A stretch of 46,519 nucleotides of DNA. It comes from Actinomycetota bacterium. GTDB taxonomy: Bacteria; Actinomycetota; Actinomycetes; Mycobacteriales; HKI-0501. The notes under the pieces are model-generated. The model was not told the DNA's origin. It saw only the letters and a list, made by a program, of their open reading frames with translations, and did no database searches. Of this stretch, positions 1 through 46,519 are shown piece by piece; the first letter of the stretch is position 1; the number at the start of each line of letters is the position of its first letter. Position numbers and translations under genes: made by a program. The DNA is taken from positions 1-46,519 of the forward strand of contig JAVEDU010000003.1 in assembly GCA_030840805.1 (NCBI GenBank), read 5' to 3'.

Positions 1-867
1 GCCGAGGGGGTTCACGACCCCCTCCGGCCGCCGGACCTCGCCGTGCTGCTCGGCCAGCGCCGGGGTCATCGCCGCGCCCGCGTAGGCCAACCGGCGCACC
101 GTGGTCGCGTCGCCCAGCCGTCCGGTGTGGAGCAGCGCCCAGTAGATGGTCGGGACGAGGTACAGCGCGGTCACGCCCTCGGTGGTGATGAGCTCCAGCG
201 ATTCGTCCGCGTCGAAGCGCGCCTGCGGGACCCAGGTTCCCCCGGCCACGATCGTCGCGAGCAGCGTCCGGAGCCCCATCGTGTGGAACAGCGGCATCAC
301 CCCGAGGGTCACATCGCCGGGCCGCTGCTGCGTCTGCACGAGATGCGCCACGGCGGCGGCATGCTCGGCGGCGTGGGTGCGCGGCACGCCTTTCGGCCGG
401 CCGGTGGTGCCGGAGGTGTAGAGCAGGACGCTGAGGTCGCGCTCGTCCGGCGGGTCGGGGAGCGCCGCGTCGCGCTCGCCGTCCGCGCTGCTCCGCAGGT
501 CGCTGACGTCGAGGTGGGTACACGGCGCCGCGGTCACGGCGTCGGCGGTGGAGTCGTCGGTGACCAGCAGGGTGGGGGAGGCGTCGCCGAGGCAGTACGC
601 CACCTCGTCCGGACCGAAGCGGGTGGAGAGCGGCACCGAGGTGGCGCCGAGCTTCTGGGCAGCGAGGTGCAGGCTCGCGAGCGGCTCGCCGCCACCGAGC
701 AGGTACGCCACGCGGTCGCCCCGCCGGACCCCGTGGCGGCCGAGCGCGCGGGCCAGCCGGTTCGTGTGGGCGTCCCAGTCGCGGTACGTCATCGGCCGCG
801 GCCCCCCGACGGCCCGACGGGTCGGGTGACGGTCGGCCGTCCACGCGAGTGCTCGCGCCAGATCCAC
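1..867 (-). CDS. Class I adenylate-forming acyl-CoA synthetase, 3' end outside window
   Basis: Reading leftwards from 867 the frame stays open to base 1, giving the first 289 residues of an AMP-binding (ANL) enzyme that activates a carboxylic acid to acyl-AMP and then acyl-CoA. The P-loop signature YTSGTTGRPKGVPRTH lies near residue 165, and the PLFHTMG and YLVPTIY motifs of the N-terminal domain follow; the C-terminal lid domain is beyond the window. The GTG at 867 is preferred because a GGGAG Shine-Dalgarno sits 6 nt upstream (874-878). An in-frame ATG at 912 would lie inside the promoter/operator palindrome. The gene is divergent from a PadR regulator, which probably controls it. Substrate is unknown; fatty or aromatic acids are both possible. 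Confidence 0.88.
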   Translation of the reverse strand, partial: MDLARALAWTADRHPTRRAVGGPRPMTYRDWDAHTNRLARALGRHGVRRGDRVAYLLGGGEPLASLHLAAQKLGATSVPLSTRFGPDEVAYCLGDASPTLLVTDDSTADAVTAAPCTHLDVSDLRSSADGERDAALPDPPDERDLSVLLYTSGTTGRPKGVPRTHAAEHAAAVAHLVQTQQRPGDVTLGVMPLFHTMGLRTLLATIVAGGTWVPQARFDADESLELITTEGVTALYLVPTIYWALLHTGRLGDATTVRRLAYAGAAMTPALAEQHGEVRRPEGVVNPLG

Positions 868-885
868 AACGGCCTCCCGGGCCAA

Positions 886-902
886 CCGTCCGAAACGGAC
901 GG
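886..902. repeat. Perfect 7-bp inverted repeat in the acyl-CoA synthetase 5' leader
   Basis: CCGTCCG (886-892) and CGGACGG (896-902) flank a 3-nt spacer. It lies between the start of the synthetase gene and the divergent promoter region, so it could be a regulator site or an RNA hairpin. The sequence alone does not distinguish these. Confidence 0.5.
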
Positions 903-928
903 TCCGAAGCATATCTATAGACTTCGGA
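903..928. promoter_or_regulatory. Candidate PadR operator overlapping divergent promoters
   Basis: TCCGAAG (903-909) and CTTCGGA (922-928) form perfect 7-bp arms around an AT-rich core that is itself nearly symmetric (TAT at 912-914, ATA at 917-919). The core holds likely -10 boxes on both strands (TAGACT at 918-923 rightward, TATAGA leftward). The palindrome ends on the Shine-Dalgarno of the PadR gene, so binding could shut off both genes. This is an inference from position and symmetry. Confidence 0.6.
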
Positions 929-937
929 GCCGTGTCA

Positions 938-1465
938 ATGGTCAGGTTGTCGACGACGTCCTACGTGGTGCTCGGCATGGTCGCGCTGCGCGGCCCGTCC
1001 ACGCCGTACGACCTCAAGCGCGCGGTCGGGCACTCGGTGGGTTACTTCTGGCACTTCCCGCATGCGCAGCTGTACTCGGAGCCGAAGCGGCTGACGGCGG
1101 CGGGACTGCTGGAGGTGTCCACAGAGGAGACCGGCCGCCGCCGCACGACGTACAGCATCTCGGAGTCGGGACTCGCGGCGCTGCGGAAGTGGCTGGCCGA
1201 GCCCACACACGAGCATTTCCAGATGCGGGACGTCGCCGAGCTGAAGCTGTTCTTCAACGAGGTGGACGACTCCCGCCATGTCCGGGAGCTCGCGCTGGAG
1301 CAGGTTGCCGCGCACGAGAAGCGCATCGCCGAGTACGAGGACATGCAGCGGCGCTTCGACCAGCCGGCGGTGGCGCGGCGGATGATCACGCTCCGGCTCG
1401 GGCTGGAGATGGAGCACGCGGCGCTGCGGTTCTGGCGGTCGCTGGCGGAGGAGACCGAGGACTAG
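938..1465 (+). CDS. PadR family transcriptional regulator
   Basis: The 175-residue protein has the PadR winged-helix fold at its N-terminus (YVVLGMVALRGPSTPYDLKR, recognition region GYFWHFPHAQLYSEPKRL, wing GLLEVSTEETGRRRTTYSI). A C-terminal helical dimerisation region of the Vir_act_alpha_C type follows, with EYEDMQRRF and a C-terminal RFWRSLAEE. PadR proteins are usually ligand-responsive repressors of adjacent genes, here most likely the divergent acyl-CoA synthetase and itself. ATG 938 is chosen because GGAG (926-929) lies 8 nt upstream; a GTG at 932 is an alternative. The effector is unknown. Confidence 0.88.
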   Translation: MVRLSTTSYVVLGMVALRGPSTPYDLKRAVGHSVGYFWHFPHAQLYSEPKRLTAAGLLEVSTEETGRRRTTYSISESGLAALRKWLAEPTHEHFQMRDVAELKLFFNEVDDSRHVRELALEQVAAHEKRIAEYEDMQRRFDQPAVARRMITLRLGLEMEHAALRFWRSLAEETED

Positions 1466-1506
1466 GCCGCCCTGCGGCGACAAGGGCCAGAACCTAGGGT
1501 CCGCGC

Positions 1507-2973
1507 ATGACCATCTTCCGGACGAAGCCGGTCGAGGACGTCCTGGCCCAGCAGGTGGACACCGGAGACGGGCAGACCCTGCGGCGCAGCCTCGGCCCGT
1601 GGGACCTGACCGGCTTCGGCGTCGGGATCGTCATCGGCACGGGGATCTTCACGCTCACCGGTGTCGAGGCGCGTCAGCATGCGGGACCCGCCGTCGCGCT
1701 CGCGTTCGGGATCGCCGGCGTGGTGAGCCTGCTCGCGGCGCTCTGCTACGCCGAGCTGGCGTCCAGCGTGCCCGCGGCCGGCAGCGCCTACACCTACGCC
1801 TACGCCACGATGGGGGAGGTCGTCGCGTGGGTCATCGGCTGGGACCTGGTGCTGGAGTTCGCGCTCGGCGCCGCGGTCGTCGCGCGGGGCTGGTCCGGAT
1901 ACCTGCAGAACCTGTTCGGGCTGCCCGCCTGGTTCGCGGGCGAGGGGTCGACCGTCAACCTCGCCGCCATCGCGATCGTGCTGCTCCTGGGCACCGTCGC
2001 GACGGTGGGAATCCGGCAGTCCGCCCGGGTCACCAACGTCCTCGTGCTCGTGAAGGTCGCGGTGTGCGTGTTCGTCGTCGTGGCCGGGGCGTTCTTCGTC
2101 CGCGCGCAGAACTGGGTGCCGTTCATCCCGCCGCCCGAGCCGGTCCGGGCGGGTACCGGCGGGCTGGCGCAGCCGGTGGTGCAGGCGCTGTTCGGGCTGG
2201 AGCCCTCGGCGTTCGGGATCGCCGGGGTGTTCACGGCGGCGGCGGTCGTGTTCTTCGCGTACACCGGCTTCGAGGCGGTCGCGAATCTCGGTGAGGAGAC
2301 CCGCAGGCCGTCCCGCGACCTCCCGTTGGGGCTGCTCGGCACGCTCGGGATCTGCAGCGTGCTGTACATCGGGGTCTCGCTCGTCGTGACCGGGATGGTG
2401 AACTTCCGGCAGCTCGACATCGGCGCCCCGATCGCGGACGCCTTCGACCGGGTGGACGCCGGGTGGGCCTCGGCGCTGGTGTCGATCGCGGCCGTCGCGG
2501 GCCTGACCACGGTGATCCTCGTCGACATCATCGCGATGGGGCGGATCGGATTCGCGATGGGCCGGGACCGGCTGCTGCCCCCGGCCGTGGCGAAGGTCCA
2601 CCCGCGGTGGGGGACGCCGTACCGGATCACGATCGCGACGACGCTGTTCGTCGCGGTGCTCGCGGGCTTCGTGCCGCTGGGCACGCTCGCGAACCTGGTG
2701 AGCATCGGCACGCTGTTCGCGTTCGTGCTGGTCTCCGCCGCCGTGGTCGTGCTGCGGCGGACCCGGCCGGACATGCCGCGGCCGTTCCGCACGCCGTTCA
2801 GCCCGGTCGTACCGGTGCTGTCGGTGCTCGCGTGCCTGTACCTGATGGCGAACCTCAGCATCGAGACGTGGCTGCGGTTCGGGACCTGGATGGCGCTGGG
2901 GCTGGTCGTGTACTTCCTCTACGGCCGCCGGCACGCGCGCCTGGCCGACCGGGAGCACGCCGGGTCCGGTTGA
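1507..2973 (+). CDS. APC superfamily amino acid permease (CAT/YfnA-like)
   Basis: This 488-residue integral membrane protein has about 12 predicted hydrophobic helices. The first carries the APC signature GFGVGIVIGTGIFTLTG, where unwound TM1 binds the substrate backbone, followed by HAGPAVALAF and CYAELASSVPAAGSAYTY. It resembles cationic amino acid transporter-like permeases and should import an amino acid or amine by proton symport. A -10-like TAGGGT (1495-1500) sits 6 nt before the ATG with a CTGCGG hexamer 17 nt further up, and no Shine-Dalgarno is visible, so a leaderless transcript is likely. The gene follows padR by 41 bp but probably has its own promoter. Exact substrate cannot be read from sequence. 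Confidence 0.9.
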   Translation: MTIFRTKPVEDVLAQQVDTGDGQTLRRSLGPWDLTGFGVGIVIGTGIFTLTGVEARQHAGPAVALAFGIAGVVSLLAALCYAELASSVPAAGSAYTYAYATMGEVVAWVIGWDLVLEFALGAAVVARGWSGYLQNLFGLPAWFAGEGSTVNLAAIAIVLLLGTVATVGIRQSARVTNVLVLVKVAVCVFVVVAGAFFVRAQNWVPFIPPPEPVRAGTGGLAQPVVQALFGLEPSAFGIAGVFTAAAVVFFAYTGFEAVANLGEETRRPSRDLPLGLLGTLGICSVLYIGVSLVVTGMVNFRQLDIGAPIADAFDRVDAGWASALVSIAAVAGLTTVILVDIIAMGRIGFAMGRDRLLPPAVAKVHPRWGTPYRITIATTLFVAVLAGFVPLGTLANLVSIGTLFAFVLVSAAVVVLRRTRPDMPRPFRTPFSPVVPVLSVLACLYLMANLSIETWLRFGTWMALGLVVYFLYGRRHARLADREHAGSG

Positions 2974-3225
2974 CCGGCTCCGGCGGGGGCACCACGCCGC
3001 CACGGGCGGAGCCGGGCACGACTGCTCGTACGGAGCTCACCTGGCCTTGGCGGCGGAGTCCTCGCAGCTCCGGCCGCCCCGGGCAGCCGGCGCTCACGCT
3101 CGGGTTCCCCCTCGTGCTGTGCCGTTCACGTTCATGATGCCGTGGCCGGCCACCGCGGCCCGCGCCACGACGCGGACGCGCTGCCGTACGCCCTCGCGCA
3201 CCGCGGTGAGCTCGAGGGCGGGTGG

Positions 3226-4989
3226 TCAGCCGCCCAGGTGCGCGACCGCGGCGTCGAGACGCTCCGCGAGCTCCCGCAGCGCGTCCGCGGACGGGTGGTC
3301 GACGTCGAGGTTCGCCGTCTCCCGGAGCTGGTCGCGGTCCGCCACCACGACGGCCCCGGCCAGGCGGTCCGCGGTGAGGTCGGCACCGGCGACGACGTGT
3401 GTCTCGCCCGCCAGCAGGACGAGGGTCGCGCCGGGTTCGGCGGACCCGAGCAGGTCGCGGACGTCGGCGGCGGTGACGATGGCCATGGGGCGGGTTCCTT
3501 TCGTCGCGGACAGCGGGCGGACGGCGGGCGCCTGGAGCACCGCGCCGTCGGGGCCGAAGCGGGAGCCGTGGAGCGGGCAGTCCCAGCTGCGTTCGGCGTC
3601 GTTCCACTGGACGACGCCGCCGAGGTGGGTGCAGACCGCGCTCACGGTCCGCTCGGTGCCGTCGGTCCGGCTGACTCCGCAGGGCCGGATCCCGCACCGG
3701 ACGAGCCGGCCCTCGCCCTCGGACAGCGCCGGAGGGGAGGAGGGCCGGGGACGGATCCAGTCCACCGCGAGCCGGAACGCGGCCTCGGCGTTGTGGCGGG
3801 CGAACGGGGCGGCGGCGGAGATCGGCGGCCGGCGTGCCGGGCTGAAGACGTCCGCCCACGGGTTCTCGGTGCCGGTACAGAGGTCGGCCAGCACCAGGGC
3901 GGCCGCGGTGCCGTTCGTCATGCCCCACTTGTCGAACCCCGTCGCGGTGAACACGCGGTCGCTGTGCGGCAGCAGCGGACCGACGTAGGGCAGCAGGTCG
4001 ATCGTCGCGTAGTCCTGCGCCGACCAGCGGTACGCGACCTCCTGCACCGGGAAGTGCCGGACCGACCAGGCGAGGAGGTCGGCGACGTGGCGGGAGGTGG
4101 GGTGGTCGTGGCCCGTCTTGTGCCCGTTCCCGCCGACGAGCAGGTACTCCCCGTCCGGGTCCGAGGCGGTGCGCAGGGACCGGGTGGGCGAGTCGACCGA
4201 GAGGTACATCCCGGCCGGTGGACGTTCCCCGATCCGCAGCGCGAGGGCATAGGAGCGATGCGGTTCCGCGCGGGCGAAGTAGAGGCCCCGGTCGAGGACG
4301 GGCAGCCCGGTGGCGACGACCACCCGACCGGCAGCCAGCCGCCCCCGGTCGGTCGTCACCGTGCCGCCGCGGACCGAGAGGACCCGGGTGCCCTCGTGCA
4401 CGCTGCCGCCCGCGGCGATCACCTCGTCGGCGAGCCGGTGCAGGTGCGGCACGGGGTCGAACTGGAACTGGTCCGGTACCCGCACGGCGGCCGCGACGGG
4501 GAACGGGAGGTCCGTGTCCGCGGTGACATGGGCGGTCACACCGGCCCGGCCGAGCGCCTCCGCCTCCCGGGTGAGCAGCCCGGCGGTGGAGGCCTGCGTC
4601 GTGTACGTCACCGCGTCCCGCCGCTCCACCGGCACCGCGGCGCGGGCCAGTCGCTCGGCGATCCAGTCGAGGCCCGCGGCATTCGCCGCCGCGTACGCCG
4701 CGGTGCGCTCCGGGCCGTGCCGCTGCTCCAGGCGGTGATACTTGGCCCCGTGGAGCACAGACACCTTCGCGGTCGTATATCCGGTCGTCCCGGCCCCGAC
4801 GTACCGCGCCTCGAGGACGGCCACCGTGGCGCCGCGTTCGGCCAGCAGCGCGGCGGTGGTGAGACCGACGATGCCCGCGCCGATCACCACGACGTCGAAC
4901 CGCTCGCCCGCCGACGCGTCCCACGGCGGGTGGCCGGGGCGCGGACCGGCGAGCCACAGTGACCGGGGACGGTCGGGAAGGGTCAGCAT
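3226..4989 (-). CDS. FAD-dependent oxidoreductase with Rieske domain and extra C-terminal unit
   Basis: The 587-residue protein has an N-terminal DAO-type FAD fold (dinucleotide motif VVVIGAGIVGLTTAALLAE near residue 33). A Rieske [2Fe-2S] domain near residues 440-490 has both ligand motifs, CTHLGG and CPLHGSRF. This DAO-Rieske architecture matches YhfW-type proteins. From about residue 502 an 86-residue tail (starting MAIVTAADVRDLLGS) extends beyond the usual Rieske end; its first Met has an AAAGGA box 9 nt upstream (3496-3501), so it might also be made as a separate protein. ATG 4989 is chosen because the conserved N-terminal region follows directly. The thioesterase gene ends 38 bp upstream on the same strand. 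Substrate is unknown; small amine or amino acid oxidation is typical of the fold. Confidence 0.85.
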   Translation of the reverse strand: MLTLPDRPRSLWLAGPRPGHPPWDASAGERFDVVVIGAGIVGLTTAALLAERGATVAVLEARYVGAGTTGYTTAKVSVLHGAKYHRLEQRHGPERTAAYAAANAAGLDWIAERLARAAVPVERRDAVTYTTQASTAGLLTREAEALGRAGVTAHVTADTDLPFPVAAAVRVPDQFQFDPVPHLHRLADEVIAAGGSVHEGTRVLSVRGGTVTTDRGRLAAGRVVVATGLPVLDRGLYFARAEPHRSYALALRIGERPPAGMYLSVDSPTRSLRTASDPDGEYLLVGGNGHKTGHDHPTSRHVADLLAWSVRHFPVQEVAYRWSAQDYATIDLLPYVGPLLPHSDRVFTATGFDKWGMTNGTAAALVLADLCTGTENPWADVFSPARRPPISAAAPFARHNAEAAFRLAVDWIRPRPSSPPALSEGEGRLVRCGIRPCGVSRTDGTERTVSAVCTHLGGVVQWNDAERSWDCPLHGSRFGPDGAVLQAPAVRPLSATKGTRPMAIVTAADVRDLLGSAEPGATLVLLAGETHVVAGADLTADRLAGAVVVADRDQLRETANLDVDHPSADALRELAERLDAAVAHLGG

Positions 4990-5027
4990 GCGCAGTCCCT
5001 GCCCCGGCCGGGGGTGGGCCAAACCCG

Positions 5028-5819
5028 TCAGCCACGCGGCTGGACGACCAGGGTCTGCAGGCCGTATCCGAGCTCGCCGGTCCGGTCGGAGAGCAGAGTG
5101 TGCGCGCAGCCGATCCCGTCGGCGTCGATCGTGGTCGCCGACGCCAGGCACACCCACTCGTCGGCGGGGTGCCGGTGCAGCAGCACGGTGAGGTCGGAGT
5201 TCACGAACGTCCACTCGCGAATGTCGAGCGCCGCGCTGACGCCGCTGCCGGAGTCGGCGACGATGAGCACCCGCTCGACCGGCGCCGGCTTCCGGCCCGC
5301 GACGAGGTCCACTGTGGGCCGTGCCCAGACGACGGCGGGCCCCGGCTCGGCCACCGACCCGCTGGACGGCCGCCACTCGACCGCCGTCATGTAGCCGTCG
5401 AGATGCGCGCCCGCCCAGGCCAGCGGACCGGCGGGCGGTGGCAGTGGCGGGGGGTGCGCGTCGCCTGCGACCGCCGGCACCGAGCCCGGCGTGGCGGCCA
5501 CCCGGGACGCCGTCATCCGCATCACCGGCTGCCCGGCGGCGGTCAGCTCGGCCTCGACCAGTTCGGTGCGGCGGCCGGATCGGAGCACCCGTACGGTCGT
5601 GACGAGGTCGGCGATCGGGACCGGTCGCATGAGCTCCACGGTGAGCCGGGCGAGGCGCAGCTCCGGCCGGGACGGGGTGCCCTGTTCGATCGCGTAGGCC
5701 AGCAGCGCGCTGGGCGGGCCGCCGTGCTGGGCGCGGGGGTCCCAGGGGCCGGCGGTGGCCGGAGTGCTGCGGAACAGGTGCTCGTCCAGCTGCTCGTAGA
5801 ACGCGTCCAACGCGGGCAC
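5028..5819 (-). CDS. TesB-like acyl-CoA thioesterase (double hotdog)
   Basis: The 263-residue protein matches the acyl-CoA thioesterase II/TesB-like double-hotdog family. The N-terminal hotdog has WDPRAQHGGPPSALLAYAIE and LTVELMRPVPIADLVTTV; the second carries WTFVNSDLTVLLHRHPADEW and ends near CAHTLLSDRTGELGYG. Such enzymes hydrolyse acyl-CoA thioesters to free acid and CoA in the cytoplasm. The start is a GTG; the ATG-less N-terminus PALDAFYEQLDEHLF is typical of the family. It is divergent from yjbQ (41 bp apart) and followed by the FAD/Rieske gene on the same strand. Confidence 0.85.
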   Translation of the reverse strand: MPALDAFYEQLDEHLFRSTPATAGPWDPRAQHGGPPSALLAYAIEQGTPSRPELRLARLTVELMRPVPIADLVTTVRVLRSGRRTELVEAELTAAGQPVMRMTASRVAATPGSVPAVAGDAHPPPLPPPAGPLAWAGAHLDGYMTAVEWRPSSGSVAEPGPAVVWARPTVDLVAGRKPAPVERVLIVADSGSGVSAALDIREWTFVNSDLTVLLHRHPADEWVCLASATTIDADGIGCAHTLLSDRTGELGYGLQTLVVQPRG

Positions 5820-5860
5820 TCCGTCGTCTCGGGGTCTTCCCGGGACGCTACCGTCCTGCG

Positions 5861-6262
5861 ATGGACACCACCGAGTTGCGGGTCGAGACCGGCGACCGGC
5901 TCGTCACGGACCTCACCGGAGCGGCACTGGACTTCTGCCGGGACCGCGGTGACGGGCTGCTGAACGTCTTCGTCCCGCACGCCACGGCCGGTGTGGCGCT
6001 GATGGAGACCGGCTCGGGCAGCGAGGGCGACCTGGCCGACGCGCTCGACCGGATGTTGCCGCCGGACGACCGCTACGGCCACCGGCACGGCTCGCGGGGG
6101 CACGGCCGCGATCACGTGCTACCCGCGTTCGTGTCGCCGTCGGTGACGGTGCCGGTCGTCAACGGTGCGCCGCAGCTCGGCACCTGGCAGAGCCTCGTGC
6201 TGGTCGACTCCAACGTCGACAACCGCTCGCGGCACGTGCGGCTCAGCTTCGTCGCGGGCTGA
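5861..6262 (+). CDS. YjbQ/UPF0047 family protein
   Basis: This 133-residue protein is the full length of the YjbQ (TIGR00149) family. Visible hallmarks are NVFVPHATAGVALMETG, a His/Asp-rich loop with HRHGSRGHGRDH, and the C-terminal GAPQLGTWQSLVLVDSN segment. E. coli YjbQ has weak thiamine phosphate synthase activity and can rescue thiE mutants; the physiological role is unsettled. A -10-like TACCGT (5849-5854) lies 6 nt before the ATG and no Shine-Dalgarno is present, suggesting leaderless expression. It heads a run of three small same-strand genes. Confidence 0.88.
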   Translation: MDTTELRVETGDRLVTDLTGAALDFCRDRGDGLLNVFVPHATAGVALMETGSGSEGDLADALDRMLPPDDRYGHRHGSRGHGRDHVLPAFVSPSVTVPVVNGAPQLGTWQSLVLVDSNVDNRSRHVRLSFVAG

Positions 6263-6294
6263 ATGACTCCCGATCCGGTGGGTACACCCCCGCC

Positions 6295-6537
6295 ATGGCT
6301 ACTGGTGAGACCGGTTTCGACGATGTCAGCTACGACCTGATCTCGGTGCAGTATCACTCGCTCAAGGCGGGCCACGACTACGGTCAGTACGTCCGCGACG
6401 CCCGGAACGCGGAGCGCAACGACATCGCGGAGTTCTTCGAGCAGATCATGTCGGAGGACTCGGCCAGGGCGAAGCGGTGCCACGAGTTCCTCAAGGAGCT
6501 GTCCGGCAGCGCCGAGTCCGGCCCGGCCGTGACCTGA
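6295..6537 (+). CDS. Small conserved helical protein, function unknown
   Basis: The 80-residue acidic, helical protein starts with GFDDVSYDLISVQYHSLKAG and continues with YVRDARNAERNDIAEFFEQI and EDSARAKRCHEFLKEL. The pattern resembles small actinobacterial proteins that look like half of a ferritin-type helical bundle, but I see no complete metal-binding E..ExxH pair, so no function is assigned. TACACC (6283-6288) sits 6 nt upstream of the ATG, consistent with a leaderless start. It lies 32 bp after yjbQ and 46 bp before the DUF309 gene. Confidence 0.75.
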   Translation: MATGETGFDDVSYDLISVQYHSLKAGHDYGQYVRDARNAERNDIAEFFEQIMSEDSARAKRCHEFLKELSGSAESGPAVT

Positions 6538-6583
6538 GGCACGTACCTCGACAGCGTTCCGGGCGGCTGCCAGGCTGCGGGGC

Positions 6584-7048
6584 ATGGGTGCGAGGGAACG
6601 TGACGCCGAGGGCCGGCCGCTGAACGCGCGGCCCCGGGACGGGCTCGGCCGCCCGCTGCGGCGCGACGAGGACGGCGTGGAGCGGGTCCCGGACGGCCTC
6701 ACGCTGCCCCCGGCGGAGTCGCTCGCCGAGGCGCAGCGGCTGCTCGACGAGGGGATGCCGTTCCACGCCCACGAGGTGCTGGAGGGCACCTGGAAGGCGG
6801 CACCCGAACCCGAGCGGGACCTCTGGCAGGGGCTGGCGCAGCTCGCGGTCGGCCTCACGCATGCGCTGCGGGGCAACCTGGGCGGTGCGGCGACGTTGCT
6901 GGAGCGCGGCCGCGAACGCATCGAGCCGTACGCCGCCGCGCCGCCGCACGGCATCGACGTGCCGGGCCTGCTCGCCTGGGCCGACCTCACGGTCGCCTAC
7001 CTGGCGGACCCGGACCACCCGCCGGCGGCACCGCGGCTGCGGCGTTAG
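6584..7048 (+). CDS. DUF309 domain protein
   Basis: The 154-residue protein has a charged N-terminus followed by the DUF309 core: AQRLLDEGMPFHAHEVLEGTWKAAPEP, then DLWQGLAQLAVGLTHALRGN and GAATLLERGRERI. The FHAHEVLEGTW motif is the family signature; it is an all-helical cytoplasmic protein with no established activity. A good promoter is visible: TCGACA (6548-6553), a 17-bp spacer, CAGGCT (6571-6576), then 7 nt to the ATG, so transcription probably begins at the start codon. Its TAG stop overlaps the stop of the convergent enoyl-CoA hydratase gene. Confidence 0.85.
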   Translation: MGARERDAEGRPLNARPRDGLGRPLRRDEDGVERVPDGLTLPPAESLAEAQRLLDEGMPFHAHEVLEGTWKAAPEPERDLWQGLAQLAVGLTHALRGNLGGAATLLERGRERIEPYAAAPPHGIDVPGLLAWADLTVAYLADPDHPPAAPRLRR

Positions 7049-7797
7049 CCCCGCGGCCACTCCGGCGAGCGGCGCTCGCCGAACGCGGCCACGCCCTCCC
7101 GGCCCGCCGGGCTGTCCGCGCAGGCGGCGATCGAGGCGGCCTCGGCGTCGAGGTGCTCGGACAGGCCGCGGTCCGGGGCGTCCCACAGCAGGCGCTTGGT
7201 CCGGCCCAGCGAGCCGGTCGGGCCCGCGGCGAGGGTCGCGGCGAGCGTCTCGGCCTCGGCCCGCACCTCCGCGTCCGGCACCAGCCGGGACAGCAGGCCC
7301 ATGCGGTACGCCTCCTCGCCGGTCAGCACGCCGTCGGTGAGGATCAGGTCGCGGGCCCGCGCGGCGCCGACGGCCCGCTGCAGCGTCCACGACATGCCGC
7401 CGTCGGGGGAGTACCCGATGCCGGGATACGCGGCGCGGAACCGCGTGCCCGGGCCGCCGATCGCGATGTCGGCCGCGCAGGCGATGCTCATGCCCGCGCC
7501 GGCCGCCCAGCCGTGGACTCCGGCGACGACCGGCACCGGCGCGTCCACCAGCGCGCGGACGAAGTCGTGCAGCTCCCGGGCCATCGCGCCGACGAAGCCC
7601 CGGCGGTCCTCGGCGCCGGCGAAATGCTTGACGTTGCCGCCGGTGCAGAAGTTCGCCCCGTCACTCGCGAGCAGCACGCTGCCGGTCTCCGGGCCGAGGG
7701 AGACCAGTGCGGCCGTGGCCGCGCGGACGCCGGTCATGTCGAGGGTGTTGCCCGCCGCCGCGGTGGCGATCACGCAGCGGAGCACGCGGTCGGACAT
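7045..7797 (-). CDS. Enoyl-CoA hydratase/isomerase family protein
   Basis: The 250-residue crotonase-fold protein has the first oxyanion-hole segment DGANFCTGGNVKHFAG and the second VHGWAAGAGMSIACAADIAI. Where classical hydratases have a catalytic Glu, this protein has YSPDGGMSW with Asp, a pattern seen in many isomerase or atypical crotonases. It should act on an acyl-CoA in beta-oxidation-like catabolism. Its ATG shares one base with the TGA of the upstream CoA-transferase-family gene (TGATG at 7795-7799), so the two are translationally coupled. The gene ends in a convergent 4-base overlap with the DUF309 gene. Confidence 0.9.
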   Translation of the reverse strand: MSDRVLRCVIATAAAGNTLDMTGVRAATAALVSLGPETGSVLLASDGANFCTGGNVKHFAGAEDRRGFVGAMARELHDFVRALVDAPVPVVAGVHGWAAGAGMSIACAADIAIGGPGTRFRAAYPGIGYSPDGGMSWTLQRAVGAARARDLILTDGVLTGEEAYRMGLLSRLVPDAEVRAEAETLAATLAAGPTGSLGRTKRLLWDAPDRGLSEHLDAEAASIAACADSPAGREGVAAFGERRSPEWPRG

Positions 7798-8894
7798 CAG
7801 GACTCCCATTCGGCGAGGACGGCATCGGTGTCGCCGCCGGGACGCGGCGGCGCGGTCGGGGTGGCGGGCACGCTCCGGGAGAACCGCGGCGCGGGGGCGG
7901 CCTGGAGCACTCCGTCGAGCTCGGTGAGCGTGCCACGGGCGGCGAGGTGGGGGTGGCCGGCCACCTCGCCGAGCGCCAGCACCGGCGTCACGCAGGCGTC
8001 CGTGTCGCCGAAGACCCCGGTCCACGCGTCCCGGGGCCTGGCCGCGAACACCTCGGTGAACCGCTCCCGCAGCACCGGCCAGCCGGCCGGGTCGTACTGC
8101 GCGGGCAGGTCCGCGGCGTCCAGCCCCAGCCCGGCCAGCAGCGCGGCGTAGAACTGCGGCTCCAGGGCGCCGACCGCGACGTGCCGGCCGTCCGCGCACG
8201 CGTACGTGTCGTAGAACGGGGCGCCGGTGTCGAGGAGGTTGCTGGCGCGCTCGTCGCGCCAGCTCCCCTGCGCGCGCAGCGACCAGACCATCTGCATGAG
8301 CACGCTGGTCCCGTCCACCATCGCGGCGTCGACGACCTGACCCTCGCCGGACCGCTGCCGCTCGAAGAGGGCCGCGAGGATTCCCATGACGAGGAACGTC
8401 GAGCCGCCCCCGAAGTCGCCGACCAGGTTCAGCGGCGGGGTCGGCCGGCTGCCCGCGGTACCGAAGGCGTGCAGCGCGCCGGTGAGGGAGATGTAGTTGA
8501 TGTCGTGCCCGGCGCGCTGCGCCAGCGGGCCGTCCTGCCCCCAGCCGGTCATCCGGCCGTACACGAGGCGCGGGTTGCGGGCCCGGGTCTGCTCCGGGCC
8601 GATGCCGAGGCGCTCGGCGACGCCGGGGCGGAAGCCCTCGATCACCACGTCGGCCCGGTCGGTGAGCCGCAACACGAGGTCCCGGTCCGCGGGGGCCTTC
8701 AGGTCCGCGGCGACCGAGCGGCGTCCCCGCAGCAGCCAGTCGCGCGCGTCGGGTGCGAGGAGCTGCAGGCCCCCGGCGGGGCGCTCCACCCGGACGACGT
8801 CGGCGCCGAGATCGGCGAGCATCATCGCGGCATGGGGCCCGGGGCCGATCCCGCCGAACTCCACCACCCGCAGGCCGTCCAGCGGTCCAGGCAC
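7797..8894 (-). CDS. mcr: CaiB/BaiF family protein, alpha-methylacyl-CoA racemase type
   Basis: The 365-residue protein belongs to family III CoA transferases and matches the alpha-methylacyl-CoA racemase branch. It has [14 protein letters not shown] near the N-terminus, [14 protein letters not shown] with His130, and [15 protein letters not shown] with Asp160, equivalent to the His/Asp acid-base pair of M. tuberculosis MCR. The reaction would be interconversion of 2R- and 2S-methylacyl-CoA, needed for branched-chain and sterol side-chain beta-oxidation. GTG 8894 has a GAGGAG Shine-Dalgarno 5 nt upstream. It forms a two-gene operon with the crotonase and is divergent from the acyl-CoA dehydrogenase. 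The symbol is by family resemblance only. Confidence 0.87.
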
Positions 8895-9009
8895 CTGTTC
8901 TCCTCACGACTCGATGTGGTCGCCACCCTAGGGAAGGGCCGACCATCCGGCGTCGGCGGGAGGCCCGGCGGTCCGCGGGCCGCCGGGAGGCTCTGATAGG
9001 AAGGCCGGC

Positions 9010-10191
9010 ATGGCCTTCGACTTCACGGTGACGCCGCGCGTCGCCGACTGGCGTGACCGGATCGCGGCGTTCATCGCCGGCACCGTGGTTCCGCGGGAGC
9101 AGGAGGCGTTCGCGGGCGGTGTGACCGACGAGCTGCGCCGGGAGCTCCAGCGGGCCGCCCGCGAGGCGGGGGTGTGGGCGCCGCAGGCCCCGGCGGAGCT
9201 GGGCGGCGGCGGGTTCCGGTTCGACGAGACCGCGGTGCTGTTGGAGGAGGCGGGGACGAGCCTTCTCGGCCCGCTGGCGCTGAACTGCGCCGCGCCCGAC
9301 GAGGGCAACCTCCACCTTCTGGACATGGTGGCGACCGCCGACCAGCGGGAGCGGTACCTGAAGCCGCTCGTCGCCGGGGAGGTGCGGTCCTGTTTCGCGA
9401 TGACGGAGCCGCCGCCCGGCGCGGGCTCCGACCCCGCGGCGCTCCGGACGACCGCGAGGCGGTCCGGCGACGGGTGGGTCCTGAGCGGCGAGAAGCACCT
9501 GATCACCGGTGCGGAGGGCGCGGCGTTCTCGATCGTGATGGCGCGGGACTCCGAGTCCGGCGGCGCGAGCATGTTCCTCGTCGATGCGGACAACCCCGGG
9601 TTCGTCGTGGGGGAGCACGCCCGCACGATCGACAGGACGACGGTCGGCGGGCACTGCCGGGTCACGCTCGCGGACGCCGTGCTGCCCGCCGACGCGGTGC
9701 TCGGCGAGCCGGGCCGCGGCTTCGCGCACGCGCAGGTGCGGCTCGCGCCCGCCCGGCTCACGCACTGCATGCGCTGGCTCGGGGCGGCCCGGCGGGCGCA
9801 CGAGATCGCGGTCGAGCGGGCGGTGGAGCGGGAGGTGTTCGGCGCACCGCTCGCGGACCAGGGCATGGCCCAGCAGCTGATCGCCGACAACGAGATCGAC
9901 CTCGCCGCCGCCCGCGCGATGATGTGGCACACCGCGTGGCAGCTCGCCCAGGGCTCCCGGGGCACCGAGGAGTCCTCGCGGACGAAGGTGTTCGTCAGCG
10001 AGGCGGTCAGCCGGATCGTCGACCGCGCGGTCCAGCTCGCCGGCGGGATGGGCACCAGCGAGGAGCTGGTGATCGGCCGTATCTACGCCGACATCCGCGC
10101 GTTCCGGATCTACGACGGGGCGTCCGAGGTCCACCGCATGTCGATCGCGAAGCGGGTTGCCCGGCGCACCCGGGAGAGGCTGAACCCGTGA
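9010..10191 (+). CDS. Acyl-CoA dehydrogenase, ACAD10/11-like
   Basis: The 393-residue flavoenzyme has the acyl-CoA dehydrogenase arrangement: an N-terminal helical domain, a middle beta domain with CFAMTEPPPGAGSDP and a C-terminal helical domain with AGGMGTSEELVIGRIYADIR and IYDGASEVHRMSIAKR. The TEPP...GSD signature and the DGASEVH ending resemble ACAD10/ACAD11-type enzymes rather than medium-chain dehydrogenases. Its TGA overlaps the GTG start of an APH-type phosphotransferase by 4 bp. In animals these two activities are fused in ACAD10/11, and in Pseudomonas LvaC/LvaA they act together on 4-hydroxyacyl-CoA. Substrate here is inferred, not shown. Confidence 0.9.
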   Translation: MAFDFTVTPRVADWRDRIAAFIAGTVVPREQEAFAGGVTDELRRELQRAAREAGVWAPQAPAELGGGGFRFDETAVLLEEAGTSLLGPLALNCAAPDEGNLHLLDMVATADQRERYLKPLVAGEVRSCFAMTEPPPGAGSDPAALRTTARRSGDGWVLSGEKHLITGAEGAAFSIVMARDSESGGASMFLVDADNPGFVVGEHARTIDRTTVGGHCRVTLADAVLPADAVLGEPGRGFAHAQVRLAPARLTHCMRWLGAARRAHEIAVERAVEREVFGAPLADQGMAQQLIADNEIDLAAARAMMWHTAWQLAQGSRGTEESSRTKVFVSEAVSRIVDRAVQLAGGMGTSEELVIGRIYADIRAFRIYDGASEVHRMSIAKRVARRTRERLNP

Positions 10192-11231
10192 CCACCGTGG
10201 ACCTGCCCGGCCTGCCGTACGAGCCCGTCGACCGGTTCCTCCGGACCGCGCTGCCCGAGGTGGTGGGCTCCGAGCCGTGGACCGCCGAGCTGCTCTCCGG
10301 TGGACTGTCCAACATCACCTATCGCCTGCACCTTGCCGGCGGCGCCGTGATCCTCCGTCGTCCGCCGCTGGGCGGGGTGCTGCCCAGCGCTCACGACATG
10401 CTGCGTGAGTACCGGGTGATGAGCGCGCTGGCGTCCACCGCGGTCCCGGTGCCGCGGACGCTCGCGGTCTGCCCCGACCCGGAGGTGCTGGGTTACCCGT
10501 TCTACGTCATGTCCTCCGTGGACGGTGAGGTGCTGCGTACCGCGGCGGACACGGCCGCGATCTCCCCGGACACCCGGCGGGGCCTGGCGACGCAGCTGGT
10601 CGACGTGCTCGCCGACCTCCACGGCGTGGACGTCGCCGCGGCGGGGTTGGCGGACTACGGCCGGCCGGACGGGTACACCGAGCGGCAGATCCGCCGCTGG
10701 GGCGGCCAGTGGGAACGCTCCCGCACCCGCGACCTGCCCGACATGGACCGGCTGCTGGGCTGGCTCACCGACCACGTCCCGGCGCGGTCCGAGGGCACCG
10801 TCGTGCACGGGGACTACCGGCTGGACAACACGATCGTGGACCTCACCGGCCCGTCGCCGCGGATCGCCGCGGTCGTCGACTGGGAGCTGTCCACCCTCGG
10901 CGACCCGCTCGCCGACCTCGGCCTCGCGCTGACGTACTGGCACGACCACGGGGACGACGAGCGCGCGAGCATCCCGGTGGCGGTCGGCGTCACGGCCCAC
11001 GAGGGGTTCCCGGCCGGCCGGGAGTTCGCCGAGGCGTACGCCCGGCGGACCGGGCGGGACCTGACCGAGCTGCCGTTCTACCTCGCGCTCGCGGCGATGA
11101 AGCTCGCCGTCGTGCTGGAGGGCGTCCACGCCCGGTACGTGGGCGGGCACACCGTCAGCGCCGGATACGACGGCGTGGGGGACGCGGTCCCCGCCCTGGT
11201 CGCGCGGGGTCTGGAACTCCCCGGACGCTGA
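10188..11231 (+). CDS. APH-family phosphotransferase (ACAD11-N/LvaA-like acyl-CoA kinase)
   Basis: The 347-residue protein has the aminoglycoside phosphotransferase/choline kinase fold: N-lobe LSGGLSNITYRL and GAVILRRPPLG, catalytic loop TVVHGDYRLDNTIVD and metal-binding AVVDWELSTLGDPLADLG. The first 10 codons overlap the dehydrogenase end (GTGA), indicating coupling. This subgroup resembles the N-terminal half of ACAD10/11 and LvaA, which phosphorylate the 4-hydroxyl of hydroxyacyl-CoA, rather than an antibiotic resistance enzyme. The kinase plus dehydrogenase would move the hydroxyl from C4 to C3 so that beta-oxidation can proceed. That role is inferred from family and coupling. Confidence 0.88.
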   Translation: MTTVDLPGLPYEPVDRFLRTALPEVVGSEPWTAELLSGGLSNITYRLHLAGGAVILRRPPLGGVLPSAHDMLREYRVMSALASTAVPVPRTLAVCPDPEVLGYPFYVMSSVDGEVLRTAADTAAISPDTRRGLATQLVDVLADLHGVDVAAAGLADYGRPDGYTERQIRRWGGQWERSRTRDLPDMDRLLGWLTDHVPARSEGTVVHGDYRLDNTIVDLTGPSPRIAAVVDWELSTLGDPLADLGLALTYWHDHGDDERASIPVAVGVTAHEGFPAGREFAEAYARRTGRDLTELPFYLALAAMKLAVVLEGVHARYVGGHTVSAGYDGVGDAVPALVARGLELPGR

Positions 11232-11258
11232 GGACACGCCGCGATATCTTGGAGGCCC

Positions 11259-12584
11259 ATGCGTACGCCCGATCTGCCCGACCGACCCGCCGCGGTCCGG
11301 CGAGCACCGTACGGCTCCAACCCCGTGCTGGGCCGGCACGGCAGCCGGGCCCGCGAGGAGATCCTCGACGCCGCCCGCCGGATGTTCGCCGAACGTGGCT
11401 ATCACGGGACGACGGTCGAGGCGATCGGTACGGAGTCCGGGCGATCGGGCGCGTCGGTGTACCAGTACTTCGAGGGCAAGGGCGGGATCTTCCGGGTCCT
11501 GGTCGACGAGCTGACGGCCGATGTCCTGCCGCAGGCGCGGGAACTGGGGGCGGCGGAGCCGGCACCGGCGGCGGACAACCTGGAATCGCTGCGGGGGCGG
11601 GTCGCGCGGCTGGCCGTGATGCTGGAGCGGCACGCGACCACGTTGTCGCTGTGGCCCGTGGCCGAGCAGGACGAGCCGACCCTGGCGGGGTCGACGCGGC
11701 GGTTCGTCGACGCGTTCGCCGAGATGCTCAGCCCGCGGCTGGCGGCGGCCGGGGTCCCGGCGGCGCGGCGGCGTGGGCTCGCGATCGGCATCGCCGCGAT
11801 GGTGCAGTGGTCGCATCTCACCCGCTCGGCGCGGGTGCCCGCGATGCCGGTGCAGGTCCTCGACGACGTGCTGACGCGGGTCCTGTACCTCGCGCTGTAT
11901 CCGGCGTCGCGTCCCGGCGTGGCACCGGTCGGACCGCCCGTGCGCCGCCCCGAGCGGCCCGACGCGACGCGCCCGTCCGCCGACCCGGGCGTCGTGCCGG
12001 GGGTCCGGCGGCGCATCACCGACCGCAACCGGCCCACCCTGCAGCGCCTCACGGCGGCCGCGACAACGGCGTTCCGCCGCAACGGTTTCGTCGGTACGAG
12101 CATCAACGACATCGCGGGCGAGGCGGGGGTCAGCCACGCCAGCGTGTACACGTACTGGCCGGACCGGTCGGGGGTGTTCACCACGCTGGCACACGAGGCG
12201 TCGGTGGCGCTGAGCGAGCACCTCGAGCGCGCCGAACCGGTCACCGGCCTCGAATCGGCGTGCCACTGGCTGGAGGGCTGGTTCGAGCTGGTCGCCCGGT
12301 ACGGATCGGTCCTGTTCATCTGGACGCACGAGGCCCTCCACGACCCGCGGCTCGGGCCGCTCGCCGCCGAGATGGAGCGGTACGTCAACGGGCACCTGGA
12401 CGTGCTGCTGCGCACCGCGCCCACGGCCGGGACGCTCGACACGGGGGCGTCGCACGTGGTGCTGTGGTCGCTGCTGACCGACTTCCCGTACGCCCTGTCG
12501 CTGCAGCTCGGCGCGGTGTCCCGGCGGCAGGCGCTGGACATCCTCACCACGATGGTGACCCACGGGCTCCTCGGGTACCGCTGA
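11259..12584 (+). CDS. Tandem TetR-family regulator (two TetR units in one chain)
   Basis: The 441-residue protein contains two complete TetR modules. The first helix-turn-helix is near residues 25-75 (ILDAARRMFAERGYHGTTVE, then SGRSGASVYQYFEGKGGIF), with a ligand-binding domain to about residue 215. After a Pro/Arg-rich linker the second module begins near residue 250 (PTLQRLTAAATTAFRRNGF, then AGVSHASVYTYWPDRSGVF) with its own C-terminal domain. Normal TetR proteins are about 200 residues, so this is a pseudo-dimer. GGAGG lies 4 nt before the ATG. It follows the kinase gene by 27 bp and probably controls the surrounding acyl-CoA genes; the ligand may be an acyl-CoA. Confidence 0.87.
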   Translation: MRTPDLPDRPAAVRRAPYGSNPVLGRHGSRAREEILDAARRMFAERGYHGTTVEAIGTESGRSGASVYQYFEGKGGIFRVLVDELTADVLPQARELGAAEPAPAADNLESLRGRVARLAVMLERHATTLSLWPVAEQDEPTLAGSTRRFVDAFAEMLSPRLAAAGVPAARRRGLAIGIAAMVQWSHLTRSARVPAMPVQVLDDVLTRVLYLALYPASRPGVAPVGPPVRRPERPDATRPSADPGVVPGVRRRITDRNRPTLQRLTAAATTAFRRNGFVGTSINDIAGEAGVSHASVYTYWPDRSGVFTTLAHEASVALSEHLERAEPVTGLESACHWLEGWFELVARYGSVLFIWTHEALHDPRLGPLAAEMERYVNGHLDVLLRTAPTAGTLDTGASHVVLWSLLTDFPYALSLQLGAVSRRQALDILTTMVTHGLLGYR

Positions 12585-12594
12585 CCGCCTCGGC

Positions 12595-12978
12595 TCAGCG
12601 GCGCCGGGAGGCGCAGGCGATGCAGGTCCGCGCCGCGGGGCGCGCGGCCAGGCGCTCGGGCGCGATCGGCTCGCCGCAGCTCTCACAGATGCCGTAGGTG
12701 CCCTCGCCGAGCTGTTCGAGCGCGCGGTCCAGGTCCGCGAGGCGTTCCCGGGCCTGCCGGAGCAGGGCCGAGACCTGTTCGCGCTCGAACGCGATCGTCG
12801 CGCCCTCCGGGTCGTGCTCGTCGTCGGCGTTGGACGAGGCGGAGGCCTCGATGATCCCGGCGTGGTCCCGGGTGAGGTCGGCGATCTGCTCGGTCTTGCT
12901 CGCCCGCTCGGCGGCCAGCACCTCCTCGACCGCCGCCCGCTGGGCGGGGGACAGTGCGGCGCGGCTCGGCTCGGTCAT
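12595..12978 (-). CDS. DksA/TraR-type C4 zinc finger protein
   Basis: The 127-residue protein has an N-terminal coiled-coil hairpin (AAVEEVLAAERASKTEQIAD, then QARERLADLDRALEQL) and a C-terminal C4 zinc finger, CESCGEPIAPERLAARP followed by CIAC. This is the DksA/TraR architecture, whose members insert into the RNA polymerase secondary channel or serve as general stress regulators. The loop between the helices has DDEHDPEGATIAFE rather than the classical DksA DxxDxA tip, so DksA activity is not assured. ATG 12978 is preferred over the GTG at 13011 on coding pattern; neither has a strong Shine-Dalgarno. It is convergent with the tandem TetR gene. Confidence 0.8.
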   Translation of the reverse strand: MTEPSRAALSPAQRAAVEEVLAAERASKTEQIADLTRDHAGIIEASASSNADDEHDPEGATIAFEREQVSALLRQARERLADLDRALEQLGEGTYGICESCGEPIAPERLAARPAARTCIACASRRR

Positions 12979-13055
12979 GGTCGTACCAGCCTGCCACGTG
13001 GGTTCGATCACGGGTGGGCGGGTACGGCACCGATATCGACGAAGGGATGCCCATC

Positions 13056-13544
13056 ATGACCGGCGACGACTTGGTGCCCCCGTACGCCGGGGCCGCCGAC
13101 CACGGGGTCGAGGACAGCCTGCGGGACCGCACCGGCGCGGCGGGCGACCTGCTGGACTTCGTGACGTCCGAGCACCGCAAGCTCGTCTGGCTGTGGGACG
13201 AGATGGTCACCGCGCTGGACCGCGCGGACACCGAGTGGCTGCGGCTGCGGCTCGGTGGTGTCGTCCGGGAGACCCGGGAGTACCTCGCGGCGGAGCGTCA
13301 CGTCGTCGTCCCGGCGCTGCCGGAGACGCCCGCCTCGCTGCGGACGGCGGGGACGGTGCTCGACGCGCTGGCGGACTTCGACGAGCTGAACCCGGAGATC
13401 GACGAGCCGCGGCTGCGCGACCTCGCCCGGCAGGTGCTCGACGACCTGCACGCGCAGGACGACGAGGTCGTGCCGCGGATCGTGGATCTGGACGCGGCGG
13501 AGCGGTGGAAGCTCGGCGAGGACATGCGGCAGGTGATGGGCTGA
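13056..13544 (+). CDS. Hemerythrin HHE-like protein, degenerate metal site
   Basis: The 162-residue helical protein resembles hemerythrin/HHE cation-binding proteins. It has FVTSEHRKLVWLWDEMV in helix 1, EYLAAERHVVVPALPE in the middle and DDLHAQDDEVVPRIVDLD near the end. Each HHE position keeps one His, but the full His/Glu set is not all present (for example ERHVVVP in place of HxxxE), so oxygen or metal binding is uncertain. GAAGGG (13041-13046) is 9 nt upstream of ATG 13056; an ATG at 13047 touches that box and is unlikely. It is divergent from the DksA-type gene. Confidence 0.72.
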   Translation: MTGDDLVPPYAGAADHGVEDSLRDRTGAAGDLLDFVTSEHRKLVWLWDEMVTALDRADTEWLRLRLGGVVRETREYLAAERHVVVPALPETPASLRTAGTVLDALADFDELNPEIDEPRLRDLARQVLDDLHAQDDEVVPRIVDLDAAERWKLGEDMRQVMG

Positions 13545-13553
13545 GGCCGGCGG

Positions 13554-14192
13554 TCAGGGCTGGCCCCGGGCCCGGAACTCGTCGAGGTTCGGGGCCTCCT
13601 TGCCGATCGTCGTCTCGTCCCCGTGCCCGGGCAGGACCCGGGTCTGCGGGGGCAGCGACGCGAGCTTGTCGTGGATCGACCGGATGAGCGTCGGGATGAC
13701 GGCGAGCGACCGCCCGGTGTCCCGCGGCCCGCCGGCGAACAGCGTGTCGCCGGTGAACACGGCCTCCAACGCCGGCACGTAGAGGCAGACCGACCCGGGG
13801 GAGTGACCCGGCGTCCCCAGCACGCGGACCTCCAGGTGGGCGACCCGCAGCACCTCGCCCTCGACGAGGTCGCCGTCGGGCGGGGTCTCCTCGTGGGTCA
13901 TGTCCCACAGCGGACGGTCGGCGGGGTGCAACAGGACGGCGGCCCCGACCGCCTCGGACAGCTGGGGCGCGACGCCGATGTGGTCACGGTGCCCGTGCGT
14001 GCAGGCGATCTCGCCGACCCGCCGACCCGCGCAGGCACGCTGGATCGCCGCCGCGTCGTGGGCCGCGTCGATGACGAGGACCACCTCGTCGTCGCCGAGC
14101 AGCCAGACGTTGTTCTCGACGTCCCGGGTGTCGCCGTCGACCGTGTAGGTGCCGGCGGTGACGACGCGGTCGATACTCGGTGCCGCGGCCAT
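13554..14192 (-). CDS. MBL-fold metallohydrolase, glyoxalase II-like
   Basis: The 212-residue protein has the metallo-beta-lactamase metal motif CTHGHRDHIGVAPQL, a later metal-binding His in VLGTPGHSPGSVCLYVP, the bridging Asp in VFTGDTLFAGGPRDTGRS and the last His in VLPGHGDETTIGKEAPN. The TIGKE ending and length match the short glyoxalase II-like YcbL group, which hydrolyses thioesters such as S-lactoyl-thiols (mycothiol adducts would be the natural form in actinomycetes). The upstream ATG at 14228 is less likely. The gene converges on the HHE-like gene with a 9-bp gap. Confidence 0.87.
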   Translation of the reverse strand: MAAAPSIDRVVTAGTYTVDGDTRDVENNVWLLGDDEVVLVIDAAHDAAAIQRACAGRRVGEIACTHGHRDHIGVAPQLSEAVGAAVLLHPADRPLWDMTHEETPPDGDLVEGEVLRVAHLEVRVLGTPGHSPGSVCLYVPALEAVFTGDTLFAGGPRDTGRSLAVIPTLIRSIHDKLASLPPQTRVLPGHGDETTIGKEAPNLDEFRARGQP

Positions 14193-14238
14193 GCCCCCAG
14201 CGTCGTCCCGCCGCCGCCCGGGCGCCACCGGGGGAAGG

Positions 14239-15780
14239 TCAGCCCGGCAGCGGGTGCACCGTCAGGCAGCCGACCCCCGCGAGGTCCGGGTTCACGACCC
14301 GGCCGCCCGCCCGGACGTCGATACCCGAACAGTAGTACCGGGACAGCCGGTCCTGGCGGTTCAGCCGGATCCGGTCCCACCCGCCGTTGCCGGTGGGCTC
14401 CAGGTACGACCACGTCGTCGCGGTGACGGCCTGCCGCGCACCGGCGTCGTGCCGGAGGTAGGTGCCGAGCCACGCCTGGGTGTAGACGCTCGACAGCGCC
14501 TGCCCGTACCGGGAGGCCGGCAGCACGAGCGCGATGTCGGTGTACTCCAGGTGCGTCGAGGCGCGCGGCACGACGACCATCGTGTCGACGCCGGCCTTGC
14601 GCCAGCCGTCGAAGCCGGTCTTCTGCTCGCGCCGCGGGTCGGGTGCCTCGGTGGGCGGAATCGGCTGGGGCGCGAGGGCGCTGCCGCCCGACAGCGTGTA
14701 CGGCGACACCGTGAACCCGTACTCGGACTGGATCCCCAGCGACGGCACCACGGGGCGTACCGGCAGGTCCGCGGACCCGAGCAGTCTCCCGGACGGTCCC
14801 GCCACCAGCGTGGTGCTGCTGAGCTTGTCCAGCGCCACGGCGGCCATCACCCGGTCGTCCACGCCCTGCACGTACGACGCGGCGAACGCGCCCATCGAGT
14901 GGCCGACGACCGCGAGCCGGGTGGTGCGGCCCGGGGTCACGCTGTTCCGGTCCGGGCGGTGGTCCACCTGCCGCCACCTCGGGTTGTACGGCGACACGGT
15001 GCCCTCGCCGGCGGCGCGGTTCGGGTACGGCCGGGACGGGGTGGACAGCGCGAACGTGATCGCGTCCCGCAGGCCGGTGACGAACCCGGACACCTGCTGG
15101 AACGGCACGCCCGGGCAGCCGGTCTGCTCGAACATGCCGGGCGGCGCGAGCGGGTTGCAGTACGGCAGGTCGGCGACGGGGCCCTGGTGCGGCAGGGTCT
15201 CGCTGCGGCCCTCGCCCTGCACGTCGAACAGCAGCGCGACGTACCCGCGCTCGGCGAGGTCCTGCGCCAGCCACTCGTACATCCGGCCGGACCCCTGCAC
15301 GCTGCCCGGCTCGATCACCACGGTCGGGAACGGGCCCGTCAGGCGCGCCCCGGTGTACGGGTCGCGGGCGCCCGGGCGCGGGGTGTACACGTCGCCGACG
15401 AGCAGCGCGCCGTCGCGGGAGGTGAAGCTGATCGGCGTCCGGACGCCGCGGGTGCGGTCCCAGCCGGCCCGCAGCGGGTTGCCGGCGTTGGCGCCGGGCA
15501 GCACGGTCGCCAGGGTCAGCGCGGGTCGGGTCGGGCTCGCGGCCTGCCGGACGAGGTCCTCCACCGTCTTCGCCGGGGTCGTGGCGGCGAGCGCGGACAG
15601 GTACGCGGGGGACAGCTGGCCGTCGGGGGCGGTCTGCCGGCCGTACGCCTCGGCCATGTTCGCCACGTCGCGGGCGACGTACTCGGGCGAGCCGGGGGCG
15701 GGCTCGGACGCCTCCGCCGGCAGCGCGACGGCGACGACGACGAGTCCGGCGAGAGCGAGCGGGGCGGCGCGTTTCAGCAT
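14239..15780 (-). CDS. Secreted alpha/beta hydrolase
   Basis: The 513-residue protein starts with a Sec signal peptide (LKRAAPLALAGLVVVAVALP, probable cleavage after PAEA) and has an alpha/beta-hydrolase domain with the nucleophile elbow VVGHSMGAFAAS and preceding FPTVVIEPGSVQGSGR and LLFDVQGEGRS strands. A possible catalytic His is in RASTHLEYTD. It probably cleaves an ester outside the membrane; the substrate is unknown. ATG 15780 has AGAGG 6 nt upstream. An upstream ATG at 15798 would duplicate the start sequence and has a poorer context. The TetR gene ends 48 bp upstream on the same strand. Confidence 0.83.
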   Translation of the reverse strand: MLKRAAPLALAGLVVVAVALPAEASEPAPGSPEYVARDVANMAEAYGRQTAPDGQLSPAYLSALAATTPAKTVEDLVRQAASPTRPALTLATVLPGANAGNPLRAGWDRTRGVRTPISFTSRDGALLVGDVYTPRPGARDPYTGARLTGPFPTVVIEPGSVQGSGRMYEWLAQDLAERGYVALLFDVQGEGRSETLPHQGPVADLPYCNPLAPPGMFEQTGCPGVPFQQVSGFVTGLRDAITFALSTPSRPYPNRAAGEGTVSPYNPRWRQVDHRPDRNSVTPGRTTRLAVVGHSMGAFAASYVQGVDDRVMAAVALDKLSSTTLVAGPSGRLLGSADLPVRPVVPSLGIQSEYGFTVSPYTLSGGSALAPQPIPPTEAPDPRREQKTGFDGWRKAGVDTMVVVPRASTHLEYTDIALVLPASRYGQALSSVYTQAWLGTYLRHDAGARQAVTATTWSYLEPTGNGGWDRIRLNRQDRLSRYYCSGIDVRAGGRVVNPDLAGVGCLTVHPLPG

Positions 15781-15828
15781 GCGGTGCCTCTTCAGCATGC
15801 AGAGCCCAACGACTCCAGCCAGTCTCGG

Positions 15829-16443
15829 TTACGCCGCGAGCCGGGACCGCAGCAGCGCGTGCGCGGCGGCGGTCATCGCGCGGACGTCGAAAGCTCCCGG
15901 ATTACGCAGCATCTGCACCGCCGCGCCCTGGACGAACGCGACGACCAGCTCGGCGAGGGCGGTCGGGGTCACGCCGTCCGGGTCCCCCCATTCGGTGAGG
16001 ACGTCGGTGCAGACGCCCTCGAACACGCGCTGGTACCGCAGCAGCGCCGCGTTGATCCGCTCCCGGAACTCCGGGCGCCGGGAGCCGAACCAGAACGAGA
16101 AGAACAGGTCGACGGCGACGAGCTGCTCGGGCAGGCCGCGGATCTCCTCGTCGAGCATGGCCTGGAGCCGGTCGGTCGCGGTCGGCAGCGCGGCGATCGC
16201 GGGGGTGACCTCGGCGTCGAGGGCAGCGGCGAGGAGGTGGTCGAGCAGGATGACGACGACGTGCTCCATCGTCCCGAAGTGGAAGTAGATGAGCCCCGGC
16301 GAGGCGCCGGCCTCGGCGGCGACGCGGCGCGCGGTCACCTGGTCGAGCCCGTCGCGGGCCGCGACGACGTAGGCGGCGCGGAGCAGCTGCTCCTGGCGCT
16401 CGTCCTCCGCCAACTTCGCGCCGGGCATCTCGGGTGCCTCCAT
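15829..16443 (-). CDS. TetR/AcrR family transcriptional regulator
   Basis: The 204-residue protein has the TetR helix-turn-helix near residues 17-62 (LLRAAYVVAARDGLDQVTAR, AEAGASPGLIYFHFGTMEHV) and a helical ligand domain similar to BetI-type regulators (DLFFSFWFGSRRPEFRERIN). It is divergent from the GMC oxidoreductase gene, with only 68 bp between the two starts. That spacer holds a promoter and a repeated CCATTGACC element, so it probably represses the oxidoreductase and itself. Ligand unknown; a sterol-like molecule would fit the neighbour. Confidence 0.87.
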   Translation of the reverse strand: MEAPEMPGAKLAEDERQEQLLRAAYVVAARDGLDQVTARRVAAEAGASPGLIYFHFGTMEHVVVILLDHLLAAALDAEVTPAIAALPTATDRLQAMLDEEIRGLPEQLVAVDLFFSFWFGSRRPEFRERINAALLRYQRVFEGVCTDVLTEWGDPDGVTPTALAELVVAFVQGAAVQMLRNPGAFDVRAMTAAAHALLRSRLAA

Positions 16444-16485
16444 TGACCGGGTGTGATCCGGGTCCTAGTGTGGCAGCCATTGACC
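16440..16485. promoter_or_regulatory. Promoter and repeat elements between TetR and GMC genes
   Basis: On the plus strand TTGACC (16443-16448) is followed after exactly 17 bp by TAGTGT (16466-16471). The 9-mer CCATTGACC occurs at 16440-16448 and again at 16477-16485, bracketing the promoter, and an imperfect dyad (GACC near 16445, GGTC near 16461) overlaps the spacer. This fits an operator for the divergent TetR regulator. The start site would fall near 16478. Confidence 0.55.
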
Positions 16486-16511
16486 AGGCGTTCAACAAGG
16501 TGGTGCGCAAG

Positions 16512-18278
16512 ATGGCGAAGCGGTCGGTACCCACGACGACCTACGACGTGGTGGTGGTGGGCTCCGGGTTCGGCGGCTCCGTCACGGCGCTGCGGCTGAC
16601 CGAGAAGGGATACCGCGTCGGCGTCCTGGAGGCCGGTCGGCGGTACACCGACGAGACGCTGCCGAAGACGTCCTGGGACGTCCGGAAGTTCGTCTGGGCG
16701 CCGAAGCTGGGCCTGCACGGCATCCAGCGCATCCATGTGCTCAAGGACGTGGTGATCCTCGCGGGCGCCGGCGTGGGCGGCGGCTCGCTGAACTACGCGA
16801 ACACGCTGTACGAGCCCCCGCAGACGTTCTTCGACGACCCGCAGTGGAAGCACATCACCGACTGGCGCGACGAGCTGACGCCGTTCTACGACCAGGCCCG
16901 GCGGATGCTGGGCGTGGTGGTCCAGCCCACCGTCACCCCGTCCGACCTGGCGATGCGCGCGGTCGCCGAAGACATGGGCAAGGGCGACACGTACCACCCG
17001 ACGCAGGTGGGCGTGTTCTTCGGCCGCGACGGCCGCAAGGAGCCCGGCGAGCTGGTCGAGGATCCGTTCTTCGGCGGGATGGGCCCGGCCCGCCGCGGCT
17101 GCATCGAATGTGGCGAGTGCATGACCGGCTGCCGGCACGGCGCCAAGAACACGCTGAACCAGAACTACCTCGCGCTCGCCCAGCGCGGCGGCGCGGTCGT
17201 CCACCCGGACACCACCGTGACGAGGATCCAGCCGCTCGGCGACGGCGGGTACGAGATCCGGACCACCCGGACCGGCCGCTGGCGCGAGCGCACCGACCAT
17301 GTCTACCGCGCCGACCAGGTCGTGGTCGCCGCCGGCACCTGGGGCACCCAGCAGCTGCTGCACCGGCTCCGCGACACCGGCGCGCTGCCGGAGGTCTCGC
17401 CGCGGCTGGGCCACCTCACCCGGACCAACTCCGAGGCGTTGCTCGGCGCCAAGGCCAGGCGCCGGGACGTCGACTACTCCCAGGGCGTCGCGATCACCTC
17501 GTCCTGGTACCCCGAGCCCAACACCCACGTCGAGCCCGTCCGGTACGGCAAGGGCAGCAACCTGATGGGGCTCATGAACACCGTGATGACCGACGGCGGC
17601 GGTCGGGTGCCGCGGTGGGTCAAGGGCGTCGGCACCCTCCTGCGGAACCCTCTGCGGATCCCGCGGCTCCTCTCGGTGCGGCACTGGTCCGAGAAGACGA
17701 TCATCGCGCTCGTCATGCAGAACCTCGACAACTCGATCGTGGTCGAGCGCAAGCGCGGCCTCCTCGGCCGTCGGCTCACCTCGCGGGCCGGGCACGGCGC
17801 CCCGAACCCGACCTGGATCCCGACGGCCAACGACGCGGTACGTCGCCTCGCCGAGAAGATCGGCGGCGACCCCGGCGGCACCGTCGGAGAGCTCGCCAAC
17901 ATCCCGATGACCGCGCATTTCATCGGCGGCTGCGCGATCGGCGACTCGCCCGCGACCGGCGTGGTGGACCCGTTCCACCGGCTGTACGGCCACCCGGGGC
18001 TGCACGTGGTGGACGGCTCCACGCTTTCGGCCAACCTCGGCGTGAACCCGTCGCTGAGCATCACCGCGCAGGCGGAGCGGGCGATGGCGCACTGGCCGAA
18101 CCGCGGCGAGGCCGACGCCCGTCCGGCGCTCGGCGCGCCGTACCAGCGGGTCCAGCCGGTGTTCCCGGCTACGCCGATCGTGCCGGCGGACGCGCCGGCC
18201 GCGCTGTCGTTCACGGTCCGTCCCCGGGCGGTCGTCTCGCTGGGGATGCCGGCGACCGCGGAGACCGCCGACGCGTAG
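16512..18278 (+). CDS. GMC oxidoreductase, cholesterol-oxidase (ChoD) type
   Basis: The 588-residue flavoprotein has the FAD-binding motif VVVVGSGFGGSVTALRLTEK at the N-terminus, a Cys-rich segment CIECGECMTGCRHGAKN near residue 200, and the GMC C-terminal signature HFIGGCAIGDSPATGVVDPF with VVDGSTLSANLGVNPSLSI. This matches actinobacterial ChoD-like enzymes (M. tuberculosis Rv3409c type), which lack a secretion signal and whose true substrate may not be cholesterol. ATG 16512 has AAGG about 11 nt upstream. In-frame ATT at 16479 lies 7 nt after the -10 box, so a longer leaderless product is possible but unlikely. The neighbouring TetR probably regulates it. Confidence 0.87.
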   Translation: MAKRSVPTTTYDVVVVGSGFGGSVTALRLTEKGYRVGVLEAGRRYTDETLPKTSWDVRKFVWAPKLGLHGIQRIHVLKDVVILAGAGVGGGSLNYANTLYEPPQTFFDDPQWKHITDWRDELTPFYDQARRMLGVVVQPTVTPSDLAMRAVAEDMGKGDTYHPTQVGVFFGRDGRKEPGELVEDPFFGGMGPARRGCIECGECMTGCRHGAKNTLNQNYLALAQRGGAVVHPDTTVTRIQPLGDGGYEIRTTRTGRWRERTDHVYRADQVVVAAGTWGTQQLLHRLRDTGALPEVSPRLGHLTRTNSEALLGAKARRRDVDYSQGVAITSSWYPEPNTHVEPVRYGKGSNLMGLMNTVMTDGGGRVPRWVKGVGTLLRNPLRIPRLLSVRHWSEKTIIALVMQNLDNSIVVERKRGLLGRRLTSRAGHGAPNPTWIPTANDAVRRLAEKIGGDPGGTVGELANIPMTAHFIGGCAIGDSPATGVVDPFHRLYGHPGLHVVDGSTLSANLGVNPSLSITAQAERAMAHWPNRGEADARPALGAPYQRVQPVFPATPIVPADAPAALSFTVRPRAVVSLGMPATAETADA

Positions 18279-18312
18279 TCCGTCCGGCTGATCTCGCTGT
18301 AGCGGCGGGACC

Positions 18313-18801
18313 TCATCGGCCGGTTCCGGATCCGAGGTCACCGACCGCGGCCCGGACCGCCGCCCACGCCGGGTCGGTCACCACGGTGACGCCGGCACCT
18401 CGCAGCGTCCGGAGGTGACCGTCCCACGCGGGATGTCCGGCGTGCGCGGCGTTCACCCGCGGGGCCACCACGACCGGCAGGCCGCCACCCAGCCCCTCGC
18501 AGAGCTGGGTGAGGGCCTGGTTGTCCGCGATGCCAAGGGCAAGCTTCGCCACCGTGTTCGCGGTCGCCGGCGCGACCAGGTAGCCGTCCGGCACGGGGTG
18601 TGGCTTGTCCTCGCCGGGTAGCCGAGGGACGTGCCGGAGCGGCAGGCCGGTCAGCTCCTCGATCGGGCGCACGGCGCCGAGGGCGGTCAGCCAGCGGTAC
18701 GCGGTGGGCGTCGCGGTGACGCCCACCGCCCACCCGGCGGCGAGGAACGGTTCGACCAGCTCCGCCCGGACGGCCTCGATGCCGTCCGCCGCGCAGCACA
18801 C
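18313..18801 (-). CDS. Flavoprotein (PPC decarboxylase-like fold)
   Basis: The 162-residue protein resembles the flavoprotein family (PF02441), an FMN-binding Rossmann-like fold. Visible pieces are FLAAGWAVGVTATPTAYRWL, GYLVAPATANTVAKLALGIADNQALTQ (the PAxANT-x-K-x-A motif) and VVVAPRVNAAHAGHPAW. No ATG is present: GTG 18801 is the only plausible start after an in-frame TGA, the stop of doxX, 10 codons upstream. The first beta strand (ALGLVCCAAD) begins before that GTG, so the annotated product may be slightly truncated. No clear Shine-Dalgarno is seen. The substrate is unknown. Confidence 0.75.
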   Translation of the reverse strand: MCCAADGIEAVRAELVEPFLAAGWAVGVTATPTAYRWLTALGAVRPIEELTGLPLRHVPRLPGEDKPHPVPDGYLVAPATANTVAKLALGIADNQALTQLCEGLGGGLPVVVAPRVNAAHAGHPAWDGHLRTLRGAGVTVVTDPAWAAVRAAVGDLGSGTGR

Positions 18802-18831
18802 CAGGCCGAGTGCCGGTGCCGTGGCCTTGCC

Positions 18832-19185
18832 TCAGGCCATCTCGACGTGGAGCAGCAGCGTCACCGCCGCGAGGGCGCCCAGCGCCAGCGGGGTGCCGAG
18901 CTTGGCCACGGCCGCCCGCACCCGCAGGTGGCTGATCACCAGGCCGAGCATCAGCACGATGACCAGGATCGCCGCGGCCTCGCCGACAGGGCGGTAGAAC
19001 AACCCCACGAGGAGCCCCAGCGCGCCGAGGATCTCCAGCCAGCCGACCACCCGCCAGAGCCGGATCGGGTAGCCGAGGTCGTACGCCGCGTCGGCGCCGG
19101 TCGGGTTTCGCACGACCTTGAACAGCGCGCTGGCGACGATCACGGCCGCGAGGAGCACGGACAGGACGATGGTGGCGATCTGCAT
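18832..19185 (-). CDS. DoxX family membrane protein
   Basis: The 117-residue protein has four hydrophobic helices (IATIVLSVLLAAVIVASALF, VVGWLEILGALGLLVGLFY, AAAILVIVLMLGLVISHLR, LALGALAAVTLLLHVEMA), the DoxX-like topology and length. The family sits in the inner membrane and is linked to quinone or thiol redox and stress resistance. ATG 19185 has a GGAGG Shine-Dalgarno 5 nt upstream. The flavoprotein gene follows in the same frame after its TGA, and both are probably co-transcribed. Confidence 0.85.
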   Translation of the reverse strand: MQIATIVLSVLLAAVIVASALFKVVRNPTGADAAYDLGYPIRLWRVVGWLEILGALGLLVGLFYRPVGEAAAILVIVLMLGLVISHLRVRAAVAKLGTPLALGALAAVTLLLHVEMA

Positions 19186-19396
19186 GGCAGCCTCCGGTGG
19201 AGTGGGTCCCCACGCTGCGGACCCGGCCTGGCGGTACACGACGGGATGCCTGCGAGATCTTCGTCTGTTCCGAGGGTGTTCGGCTAGGCCCTACCTGCCC
19301 TTCGTGTAGGTCTCGATCTGCGTGCGGACCGTCATGATCCGGTCGAACCCGAGCCGCCCGGCGCGCGGTAGAGGGAGCCTCTCCGGGGCCGGCCGG

Positions 19397-20406
19397 TCAG
19401 GCGTAGAGCGCGGGCCGCTCGGCCAGCGCCACCGTGGTGTCCCGGCCCGACATCAGCGACCCGACGTCGGCCTCGGCGACGGCGGTGGCGGTGTACCCGT
19501 CCCAGGCGTCCGGCCCGGCCACGGTGCCGGCCCGCACGCCGTCGACCACTGCTGGAGCTCGGCGTGGTACGCCCCGCCGAACCGCTCGCCCCAGTCGGCG
19601 GGCACGGCCCGGCCGAGGACGCCGCCGGTGGTCGGCGCGCCCGTGGTCGGCACCTCCAGCGACACCGTGCCGGTGGCCCCGACGATCTCGCACCGCACGT
19701 CGTAGCCGTACCGGCAGTTGCGGAACACCTCGACCTCGACGACCACGCCGGACCCGGTGACCAGCAGCACCAGCTGCGGGTCGGCCAGGTGCCCGGCGGC
19801 GAACGGGCTGCGGCGGGTGCGGACCACCGTCGTGCCGACGATCTCCTCGCCGAGCAGCCACCGGGCGGCGTCGATCTCGTGGATCACCGAGTCGGTCAGC
19901 GCCATGTCCGAGGTGAACGCCGGCGGCACGGCGGGGTTGCGGTGGATGCAGTGCAGCACCAGCACCAGCGCCTCGCCGATCGCGCCGGAGTCCAGCGCCG
20001 CCTTCATCCGCAGGTACCCGGCGTCGAACCGGCGCATGAACCCCACCTGCACGAGCCGCCGCCCGGACGCGACCTCGGCCGCCAGCACCGTGAGCGCGTC
20101 GATGCCGGTGGTGGCGAGGGGCTTCTCGCACAGCACCGGTTTCCCGGCCGTCATGCACGCCAGCGCGAGGGCCGCGTGGGTGTCGCCCGGCGACACGATG
20201 ACGACCGCCTCGACGGCCGGGTCGTCGACGACGTCGAGCGCGTCGGCGTGCGCGCGGGCCCCGGCGGCCGCCGCGACCGCGTCCGCTCGCGCGGTGTCCA
20301 CATCGAACACCGCGCCGACCCTGGCCCCGGACACCCGCGCCGAGAGCCGGCGGACGTGGTCCGAGCCGATGCTGCCGGTACCGACGACCCCGACGGTCAC
20401 GGTCAT
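19397..20406 (-). pseudogene. iolG: Gfo/Idh/MocA inositol 2-dehydrogenase-like, frameshifted near 19547
   Basis: From ATG 20406 the frame encodes a Gfo/Idh/MocA dehydrogenase with NAD motif GVVGTGSIGSDH, the catalytic-lysine motif CEKPLA and VIHEIDAARWLLG. At AYHAELQQW the frame changes into a Pro-rich tail that stops at 19453. The neighbouring frame instead continues as VDGVRAGTVAGPDAWDGYTA and ends RPALYA at 19397, the usual inositol 2-dehydrogenase C-terminus. Restoring one C/G pair at 19546-19547 joins the two parts exactly. It oxidises myo-inositol to scyllo-inosose in intact relatives. The start is one base after the ABC ATPase stop, so it is the last gene of the transport operon. A sequencing error cannot be excluded; the uncorrected reading is a 317-residue protein (19453-20406). 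Confidence 0.8.
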
Positions 20407-20407
20407 G

Positions 20408-21190
20408 TCAGGTCCCCGTCCGCTGCAGCTCCTGCTCCAGCGCCGTCAGCTCGTCGCCACCGGCCATCTGCTGGGTCAGCTCGTCGAGGGTGATCTCGGC
20501 GCGCGTGCAGTCCAGCCGCATCCGGCCCCGGTTCAGCAGGACGAAGTGGTCCCCGACCAGGAACGCGTGATGCGGGTTGTGGGTGATGAAGACGACGCCG
20601 AACCCGGCGTCCCGCGCCGCCGCGATGTACCTCAGGACAACGCCGGACTGCCGGACACCGAGCGCCGCGGTCGGCTCGTCGAGGATCAGCACCCGGGCTC
20701 CGAAGAACACCGCGCGAGCGATCGCGACGCACTGCCGCTGGCCGCCGGACAGCGTGCCGATCGGGGCGTCCACATCGGGCAGGTCGATGCCCATCTTGGC
20801 CAGTTCGGACTTCGTCGTGGCGCGCATTTCCTCGACCCGGAGCGACCGGGCCGGCCAGACGCCCCTGTACAGCTCGGATCCGAGGAAGAAGTTCCGCCAC
20901 ACCGGCATCAGCGAGACGACGGCCAGGTCCTGGTACACGGTGGCGATGCCCCGGTCCAGGGCCTCCCGCGGCGAGGACAGCACGACCTCCTCGCCGTCGA
21001 CCAGCAGGGTTCCCTCGCTCTGCCGGTGCAGGCCCGCCATGATCTTGATGAGGGTGGACTTGCCGGCGCCGTTGTCGCCGAGGACGCAGGTCACCTCGCC
21101 ACCGCCGACCCGGAGCGAGATGCCGTGCAGCGCGATGATGTTGCGGTACTGCTTGCCGACGTCGCGGAGCTCGATCAGTGGGTCGGTCAT
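20408..21190 (-). CDS. Sugar ABC transporter ATP-binding protein (single domain)
   Basis: The 260-residue ATPase has Walker A GDNGAGKSTLIKIMAGL, Q-loop region TVYQDLAVV, signature LSGGQRQCVAIARAV, Walker B VLILDEPTAAL and switch His in FITHNPHHAF. It belongs to the RbsA/MglA carbohydrate-uptake group, but has one nucleotide-binding domain of about 260 residues where RbsA has two, so it must dimerise. ATG 21190 is preceded by GGAGGTG 6-9 nt upstream; the permease stop lies 5 bp away. With the binding protein and permease it would import a polyol or sugar, likely inositol given iolG. Confidence 0.9.
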   Translation of the reverse strand: MTDPLIELRDVGKQYRNIIALHGISLRVGGGEVTCVLGDNGAGKSTLIKIMAGLHRQSEGTLLVDGEEVVLSSPREALDRGIATVYQDLAVVSLMPVWRNFFLGSELYRGVWPARSLRVEEMRATTKSELAKMGIDLPDVDAPIGTLSGGQRQCVAIARAVFFGARVLILDEPTAALGVRQSGVVLRYIAAARDAGFGVVFITHNPHHAFLVGDHFVLLNRGRMRLDCTRAEITLDELTQQMAGGDELTALEQELQRTGT

Positions 21191-21195
21191 GGTGC

Positions 21196-22245
21196 TCACC
21201 TCCGGGCGGCGTAGTTGCGGACCCAGGCGTTCATGACCGTGGCGAGCAGCAGCATGATCCCCAGGAAGAACTTGAACCAGTCCGGGTTCCAGCCGGCGAG
21301 GATGATCCCCGAGTAGGTCATCCCGAAGATCAGGGCGCCGATCGCGGACCCGACCGCGGTGCCGTAGCCGCCGGTGAGCAGCACGCCGCCGATGACCGCC
21401 GCGATGATGTAGAGGAACTCCTTGCCGACGCCCTCGCCCGACTGCACGGTGTTGAACGAGAAGAGCAGGTGCATCCCGGTGAACCAGGCCAGGAACGCCA
21501 CCCCCATGAACAGGCCGATCTTCACCCGGGTCACCGGGACGCCGACGGCTCGCGCGCTGTCGGCGTTGCCCCCGGCGGCGAAGATCCAGTTGCCGACCCG
21601 GGTGCGCATGAGCAGCCAGGTCGCGAAGACGACGGTGACGATCCACCACAGGACGGTGATCTTCACGCTCACCCGGCCGATGTCCCACTCCGACGCGAAG
21701 ATCCGCTTGGCGCTGCCGAACCCGGCCATGTCCGAGATGTCGTCGGTGGCGACCGCGCCGGTCAGCAGCTTGGTGACCGCCAGGTTGAGACCCTGGAGCA
21801 TGAGGAACGTGCCCAGGGTGATCAGGAAGCTGGGGATCCCGGTCCGCACCACCAGATACCCGTTGAGGAACCCGATCGCGAGTGCCACCACCAGCGACAC
21901 CAGCGCCCCGACCCACACGTTGAGGGTGAACTGGTAGGCCAGCATCGCCGCCACGAGGGAGGCGGTGGTGACCGCGACACCGGCGGACAGGTCGAACTCC
22001 CCGCCGATCATCAGGAGCGCCACCGCGACCGCCATGATGCCGATCGTCGAGCTGAAGTAGAGGACGTTCGCCAGCGACTCGGGCTTGCGGAAGGAGTCCG
22101 CCATCACGAAGAAGAACGCGAAGATGAGGACCGCGCCCAACAGCGAGCCCGCCTCGGGGCGGACGAGCAGCCGGCGCAGGGGCGCGACGTGCTCGATGCG
22201 TTCGTCGGCGACGGCCGGCGGACCGGCGACCCGGGTCTGCGTCAT
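21196..22245 (-). CDS. Sugar ABC transporter permease (RbsC family)
   Basis: The 349-residue membrane protein has about 10 hydrophobic helices. The RbsC/BPD_transp_2 signatures include IGIMAVAVALLMIGGEFDLS, IGFLNGYLVVRTGIPSFLIT and AAVIGGVLLTGGYGTAVGS. It forms the membrane channel of a pentose/polyol importer with the ATPase 5 bp downstream and the binding protein 10 bp upstream. No regulation is visible apart from operon membership. Confidence 0.92.
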   Translation of the reverse strand: MTQTRVAGPPAVADERIEHVAPLRRLLVRPEAGSLLGAVLIFAFFFVMADSFRKPESLANVLYFSSTIGIMAVAVALLMIGGEFDLSAGVAVTTASLVAAMLAYQFTLNVWVGALVSLVVALAIGFLNGYLVVRTGIPSFLITLGTFLMLQGLNLAVTKLLTGAVATDDISDMAGFGSAKRIFASEWDIGRVSVKITVLWWIVTVVFATWLLMRTRVGNWIFAAGGNADSARAVGVPVTRVKIGLFMGVAFLAWFTGMHLLFSFNTVQSGEGVGKEFLYIIAAVIGGVLLTGGYGTAVGSAIGALIFGMTYSGIILAGWNPDWFKFFLGIMLLLATVMNAWVRNYAARR

Positions 22246-22255
22246 GGCGTTCTCC

Positions 22256-23257
22256 TCACCGCGTGCCCTGGATGGCGAACTTCGAGATCTTCGCGATGTT
22301 CTCCCGGTCGATGAAGGACGGCCCGGTCAGCACGGTCTGACCGCCGCCCAGCACGTTCCCGTTGCTCTTGTAGAGCCACAGGGAGTCCACCGCGAGATAA
22401 CCCTGCAGGTACGGCTGCTGGTCGATCGCCCACCGGACGTCGCCCGACTTCACCGCGGCGACGAGGGCCTTGTTGGTGTCGAAGGTGACGACCCCGGCCC
22501 TGCCGCCGGCGTCCTTCACCGACCGGACCGCGGCGAGGGCGAACGGCGCGCCGAGCGTGATCACCCGGTCGATGCCGGGGTCCTGCGTCAGCTTGCCGGT
22601 GATCGCTGACCGGACCGACGGCATGTCGGTGCCGGTGACGTTGAGGTTCTCGACCGAGCCGCCGGGCATGCCCTGCTTCACTCCCGCGCACCGGGCCTCC
22701 AGGGCGACGTGCCCCTGCTCGTGGATGACACAGAGGACCTTCTTCGCCCCCTCGGACGCGAGCCGCTGACCGGCGGTACGGCCGGCGAGGCTCTCGTCCT
22801 GCCCGAAGTACTCGAGGACGCCGAGGTCCTTCCAGTTGTCGAGGCCGGCGTTGAACGCCACGACCGGCACGCCCGCGGCCTCGGCCTTGGCCACCGCGGC
22901 CTTCATCGCGTCGGGCTTCGCCAGGGTGAGCGCGATGCCGTCGACTCCCTCGGCGAGCGCCTGCTCGACCAGGTTCGCCTGGTCCCCGGCCTGTTCGGCG
23001 GCCGAGTACCGCAGTTCGACGTTGTCCTTGTCCGCGGCCGCCTGCGCGCCCTTGCGGATGAGGTCCCAGAACGTGTCGCCCGCGGGCGCGTGGGTCACCA
23101 TCGCGACCTTCATCCGCGGGGTGTCGGCGACCCCCGCGCCGAGTCGGCCCGCCGCCTGCTCGGCCTTCTTGCCGCCCGTGCCGGAACAACCGGTGGTGGC
23201 GAGCAGCAGGGCGGCGACGAGCGCCGCCACGCGCACGGCGCGCTGGTGCTGGATCAT
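22256..23257 (-). CDS. Sugar ABC transporter substrate-binding lipoprotein (RbsB family)
   Basis: The 333-residue protein starts with a lipoprotein signal peptide (AVRVAALVAALLLATTGC, lipobox Cys at about residue 23) and has a periplasmic-binding type I fold: KVAMVTHAPAGDTFWDLIRK, VDGIALTLAKPDAMKAAV, VVAFNAGLDNW and GVVTFDTNKALVAAVKSGDV. This is the RbsB/inositol-binding class. It should capture a sugar or polyol at the cell surface. ATG 23257 is preceded by GAGAGGAAG at 6-9 nt. It is the first intact gene of the four-gene unit; the sequence just upstream is a decayed iolD. Confidence 0.88.
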   Translation of the reverse strand: MIQHQRAVRVAALVAALLLATTGCSGTGGKKAEQAAGRLGAGVADTPRMKVAMVTHAPAGDTFWDLIRKGAQAAADKDNVELRYSAAEQAGDQANLVEQALAEGVDGIALTLAKPDAMKAAVAKAEAAGVPVVAFNAGLDNWKDLGVLEYFGQDESLAGRTAGQRLASEGAKKVLCVIHEQGHVALEARCAGVKQGMPGGSVENLNVTGTDMPSVRSAITGKLTQDPGIDRVITLGAPFALAAVRSVKDAGGRAGVVTFDTNKALVAAVKSGDVRWAIDQQPYLQGYLAVDSLWLYKSNGNVLGGGQTVLTGPSFIDRENIAKISKFAIQGTR

Positions 23258-23364
23258 CGGGGACTTCCTCTCCGGGGACGGCCCAGCCCGCACCCGCCGA
23301 GGTACCGGCGGGTGCGCTGGGGGCGGGGATCGGCACTGTGTATCTCGCGGGCGCCGGGAACCAT

Positions 23365-23697
23365 GCCCACGGCGAGCGGGTGGTCGTACGGCGGCGCGCC
23401 CGGGCCCGCCCCCGTCTCCGCGACCGGGATGCCGGTGACCTCCACCCTGGCCCGTCGCGCCCCGGCGTAGGTCACGCCGCCGCCCGCGACGATCGGCGGT
23501 CGCTCGGCGGAGCGGATCGCCGCCACGGGCCGGGCGGGCGCGGCGGGTTCCGGGAGCCGACGGGGGAGATGCCACACCCGCCCGTCGAACGGCTCGTCCG
23601 GCCGGTCGTACGCCCCGGCCCGCACGTGCTGCGGCGACGCCAGCGAAACCGCGCCGGTTTCGGCGCGGTCGGTGAGCACCCGCATCGCCGGGTCAGC
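23365..23697 (-). pseudogene. iolD: Remnant of iolD (TPP-dependent trihydroxycyclohexane-dione hydrolase)
   Basis: In one minus frame from about 23697 the translation reads AADPAMRVLTDRAETGAVSL, then RVWHLPRRLPEPAAPARPVA, RPPIVAGGGVTYAGA and TGIPVAETGAG, ending PPYDHPLAVG. Order and spacing match the central part of IolD, a ThDP enzyme of about 640 residues in myo-inositol breakdown. Only about 110 residues remain; the PYR start and catalytic Glu, and the C-terminal ThDP domain, are absent, and a short internal deletion follows VTYAGA. The rest of the frame to 23254 is not homologous. No start signal is visible. It lies directly upstream of the inositol-type importer. Confidence 0.7.
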
Positions 23698-23750
23698 GGC
23701 GGGGCGTGGTCGTCCGGGGCGTGCTCGTCCGAGGGGTCATCGTCCCGGGG

Positions 23751-23942
23751 TCACGACGCCCCGGACTCCACCCGCGCCTCCGGTCCGGGGAACACCAGTG
23801 CCTCCGCCTCGGAGCCCTCCCAGCGCACCAGGTACGGCGGGGTCCCGTCCGGGTGCCGCAGCTCCATCACCACCCCGATCTTGCGCACGGCGCCGACATG
23901 CGCGCTCTCCACCACCAGCCGGTCGCCCACCTGTGCCTTCAT
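23751..23942 (-). CDS. DUF1918 domain protein
   Basis: The 63-residue protein begins MKAQVGDRLVVESAHVGAVR and continues with GVVMELRHPDGTPPYLVRW and ALVFPGPEARVE, the whole of the small SH3-like DUF1918 domain common in actinobacteria; its function is unknown. ATG 23942 has GGGAG 7 nt upstream. An upstream ATG at 24014 would add 24 charged residues and also has a purine-rich context, so a longer form is possible. It follows the universal stress protein gene on the same strand, which suggests a stress role. Confidence 0.85.
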   Translation of the reverse strand: MKAQVGDRLVVESAHVGAVRKIGVVMELRHPDGTPPYLVRWEGSEAEALVFPGPEARVESGAS

Positions 23943-24032
23943 GATGTTCTCCCTGTCTCGGCGGACTTCCTCGGTGACAGCCTCGTCCTCCGGCTCCCGA
24001 TGCGCCAGGGTCATGTCGTCCCCGCTCCGGTT

Positions 24033-24896
24033 TCAGCCGTCATCGGCCGGCCGGACGATCGCCACCGGGCTGTGGGCGTGGTGGATCAGCGCATGGCCGA
24101 CCGAACCGAGCAGCGCACCCGCCACCCCGCCGACGCCGCGGGAGCCCACCACCGTGAGGCTCGCCGCCGCGCTCCGCCGCACCAGCGTCTCCTCCACGTC
24201 CGCGCCGTGGATCAGCTCGGTGACGACCGGTACTCCCGGGTACTCGTCGCGGATCCCGGTGACGGCGGCGGTGACGACCGCGTCGGCCTGCCGCTCGGCG
24301 GCGGCCGCCTCGGTGGCCGCGCGCGTCGGATCCCCGTTGGGCGGGTGCGGCGGCACGCTCCACACCTGGACCGCGACCAGCGGGATCCCGCGCCGCGCCG
24401 CCTCCTCGAACCCGAACGCCACTGCCCGCGCCGCGTGGACGCTGCCGTCGACGCCCACCACGATCGGTCCCTCGGGTGCCGTCTCGGCCCCCGGCGCCTC
24501 GGGCCGCGCGACCAGCACCGGGCAGCGCGCGCTCGTGGCGACCTGGGCGTGGACCGCCCCGCCGACGACCGCCGCGAAGCCGCCGCGCCCGCGGTACCCG
24601 ACCACGAGCAGCTCGGCGCGGGCCGACTCCTCGACCAGCACGTTGCCCGGCATGCCCACCAGCACGGCCGTCGTGACCGCCAGCCCGGGATGACGCCGGG
24701 AGACCCGCCGTGCGGCGGCGTCCAGCTCGCTGCGGGCCGTCCGCATCGCCGCTCCGTCGATCCGGTGCAGGACGCCGACCAGCCGCAGGCGGCAGTGGTG
24801 GAGCACGGCCTCGTCCGCGCCGAGGTCGGCCGCCGCCAGGCTCGCGTCCGAGCCGTCCACACCGACCAGCACGGTCGGCGGGGTGGGCGTGGTCAT
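24033..24896 (-). CDS. Universal stress protein, two UspA domains
   Basis: The 287-residue protein has two UspA domains, each starting with VGVDGSDASLAAAD or VGVDGSVHAARAVA. The ATP-binding loops are VVGYRGRGGFAAVVGG in the first domain and VVGSRGVGGVAGALLGS in the second, each of the G-x2-G-x9-G type, so both may bind ATP. Tandem UspA proteins of this size are typical of actinobacteria and often belong to hypoxia or dormancy regulons. The DUF1918 gene follows 90 bp downstream. No DosR-like site was recognised. Confidence 0.9.
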   Translation of the reverse strand: MTTPTPPTVLVGVDGSDASLAAADLGADEAVLHHCRLRLVGVLHRIDGAAMRTARSELDAAARRVSRRHPGLAVTTAVLVGMPGNVLVEESARAELLVVGYRGRGGFAAVVGGAVHAQVATSARCPVLVARPEAPGAETAPEGPIVVGVDGSVHAARAVAFGFEEAARRGIPLVAVQVWSVPPHPPNGDPTRAATEAAAAERQADAVVTAAVTGIRDEYPGVPVVTELIHGADVEETLVRRSAAASLTVVGSRGVGGVAGALLGSVGHALIHHAHSPVAIVRPADDG

Positions 24897-24938
24897 CGGC
24901 GGTGTACCTCCGTGTTCCGGCCACCGGACCCGACCCGG

Positions 24939-25427
24939 CTACGGCACCGCATCCCAGAACCCGCAGCGGTGCTGGGCCGCGAGTGTCGCGTCGGCGAGCA
25001 CGGTGGAGTGGCCGCCGGCCCGTAGTGACAGCACCCGACCGGCGGCGTCGTGGCGCGGCCAGGACACCTCGCCCGGCACCACCGGTCGGCCGGTGTGCAG
25101 GAACGCTCCCCAGTACCGGATCATCTCCGCGCTCAGTCTGCGCTCGGCCGCCGTGAACGGCCGGTCGGCCGGGACCGAGTCGCGGAAGGCCGGCCAGAGG
25201 TACCGCAGCTCGGCACCGTGCCCGGCGCCCCACACATAGCCGGGCGGTCCCGCCGTGATCGCCGGTCCGGTGCGATGGTCGAACCGGTAGGTGTACGTCC
25301 GGGTGTGCCGTGCCGGGTCGCGCACGAGCAGGCGTCCCGGACAGCCGCCCAGGTCCACGCCGATGCCGCTGTCGGTGAGGACCGCCCCGGCCGGCGCCAG
25401 GACTCGTGCGGGTGCGGTGCGGAGCAT
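24939..25427 (-). CDS. C-terminal fragment of a type B carboxylesterase
   Basis: This 162-residue reading frame aligns in pattern only with the last third of type B carboxylesterases (about 500 residues): TYTYRFDHRTG, GAGHGAELRYLWP with the catalytic His, MIRYWGAFLHTGRPVVPG and AAQHRCGFWDAVP. The catalytic Ser (GESAG) and acidic residue are missing because the first two thirds are absent. ATG 25427 has GAAAGGA 7 nt upstream, so it may still be translated, but it cannot be an esterase on its own. It is best read as a gene remnant. Its 5' flank runs into the riboswitch promoter region on the other strand. Confidence 0.68.
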   Translation of the reverse strand: MLRTAPARVLAPAGAVLTDSGIGVDLGGCPGRLLVRDPARHTRTYTYRFDHRTGPAITAGPPGYVWGAGHGAELRYLWPAFRDSVPADRPFTAAERRLSAEMIRYWGAFLHTGRPVVPGEVSWPRHDAAGRVLSLRAGGHSTVLADATLAAQHRCGFWDAVP

Positions 25428-25520
25428 GGCCGCGTCCTTTCGCCCGGGGACGAACGCCCATCGTGACACCGTCGGGCGCGGGTGGTCTACGTCTCGGCGC
25501 GGGCGTCGGCGCCGGTCGGG

Positions 25521-25526
25521 TATACT
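25521..25526 (+). promoter_or_regulatory. -10 box of the riboswitch transcript
   Basis: TATACT is a near-consensus -10 hexamer in otherwise GC-rich DNA. Transcription would begin around 25532, exactly where the first stem of the riboswitch starts. The -35 region is weak (no TTGACA-like hexamer at 16-18 bp). Confidence 0.6.
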
Positions 25527-25530
25527 GGAA

Positions 25531-25638
25531 CGGTTGAAGGGGAGTAGCCCTCTCTGCCGGTGAGTCGACATGCTGGGACCTCGGTCCCCGGTTCCCGGGC
25601 CCGCGCTCGCCAGCGCGGGTGGGCGAGACCTTCGATCC
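25531..25638 (+). ncRNA. yybP-ykoY (Mn2+-sensing) riboswitch aptamer
   Basis: The conserved elements occur in order: GAAGGGGAGTAGCC (25536-25549), GTCGACATGCTGG (25564-25576) and GCGAGACCTTCG (25623-25634). Stem P1 is formed by 25531-25540 with 25629-25638 (eight or nine pairs, including two G-U). The variable arm between 25577 and 25620 holds a GC-rich hairpin. This is the yybP-ykoY family, shown in other bacteria to bind Mn2+ and to turn on manganese export genes such as mntP. It sits in the leader of a CaCA exchanger, whose transport of Mn2+ is therefore likely. Confidence 0.9.
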
Positions 25639-25667
25639 ACTGTCAGACGTCTGTCTGCCGCTGGGTC

Positions 25668-25717
25668 GAGGTGGCTCGCCAGCCGGTGCACCACCTCTCC
25701 CCACGGCTCGGGAGAGG
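25668..25717 (+). promoter_or_regulatory. Riboswitch expression platform: mutually exclusive hairpins hiding the RBS
   Basis: GAGGTGG (25668-25674) can pair with CCACCTC (25691-25697). CCTCTCCC (25694-25701) can instead pair perfectly with GGGAGAGG (25710-25717), which is the Shine-Dalgarno of the exchanger gene. The two stems share 25694-25697, so only one can form. This indicates translational control: Mn2+ binding would favour the first stem and free the ribosome site. The direction of switching is inferred. Confidence 0.65.
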
Positions 25718-25728
25718 AACCCAGCACC

Positions 25729-26787
25729 GTGCTCCACGTGGTCCTGTTACTCGGCTGTGCCGTGGTCATCTATCTGGCGTGCGAGTGGTTCGTGAACGCC
25801 GTCGAATGGCTCGGCGTCCAGCTCAAGTTCGGCCCCATCGCGGTCGGCACCATCCTTGCCGCGGCGGGTACTGCACTGCCCGAGAGCGTGGTGACGCTGG
25901 TCGCGGTGCTGTTCGGCAGCAAGGAACACGGCAGCGACATCGGCGTCGGAGCCGCGATGGGCGGCCCGCTCGTGGTCGGCACCATCGCGTACGGCGTCAC
26001 CGGCGCGATGATCCTCTGGCGGTACCGCAAGAAGCGCGTCAAGGCGCTCGCGACCGTCGGTGGCGGCGACCTCGCACAGTCCACGGAGGAGGGTGACGGG
26101 GCCGCCCCCGGACTGGACACCGTGGACACCCGCCGGCTCGCCCGGGACCAGTCCTGGTTCCTCGCGATCTTCGTGGTGAAGGTGGCCCTGGGCCTCGTCG
26201 CGTTCGCGGTCAAGCCGTGGCTCGGCCTGCTGTTCTTCCTGGCGTACGCCGTCTACTTCTGGCACGAGACCCGCAGCGGTGACGAGCAGGCCTCGGGTGA
26301 CGACCTGGAGCCGCTGAAGATCCAGCCGAGGCGCGCCGTGCCGGCCAAGCTCGCGGTGTGGACGCAGACGCTGCTCGCACTCGCCGTGGTGTTCGCGGCG
26401 TCGCAGCTGTTCGTCGCGCAGCTGGAGTGGGCCGGCCCCGCGCTGGGGCTGCCGTCCGTGGTCGTGGCGCTGCTGCTGTCGCCGATCGCCACCGAGCTGC
26501 CCGAGGTGATGAACGCGATCATCTGGGTCCGGCAGGGCAAGACGCAGCTCGCCGTCGCGAACATCTCCGGCGCCATGATGATCCAGGCCACCGTGCCGTC
26601 CGGCCTCGGCCTGCTGTTCACCCCGTGGCACTTCACCACGGCGCCGCTGCTCGCCGGTATCGCCACGATCGCGTCGGTGGCGTACCTGCTGTGGGTGATG
26701 CGGTCCGGCCGGATCACCGGCGGGCGGCTGCTGGCCGCCGGTGGGTTCTACCTGGCCTTCGCGGCCGGGCTGGTCCTCACGCTCTAG
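25729..26787 (+). CDS. CaCA-family cation exchanger (Na+/Ca2+ exchanger fold)
   Basis: The 352-residue membrane protein has two inverted alpha-repeats with the conserved acidic motifs GTALPESVVTLVAVLFG (near residue 45) and SPIATELPEVMNAIIW (near residue 255), separated by a charged cytosolic loop (GGDLAQSTEEGDG). This is the YrbG/NCX-type CaCA family, an ion-coupled exporter of divalent cations. GTG 25729 follows GGAGAGG with an 11-nt gap; the upstream frame reads through the riboswitch and is not coding. Control by a manganese riboswitch suggests Mn2+ as well as Ca2+ export. Confidence 0.88.
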   Translation: MLHVVLLLGCAVVIYLACEWFVNAVEWLGVQLKFGPIAVGTILAAAGTALPESVVTLVAVLFGSKEHGSDIGVGAAMGGPLVVGTIAYGVTGAMILWRYRKKRVKALATVGGGDLAQSTEEGDGAAPGLDTVDTRRLARDQSWFLAIFVVKVALGLVAFAVKPWLGLLFFLAYAVYFWHETRSGDEQASGDDLEPLKIQPRRAVPAKLAVWTQTLLALAVVFAASQLFVAQLEWAGPALGLPSVVVALLLSPIATELPEVMNAIIWVRQGKTQLAVANISGAMMIQATVPSGLGLLFTPWHFTTAPLLAGIATIASVAYLLWVMRSGRITGGRLLAAGGFYLAFAAGLVLTL

Positions 26788-26827
26788 CGGCGCGCGGGGT
26801 CGGTGCGCACCCCCCAGGATGTGAGGG

Positions 26828-28774
26828 GTGATCACCGCGCCGGCCCGGCCGCGGGCGGACCGTGTACGCAGCTGGCTGCTGCAGGGACTCGACGACGCCC
26901 CGATGGGTTCGCCCGGCCCGCGTCGGCCGGCTCCGCCGCAGCCGGTCACCCACCCCTGGTGGAAGGTGATGTGCCTGACCGGGCTGGACTACTTCTCCAC
27001 GCTCGGTTACCAGCCCGGCATCGCGGCGGTCGCCGCCGGCGTGCTGTCGCCGGTGGCCACGCTGGTGCTCGTCGTGCTGACCCTGGGCGGCGCGCTGCCG
27101 ATCTACCGGCGGGTCGCGGCGGAGAGCCCGCGCGGGCAGGGCTCGCTCGCGCTGCTGGAACGGGTGCTGCCGGAATGGGCCGGCAAGGTGTTCGTGCTGG
27201 TGTTGCTCGGGTTCGCGGCCACGGACTTCCTCATCACCATGACGCTGTCGGCCGCCGACGCGACCGCCCACGCCATCGAGAACCCGTTCGCCCCGGCCGC
27301 GCTGCACGACCGGCAGGTGTTGATCACGCTGGTCCTGCTGGCCCTCCTCGGGGCGGTGTTCCTGAAGGGGTTCACCGAGGCCATCGCGATCGCCGTCGGG
27401 CTCGTCGGGCTGTACCTCGTGCTGAACCTGGTCGTCGTCGCCACCGCGCTGGCGCGGCTCGCCGCGCACCCCGAGCTGGTGCGGAACTGGGAACGTGCGC
27501 TCACCACCCACTACTCCAGCCCGCTCGTGATGGCCGGGGTCGCGCTGCTGGTGTTCCCGCGGCTGGCACTCGGCCTGTCCGGGTTCGAGACCGGCGTCGC
27601 GGTGATGCCGCAGATCCGCGGCGAGCCGGGCGACACCGACGAACGGCCGCTGGGCCGCATCCGCGGCGCCCGGAAGCTGCTCACCACGGCCGCGCTGATC
27701 ATGAGCGTGTTCCTGCTGAGCAGCAGCGTGGTGACCACCGTGCTGATCCCCGCGAACGAGTTCCGGCCCGGCGGCGCCGCCAACGGCCGGGCGCTCGCGT
27801 ACCTGGCCCACGCCCAGCTCGGCGACGCCTTCGGCACCGCGTACGACCTCTCCACGATCGCGATCCTGTGGTTCGCCGGGGCGTCCGCGATGGCCGGCCT
27901 GCTCAACCTCGTACCGAAGTACCTGCCCCGGTACGGCATGGCGCCGGAGTGGGCGCGCGCCGTCCGCCCGCTCGTACTGGTGTTCACGGTCGTGGCGTTC
28001 CTGGTGACGTGGATCTTCCGCGCCGACGTGAACGCGCAGGGCGGGGCGTACGCCACCGGGGTGCTCGTGCTGATCACGTCCGCCGCCGTCGCGGTCACGC
28101 TCTCGGCCCACCGGCAGCGGCAGCGCCGCGCCAGCCGCTACTTCGGCGTGGTGGCCGCCGTGTTCGTCTACACCACGGTCACGAACATCGTCCAGCGGCC
28201 GGAGGGCGTCAAGATCGCCTCCTGCTTCATCGCCGGGATCCTGGTGGTGTCGTTCACGTCGCGGATCCTGCGCTCCTTCGAGCTGCGGGTGGACTCGGTC
28301 GAGTTCGACCTGGTGGCCGCGCGGTTCCTCGACGAGACGGCCGGGCCGGTCCGGATCGTCGCCAACGAACCCGACGAGCGGGACGCCCGGGAATACGCCG
28401 AGAAGGAGCGGGAGACGCGGGAGCGGGTCACCATCCCGCCGACGGACCCGCTGATGTTCCTGGAGGTCACGGTGACCGACCCTTCGGAGTTCTCCACCGA
28501 CGTGTGCGTGGTCGGTGAGGACCGGTTCGGGTACCGCATCCTGCGGGTCGACAGCCCGATCGTGCCCAACGCGATCGCCGCCGTGCTGCTGGCCGTGCGG
28601 GACCGCAAGGAGCGGGTGCCGCACGTCTACTTCGAGTGGACGGAGGGCAACCCGCTCTGGCAGCTGGTGCGGTTCCTGTTCCTCGGCGTGGGCGAGATCG
28701 CGCCGGTGACCCGGGAGGTGCTGCGGGAGGCGGAGCCCGAGCCGAAACGCCGCCCGGTGGTGCACGTCGCCTGA
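26828..28774 (+). CDS. APC-type transporter with soluble C-terminal domain
   Basis: The 648-residue protein has a polar N-terminus and about 12 hydrophobic helices starting at [20 protein letters not shown] (near residue 45). A cytosolic C-terminal part from about residue 490 includes [20 protein letters not shown] and [12 protein letters not shown]. It belongs to the APC superfamily; relatives are annotated as amino acid permeases, but the substrate is unknown. The GTG start at 26828 has GAGGGG immediately before it; the ATG at 26903 is a possible alternative. It follows the exchanger gene by 40 bp, so read-through from the riboswitch operon is possible. Confidence 0.85.
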
Positions 28775-28856
28775 CGGCCCGGGTGCGGACCACCCCGGAT
28801 CGGGTGTTTCATGGTGCGCTGCGGACGGATCGGCAAACCAGGAGGTGTTCCACCGA

Positions 28857-30548
28857 GTGACCACGGCGGAGGGCAGGCTCGTCGCGGGCCGGTACCGGTT
28901 GCTCGATCAGCTGGGCAAGGGCGGGATGGGCGCGGTCTGGCGCGCGCGGGACGAGGTGCTCGGCCGCGAGGTCGCGGTCAAGGAGGTCCTGCTCCCACCC
29001 ACCGTGAGCGACGCCGCCCGGGACGGCCTGATCGAGCGGACCCGGCGGGAGGCCCGCCTCGCCGCCCGCCTCAACCACCCGAACGTGGTCACCGTCTTCG
29101 ACGTGGTGGACGACGACCACTGGCCGTGGCTGGTGATGGAGCTGGTCCCGTCCCGTTCGCTGACCGAGATCGTCGAGTCGGAGGGGCCGCTGCCGCCCGC
29201 GCGCGTGGCGGCCGTGGGACTGCAGCTGCTCGGGGCGCTCGACGCCGCCCACCGGGCCGGGGTGCTGCACCGCGACGTCAAGCCGGGGAACGTGCTGATC
29301 ACCCCGGAGGGCCGGGTCGTCCTCGGCGACTTCGGCATCGCGCGGCTGGAGGGCGACCCCGGCCTGACCGGTACCGGCCTGGTCATGGGTTCCCCGGCGT
29401 ACATGGCGCCGGAGCGGGCGCGGGGCCACCCCGTCGGTCCGGCGAGCGACCTGTGGTCTCTCGGCGCCACGCTGTACACCGCGGTGGAGGGACGGGCGCC
29501 GTTCAGCCGCGACGGTGCCCTGCCGACGCTCACGGCGGTCGTCACCGACGACCCCGACCCGTTCCGGCTCGCCGGACCGCTCGCGCCGGTGCTGAGCCGG
29601 GTGCTCGACCGGGACCCGACGCGGCGGCCCGGCTCCGCCGAGCTGCGGGCCGCGCTCCAGCCGCTGGCCACCGCGCCGCCGCCGTCGACCAGGGCGACCG
29701 CGGCGCCGCCGGCGCCGGCGACCACGACTCCGGAGAGCGCGGCCCCGCTCCGGGAGGTACAGCGGACCCGGGCGATGCCGGTACCGGCGGACCCCGCCCC
29801 GGCTGCGCGCGGTGCGGCCGGGATCGGCACCGTCCCCCCGGCCCTGCCGCCCCGGGTGGCGCCCCCGGCCACGTCCCCGGGTCGTTCACGCCGCCCCGCC
29901 CTGGTGATCGGAGCCGTCGCGCTGGTGGCGCTGACGGCACTCGTCGCCTGGGCCGCGCTGAAGCCGGACGGCACCCGCGGCACCCCGGCCGCGCGCTCGT
30001 CCGCCACGGCGGACCCGGCCCCGAGCCGCACCGTGCGGGAGTCCCCGTCCGCGGCGGACAGCCCGTCCCCGGCACCCTCCTCTGCCGCCCCCGCCGAGGG
30101 CTCGGGGACCGCGCCCGCCGGCTACACCCTGCGCAGCGACCGGACCGGCTTCTCGATCGCCGTGCCCGGCGACTGGACGATCGAGCGGGACGGCGAGCGG
30201 GTGTACTACCGCGACCCGCGCAGCATCCGGTACCTGCTGATCGACCAGACGGACGATCCGAAGGAGGATCCGGTCGCGGACTGGGAGCAGCAGGAGCGCA
30301 ACCGCAGTCCGCGGCTGCCCGACTACCGGCGGATCAAGATCGAGAAGGTGGACTACCGGCTCCGCGCCGCGGACTGGGAGTTCACGTGGACCGACGACGG
30401 CACGCCGGTCCACGTGCTCAACCGCGGGTTCGTGACGTCGGAGGACAAGGGGTACGCGATGTACCTGTACACACCGGCGGTGGACTGGGCCGCCAGCCAG
30501 GACGAGCTCCGGGTGTTCCAGCAGACGTTCGTGGCGGCGGGCGACTAG
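28857..30548 (+). CDS. Membrane-anchored Ser/Thr protein kinase
   Basis: The 563-residue protein has a complete Hanks-type kinase domain in residues 11-270: GKGGMGAVW loop, Lys42 in VAVKEVLL, catalytic HRDVKPGN (Asp140), DFGIA (Asp158) and GSPAYMAPERARG. An Ala/Pro-rich linker, one transmembrane helix (about residues 345-367) and an extracytoplasmic domain of about 190 residues follow. No PASTA repeats are present; the outer domain instead has TGFSIAVPGDWTIERDGERV and looks like a PsbP/Mog1-like or lipoprotein-type sensor fold. GGAGG (28841-28845) lies 11 nt before GTG 28857. Substrates and signal are unknown. Confidence 0.9.
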   Translation: MTTAEGRLVAGRYRLLDQLGKGGMGAVWRARDEVLGREVAVKEVLLPPTVSDAARDGLIERTRREARLAARLNHPNVVTVFDVVDDDHWPWLVMELVPSRSLTEIVESEGPLPPARVAAVGLQLLGALDAAHRAGVLHRDVKPGNVLITPEGRVVLGDFGIARLEGDPGLTGTGLVMGSPAYMAPERARGHPVGPASDLWSLGATLYTAVEGRAPFSRDGALPTLTAVVTDDPDPFRLAGPLAPVLSRVLDRDPTRRPGSAELRAALQPLATAPPPSTRATAAPPAPATTTPESAAPLREVQRTRAMPVPADPAPAARGAAGIGTVPPALPPRVAPPATSPGRSRRPALVIGAVALVALTALVAWAALKPDGTRGTPAARSSATADPAPSRTVRESPSAADSPSPAPSSAAPAEGSGTAPAGYTLRSDRTGFSIAVPGDWTIERDGERVYYRDPRSIRYLLIDQTDDPKEDPVADWEQQERNRSPRLPDYRRIKIEKVDYRLRAADWEFTWTDDGTPVHVLNRGFVTSEDKGYAMYLYTPAVDWAASQDELRVFQQTFVAAGD

Positions 30549-30592
30549 GGCGTACCGCCGCATCGCCCAGTCGACCCGGATAGCCTTCGGAT

Positions 30593-31201
30593 ATGGGGCA
30601 GGAGTCGATGCGGTCGAAGTTCCGGGCGCATGTCCGGGACGAGGCGCTCGACGTCTGCCACGCCCTCGCCATCGAACGGGGCTGGGCCCAGGTGCGTCTG
30701 TCGGAGGTCGCGGCCTCGGTGGGGGTGTCCCGGCCCACGCTGTACAAGGAGTTCGGCAGCAAGGACGGTCTGGGCGAGGCCCTGGTCCGCCGGGAGACCG
30801 AGCGGTTCCTGGTCGGGGTCCGGGAGACGCTGGACGCGCACGACGGGGACGTGGCCGGGGCGCTGACCGCGGCGGTGCAGTTCGCCCTGGTCACCGCGGA
30901 GGCGAACCCGCTGCTGCACGCGGTGCTGACCGCGACCCGAGGCAACGACGGCCTGCTGCCGATGCTCACCACCCGGTCCTCGCCGGTGCTCGACCCGGCC
31001 ACCGCCGCGCTGACCTACTGGTTCGCCGAGCACGCGCCGGAGCTGGACCAGACCGAGGTCCGCGAGGCCGTGGACGTGACCGTCCGTCTCGTGGTCAGCC
31101 ACCTGGTGCTGCCGGGGCCGGACCCGGAGCGCTCCGCCCGGCTGCTCGCCGAGGTCGCGATGCGGTACCTCGGCGTGGCGAGGACGCGAAACGCCGAGTA
31201 A
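30593..31201 (+). CDS. TetR/AcrR family transcriptional regulator
   Basis: The 202-residue protein has a TetR helix-turn-helix near residues 17-62 (RLSEVAASVGVSRPTLYKEF, GSKDGLGEALV) and a helical effector domain of the kind seen in mycobacterial TetR proteins (LLHAVLTATRGNDGLLPML). TAGCCT (30581-30586) lies 6 nt before the ATG, indicating a leaderless transcript. It is upstream of a cytochrome P450 in the same direction; palindromes in the gap between them are candidate operators. The ligand is probably a hydrophobic P450 substrate. Confidence 0.87.
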   Translation: MGQESMRSKFRAHVRDEALDVCHALAIERGWAQVRLSEVAASVGVSRPTLYKEFGSKDGLGEALVRRETERFLVGVRETLDAHDGDVAGALTAAVQFALVTAEANPLLHAVLTATRGNDGLLPMLTTRSSPVLDPATAALTYWFAEHAPELDQTEVREAVDVTVRLVVSHLVLPGPDPERSARLLAEVAMRYLGVARTRNAE

Positions 31202-31214
31202 GAACGTTTACATA

Positions 31215-31265
31215 GGCAACGGTATTGGCAACGGCATGACGCTGTGCCAGCGTGAGTCAACTCAC
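31215..31265. promoter_or_regulatory. Operator candidates upstream of the P450 gene
   Basis: Three elements lie in the gap: a direct repeat GGCAACGG (31215-31222, 31227-31234), an inverted repeat ACGCTG (31239-31244)/CAGCGT (31248-31253), and the 14-bp palindrome GTGAGT-CA-ACTCAC (31252-31265). The palindrome is the best TetR operator candidate. TTGGCA (31225-31230) could be a -35 element, though the -10 is poor. Confidence 0.5.
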
Positions 31266-31313
31266 ATCGCCGGTGCCGCCGCGAGGTGCCCGGCCCGGAG
31301 AGGGGAGACACCC

Positions 31314-32597
31314 GTGTCGGCGCCCACCACCACGTCCACCCGTGCGGATCGCCCGTACGACGAGGCCGACCTGTCCTCGCTCGCCTTCTGGCAGGCGACG
31401 GCGCAGGAGCGGGAGAAGACGTTCGCGGTCCTGCGTCGGGAGCGGCCCGTCACGTGGCACCCGCGGTCGGAGACCGCGATGTTCGACGACCCGAACGACG
31501 AGGGCTTCTGGGCCGTGGTCCGGCACCGGGACCTCGTCGAGGTGACCAAGCGGCACGACGACTTCATCTCCGGCCAGGGCATCGTGTTCGAGTCCCTGCC
31601 ACCGGAGCTGCTCGACGCCGGCCAGTCGTTCATCGCGATGGACCGGCCCCGGCACAGCAAGATCCGCCGGCTGGTGTCCTCCGCGTTCACGCCCCGGCAG
31701 CTCCGCCGCATCGACGACCGGATCCGGGCGAACGCCACGAAGATCGTCGACGACCTCGCCCCCCGCGGCGAGGCGGACTGGGTCACCGACGCGGCCCTGC
31801 TCCTCCCCATGCACAACATCTGCGACATGATCGGTATCCCGGACGCCGACCGCCTCCGGGTCGCGGAGCGGTCGCGCTATGTCGGCGGCTGGAACGACCC
31901 GGAGGTCATGCGGGGCCGGCCGATCCTGGAGACCATGTTCAACAACATGGTCGAGGGCCGGGAGTTCACGCTCTGGCTCGCCGCCCAGCGCCGGGAGGAC
32001 CCGAAGGACGACCTGATGAGCGCGCTCGTGCACGCGGAGGTCGACGGTGAGCGGCTGACCGACCACGAGGTCGCCGCGTTCTTCAGCCTGCTGACGATCG
32101 CGGGCAACGACACGACCCGGCAGAGCCTGAGCCTCACCATGCACGCGCTGACCCGGTTCCCCGACCAGCGCGCGTGGCTGATGGAAGACTTCGAGGGGCG
32201 GATCGGCACCGCGGTCGAGGAGTTCGTCCGGTGGGCGACGCCGATCATGACGTTCCGCCGTACCGCCGCGCACGACACCGAGCTCAACGGCACCCGGATC
32301 ACCGCCGGCGACAAGGTGATCATGTTCTACGCGTCGGCGAACTGGGACACCGAGGTGTTCGACCGGCCGGAGCGGTTCGACCTGTCCCGGCACCCGAACC
32401 CGCACGTGTCGTTCGGCGGCGGCGGCATCCACCACTGCCTCGGCATCCAGCTGGCCCGGACGCAGATCAGCGCGCTGTACCGGGAGGTGCTGCACCGGCT
32501 GCCGGACATCCACTCGACCGGCGAGCCGGTGTACGGCGTGAACAACTTCTTCCACACCGTGAACCACCTGCCGGTGCGGTTCACGCCGCGGCCCTAG
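31314..32597 (+). CDS. Cytochrome P450 (CYP124/125/142-like)
   Basis: The 427-residue soluble P450 has the I-helix oxygen-activation motif IAGNDTTRQ, the K-helix ExxR (EEFVRWATP), and the haem loop FGGGGIHHCLGIQLAR with the cysteine ligand. The C-terminal VYGVNNFFHTVNHLPVRF and long N-terminus resemble CYP124, CYP125 and CYP142, which hydroxylate lipid, sterol or isoprenoid side chains. GTG 31314 is preceded by a strong GGGGAG at 6-9 nt. The adjacent [3Fe-4S]-type ferredoxin is the likely electron donor. The TAG stop is reused inside the ferredoxin promoter (TAGGCT). Confidence 0.9.
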   Translation: MSAPTTTSTRADRPYDEADLSSLAFWQATAQEREKTFAVLRRERPVTWHPRSETAMFDDPNDEGFWAVVRHRDLVEVTKRHDDFISGQGIVFESLPPELLDAGQSFIAMDRPRHSKIRRLVSSAFTPRQLRRIDDRIRANATKIVDDLAPRGEADWVTDAALLLPMHNICDMIGIPDADRLRVAERSRYVGGWNDPEVMRGRPILETMFNNMVEGREFTLWLAAQRREDPKDDLMSALVHAEVDGERLTDHEVAAFFSLLTIAGNDTTRQSLSLTMHALTRFPDQRAWLMEDFEGRIGTAVEEFVRWATPIMTFRRTAAHDTELNGTRITAGDKVIMFYASANWDTEVFDRPERFDLSRHPNPHVSFGGGGIHHCLGIQLARTQISALYREVLHRLPDIHSTGEPVYGVNNFFHTVNHLPVRFTPRP

Positions 32598-32600
32598 GCT
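32595..32600 (+). promoter_or_regulatory. -10 box of ferredoxin gene overlapping the P450 stop codon
   Basis: TAGGCT contains the TAG stop of the P450 gene as its first three bases and lies 6 nt before the ferredoxin ATG. This is the spacing of leaderless actinobacterial promoters, so the ferredoxin may be transcribed independently as well as with the P450. Confidence 0.5.
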
Positions 32601-32606
32601 GCCGTC

Positions 32607-32798
32607 ATGAGAGTGCTCCACGATCCCGACCAGTGCGCGAACCTCGGCATGTGCGAGGCCGTCGAGCCCGGTGTCTTCGAGATCGGCGACGACGGGATGC
32701 TCCGGGTGCTCGTCCCGGAGCCGCCCGAGGCGCTGAGGTCGTCGGTCGAGGCGGCCTGCCTGGCCTGTCCGACCGGTGCCTTGCGGCTGGTGGACTGA
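32607..32798 (+). CDS. Small ferredoxin, [3Fe-4S] type
   Basis: The 63-residue protein has the P450-partner ferredoxin pattern: Cys10, Cys16 and Cys54 as cluster ligands (CANLGMC and CLACPTGALRLVD), with Leu13 where a 4Fe ferredoxin would have the second Cys and His is common. Cys51 is extra. It should pass single electrons to the P450 9 bp upstream. The PGVFEIGDDGMLRVL segment is typical of CYP-associated ferredoxins. Confidence 0.88.
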   Translation: MRVLHDPDQCANLGMCEAVEPGVFEIGDDGMLRVLVPEPPEALRSSVEAACLACPTGALRLVD

Positions 32799-32824
32799 CC
32801 CGGCGGCCTCCGCGACCAGTGGCG

Positions 32825-32869
32825 TGTCCGACGAGTCACCCGTCAGACCATCAGGCGACCCATCGGACA
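32825..32869. terminator. Possible convergent terminator
   Basis: TGTCCGA (32825-32831) and TCGGACA (32863-32869) are a perfect 7-bp inverted repeat with a 31-nt loop, between the ferredoxin and the convergent SRPBCC gene. There is no U-tract, and the loop is long, so this is weak. Confidence 0.3.
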
Positions 32870-32873
32870 GGCC

Positions 32874-33335
32874 CTAGACGATTGCGGGGGCCTCTGCGGC
32901 CGCCTTGACCCGGGCCAGCGTCGCCGCCATGCCCGCTCGGTTGTGGGCCTCGGTGTCCCCGACGCCGCGCAGCGCCGAACCGACCACGCGGATGAGCATG
33001 CCGCGGTGGTCCTCGAACGTCTCGGTCACCGTGCAGCCGCCGTCGGCGGGCTCGATCCGGTAGCCCCAGTGCGCGACGGGCAGCGGCCCCGCGTGGACCT
33101 CCCACGCCACCGCGTGGCCCGGCTCGTAGACCGACACCGTCCCGACCGTCGCCCAGCGACGCCGGCCGATCCGGTTGTAGCCCCGGAACCGCGCTCCCAC
33201 GGCCGGCGCGGAGAGCCGTCCGAGCCAGGTGACCCGGTGGCACTCGGGGGACCACTCACCCATCCGGGTGGGGTCGCCGATGAGCTCCCAGACCTGTTCG
33301 GGGGACGCGTCGATTGTCGTGCTGACCTCGATCAT
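32874..33335 (-). CDS. SRPBCC (START-like) family protein
   Basis: The 153-residue protein starts IEVSTTIDASPEQVWELIGD with PTRMGEWSPECHRVTWLG, the standard opening of the SRPBCC/polyketide cyclase 2 fold, followed by WEVHAGPLPVAHWGYRIEP and VTETFEDHRGML. These helix-grip proteins bind hydrophobic ligands in a cavity. AGGCTA (33343-33348, TAGCCT on the minus strand) is 7 nt upstream of the ATG, so a leaderless transcript is likely. It is divergent from the acetyltransferase gene. Ligand unknown. Confidence 0.85.
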   Translation of the reverse strand: MIEVSTTIDASPEQVWELIGDPTRMGEWSPECHRVTWLGRLSAPAVGARFRGYNRIGRRRWATVGTVSVYEPGHAVAWEVHAGPLPVAHWGYRIEPADGGCTVTETFEDHRGMLIRVVGSALRGVGDTEAHNRAGMAATLARVKAAAEAPAIV

Positions 33336-33387
33336 GTCCGAGAGGCTAGTGGTCACCGCCCCGCCCCGCGTACCGCAGACTGGTCCG

Positions 33388-33867
33388 GTGACCCCGCAGC
33401 TCCGCAGCGACCGGCTGGTACTGGTCCCGGTGACGCCGGCGACGGCCCGCGCGGTGGTGGACGGTGACCTCTCCGGTCTCCGGGCCGGTGCCGAGTGGCC
33501 GTCCGCGGAGCTCGTCGAGGGGCTGTCGGCGGCGCTGGAGCACGGCGGCGGGCTCGGTTGGTTCGTGACGCTCGACGGCGTGGTGATCGGCGACTGCGGC
33601 GTCCACGGCGGGGTGGACGCGGACGGGGACGTCGAGATCGGGTACGGCATCGCGGCCCCGTACCGCCGGCGTGGGTACGCCACCGAGGTGATCGGCGCGC
33701 TGATCCGGTGGGCGGGGGAGCAGCCCGGGTTCCGGCGGGTCGTCGCGCGGCGCGTGCTGGCCGACAATGTGGGGTCGCGGCGGGCGCTGGAGCGCAGCGG
33801 GTTCACGGTGGAGGAGACGCTCGGGCCGTACGTGGTCTACGCGTACCCCACGCGTGAAGGTGACTGA
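33388..33867 (+). CDS. GNAT family N-acetyltransferase
   Basis: The 159-residue protein has the RimJ/RimL-type GNAT layout: RSDRLVLVPVTPATARAVV at the N-terminus, VVIGDCGVHGGVDADGDVEI, the acetyl-CoA pyrophosphate loop APYRRRGYATEVIGALIRWA, and ADNVGSRRALERSGFTVEET. It should acetylate an amine, substrate unknown. CAGACT (33376-33381) is 6 nt upstream of the GTG, typical of a leaderless start. Confidence 0.88.
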   Translation: MTPQLRSDRLVLVPVTPATARAVVDGDLSGLRAGAEWPSAELVEGLSAALEHGGGLGWFVTLDGVVIGDCGVHGGVDADGDVEIGYGIAAPYRRRGYATEVIGALIRWAGEQPGFRRVVARRVLADNVGSRRALERSGFTVEETLGPYVVYAYPTREGD

Positions 33868-33970
33868 AAGTAGGACTGGCGTAACAGGCGCAACACCTGC
33901 ATCATGGTTCTCGACCGACCGGGTCGAGAGGTCGCTGGGGAAGGCGCACCTCGACAACCGGGAGGTCACT

Positions 33971-34462
33971 GTGCCTGCTCGTGGCGTCCTGTACGTCCAC
34001 TCGTCCCCACCCGCCGTGTGTCCACACGTCGAATGGGCGATATCGCGTGTCCTCGGGGTGCCCGTGCGCCTCGAGTGGTCCGCGCAGCCCGTCGACCCGA
34101 GCACCCAGCGGGCCGAATGCCAGTGGTCCGCGCGTACCGGTACGGCCGGCGCGCTCGCCACGGCGCTGCGCCAGTGGCCGATGATCCGTTTCGAGGTCAC
34201 CGAGGAACCCAGTCACGGCGTCGACGGCGAACGCATCGCGTACGTGCCGGGCCGGGGACTGTTCCGCAGCACGATGAGCGCCAACGGCGACGTGCTGATC
34301 TCCGAGGACCGCCTGCGCGCCCTGATGGCCACCGCCGCGAACGCCGAGGCGCTCCAGCACGGCCTGGAGAAGCTGCTGGGCACCGGCTGGGACGCCGAGC
34401 TGGAGCCGTACCGGCACGCCGGTGAGGGCGCGAAGGTGACCTGGCTCCACCAGGTGGTCTAG
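33971..34462 (+). CDS. DUF3145 domain protein
   Basis: The 163-residue protein matches the actinobacterial DUF3145 family over its whole length: VPARGVLYVHSSPPAVCPHV, EWAISRVLGVPVRLEWSAQP, RYEVTEEPS-like RFEVTEEPSHGVDGERIAY and the C-terminal GEGAKVTWLHQV. Function is unknown; the gene lies beside the fatty acid synthesis operon in many actinobacteria, including Streptomyces. GGAGG lies 5 nt before GTG 33971. The leader (33910-33928) holds a 7-bp hairpin CTCGACC/GGTCGAG. Confidence 0.88.
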   Translation: MPARGVLYVHSSPPAVCPHVEWAISRVLGVPVRLEWSAQPVDPSTQRAECQWSARTGTAGALATALRQWPMIRFEVTEEPSHGVDGERIAYVPGRGLFRSTMSANGDVLISEDRLRALMATAANAEALQHGLEKLLGTGWDAELEPYRHAGEGAKVTWLHQVV

Positions 34463-34478
34463 CGCTCCCTCCCGCAAC

Positions 34479-34533
34479 GATCATGGGGTTTGCCACAGGA
34501 CACGCGGGCGTGTCTGTGGCAAACCCCATGATC
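34479..34533. terminator. Large near-perfect palindrome between convergent genes
   Basis: Two 25-26 base arms (34479-34504 and 34509-34533) are complementary except for one bulged G, with the 4-base loop CGGG. The arms contain ATCATGGGGTTTGCCACA and its complement, more AT-rich than the surroundings. The hairpin lies in the 95-bp gap between DUF3145 and the convergent accD, so a bidirectional terminator is likely; its length and odd composition also fit a dispersed palindromic repeat. Confidence 0.75.
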
Positions 34534-34557
34534 AACGGGCCGAGGGGGGTGGCCTGC

Positions 34558-35970
34558 CTACAGCGGGATGTTGCCGTGCGCGCCTCGGCCGGCGGGCGCC
34601 GCCGCGAGGGCCTCGGCGAGCCGGCGGCGGGTGTCCGACGGCTCGATGACGTCGTCCACGACGCCGAGCTCCAGCGCCCGGCCGACCCCGCCCGCGATCT
34701 TCTCGTGCTCCGCGACGAGCTCGTCCTTCAGCGCCGCCCGGTCCTCGGGCTGCGCCGCGGCGAGCTTCCTGCGGTGCAGGATGCCGACCGCCGCGCTGGC
34801 GCCCATCACGGCGACCTCGGCGCCCGGCCAGGCGAACACCGCGGTGGCACCGAGCGAGCGCGAGTTCATCGCGATGTACGCGCCGCCGTACGACTTCCGC
34901 GTCACCAGCGTGACCCGGGGGACGACGGCCTCGGCGAACGCGTGCAGCAGTTTAGCCCCGCGCCGCACGACGCCGTCCCACTCCTGGCCGACACCCGGCA
35001 GGTAGCCGGGGACGTCGACCAGCACGACGAGCGGGATGCCGAGCGCGTCGCACATCCGCACGAAGCGCGCGGCCTTCTCGGCGCTGATGGAGTCGAGGCA
35101 GCCACCGAGCCGCAGCGGGTTGTTCGCGATCACGCCGACCGTACGGCCGGTGAGGCGGCCGAGGCCGGTCACCACGTTCGGCGCCCACTTGGCGTGCAGC
35201 TCGACCATCGGGGCATCGAGCACGCTGTTGACCAGGGGCTTCACGTCGTACGCGCGGTTGCGCTGCTCGGGCAGCAGCGCGCCCAGGTCCACCGGTGCGG
35301 CGGCGTCGGCCGGATTGAACCGCCCGTGGTGGCCGAACAGCGCCGAGAGGTCCCGGGCCCGGTCCATCGCGGCCTGGTCGGAGTCGGTGACGATGTGGAC
35401 GACGCCGCTGCGCCGTCCGTGCGGCTCCGGGCCGCCGAGCCGCTCCATGTCGACCTGCTCGCCGGTGACGCTCCGGACGACCTCGGGGCCGGTCACGAAC
35501 ACGCGGCCCTGCGGGCCCATGATCACGACATCGGTCAGGGCCGGGCCGTACGCGGCACCGCCGGCGGCCGGGCCGAGCACCACCGAGATCTGCGGGACGC
35601 GGCCGGAGGCCCGGACCATCGCCGCGAAGACCTGGCCCACCGCGTCGAGGGCCTCCACGCCCTCGGCCAGCCGGGCGCCGCCCGAATGCCACAGGCCGAT
35701 GATCGGCACCCGGTCCCGGACGGCGAGGTCGATGGCGTCGACGACGTGGCGGCAGCCCTCGGACCCCATCGCGCCGCCCATCTTGGTGGCGTCGGTGGCG
35801 AACGCGACGACCGGGCAGCCGTCGATGTGACCACGCGCGGTCATCACGCCGGAGTCGTCGCGGCCGGACACCGCCCGCAGGCTGCCCGCGTCCAGCAGGG
35901 TCTGCAGCCGGAGCTCGGGGTCGCGGAAGTCGCGGTCGTCCAGATCGGCACGCGAGGTCATGGTGGTCAC
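34558..35970 (-). CDS. accD: Acyl-CoA carboxylase beta (carboxyltransferase) subunit
   Basis: The 470-residue protein has both halves of the carboxyltransferase crotonase fold: KMGGAMGSEGCRHVVDAIDL with LWHSGGARLAEGV in the N half, and LVDVPGYLPGVGQEWDGVVR with TRKSYGGAYIAMNSR in the C half. It transfers CO2 from biotin to acetyl-CoA or propionyl-CoA, supplying malonyl-CoA for FabD. As the last gene of a FAS-II operon it is the counterpart of mycobacterial accD6. GTG 35970 has AGGAG 6 nt upstream; ATG 35961 is less well placed. The gap from fabF is 19 bp. Confidence 0.92.
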   Translation of the reverse strand: MTTMTSRADLDDRDFRDPELRLQTLLDAGSLRAVSGRDDSGVMTARGHIDGCPVVAFATDATKMGGAMGSEGCRHVVDAIDLAVRDRVPIIGLWHSGGARLAEGVEALDAVGQVFAAMVRASGRVPQISVVLGPAAGGAAYGPALTDVVIMGPQGRVFVTGPEVVRSVTGEQVDMERLGGPEPHGRRSGVVHIVTDSDQAAMDRARDLSALFGHHGRFNPADAAAPVDLGALLPEQRNRAYDVKPLVNSVLDAPMVELHAKWAPNVVTGLGRLTGRTVGVIANNPLRLGGCLDSISAEKAARFVRMCDALGIPLVVLVDVPGYLPGVGQEWDGVVRRGAKLLHAFAEAVVPRVTLVTRKSYGGAYIAMNSRSLGATAVFAWPGAEVAVMGASAAVGILHRRKLAAAQPEDRAALKDELVAEHEKIAGGVGRALELGVVDDVIEPSDTRRRLAEALAAAPAGRGAHGNIPL

Positions 35971-35989
35971 ATCGGTCTCCTGTCGCAGG

Positions 35990-37216
35990 TCAGGCTCGCG
36001 TGAACGCGAGCGCGACGTTGTGGCCGCCGAAGCCGAACGAGTCGTTCACCGCGGCGTCGAGGGACGTGTGGCGGGCCGCCACGCGAGCGATGTCCAGCCC
36101 GATGTCGTCGTCGGGGTCGTCGAGGTTGAGGGTCGGCGGGATGACGCCGTCGCGGAGTGCCAGCACGGTGGCGATCGACTCCACCGCACCGGCCGCGCCC
36201 AGCATGTGGCCGAGCATGGACTTCGGGGCCGTCACCACGGCGTGGTCGCCGATCGCGGTCCGGATCGCGCGGCCCTCCGCGATGTCGCCGAGCGGCGTGG
36301 ACGTGGCGTGGGCGTTCACGTGACCCACGTCCGTACCCACGAGATCGGCGTCCAGGAGGGCGAGCTGCAGGGCCCGGGTCGCGCCCCGGCCGTGCGGCTC
36401 GGGCTGGACGAGGTCGTGCCCGTCCGCGCTGACCCCGGAACCGGCCAGCACAGCGTGGACCCGGGCACCGCGGGCCCGGGCGAACTCGGCCCGCTCCAGC
36501 ACCATGATGCCGGCGCCCTCGGCGAGGACGAAGCCGTCCCGGCCCTTGTCGAACGGGCGGGACGCCCGGGTGGGCTCGCCGTTGCGGGTCGACATGGCCC
36601 GCATGTTCGCGAAGCCCGCAATCGTGATCGGGTGGACGCACGCCTCGCTGCCGCCGGCGACGACGACGTCGTAGCGGCCGGACCGCAGGAAGTCGAGCGC
36701 CAGCGCGATCGCCTCGGCGCCCGAGGCGCAGGCGCTCACCGGCGCGGTGACCCGGCCCCGGGCGCCGACCTCGAGGCCGACGACCGCGGCCGGGCCGTTC
36801 GGCATCAGCATGGGGATCGTCAGCGGGGACACCTTGCGGGGTCCGCTCGCCTCCAGGATGTTGTCCTGCTCCAGCAGGCTCAGCGCGCCGCCGATGCCGG
36901 TGCCGACGACCACGGCGATGCGCTCCGGGTCGACCTCGGGTGCGCCCGCGTCGGCCCACGCCTCGCGCGCCGCGACCAGGGCCACCTGCTCGCACCGGTC
37001 GAGGCGACGGGCCCGGACCCGCTCGAGCGTCTCGGTCGGCTCGATGGCGAGCCGACCGGCAATCTGGACCGTGAGCTGCTCGGCCCATTCCTCCTCGAGG
37101 CGCACCACACCGGAGCGCCCCTCGAGCATCGCCGCCCAGGTCGACGCGACATCCCCGCCGAGCGGGGTCGTCGCGCCGAGCCCGGTGACGAGCACCTCGT
37201 CGTGGCGTGCTGTCAC
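35990..37216 (-). CDS. fabF: Beta-ketoacyl-ACP synthase II (FabF/KasA)
   Basis: The 408-residue condensing enzyme has the Cys-His-His set: APVSACASGAEAIALAL (nucleophile Cys), NAHATSTPLGD and SMLGHMLGAAG, with EGAGIMVLE and NDSFGFGGHNVALAF. It elongates acyl-ACP with malonyl-ACP in type II fatty acid synthesis. Only one such synthase is present here, where mycobacteria have kasA and kasB. Its GTG start overlaps the acpP stop by 4 bp (GTGA at 37213-37216), so the two are translationally coupled. Confidence 0.94.
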   Translation of the reverse strand: MTARHDEVLVTGLGATTPLGGDVASTWAAMLEGRSGVVRLEEEWAEQLTVQIAGRLAIEPTETLERVRARRLDRCEQVALVAAREAWADAGAPEVDPERIAVVVGTGIGGALSLLEQDNILEASGPRKVSPLTIPMLMPNGPAAVVGLEVGARGRVTAPVSACASGAEAIALALDFLRSGRYDVVVAGGSEACVHPITIAGFANMRAMSTRNGEPTRASRPFDKGRDGFVLAEGAGIMVLERAEFARARGARVHAVLAGSGVSADGHDLVQPEPHGRGATRALQLALLDADLVGTDVGHVNAHATSTPLGDIAEGRAIRTAIGDHAVVTAPKSMLGHMLGAAGAVESIATVLALRDGVIPPTLNLDDPDDDIGLDIARVAARHTSLDAAVNDSFGFGGHNVALAFTRA

Positions 37217-37458
37217 GCCTGCCCCTTCTCGATGTAGGACACGGCATCACCGACCGTGCGGAGGTTCTGCACGTCGTCGTCCGGGATCTTCACGCCGAAC
37301 CGCTCCTCGGCGGCCACGACGACCTCGACCATGGACAGCGAGTCGACGTCGAGGTCGTCCTGGAACGCCTTCTCGTCGCTCACGTCGTCGGGCTGGACGT
37401 CGGCGATCTCCTCGAGGATCTCGGCCATACCGGTACGGATCTCGTCACGCGTAGCCAC
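37213..37458 (-). CDS. acpP: Acyl carrier protein
   Basis: The 81-residue acidic helical protein has the phosphopantetheine site DLDVDSLSMVEVVVAAEE with Ser40 as attachment residue, preceded by TRDEIRTGMAEILEEIADVQ. It carries growing acyl chains between FabD, FabH and FabF. GTG 37458 has AAAGGA about 10 nt upstream. It lies between fabH (38 bp upstream) and fabF (overlapping), as in Streptomyces. Confidence 0.94.
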   Translation of the reverse strand: MATRDEIRTGMAEILEEIADVQPDDVSDEKAFQDDLDVDSLSMVEVVVAAEERFGVKIPDDDVQNLRTVGDAVSYIEKGQA

Positions 37459-37496
37459 TTGGGTGGTGTCCTTTCGGGGTCGGATGGGGTGAACCG

Positions 37497-38453
37497 TCAC
37501 GGACAGGTGATGACCTGTCCGGCGTAGGTGAGGCCGCCGCCGAAGCCGAGGAGCAGCACGGGGGACCCGGAGGCCACCTCGCCGCGCTCGACCATCTTCG
37601 ACAGGGCGATGGGGATCGAGGCCGCCGAGGTGTTGCCGGACTCGACGATGTCGTGCGCGACGACCGCGTTGTCCGCGCCGAGCTTGCGGGCGATCGCGTC
37701 GATGATGCGGATGTTCGCCTGGTGCGGGACGAAGGCGGCCAGCTCGGACGGGTCGATCCCGGCCTTGGCGCACGCCTCGCGGCCGATCGGGGCGAGTCCG
37801 GTGGTGGCCCAGCGGAACACCGCCTGGCCCTCCTGCTTGATCTTGCCTTCCCGGTCCTCGATGCGGATCGCGGCACCCTTGGAACCGTCGCTGCCCCACA
37901 CGACCGGGCCGATGCCCGGCTCGTCGGAACCCGAGACGATCGCCGCGCCGGCACCGTCGGCGAAGATGATGCAGGTCGTCCGGTCGTCCCAGTCGACCCA
38001 GTCCGACAGCTTCTCGACGCCGATCACGAGGACGTTCGTCGCCGCGCCGGCCATGATCGCGTGGTTCGCGTTCGCCAGCGAGTAGGCGAAGCCCGAGCAG
38101 GCGGTGTTGACGTCGAACGCGCCCGGGGCGTTCATGCCCATCCGCGTCGCGACCGCGGCGGAGACGTTCGGGAGCGACGTCTCGGCGGTACAGGTCGCGA
38201 CGATCACGAGGTCGATGTCCTCGGCGGTGAGCCCGGACGCGGCGAGGGCCTTCTCGCCCGCCGCCACGGCCATGTCGGTCACCGTCTCGGTGGGTTCGGC
38301 GATCCGGCGGCTGACGATGCCGACCCGGTCGCGGATCCACTCGTCGTTCGTGTCGACGCGCTGGGAGAGTTCGTCGTTGGTGACGACGCGTGCCGGCTGG
38401 TAGTGCCCCAGCGACACGATCCGGGCCCCCGCGGGACCGGTCGGTGCCCTCAT
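37497..38453 (-). CDS. fabH: Beta-ketoacyl-ACP synthase III (FabH)
   Basis: The 318-residue enzyme has the FabH triad: VNTACSGFAYSLANA (Cys), FVPHQANIRIIDAIARKL (His) and ESGNTSAASIPIAL (Asn), with ending LLLGFGGGLTYAGQVI. It starts fatty acid synthesis by condensing acyl-CoA with malonyl-ACP; actinomycete FabH often takes branched starters. ATG 38453 overlaps the fabD stop by 4 bp (ATGA), so the longer upstream frame is not used. Confidence 0.94.
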   Translation of the reverse strand: MRAPTGPAGARIVSLGHYQPARVVTNDELSQRVDTNDEWIRDRVGIVSRRIAEPTETVTDMAVAAGEKALAASGLTAEDIDLVIVATCTAETSLPNVSAAVATRMGMNAPGAFDVNTACSGFAYSLANANHAIMAGAATNVLVIGVEKLSDWVDWDDRTTCIIFADGAGAAIVSGSDEPGIGPVVWGSDGSKGAAIRIEDREGKIKQEGQAVFRWATTGLAPIGREACAKAGIDPSELAAFVPHQANIRIIDAIARKLGADNAVVAHDIVESGNTSAASIPIALSKMVERGEVASGSPVLLLGFGGGLTYAGQVITCP

Positions 38454-39616
38454 CTGTCTGCTCCCGTCGGGTGGAGGCGTGCCAGCGGCGCTCCCGGCGC
38501 GACGGGATCGTCGGCGTCGGCGAGCCACTCGACCAGGACCCCAGTGTGGGCGCTCACCACGTCGATCGCTCCCTGGCGGGTGAGGACGTGGCCGACCACG
38601 GAACCGGCGCTCACCGGGTCGCCGAGCGCGACCGCGGCGGGCGTGAACGACCCCGCCGCGGGTGCGACCGCGACGTGGAACTGGACACTGGAGTCCAGCC
38701 AGTGATGCGTCGCGTGCCGGGCGGCGAACTCGCGCGCGGCGGTGAGGTCGTCGGGCGTGTTCACGGTGAGGATCTCGGCGCCCTTGAGGGTCCGCTTGGC
38801 CAGGCCGGCGAGCGTGCCGGCCGGGGCCAGCTCGATGATGCCGGTGACGCCGAGCAGCGACATCGTGTCCTGGCAGAGGTCCCAGCGGACCGGCGAGGTG
38901 ACCTGGCGGACCAGCCGGCCCAGGCCCTCGGCGCCGGTGGTCACCGCGGTGCCGTCTCCGTTCGACAGCAGCATCTTGGCCGGGTCGGTCGTGGTGACCC
39001 CGGCGGCAACGGCCTCGAGCGCGGCCTGGGCCGGGGCCATGTACGGCGTGTGGAAGGCGCCGGCGACCTGCAGCGGGATGACCTTGGCCTTCGCGGGCGG
39101 GTTCTCCTTGAGGCGGGCGAGTCCGTCCAGCGACCCGGCGGCGACGACCTGGCCGGCACCGTTGCGGTTGGCCGGGTACAGGCCCTGCTCGGCGATCGCC
39201 GCGAGCACCTCGTCCGGGTCGCCACCGAGGACGGCGCTCATGCCGGTCGGCTCCAGGGCGCAGGCCGCGGCCATCTCCCGGCCGCGGACCGCGGCGAGCG
39301 TCACGGCCGTCTCCGGCGTCAGCATCCCGGCGAGCGCGGCGGCGGTGAGCTCACCCACGCTGTGCCCGGCGACCACCTGGGCATCGGACATCGGCAGGAA
39401 GTCGGCGGTGATCAGTCCGGCGGCGACGAGCAGCGGCTGCGTCTTGGCGGTGTCCTTGATCTCCTCGGCGTCGGCCTTCGTCCCGAGGTGGACGAGATCC
39501 ACGCCGGCGAGGGCGGAGAGCCACCGCAGACGCGCGGTGACACCGGGGAGGTCGAGCCAAGGGGTGAGGAACCCTGGCTTCTGGGAGCCCTGTCCGGGCG
39601 CGAGGACGGCTAGCAC
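38450..39616 (-). CDS. fabD: Malonyl-CoA:ACP transacylase with C-terminal biotinyl/lipoyl-like domain
   Basis: The 388-residue protein opens with LAVLAPGQGSQKPGFL and has the acyltransferase GHSVGEL (Ser86) and GAFHTPYM (His) motifs, covering residues 1 to about 295. E. coli FabD is about 309 residues. The extra tail (about residues 311-388) reads GSFTPAAVALGDPVSAGSVV, TRQGAIDVVSAHTGVLVEWL and DPVAPGAPLARLHP, a barrel-sandwich biotinyl/lipoyl-like domain in which the usual tip Lys is absent. It loads malonate onto ACP; the tail might dock partner proteins. The start is GTG with a weak Shine-Dalgarno. Confidence 0.92.
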   Translation of the reverse strand: MLAVLAPGQGSQKPGFLTPWLDLPGVTARLRWLSALAGVDLVHLGTKADAEEIKDTAKTQPLLVAAGLITADFLPMSDAQVVAGHSVGELTAAALAGMLTPETAVTLAAVRGREMAAACALEPTGMSAVLGGDPDEVLAAIAEQGLYPANRNGAGQVVAAGSLDGLARLKENPPAKAKVIPLQVAGAFHTPYMAPAQAALEAVAAGVTTTDPAKMLLSNGDGTAVTTGAEGLGRLVRQVTSPVRWDLCQDTMSLLGVTGIIELAPAGTLAGLAKRTLKGAEILTVNTPDDLTAAREFAARHATHHWLDSSVQFHVAVAPAAGSFTPAAVALGDPVSAGSVVGHVLTRQGAIDVVSAHTGVLVEWLADADDPVAPGAPLARLHPTGADR

Positions 39617-39684
39617 GTCTCTGACTGTGACGGGTCGGAGAGCACGACGACGATGTTGACGCTGACCAATCGGGCCGTCGGACT

Positions 39685-39701
39685 TTGTAGGTGTCCTACA
39701 A
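39685..39701. promoter_or_regulatory. 17-bp palindrome upstream of fabD, candidate FasR operator
   Basis: TTGTAGG (39685-39691) and CCTACAA (39695-39701) form a perfect 7+7 palindrome with centre TGT. It overlaps the stop codon of fasR (39696-39698) and lies 69 bp upstream of fabD. FasR of S. coelicolor activates the fab operon, so this is a plausible FasR or other regulator site. The gap from 39617 to 39695 holds no convincing promoter hexamers. Confidence 0.55.
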
Positions 39702-40850
39702 CGGAGGGTCGTCCAGGCGCCCTATCGACAGTGCCAGGCGGAGGCTGAATGCATCCCGAGCGTCGAATGGTGACAGGGCACACACGTCCGTGACCCGCCG
39801 AAGTCGGTAACGGACCGTGTTCGGGTGGACGAACAGCAGTCGCGCCGCGCCCTCCAGGCTGGCGCCGCTGTCGAAGTACACCGAGAGCGTCTCCAGCAGC
39901 GCGCCACCGGCCGCCGCCAGCTCGACGTACCGCTGCCGCAGGTCCTCGCGGGCCGTCGGATCGCCGGCGACGACCCGTTCCGGCAGCAGCTCGGCGGCCG
40001 CCACCGGACGCGGTGCGGTGGGCCACGCGGCGACCGCCCGCCACGCGGCGAGGGCGGCGCGGGCCGACTCCGTGGCCTCGGCCAGCGTCGGGACCGGATG
40101 CCCGACCACCACCGGCCCGTCGCCGAACTCGGCCAGCAGCGGGGCGACCGCCTTCACCGGGTCCTCGGAGCGGCCCAGGACGACCACCAGACGGTCCGGC
40201 TGGACACCCGCGAGGATCTCCAGCCCGGCACGCCGGCCGGCGCGCTCCACGGCGTCCAGGGCCGCGTCCGCGTCCCCGGGCGGCGGGCTGCCGATCGCGA
40301 CGGCGATCGGCGTGACGTCCGCCCAGCCGAGGGCCGCCGACCGTCCGGCCACCACCTCGGCGTCGCCGCGCACCAGCGCGTCCACCAGCAGGGCCTGCAG
40401 CCGGGCGTCCCAGGCACCACGGCTCTCTGCCGCCCGGGCGTACACGTGGGCGGCGGCGAAGGCCACCTCGCGGGAGAAGCGCAGGACGGACTCGCGGAGC
40501 GCCTGCTCCTCGCCCGGCGCCGCGAGATGGGGGACCTGCTCCTCGACGACCTCGACGGTGACCTTCACGAGCGCCACGACCTGCTGGAGACTCACCGACC
40601 GGGCGAGGTCCCGGGGGGCTGCGGCGAACACGTGCCCGGACACCTCCGGGGGTGCCGCGGGGTTGCGCATCCACTCGACGAGCGCCGCGATCCCGGCCTG
40701 GGCGACGAGCGTCACCCAGGACCGCTGGTCCGCGGGCATGGAGCGGAACCAGGGCAGGTTCTCGTCCATCCGGGACACGCTCTGGGTCGCGAGCGCGCCC
40801 GAGGCGCGCTCCAGGCGGCGCAGCGTGTTGGCGAGGCGGGGGCGGGACAC
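39696..40850 (-). CDS. fasR: PucR-family regulator of fatty acid synthesis
   Basis: The 384-residue protein ends in a PucR-type helix-turn-helix (SVYFDSGASLEGAARLLFVH, then NTVRYRLRRVTDVCAL) with a GGDEF-like/CdaR central part (ADVTPIAVAIGSPPPGDADA). The position, directly upstream of fabD, is that of FasR in Streptomyces and Rv2242 in mycobacteria, which activate or bind the fab promoter in response to acyl-CoA. CAGGCT on the minus strand (40858-40863) is 7 nt before GTG 40850, suggesting a leaderless transcript. The aceE terminator lies just upstream. Confidence 0.9.
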   Translation of the reverse strand: MSRPRLANTLRRLERASGALATQSVSRMDENLPWFRSMPADQRSWVTLVAQAGIAALVEWMRNPAAPPEVSGHVFAAAPRDLARSVSLQQVVALVKVTVEVVEEQVPHLAAPGEEQALRESVLRFSREVAFAAAHVYARAAESRGAWDARLQALLVDALVRGDAEVVAGRSAALGWADVTPIAVAIGSPPPGDADAALDAVERAGRRAGLEILAGVQPDRLVVVLGRSEDPVKAVAPLLAEFGDGPVVVGHPVPTLAEATESARAALAAWRAVAAWPTAPRPVAAAELLPERVVAGDPTAREDLRQRYVELAAAGGALLETLSVYFDSGASLEGAARLLFVHPNTVRYRLRRVTDVCALSPFDARDAFSLRLALSIGRLDDPPL

Positions 40851-40883
40851 GTCGTTCAGCCTGCCATCCCGGGGCCACGACGT

Positions 40884-40922
40884 GATCAGCCCCTCCGCGC
40901 CGGTGGCGCGGAGGGGCTGATC
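40884..40922 (-). terminator. aceE terminator hairpin
   Basis: Arms 40884-40901 and 40905-40922 are perfectly complementary over 18 bp with loop GGT. The hairpin lies 14 bp beyond the aceE stop codon on its transcript, with no U-tract, the I-shaped form often seen in actinobacteria. It also insulates fasR from aceE. Confidence 0.85.
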
Positions 40923-40936
40923 GGGGTCCTGCGGTG

Positions 40937-43681
40937 CTACTCGGCCCCGCCCGCCGTCTCGGTCGGGGGAGCGGCCGTCACGTCGTCGATCCGATACTTC
41001 TCCTGCGCCGACTTGAGCGCCTCCGACGGGAGCTCGCCCCGCTGGACGAGCTGCCGCAGCGTCGCGACGGTGATGGACTCGGCGTCCACGTTGAAGTGCC
41101 GCCGCAGCGCCGCGCGGGTGTCCGAGCAGCCGAAGCCGTCCGTACCCAGCGACGTGTAGTCGCCGGGCACCCAGCGGGAGATCTGGTCCTGTACCGAGCG
41201 CATGTAGTCGCTCACCGCCACGACCGGACCGGGGGCGCCGGTCAGGACCTCCGTGACGTAGGGCGTGCGCCCCGTGCCGTCGGCCGACAGCAGCGCCTCC
41301 TCCTCGGCCTCCACCGCGTCACGGCGGAGCTCGTTCCAGGAGGTCACCGACCACACGTCGGCCGCCACGCCCCACTCGTCGGACAGCAGCGTCTGCGCCT
41401 TGAGTGCCGCCTGCATCGCCACCCCGGAGGCCAGGATCTGCGCCTTCGGGAGGTTGCGTCCGCTCGACGGTGCCTCGGAGTACCGGTACATGCCCTTCAG
41501 GACCTGAGCCGGGTCGATGTGCTCCGGCATGGCGGGCTGCTGGTACGGCTCGTTGTAGACGGTCAGGTAGTAGTAGATGTTCTCCGGGTCGTCGCCGTAC
41601 ATCCGGCGCAGCCCGTCCTCCACGATGAGGGAGACCTCGTACGCCCACGCGGGGTCGTAGGAGACCACCGCGGGGTTGGTCGAGGCGAGCAGCTGCGAGT
41701 GGCCGTCCTGGTGCTGGAGGCCCTCACCGTTCAGCGTCGTCCGGCCCGCCGTGGCGCCGAGCAGGAACCCGCGGGTCATCTGGTCCGACGCCGCCCAGAA
41801 CGCGTCGCCGGTCCGCTGGAACCCGAACATCGAGTAGAAGATGTACACCGGGATCATCGGCTCGCCGTGCGTCGAGTAGCTCGTGCCGGCCGCCGTGAAG
41901 GACGCCGCCGAACCCGCCTCGTTGATCCCCTCGTGCAGGATCTGACCGGTCGTGGACTCCTTGTACGTGAGCATCAGCTCGCGGTCGACCGACAGGTACG
42001 TCTGGCCGAGCGGCGAGTAGATCTTCGCGGTCGGGAAGATGGCGTCCAAGCCGAACGTGCGCGCCTCGTCCGGGATGATCGGCACGATCCGCTTGCCGAA
42101 CTCCTTGTTCTTCATCAGGTCCTTGAGCAGCCGGACGAACGCCATCGTCGTCGCGACCTTCTGCTTCCCGGAACCCTTCTTCAGGTCGGCGTACGCGTCC
42201 GCCGACGGCAGGGTCAGCTTCGTGGAGCGGCCCACCCGGGACGGCAGCGAGCCGCCGAGGGAGCGACGGCGCTCCATCATGTAGTCGTAGTGCTCGCTGT
42301 CCGTGCCGGGGTGGTAGTACGGCGGCAGCGTCTTGTCGAGCGCCTCGTCCGGGATGTCGAGGTGCAGCCGGTCGCGGAACAGCTTGAGGTCGTCCGGCGT
42401 CAGCTTCTTCATCTGGTGCGTGGCGTTGCGGCCCTCGAAGTGGCTGCCGAGCGTCCAGCCCTTGATGGTCTTCGCGAGGATGACCGTCGGCTGTCCGGTG
42501 TGCTCGGTCGCCGCCTTGTACGCCGCGTAGACCTTGCGGTAGTCGTGGCCGCCGCGCTGGAGGCCCCACACGTCCTCGTCGGACCAGTCCTCGACCATCC
42601 GGCGGGTCCGCGGGTCACGTCCGAAGAAGTGCTCGCGGACGAAGCCGCCGTTCTCCGCCTTGAACGTCTGGTAGTCGCCGTCGGGCGTGGTGTTCATGAT
42701 GTTCACCAGCGCGCCGTCGCGGTCCTGGGCCAGCAGCGGGTCCCAGTTCCGACCCCAGATCACCTTGATGACGTTCCAGCCGGCGCCGCGGAAGTACGAC
42801 TCCAGCTCCTGGATGATCTTGCCGTTGCCGCGTACCGGGCCGTCGAGCCGCTGCAGGTTGCAGTTGACGACGAACGTCAGGTTGTCGAGCTCCTCGCGCG
42901 CGGCCAGGCCGATGGCGCCGAGCGACTCCGGCTCGTCCATCTCGCCGTCACCGAGGAACGCCCACACGTGCTGGCCGCTGGTGTCCTTGATCCCGCGGTT
43001 GTGCAGGTACCGGTTGAACCGGGCCTGGTAGATCGCGTTGATCGGCCCGATGCCCATGGACACCGTCGGGAACTCCCAGAAGTCCGGCATCAGCCGCGGG
43101 TGCGGGTAGCTCGGCAGCCCGCCGCCAGGGTGGGACAGCTCCTGCCGGAACCCGTCGAGCTGGGTCTCGGTCAGCCGGCCCTCGAGGTACGCGCGGGCAT
43201 ACATGCCGGGGGAGGCGTGCCCCTGGTAGAAGATCTGGTCGCCGCCGCCGGGGTGGTCCTTGCCGCGGAAGAAGTGGTTGAAGCCCACCTCGTACAGGCT
43301 CGCGCTGGACGCGTACGTCGAGATGTGCCCGCCGACCTCCACGCCGGGGCGCTGGGCGCGGTGCACCATGATCGCGGCGTTCCAGCGGATGTACGCGCGG
43401 ATGCGACGCTCGACGTCCTCGTCACCGGGGAACCACGGTTCCTTCGCCGGCGGGATCGTGTTGATGTAGTCGGTGTTGCGCAGCAGCGGCACGCCGACCT
43501 GGCGCTCCCGCGTCCGCTCGAGCATGCGGAGCATGAGGTATCGCGCCCGCTGCTTGCCGCCGTTGTCGATGACGGCATCGAGGGAGTCGAGCCATTCCTC
43601 CGTCTCGTCCGGGTCGATGTCCGGAAGCTGGGTGGGGATGCCACCGATGATGACCGGGGGGCGCTCCTGAGCAGACGTCAC
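40937..43681 (-). CDS. aceE: Pyruvate dehydrogenase E1 component, homodimeric type
   Basis: The 914-residue protein matches homodimeric AceE. It has [20 protein letters not shown], the ThDP motif [18 protein letters not shown] ending in [14 protein letters not shown], and the C-terminal [20 protein letters not shown] region. It decarboxylates pyruvate and passes the acetyl group to E2, feeding acetyl-CoA into the neighbouring fatty acid genes. GTG 43681 has GAAGGA 7 nt upstream. The gene is divergent from DUF3052, as in mycobacteria. The dyad at 43741-43771 is a candidate control site. Confidence 0.96.
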
Positions 43682-43740
43682 CGTCGTTCCTTCTCACGTC
43701 GAGGGACCTACCGGCCCATCCTGCCGTCGCGAATCACCTA

Positions 43741-43771
43741 ACGTCACCTCTACTGGCCGGTAGGGTGACGT
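43741..43771. promoter_or_regulatory. Dyad between aceE and DUF3052
   Basis: ACGTCACC (43741-43748) and GGTGACGT (43764-43771) are a perfect 8-bp inverted repeat with a 15-bp interior that contains CTAC/GTAG. It lies 60 bp upstream of aceE in the only long gene-free gap (43682-44022). It may bind a regulator of pyruvate dehydrogenase. No clear -35/-10 pair was found for aceE. Confidence 0.5.
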
Positions 43772-43855
43772 GGCGCACCATTCCTCAAGATCGAGGCGAC
43801 CCCCGTGACCTGCGGGTCCGCCCGATGCGGGGCCGCCCGAAGTACACCGAAATGA

Positions 43856-43964
43856 GCAGGAGAAACCCCTGCGGTCTCCCTCTGGTGGAGGGTTGCGGGA
43901 GAGTACACCCGTGCGACGCTCCCACCGGCAGTGCCGAAACACTTGCGCACAGCAGTGGAAGTGT
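43856..43964 (+). promoter_or_regulatory. Predicted structured leader of the DUF3052 gene
   Basis: Three successive stem-loops can form in the gap upstream of the plus-strand gene. They are GCAGG/CCTGC (43856-43860, 43868-43872); a longer stem made of GGTGG/CCACC (43884-43888, 43922-43926), GTTGC/GCGAC (43892-43896, 43913-43917) and GGG/CCC; and ACACTT/AAGTGT (43939-43944, 43959-43964). I did not match these to a known riboswitch. The remaining part, 43965-44006, shows nothing clear before the Shine-Dalgarno at 44007-44013. Confidence 0.4.
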
Positions 43965-44022
43965 GTGGACTACGGCAAGCGTCGGGCAACGGCCGGGCGC
44001 CTATACGAGGAGGCAATCAGCA

Positions 44023-44448
44023 GTGAGTGCGACCGCTGGTCAGGCTGAGGGAATGAGGAGCCTGGCGGAGCGGCTCGGCATCCAGCCGGGCATGGTCGTC
44101 ATGGAGATCGGGTACGACGAGGACTCGGATGCGGAGCTCCGCGATGCGGTGGCCGAGCGGTCCGGCACCGAACTCGTCGATGCCGACTCGGATGACGTGG
44201 TCGATGTCGTCATGCTGTGGTGGCGTGAGGGCGACGGCGATCTCGTCGATGCGCTGGTCGACGCGCTGGGTCCGCTCGCCGAGGGCGGCACCGTGTGGCT
44301 CCTCACGCCGAAGGTCGGCCGCGAGGGTCACATCGAGCCCAGCGACATCAGCGAGTCCGCTCCGACGGCAGGGCTCCAGCAGACTTCGACCATCAGCGCC
44401 GCACGCGACTGGGCCGGCGCCCGGTTGGTGGCGCCGAAGCGACGCTGA
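44023..44448 (+). CDS. DUF3052 domain protein
   Basis: The 141-residue protein reads RSLAERLGIQPGMVVMEIGY, DEDSDAELRDAVAERSGTEL, then VDVVMLWWREGDGDLVDAL and WLLTPKVGREGHIEPSDI, the whole DUF3052 domain. Function is unknown, but its place next to aceE is conserved in actinobacteria (M. tuberculosis Rv2239c-Rv2241 neighbourhood). GTG 44023 has GAGGAGG 9 nt upstream, a strong ribosome site; the longer upstream frame is leader. Confidence 0.9.
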   Translation: MSATAGQAEGMRSLAERLGIQPGMVVMEIGYDEDSDAELRDAVAERSGTELVDADSDDVVDVVMLWWREGDGDLVDALVDALGPLAEGGTVWLLTPKVGREGHIEPSDISESAPTAGLQQTSTISAARDWAGARLVAPKRR

Positions 44449-44494
44449 CCGCCAGGCGCGCGCCCGGGTCAGCCCCGGGTCGTCTGCGGCTGGC

Positions 44495-45475
44495 TCATTC
44501 GTGCGGCCGGTCGTGCGGCCGGGAGAGCCGGGACAGTCCGCGGCCGAGCAGGCCTGCCAGCCCGCGTACCGCGCTCTCCGCGCCGCCCAGCGTGCGCGAG
44601 GCGGCCCGCAGCGCGGCTCCGCCGGGGAGGCCCGGCAGGTCCTCCACCAGCGCCGCCAGCCGCAGGAACCCCGGGAGGTCGTGCGCGGTCATCCGCCGCG
44701 TCGCGAGCAGGGTGGGAACCGACACCCGGCCGGCCGTGGCGTCGACCAGGTCGGCCAGCTCGGCCCGTACGCCGGTGCCGCTCAGGCGGTCCGTCGACGG
44801 CTCCACCGTCCAGCCGTCCGGGTCCGCGTGGACGGTCCAGCCGCCGTCCGGACTTGTCGCCGTCACCGTGATCGACAGGCCGCGGCGGTGGGCGAGGTGG
44901 CCGGTCACGTCCAGCACCGCGGCGAGCCCGTTCCGCAGCAGCACCGGGTCCGGCGCGGCGGCGCCGCACGGGCGCAGGTCCAGGGCGTGGACCGCCAGCT
45001 CGTACGAGCTGGCGCTCGTCGCCGTCAGCAGCGGCAGCGGGCCGATCGGGGACATCGCGGTGACGCGACCCAGCTCGGCCGCCTCGTCGGACGCCAGCCA
45101 GTCGAGCAGCTGGTCGCGGTTGCGACGGACCGCCGCCAGGACGTCCTCGCGGGAGGCGTCGCGATACCTCCGGACGAGGGCCTCGTTGTCGGCGTCCACC
45201 GAGCGGGGCCGAGGCGGCGCGCCGGAGTCCCCGCGTACCGAGGCGAGGACGTGCGACACGCCGTCCGGGTCCCACTGGCCCAGGTGGGTGCAGACCTCGT
45301 GCCCGCGCCAGCCGGGGAGCCGGCTCGGGGTGTCGAGGTCGGCCGTCTCCGCGACGGCGAGAAAGGCGTTCCAGGACTGCTCGACCCGGGCCCGGACGGC
45401 GGGCGGCCCGCCGTCGAGCAGGCCCATCCTGGGGGCGTCCGGGCCGCCGCGTGTGGGGTCCGGGGCGGGTGGCAT
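44495..45475 (-). CDS. MDMPI-like (mycothiol-dependent maleylpyruvate isomerase fold) protein
   Basis: The 326-residue protein has the DinB-like four-helix MDMPI domain near the N-terminus: VEQSWNAFLAVAETADLDTP, RLPGWRGHEVCTHLGQWDPD and later ASSYELAVHALDLRPCG. The C-terminal half, ITVTATSPDGGWTVHADPDG, resembles the SCP2-like tail domain of this family. Most members have no known substrate and the name does not prove isomerase activity. ATG 45475 is preferred to ATG 45484, since CAGGA lies 8 nt upstream. It is convergent with DUF3052 and divergent from ahpE. Confidence 0.82.
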   Translation of the reverse strand: MPPAPDPTRGGPDAPRMGLLDGGPPAVRARVEQSWNAFLAVAETADLDTPSRLPGWRGHEVCTHLGQWDPDGVSHVLASVRGDSGAPPRPRSVDADNEALVRRYRDASREDVLAAVRRNRDQLLDWLASDEAAELGRVTAMSPIGPLPLLTATSASSYELAVHALDLRPCGAAAPDPVLLRNGLAAVLDVTGHLAHRRGLSITVTATSPDGGWTVHADPDGWTVEPSTDRLSGTGVRAELADLVDATAGRVSVPTLLATRRMTAHDLPGFLRLAALVEDLPGLPGGAALRAASRTLGGAESAVRGLAGLLGRGLSRLSRPHDRPHE

Positions 45476-45540
45476 GCTCGACATCCTGCCGCCCGCACGG
45501 CGGGCGTGCCCACCGTGCCCCAGTACCGAGGAGAAGCAGC

Positions 45541-46005
45541 ATGCCGCTCGAGGTTGGTTCCGAGGCTCCTGACTTCAACCTGAAGGACCAGAACAACCAG
45601 GCCGTGACCCTGTCGTCGTTCCGCGGCGAGAAGAACGTCCTGCTGGTGTTCTACCCGCTCGCGTTCACTGGCACGTGCCAGAGCGAGCTCAACGGTGTGC
45701 GCGACGACCTGCCCCGCTACCAGAACGACGACACGCAGGTCCTCACCGTCAGCGTCGACTCGCCCTACACGCACAAGGTGTGGGCCGAGCGCGAGGGTTA
45801 CGAGTTCCCGATCCTCGCCGACTTCTACCCGCACGGCGGGGTCGCCCAGGCGTACGGCGTGTTCAACGACGTGACCGGGTTCGCCAACCGCGGGACGTTC
45901 CTCATCGACAAGCAGGGCGTCATCCGGTTCTCCGAGGAGAACCAGCCCGGCGTGGCGCGCGACCAGGCCGCGTGGCTGTCCGCGCTGGAGCAGGTCGCGG
46001 CCTGA
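45541..46005 (+). CDS. ahpE: 1-Cys peroxiredoxin AhpE
   Basis: The 154-residue protein is the length of mycobacterial AhpE (153). It starts EVGSEAPDFNLKDQNNQAVT, has the peroxidatic Cys46 in FYPLAFTGTCQSELNGVRDD, and no resolving Cys is present. It reduces peroxides and peroxynitrite with mycothiol/mycoredoxin as electron source. ATG 45541 has GAGGAG 7-9 nt upstream. AhpE lies near DUF3052 and aceE in M. tuberculosis as well (Rv2238c). Confidence 0.93.
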   Translation: MPLEVGSEAPDFNLKDQNNQAVTLSSFRGEKNVLLVFYPLAFTGTCQSELNGVRDDLPRYQNDDTQVLTVSVDSPYTHKVWAEREGYEFPILADFYPHGGVAQAYGVFNDVTGFANRGTFLIDKQGVIRFSEENQPGVARDQAAWLSALEQVAA

Positions 46006-46045
46006 TCCGGAGCGGGCCGGGGATCTCGGTATCCTCGGCCCGTCC

Positions 46046-46120
46046 GGGCGCGTAGCTCAGCGGAAGAGCACTCGCCTTACAAGCGAGGGGTCGCAGGTTC
46101 GAAACCTGCCGCGCCCACCA
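46046..46120 (+). tRNA. tRNA-Val (anticodon UAC)
   Basis: All cloverleaf arms are intact: acceptor GGGCGCG/CGCGCCC, D arm GCTC/GAGC, anticodon stem CTCGC/GCGAG with loop CTTACAA (anticodon TAC at 46079-46081), T arm GCAGG-TTCGAAA-CCTGC, discriminator A and encoded CCA (46118-46120). It is 40 bp after ahpE, and its 3' end meets the integrase region, so it is the likely integration site. Confidence 0.97.
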
Positions 46121-46177
46121 GCCTGACCAGCAGGAACACCCGGGGGGCGTGATCGACATGTGCCGGTCGGGACCGGT

Positions 46178-46202
46178 TGACAACAACGGATGACAACAAC
46201 GG
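46178..46202 (+). repeat. Tandem 12-bp direct repeat beside the integrase gene
   Basis: TGACAACAACGG occurs at 46178-46189 and again at 46191-46202, separated by one base, between the tRNA and the integrase stop codon. Short AC-rich direct repeats next to a tyrosine integrase are typical arm-type binding sites for the enzyme. The rest of 46121-46208 holds no gene. Confidence 0.6.
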
Positions 46203-46208
46203 GGCATC

Positions 46209-46519
46209 TCAGCGATCCTCCCCGAAGGCGTCACCGAGCGCCCGGAGGGCCCGCTGCTGTTCGGCCATGACCACGTGGGCGTAGATCGTCATGGTGACGT
46301 TGATGTGGCTGTGGCCCGCGATGGCCTGGACCGTGTGCGGCGGGACGCCGAGGTTGAGCAGCAGCGTGATGCAGGTGTGCCGCAGATCGTGGAACCGCAC
46401 ACCGGGAAGGCCGGCCGGTTCTGTGCCGTTCTGGCGGACCTGCCTTCCGGTCCGGCCGACGACCGAGATCGCCCGGGTCGACGGCCCCGCCCCGTCGAGG
46501 TCTGGTACGGCGACGGGCC
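46209..46519 (-). CDS. int: Tyrosine site-specific integrase, 5' end outside window
   Basis: The minus-strand frame is open from the window end to the TGA at 46211-46209, giving about 103 C-terminal residues. The catalytic parts are present: GVRFHDLRHTCITLLLN (His and Arg of HxLRHT), IAGHSHINVTMTIYAHV (His and the nucleophile Tyr). The upstream part PVAVPDLDGAGPSTRAISVV is in frame. Such enzymes integrate plasmids, phages or ICEs into tRNA genes. The gene ends 88 bp from the tRNA-Val CCA, which fits an attachment site in that tRNA. Confidence 0.87.
   Translation of the reverse strand, partial: PVAVPDLDGAGPSTRAISVVGRTGRQVRQNGTEPAGLPGVRFHDLRHTCITLLLNLGVPPHTVQAIAGHSHINVTMTIYAHVVMAEQQRALRALGDAFGEDR

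Follow-up and report, generated by a model that had tools for sequence, protein, structure and literature searches.

The locus studied here raises the question of whether an exchanger gene of the CaCA superfamily, placed behind what looks like a manganese riboswitch, codes for a Mn2+ exporter and, if so, how the RNA controls it. The window, that is, the whole 46,519-nt stretch of actinobacterial DNA analysed, carried in its initial annotation a yybP-ykoY riboswitch at 25521-25638, followed by an NCX/YrbG-type exchanger. Our analysis makes it highly probable that the RNA is a Mn2+-sensing yybP-ykoY riboswitch, belonging to an actinobacterial branch, and that it switches on a CaCA antiporter that exports Mn2+, through an exchange between P1 and anti-P1 pairing that acts on the Shine-Dalgarno sequence.

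Identity of the aptamer and its linkage to exchanger genes

At the Rfam gathering score of RF00080 (45 bits), which is a detection convention and not a defining biological feature, no match was found in the whole window. When this model, whose use had been proposed as a check, was run against the region only (311 nt), it gave a significant match at 25524-25620 on the forward strand (27.8 bits, E 4.9e-6), though below the gathering score, and in a genome-wide search (4.46 Mb) the window aptamer was the sole match (E 1.7e-5). A covariance model built from 62 exchanger leaders only (R1) gave 97 bits for the window aptamer, the window itself being in the training set. Among 41 genomes of the same order, R1 found the aptamer in 35 and RF00080 exceeded its cut-off in none, whereas in Proteobacteria the relatives of the exchanger, 48-56% identical to it, lie behind aptamers scoring 51-89 bits with RF00080, above the cut-off (Massilia 89, Azospirillum 76.7, Aeromonas 64.9 and Novosphingobium 51.5 bits). 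This indicates that the low score is a property of the actinobacterial branch and not a decay of the window copy.

The aptamer, delimited by the RF00080 match, R1 and covariation, occupies 25528-25642 on the forward strand and lies 86 nt upstream of the exchanger gene, which has a GTG start. Exchanger homologues were drawn from one genome per species (84,980 species), giving 80 loci, and the aptamer stands directly upstream of the gene in 62 of them. In 61 it was recognized by a motif, GGGGAGUA plus GRYGAGACC no more than about 300 bases ahead of the gene, and in one (L011) by the model. At a further locus (L004) it lies about 670 nt upstream, and near 15 of the 80 homologues no riboswitch can be recognised, which counts against our preferred explanation. 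Two Streptomyces leaders (L027 and L075) have kept the 3' half of the aptamer and lost GGGGAGUAG; they appear to be decayed riboswitches, each followed by an intact exchanger gene.

The minimum free energy fold of the window aptamer has the canonical layout of P1 (25532-25540 paired with 25629-25637), P2, P3 and P4, with an energy that does not differ significantly from that of shuffled sequences (z -1.58). In the 62-row alignment of the window with 61 homologous leaders, 89.3% of cells pair, changes on both sides of a pair number 147, compared with 38.6 ± 8.0 after shuffling, and the covariation score is 0.235, compared with 0.04-0.08 when the partners are slid, so that covariation supports the P1-P4 architecture of the window-type aptamer. 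The six inner pairs made by the P1 5' strand (25532-25540, forward strand) are kept in 61-62 of the 62 leaders, and the P4 hairpin (25599-25620, forward strand), seen in the fold, is variable in length and covaries. The P1 3' strand (25629-25638, forward strand) is common to P1 and to an alternative, anti-P1 helix. The L1 block GGGGAGUA (25539-25546, forward strand) is invariant in all 62 leaders, and so is A25570 in the L3 loop ACAUGCU (25568-25574, forward strand). The conserved blocks and the P1 stem of the initial annotation are thus borne out.

By comparison with published structures (PMC6754395), from which the site was assigned, A25570 is the counterpart of A48, the Mn2+-sensing adenosine of the Xanthomonas oryzae aptamer, whose L3 reads ACAUACU. 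The window aptamer shares L1 GGGGAGUA, the Mn-sensing adenosine and four helices with the X. oryzae and Lactococcus lactis aptamers of RF00080, and its L3 is of the X. oryzae kind; it differs from these structures by a G-C instead of an A-U pair at the P3/L3 border and by its score below gathering. The exchanger leaders have UC-G-ACA where the Rfam consensus has UC-A-ACA, which had suggested that a Mn-sensing adenosine was lost (A41 to G). This reading was counted from the L. lactis loop (UCA41), and in the long loop the sensing adenosine lies two bases further on. We rejected it because PMC6754395 places A48 of X. oryzae in ACA48UACU, which corresponds to the invariant A25570; the A/G site of UC-A/G-ACA is the closing pair of P3/L3, either A-U or G-C. 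Taken together, these comparisons confirm at the sequence level that the element is a real yybP-ykoY aptamer, whose RNA would bind Mn2+.

Promoter and expression platform

The hexamer TATACT (25521-25526, forward strand) had been read as a promoter that sets the RNA start at P1. A TANNNT hexamer occurs at the same place in 58 of the 62 leaders, where it ends 10-16 nt before GGGGAGUA, and just two such hexamers were seen further upstream. This fixed position confirms the reading as a -10 element, and the 5' end of the RNA is expected at or next to P1. A scan for the sigma-70 consensus found nothing, so there is no clear -35 element, and no intrinsic terminator was found. The coordinates initially given for the riboswitch were right, and the functional leader runs on to the start codon at 25729.

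Three segments of the forward strand downstream of the aptamer can pair in alternative ways. Strand B (UGGGUCGAGGUGG, 25662-25674) has two alternative partners, the P1 3' strand (25630-25639) and strand C (CCACCUCUCCC, 25691-25701). Strand C, in turn, can pair with B or with the Shine-Dalgarno sequence (GGGAGAGG, 25710-25717, 11 nt before the GTG codon), forming the 5' arm of a hairpin in which the latter is hidden. Pairing of the P1 3' strand with B is possible in 62/62 leaders and beats 95% of shuffled linkers in 57 of them, B lying 18-42 nt downstream of the P1 3' strand; the B:C pairing falls in the best 5% of shuffles in 30 leaders, where three are expected. For the window, the energies calculated with P1 open are -102.3 kcal/mol when the Shine-Dalgarno sequence is open and -108.3 kcal/mol when it is hidden, and with P1 closed they are -102.3 and -103.3 kcal/mol. 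The hidden state is therefore better by about 1 kcal/mol even with P1 closed, a point against our preferred explanation. The conserved anti-P1 pairing and the sequestered Shine-Dalgarno sequence, the hiding of which is favoured by 6 kcal/mol with P1 open and by 1 kcal/mol with P1 closed, predict a translational ON switch. When accessibility of the Shine-Dalgarno sequence was calculated for all 62 leaders alike, the mean gain (0.068, compared with 0.044 for controls) did not stand out clearly, the Shine-Dalgarno positions being poorly called in many of them; this also counts against our explanation, and for this reason we infer, rather than read directly, both the polarity and the level of control.

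In the mechanism that we propose, the P1 3' strand would pair with B (25662-25671) as long as Mn2+ is not in excess, C would be free to mask the Shine-Dalgarno sequence, and translation would be low. Mn2+ would dock L1 on L3 and so stabilize P1; B would then be released and take up C, the Shine-Dalgarno sequence would be exposed and the exporter made.

Two other views of the leader have to be weighed against this translational switch. The window RNA might control transcription instead, by Rho-dependent or other termination, as the Bordetella pertussis transcript stops inside the leader without Mn (PMC8546581) and the Escherichia coli mntP riboswitch works with Rho (PMC11647493). However, no intrinsic terminator was found (a finding silent on Rho), strand C faces a Shine-Dalgarno sequence that precedes the start codon by 11 nt, and B:C pairing is enriched over shuffles, so we regard transcriptional control as rather unlikely. 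It could also be argued from the sub-threshold Rfam score, and from the decayed leaders of relatives (L027 and L075), that the riboswitch is a non-functional remnant; as every invariant block is intact, like P1-P4 and the anti-P1 strand, and R1 gives 97 bits, this seems extremely improbable.

The exchanger and its ion site

The gene behind the riboswitch (25729-26787, forward strand) codes for a CaCA-superfamily exchanger of 352 aa, a predicted Mn2+ exporter. The protein matches PF01699 with 87.4 bits (cut-off 24.9), and its structure model, of moderate confidence (pLDDT 74), has the NCX/CAX fold (Z 20-30). The glutamates of the alpha repeats, E52 and E259, are kept in the exchanger and invariant in its homologues; two alpha repeats with a glutamate each, together with the fold, place it in the CaCA superfamily (PF01699). 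The designation as an NCX/YrbG-type exchanger holds at this superfamily level but not beyond it: the score for the YrbG calcium/sodium antiporter family TIGR00367 is 74.4 bits, far under the NCBIfam cut-off of 179.65, and S77, N81, S236 and D240 of NCX_Mj are absent. These four residues, which make the NCX_Mj ion site complete, correspond to G79, V83, A282 and Q286 in the exchanger. In comparison with the Ca2+ exchangers NCX_Mj (3V5U), YfkE and CAX, the window protein has in common the fold and the alpha-repeat glutamates, whereas the four ion-site residues are replaced and an invariant GAMM-Q stretch is present. This stretch, in the second repeat, varies only in its first A, which is S in a few homologues, and its M283-M284 pair is invariant in 28 homologues. 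A sister branch (GAMVFQ) has the same Met-Gln pattern and is found partly behind Mn riboswitches, for example in Burkholderia cenocepacia (66.6 bits). The Met and Gln residues may have a role in the choice of Mn2+.

Regulon, replacement of GDT1 and the transported ion

Across the phylum, the genes that follow R1 matches code mainly for GDT1 (17 loci), TerC (15) and P-type cation ATPases (8), families known from Mn riboswitches elsewhere; M48 peptidases, an M50 peptidase and another CaCA protein occur once or twice each. The genome of the window itself has a second R1 match on another contig (C49, L119 2476-2590, 57.2 bits), missed by RF00080 and located 26 nt before a TerC gene (L119 2616-3602). 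MntP is absent from all eight genomes checked.

In the 41 genomes of the same order, the exchanger occurs in five and GDT1 in 25, with no overlap (hypergeometric P 0.006, for two families in one order whose relatedness implies fewer independent events). R1 stands directly upstream of 20 of the 25 GDT1 genes and of four of the five exchanger genes. The Mn2+ exporters of the GDT1/UPF0016 group (MneA, Mnx) thus have in common with the exchanger the same riboswitch subtype, the same promoter-leader slot and the same order, but belong to another Pfam family (PF01169) and were never found with it in one genome of this sample. As the two are never together and occupy the same slot, Mn2+ export is the best reading of the exchanger. 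The proposal of the initial annotation is, in this respect, the best-supported function, given the 62/80 linkage, the regulon shared with GDT1, TerC and P-type ATPase genes and the exclusion of GDT1.

The pairing is nevertheless of a known kind, and the idea that this locus gave the first hint of Mn2+ export by a CaCA protein does not hold, because BP3410 of B. pertussis came earlier. This CaCA protein stands behind a yybP-ykoY riboswitch, its Mn export was established by ICP-MS, and the Mn content is about fivefold lower in strains with a working BP3410 (PMC8546581); in a review the protein appears as a 'YRBG'-type Mn exporter (PMC9936198). The BP3410 locus shares with the window the riboswitch class and the transporter superfamily, and differs by its betaproteobacterial host, its strong Rfam score (E 8.5e-15) and a transcript that stops in the leader without Mn (PMC8546581).

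The riboswitch might sense Mn2+ while the exchanger, induced to correct the ion balance at high Mn2+, carries chiefly Ca2+, with either Na+ or H+. The fold is indeed that of Ca2+ exchangers, and mixed cases exist: in Streptococcus pneumoniae, whose MgtA is an exporter of Ca2+ as well as Mn2+, the yybP-ykoY aptamer goes with this Mn2+/Ca2+ ATPase (PMC9495176, PMC9936198). However, the exchanger takes the slot of GDT1, a Mn2+ exporter, the residues D240, N81, S77 and S236 of NCX_Mj have become Q, V, G and A beside the invariant pair M283-M284, and Mn is what BP3410, another member of the superfamily, exports (PMC8546581). We consider a mainly Ca2+-moving exchanger improbable, and Mn2+ as the ion that the exchanger would carry is the reading we retain.

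The actinobacterial R1 matches (L089-L134) fall into two L3 subtypes, a long one (ACANRCY) before GDT1 and exchanger genes and a short one (A-NNN-C) before TerC, P-type ATPase and other genes, a split without exception in about 50 leaders with an assigned gene. In Proteobacteria, the leaders of exchanger genes carry the long L3. A tentative proposal, which we hold to be possible although the odds are rather against it, is that Actinobacteria use two aptamer subtypes within a single cell, one X. oryzae-like with a long L3 before secondary antiporters (GDT1 or the exchanger) and one L. lactis-like with a short L3 before TerC and P-type ATPase genes, which may respond at different Mn2+ thresholds or to different ions, and that the GAMM-Q exchanger is a dedicated Mn2+ antiporter replacing GDT1 behind the same switch.

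Within the open literature, the Rfam-missed actinobacterial branch, the swap of GDT1 for the exchanger behind one riboswitch and the division of aptamer subtypes by gene family appear new, although priority is not certain; the altered ion site and the branch missed by Rfam are modest additions. They widen the single case in which Mn2+ export by a CaCA protein is proven, BP3410, to a branch widespread among Actinobacteria and Proteobacteria, offer in the ion site a testable signature of selectivity for Mn2+ within a superfamily otherwise known for Ca2+, and show that the Rfam cut-off hides Mn riboswitches across a whole actinobacterial order.

Several minor observations were made at these loci. 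R1-type riboswitches precede M48 (HtpX-like) and M50/CBS peptidase genes, which are not usual transporter targets (L133, L134 and L105), and at L107 (1501-2948) the gene behind a riboswitch codes for another kind of PF01699 protein and is divergent from a gene for a GAMVFQ-type exchanger. The contig with the TerC gene also carries a sub-threshold c-di-GMP-I-GGC riboswitch (L119 1932-2006, reverse strand, 52.5 bits for a threshold of 59). A search for viral relatives of the exchanger found none. A permease gene 41 nt downstream was considered as part of the exchanger unit and rejected, being adjacent in none of the 80 relatives and none of five plasmid loci; its product (window 26828-28774, 648 aa), which has no Pfam match, is weakly similar to KimA, a potassium transporter (E 0.0009). 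Finally, on a plasmid of Massilia putida (L085 897-2486), an IS256 transposase gene lies between the Mn riboswitch (89 bits) and the exchanger gene.
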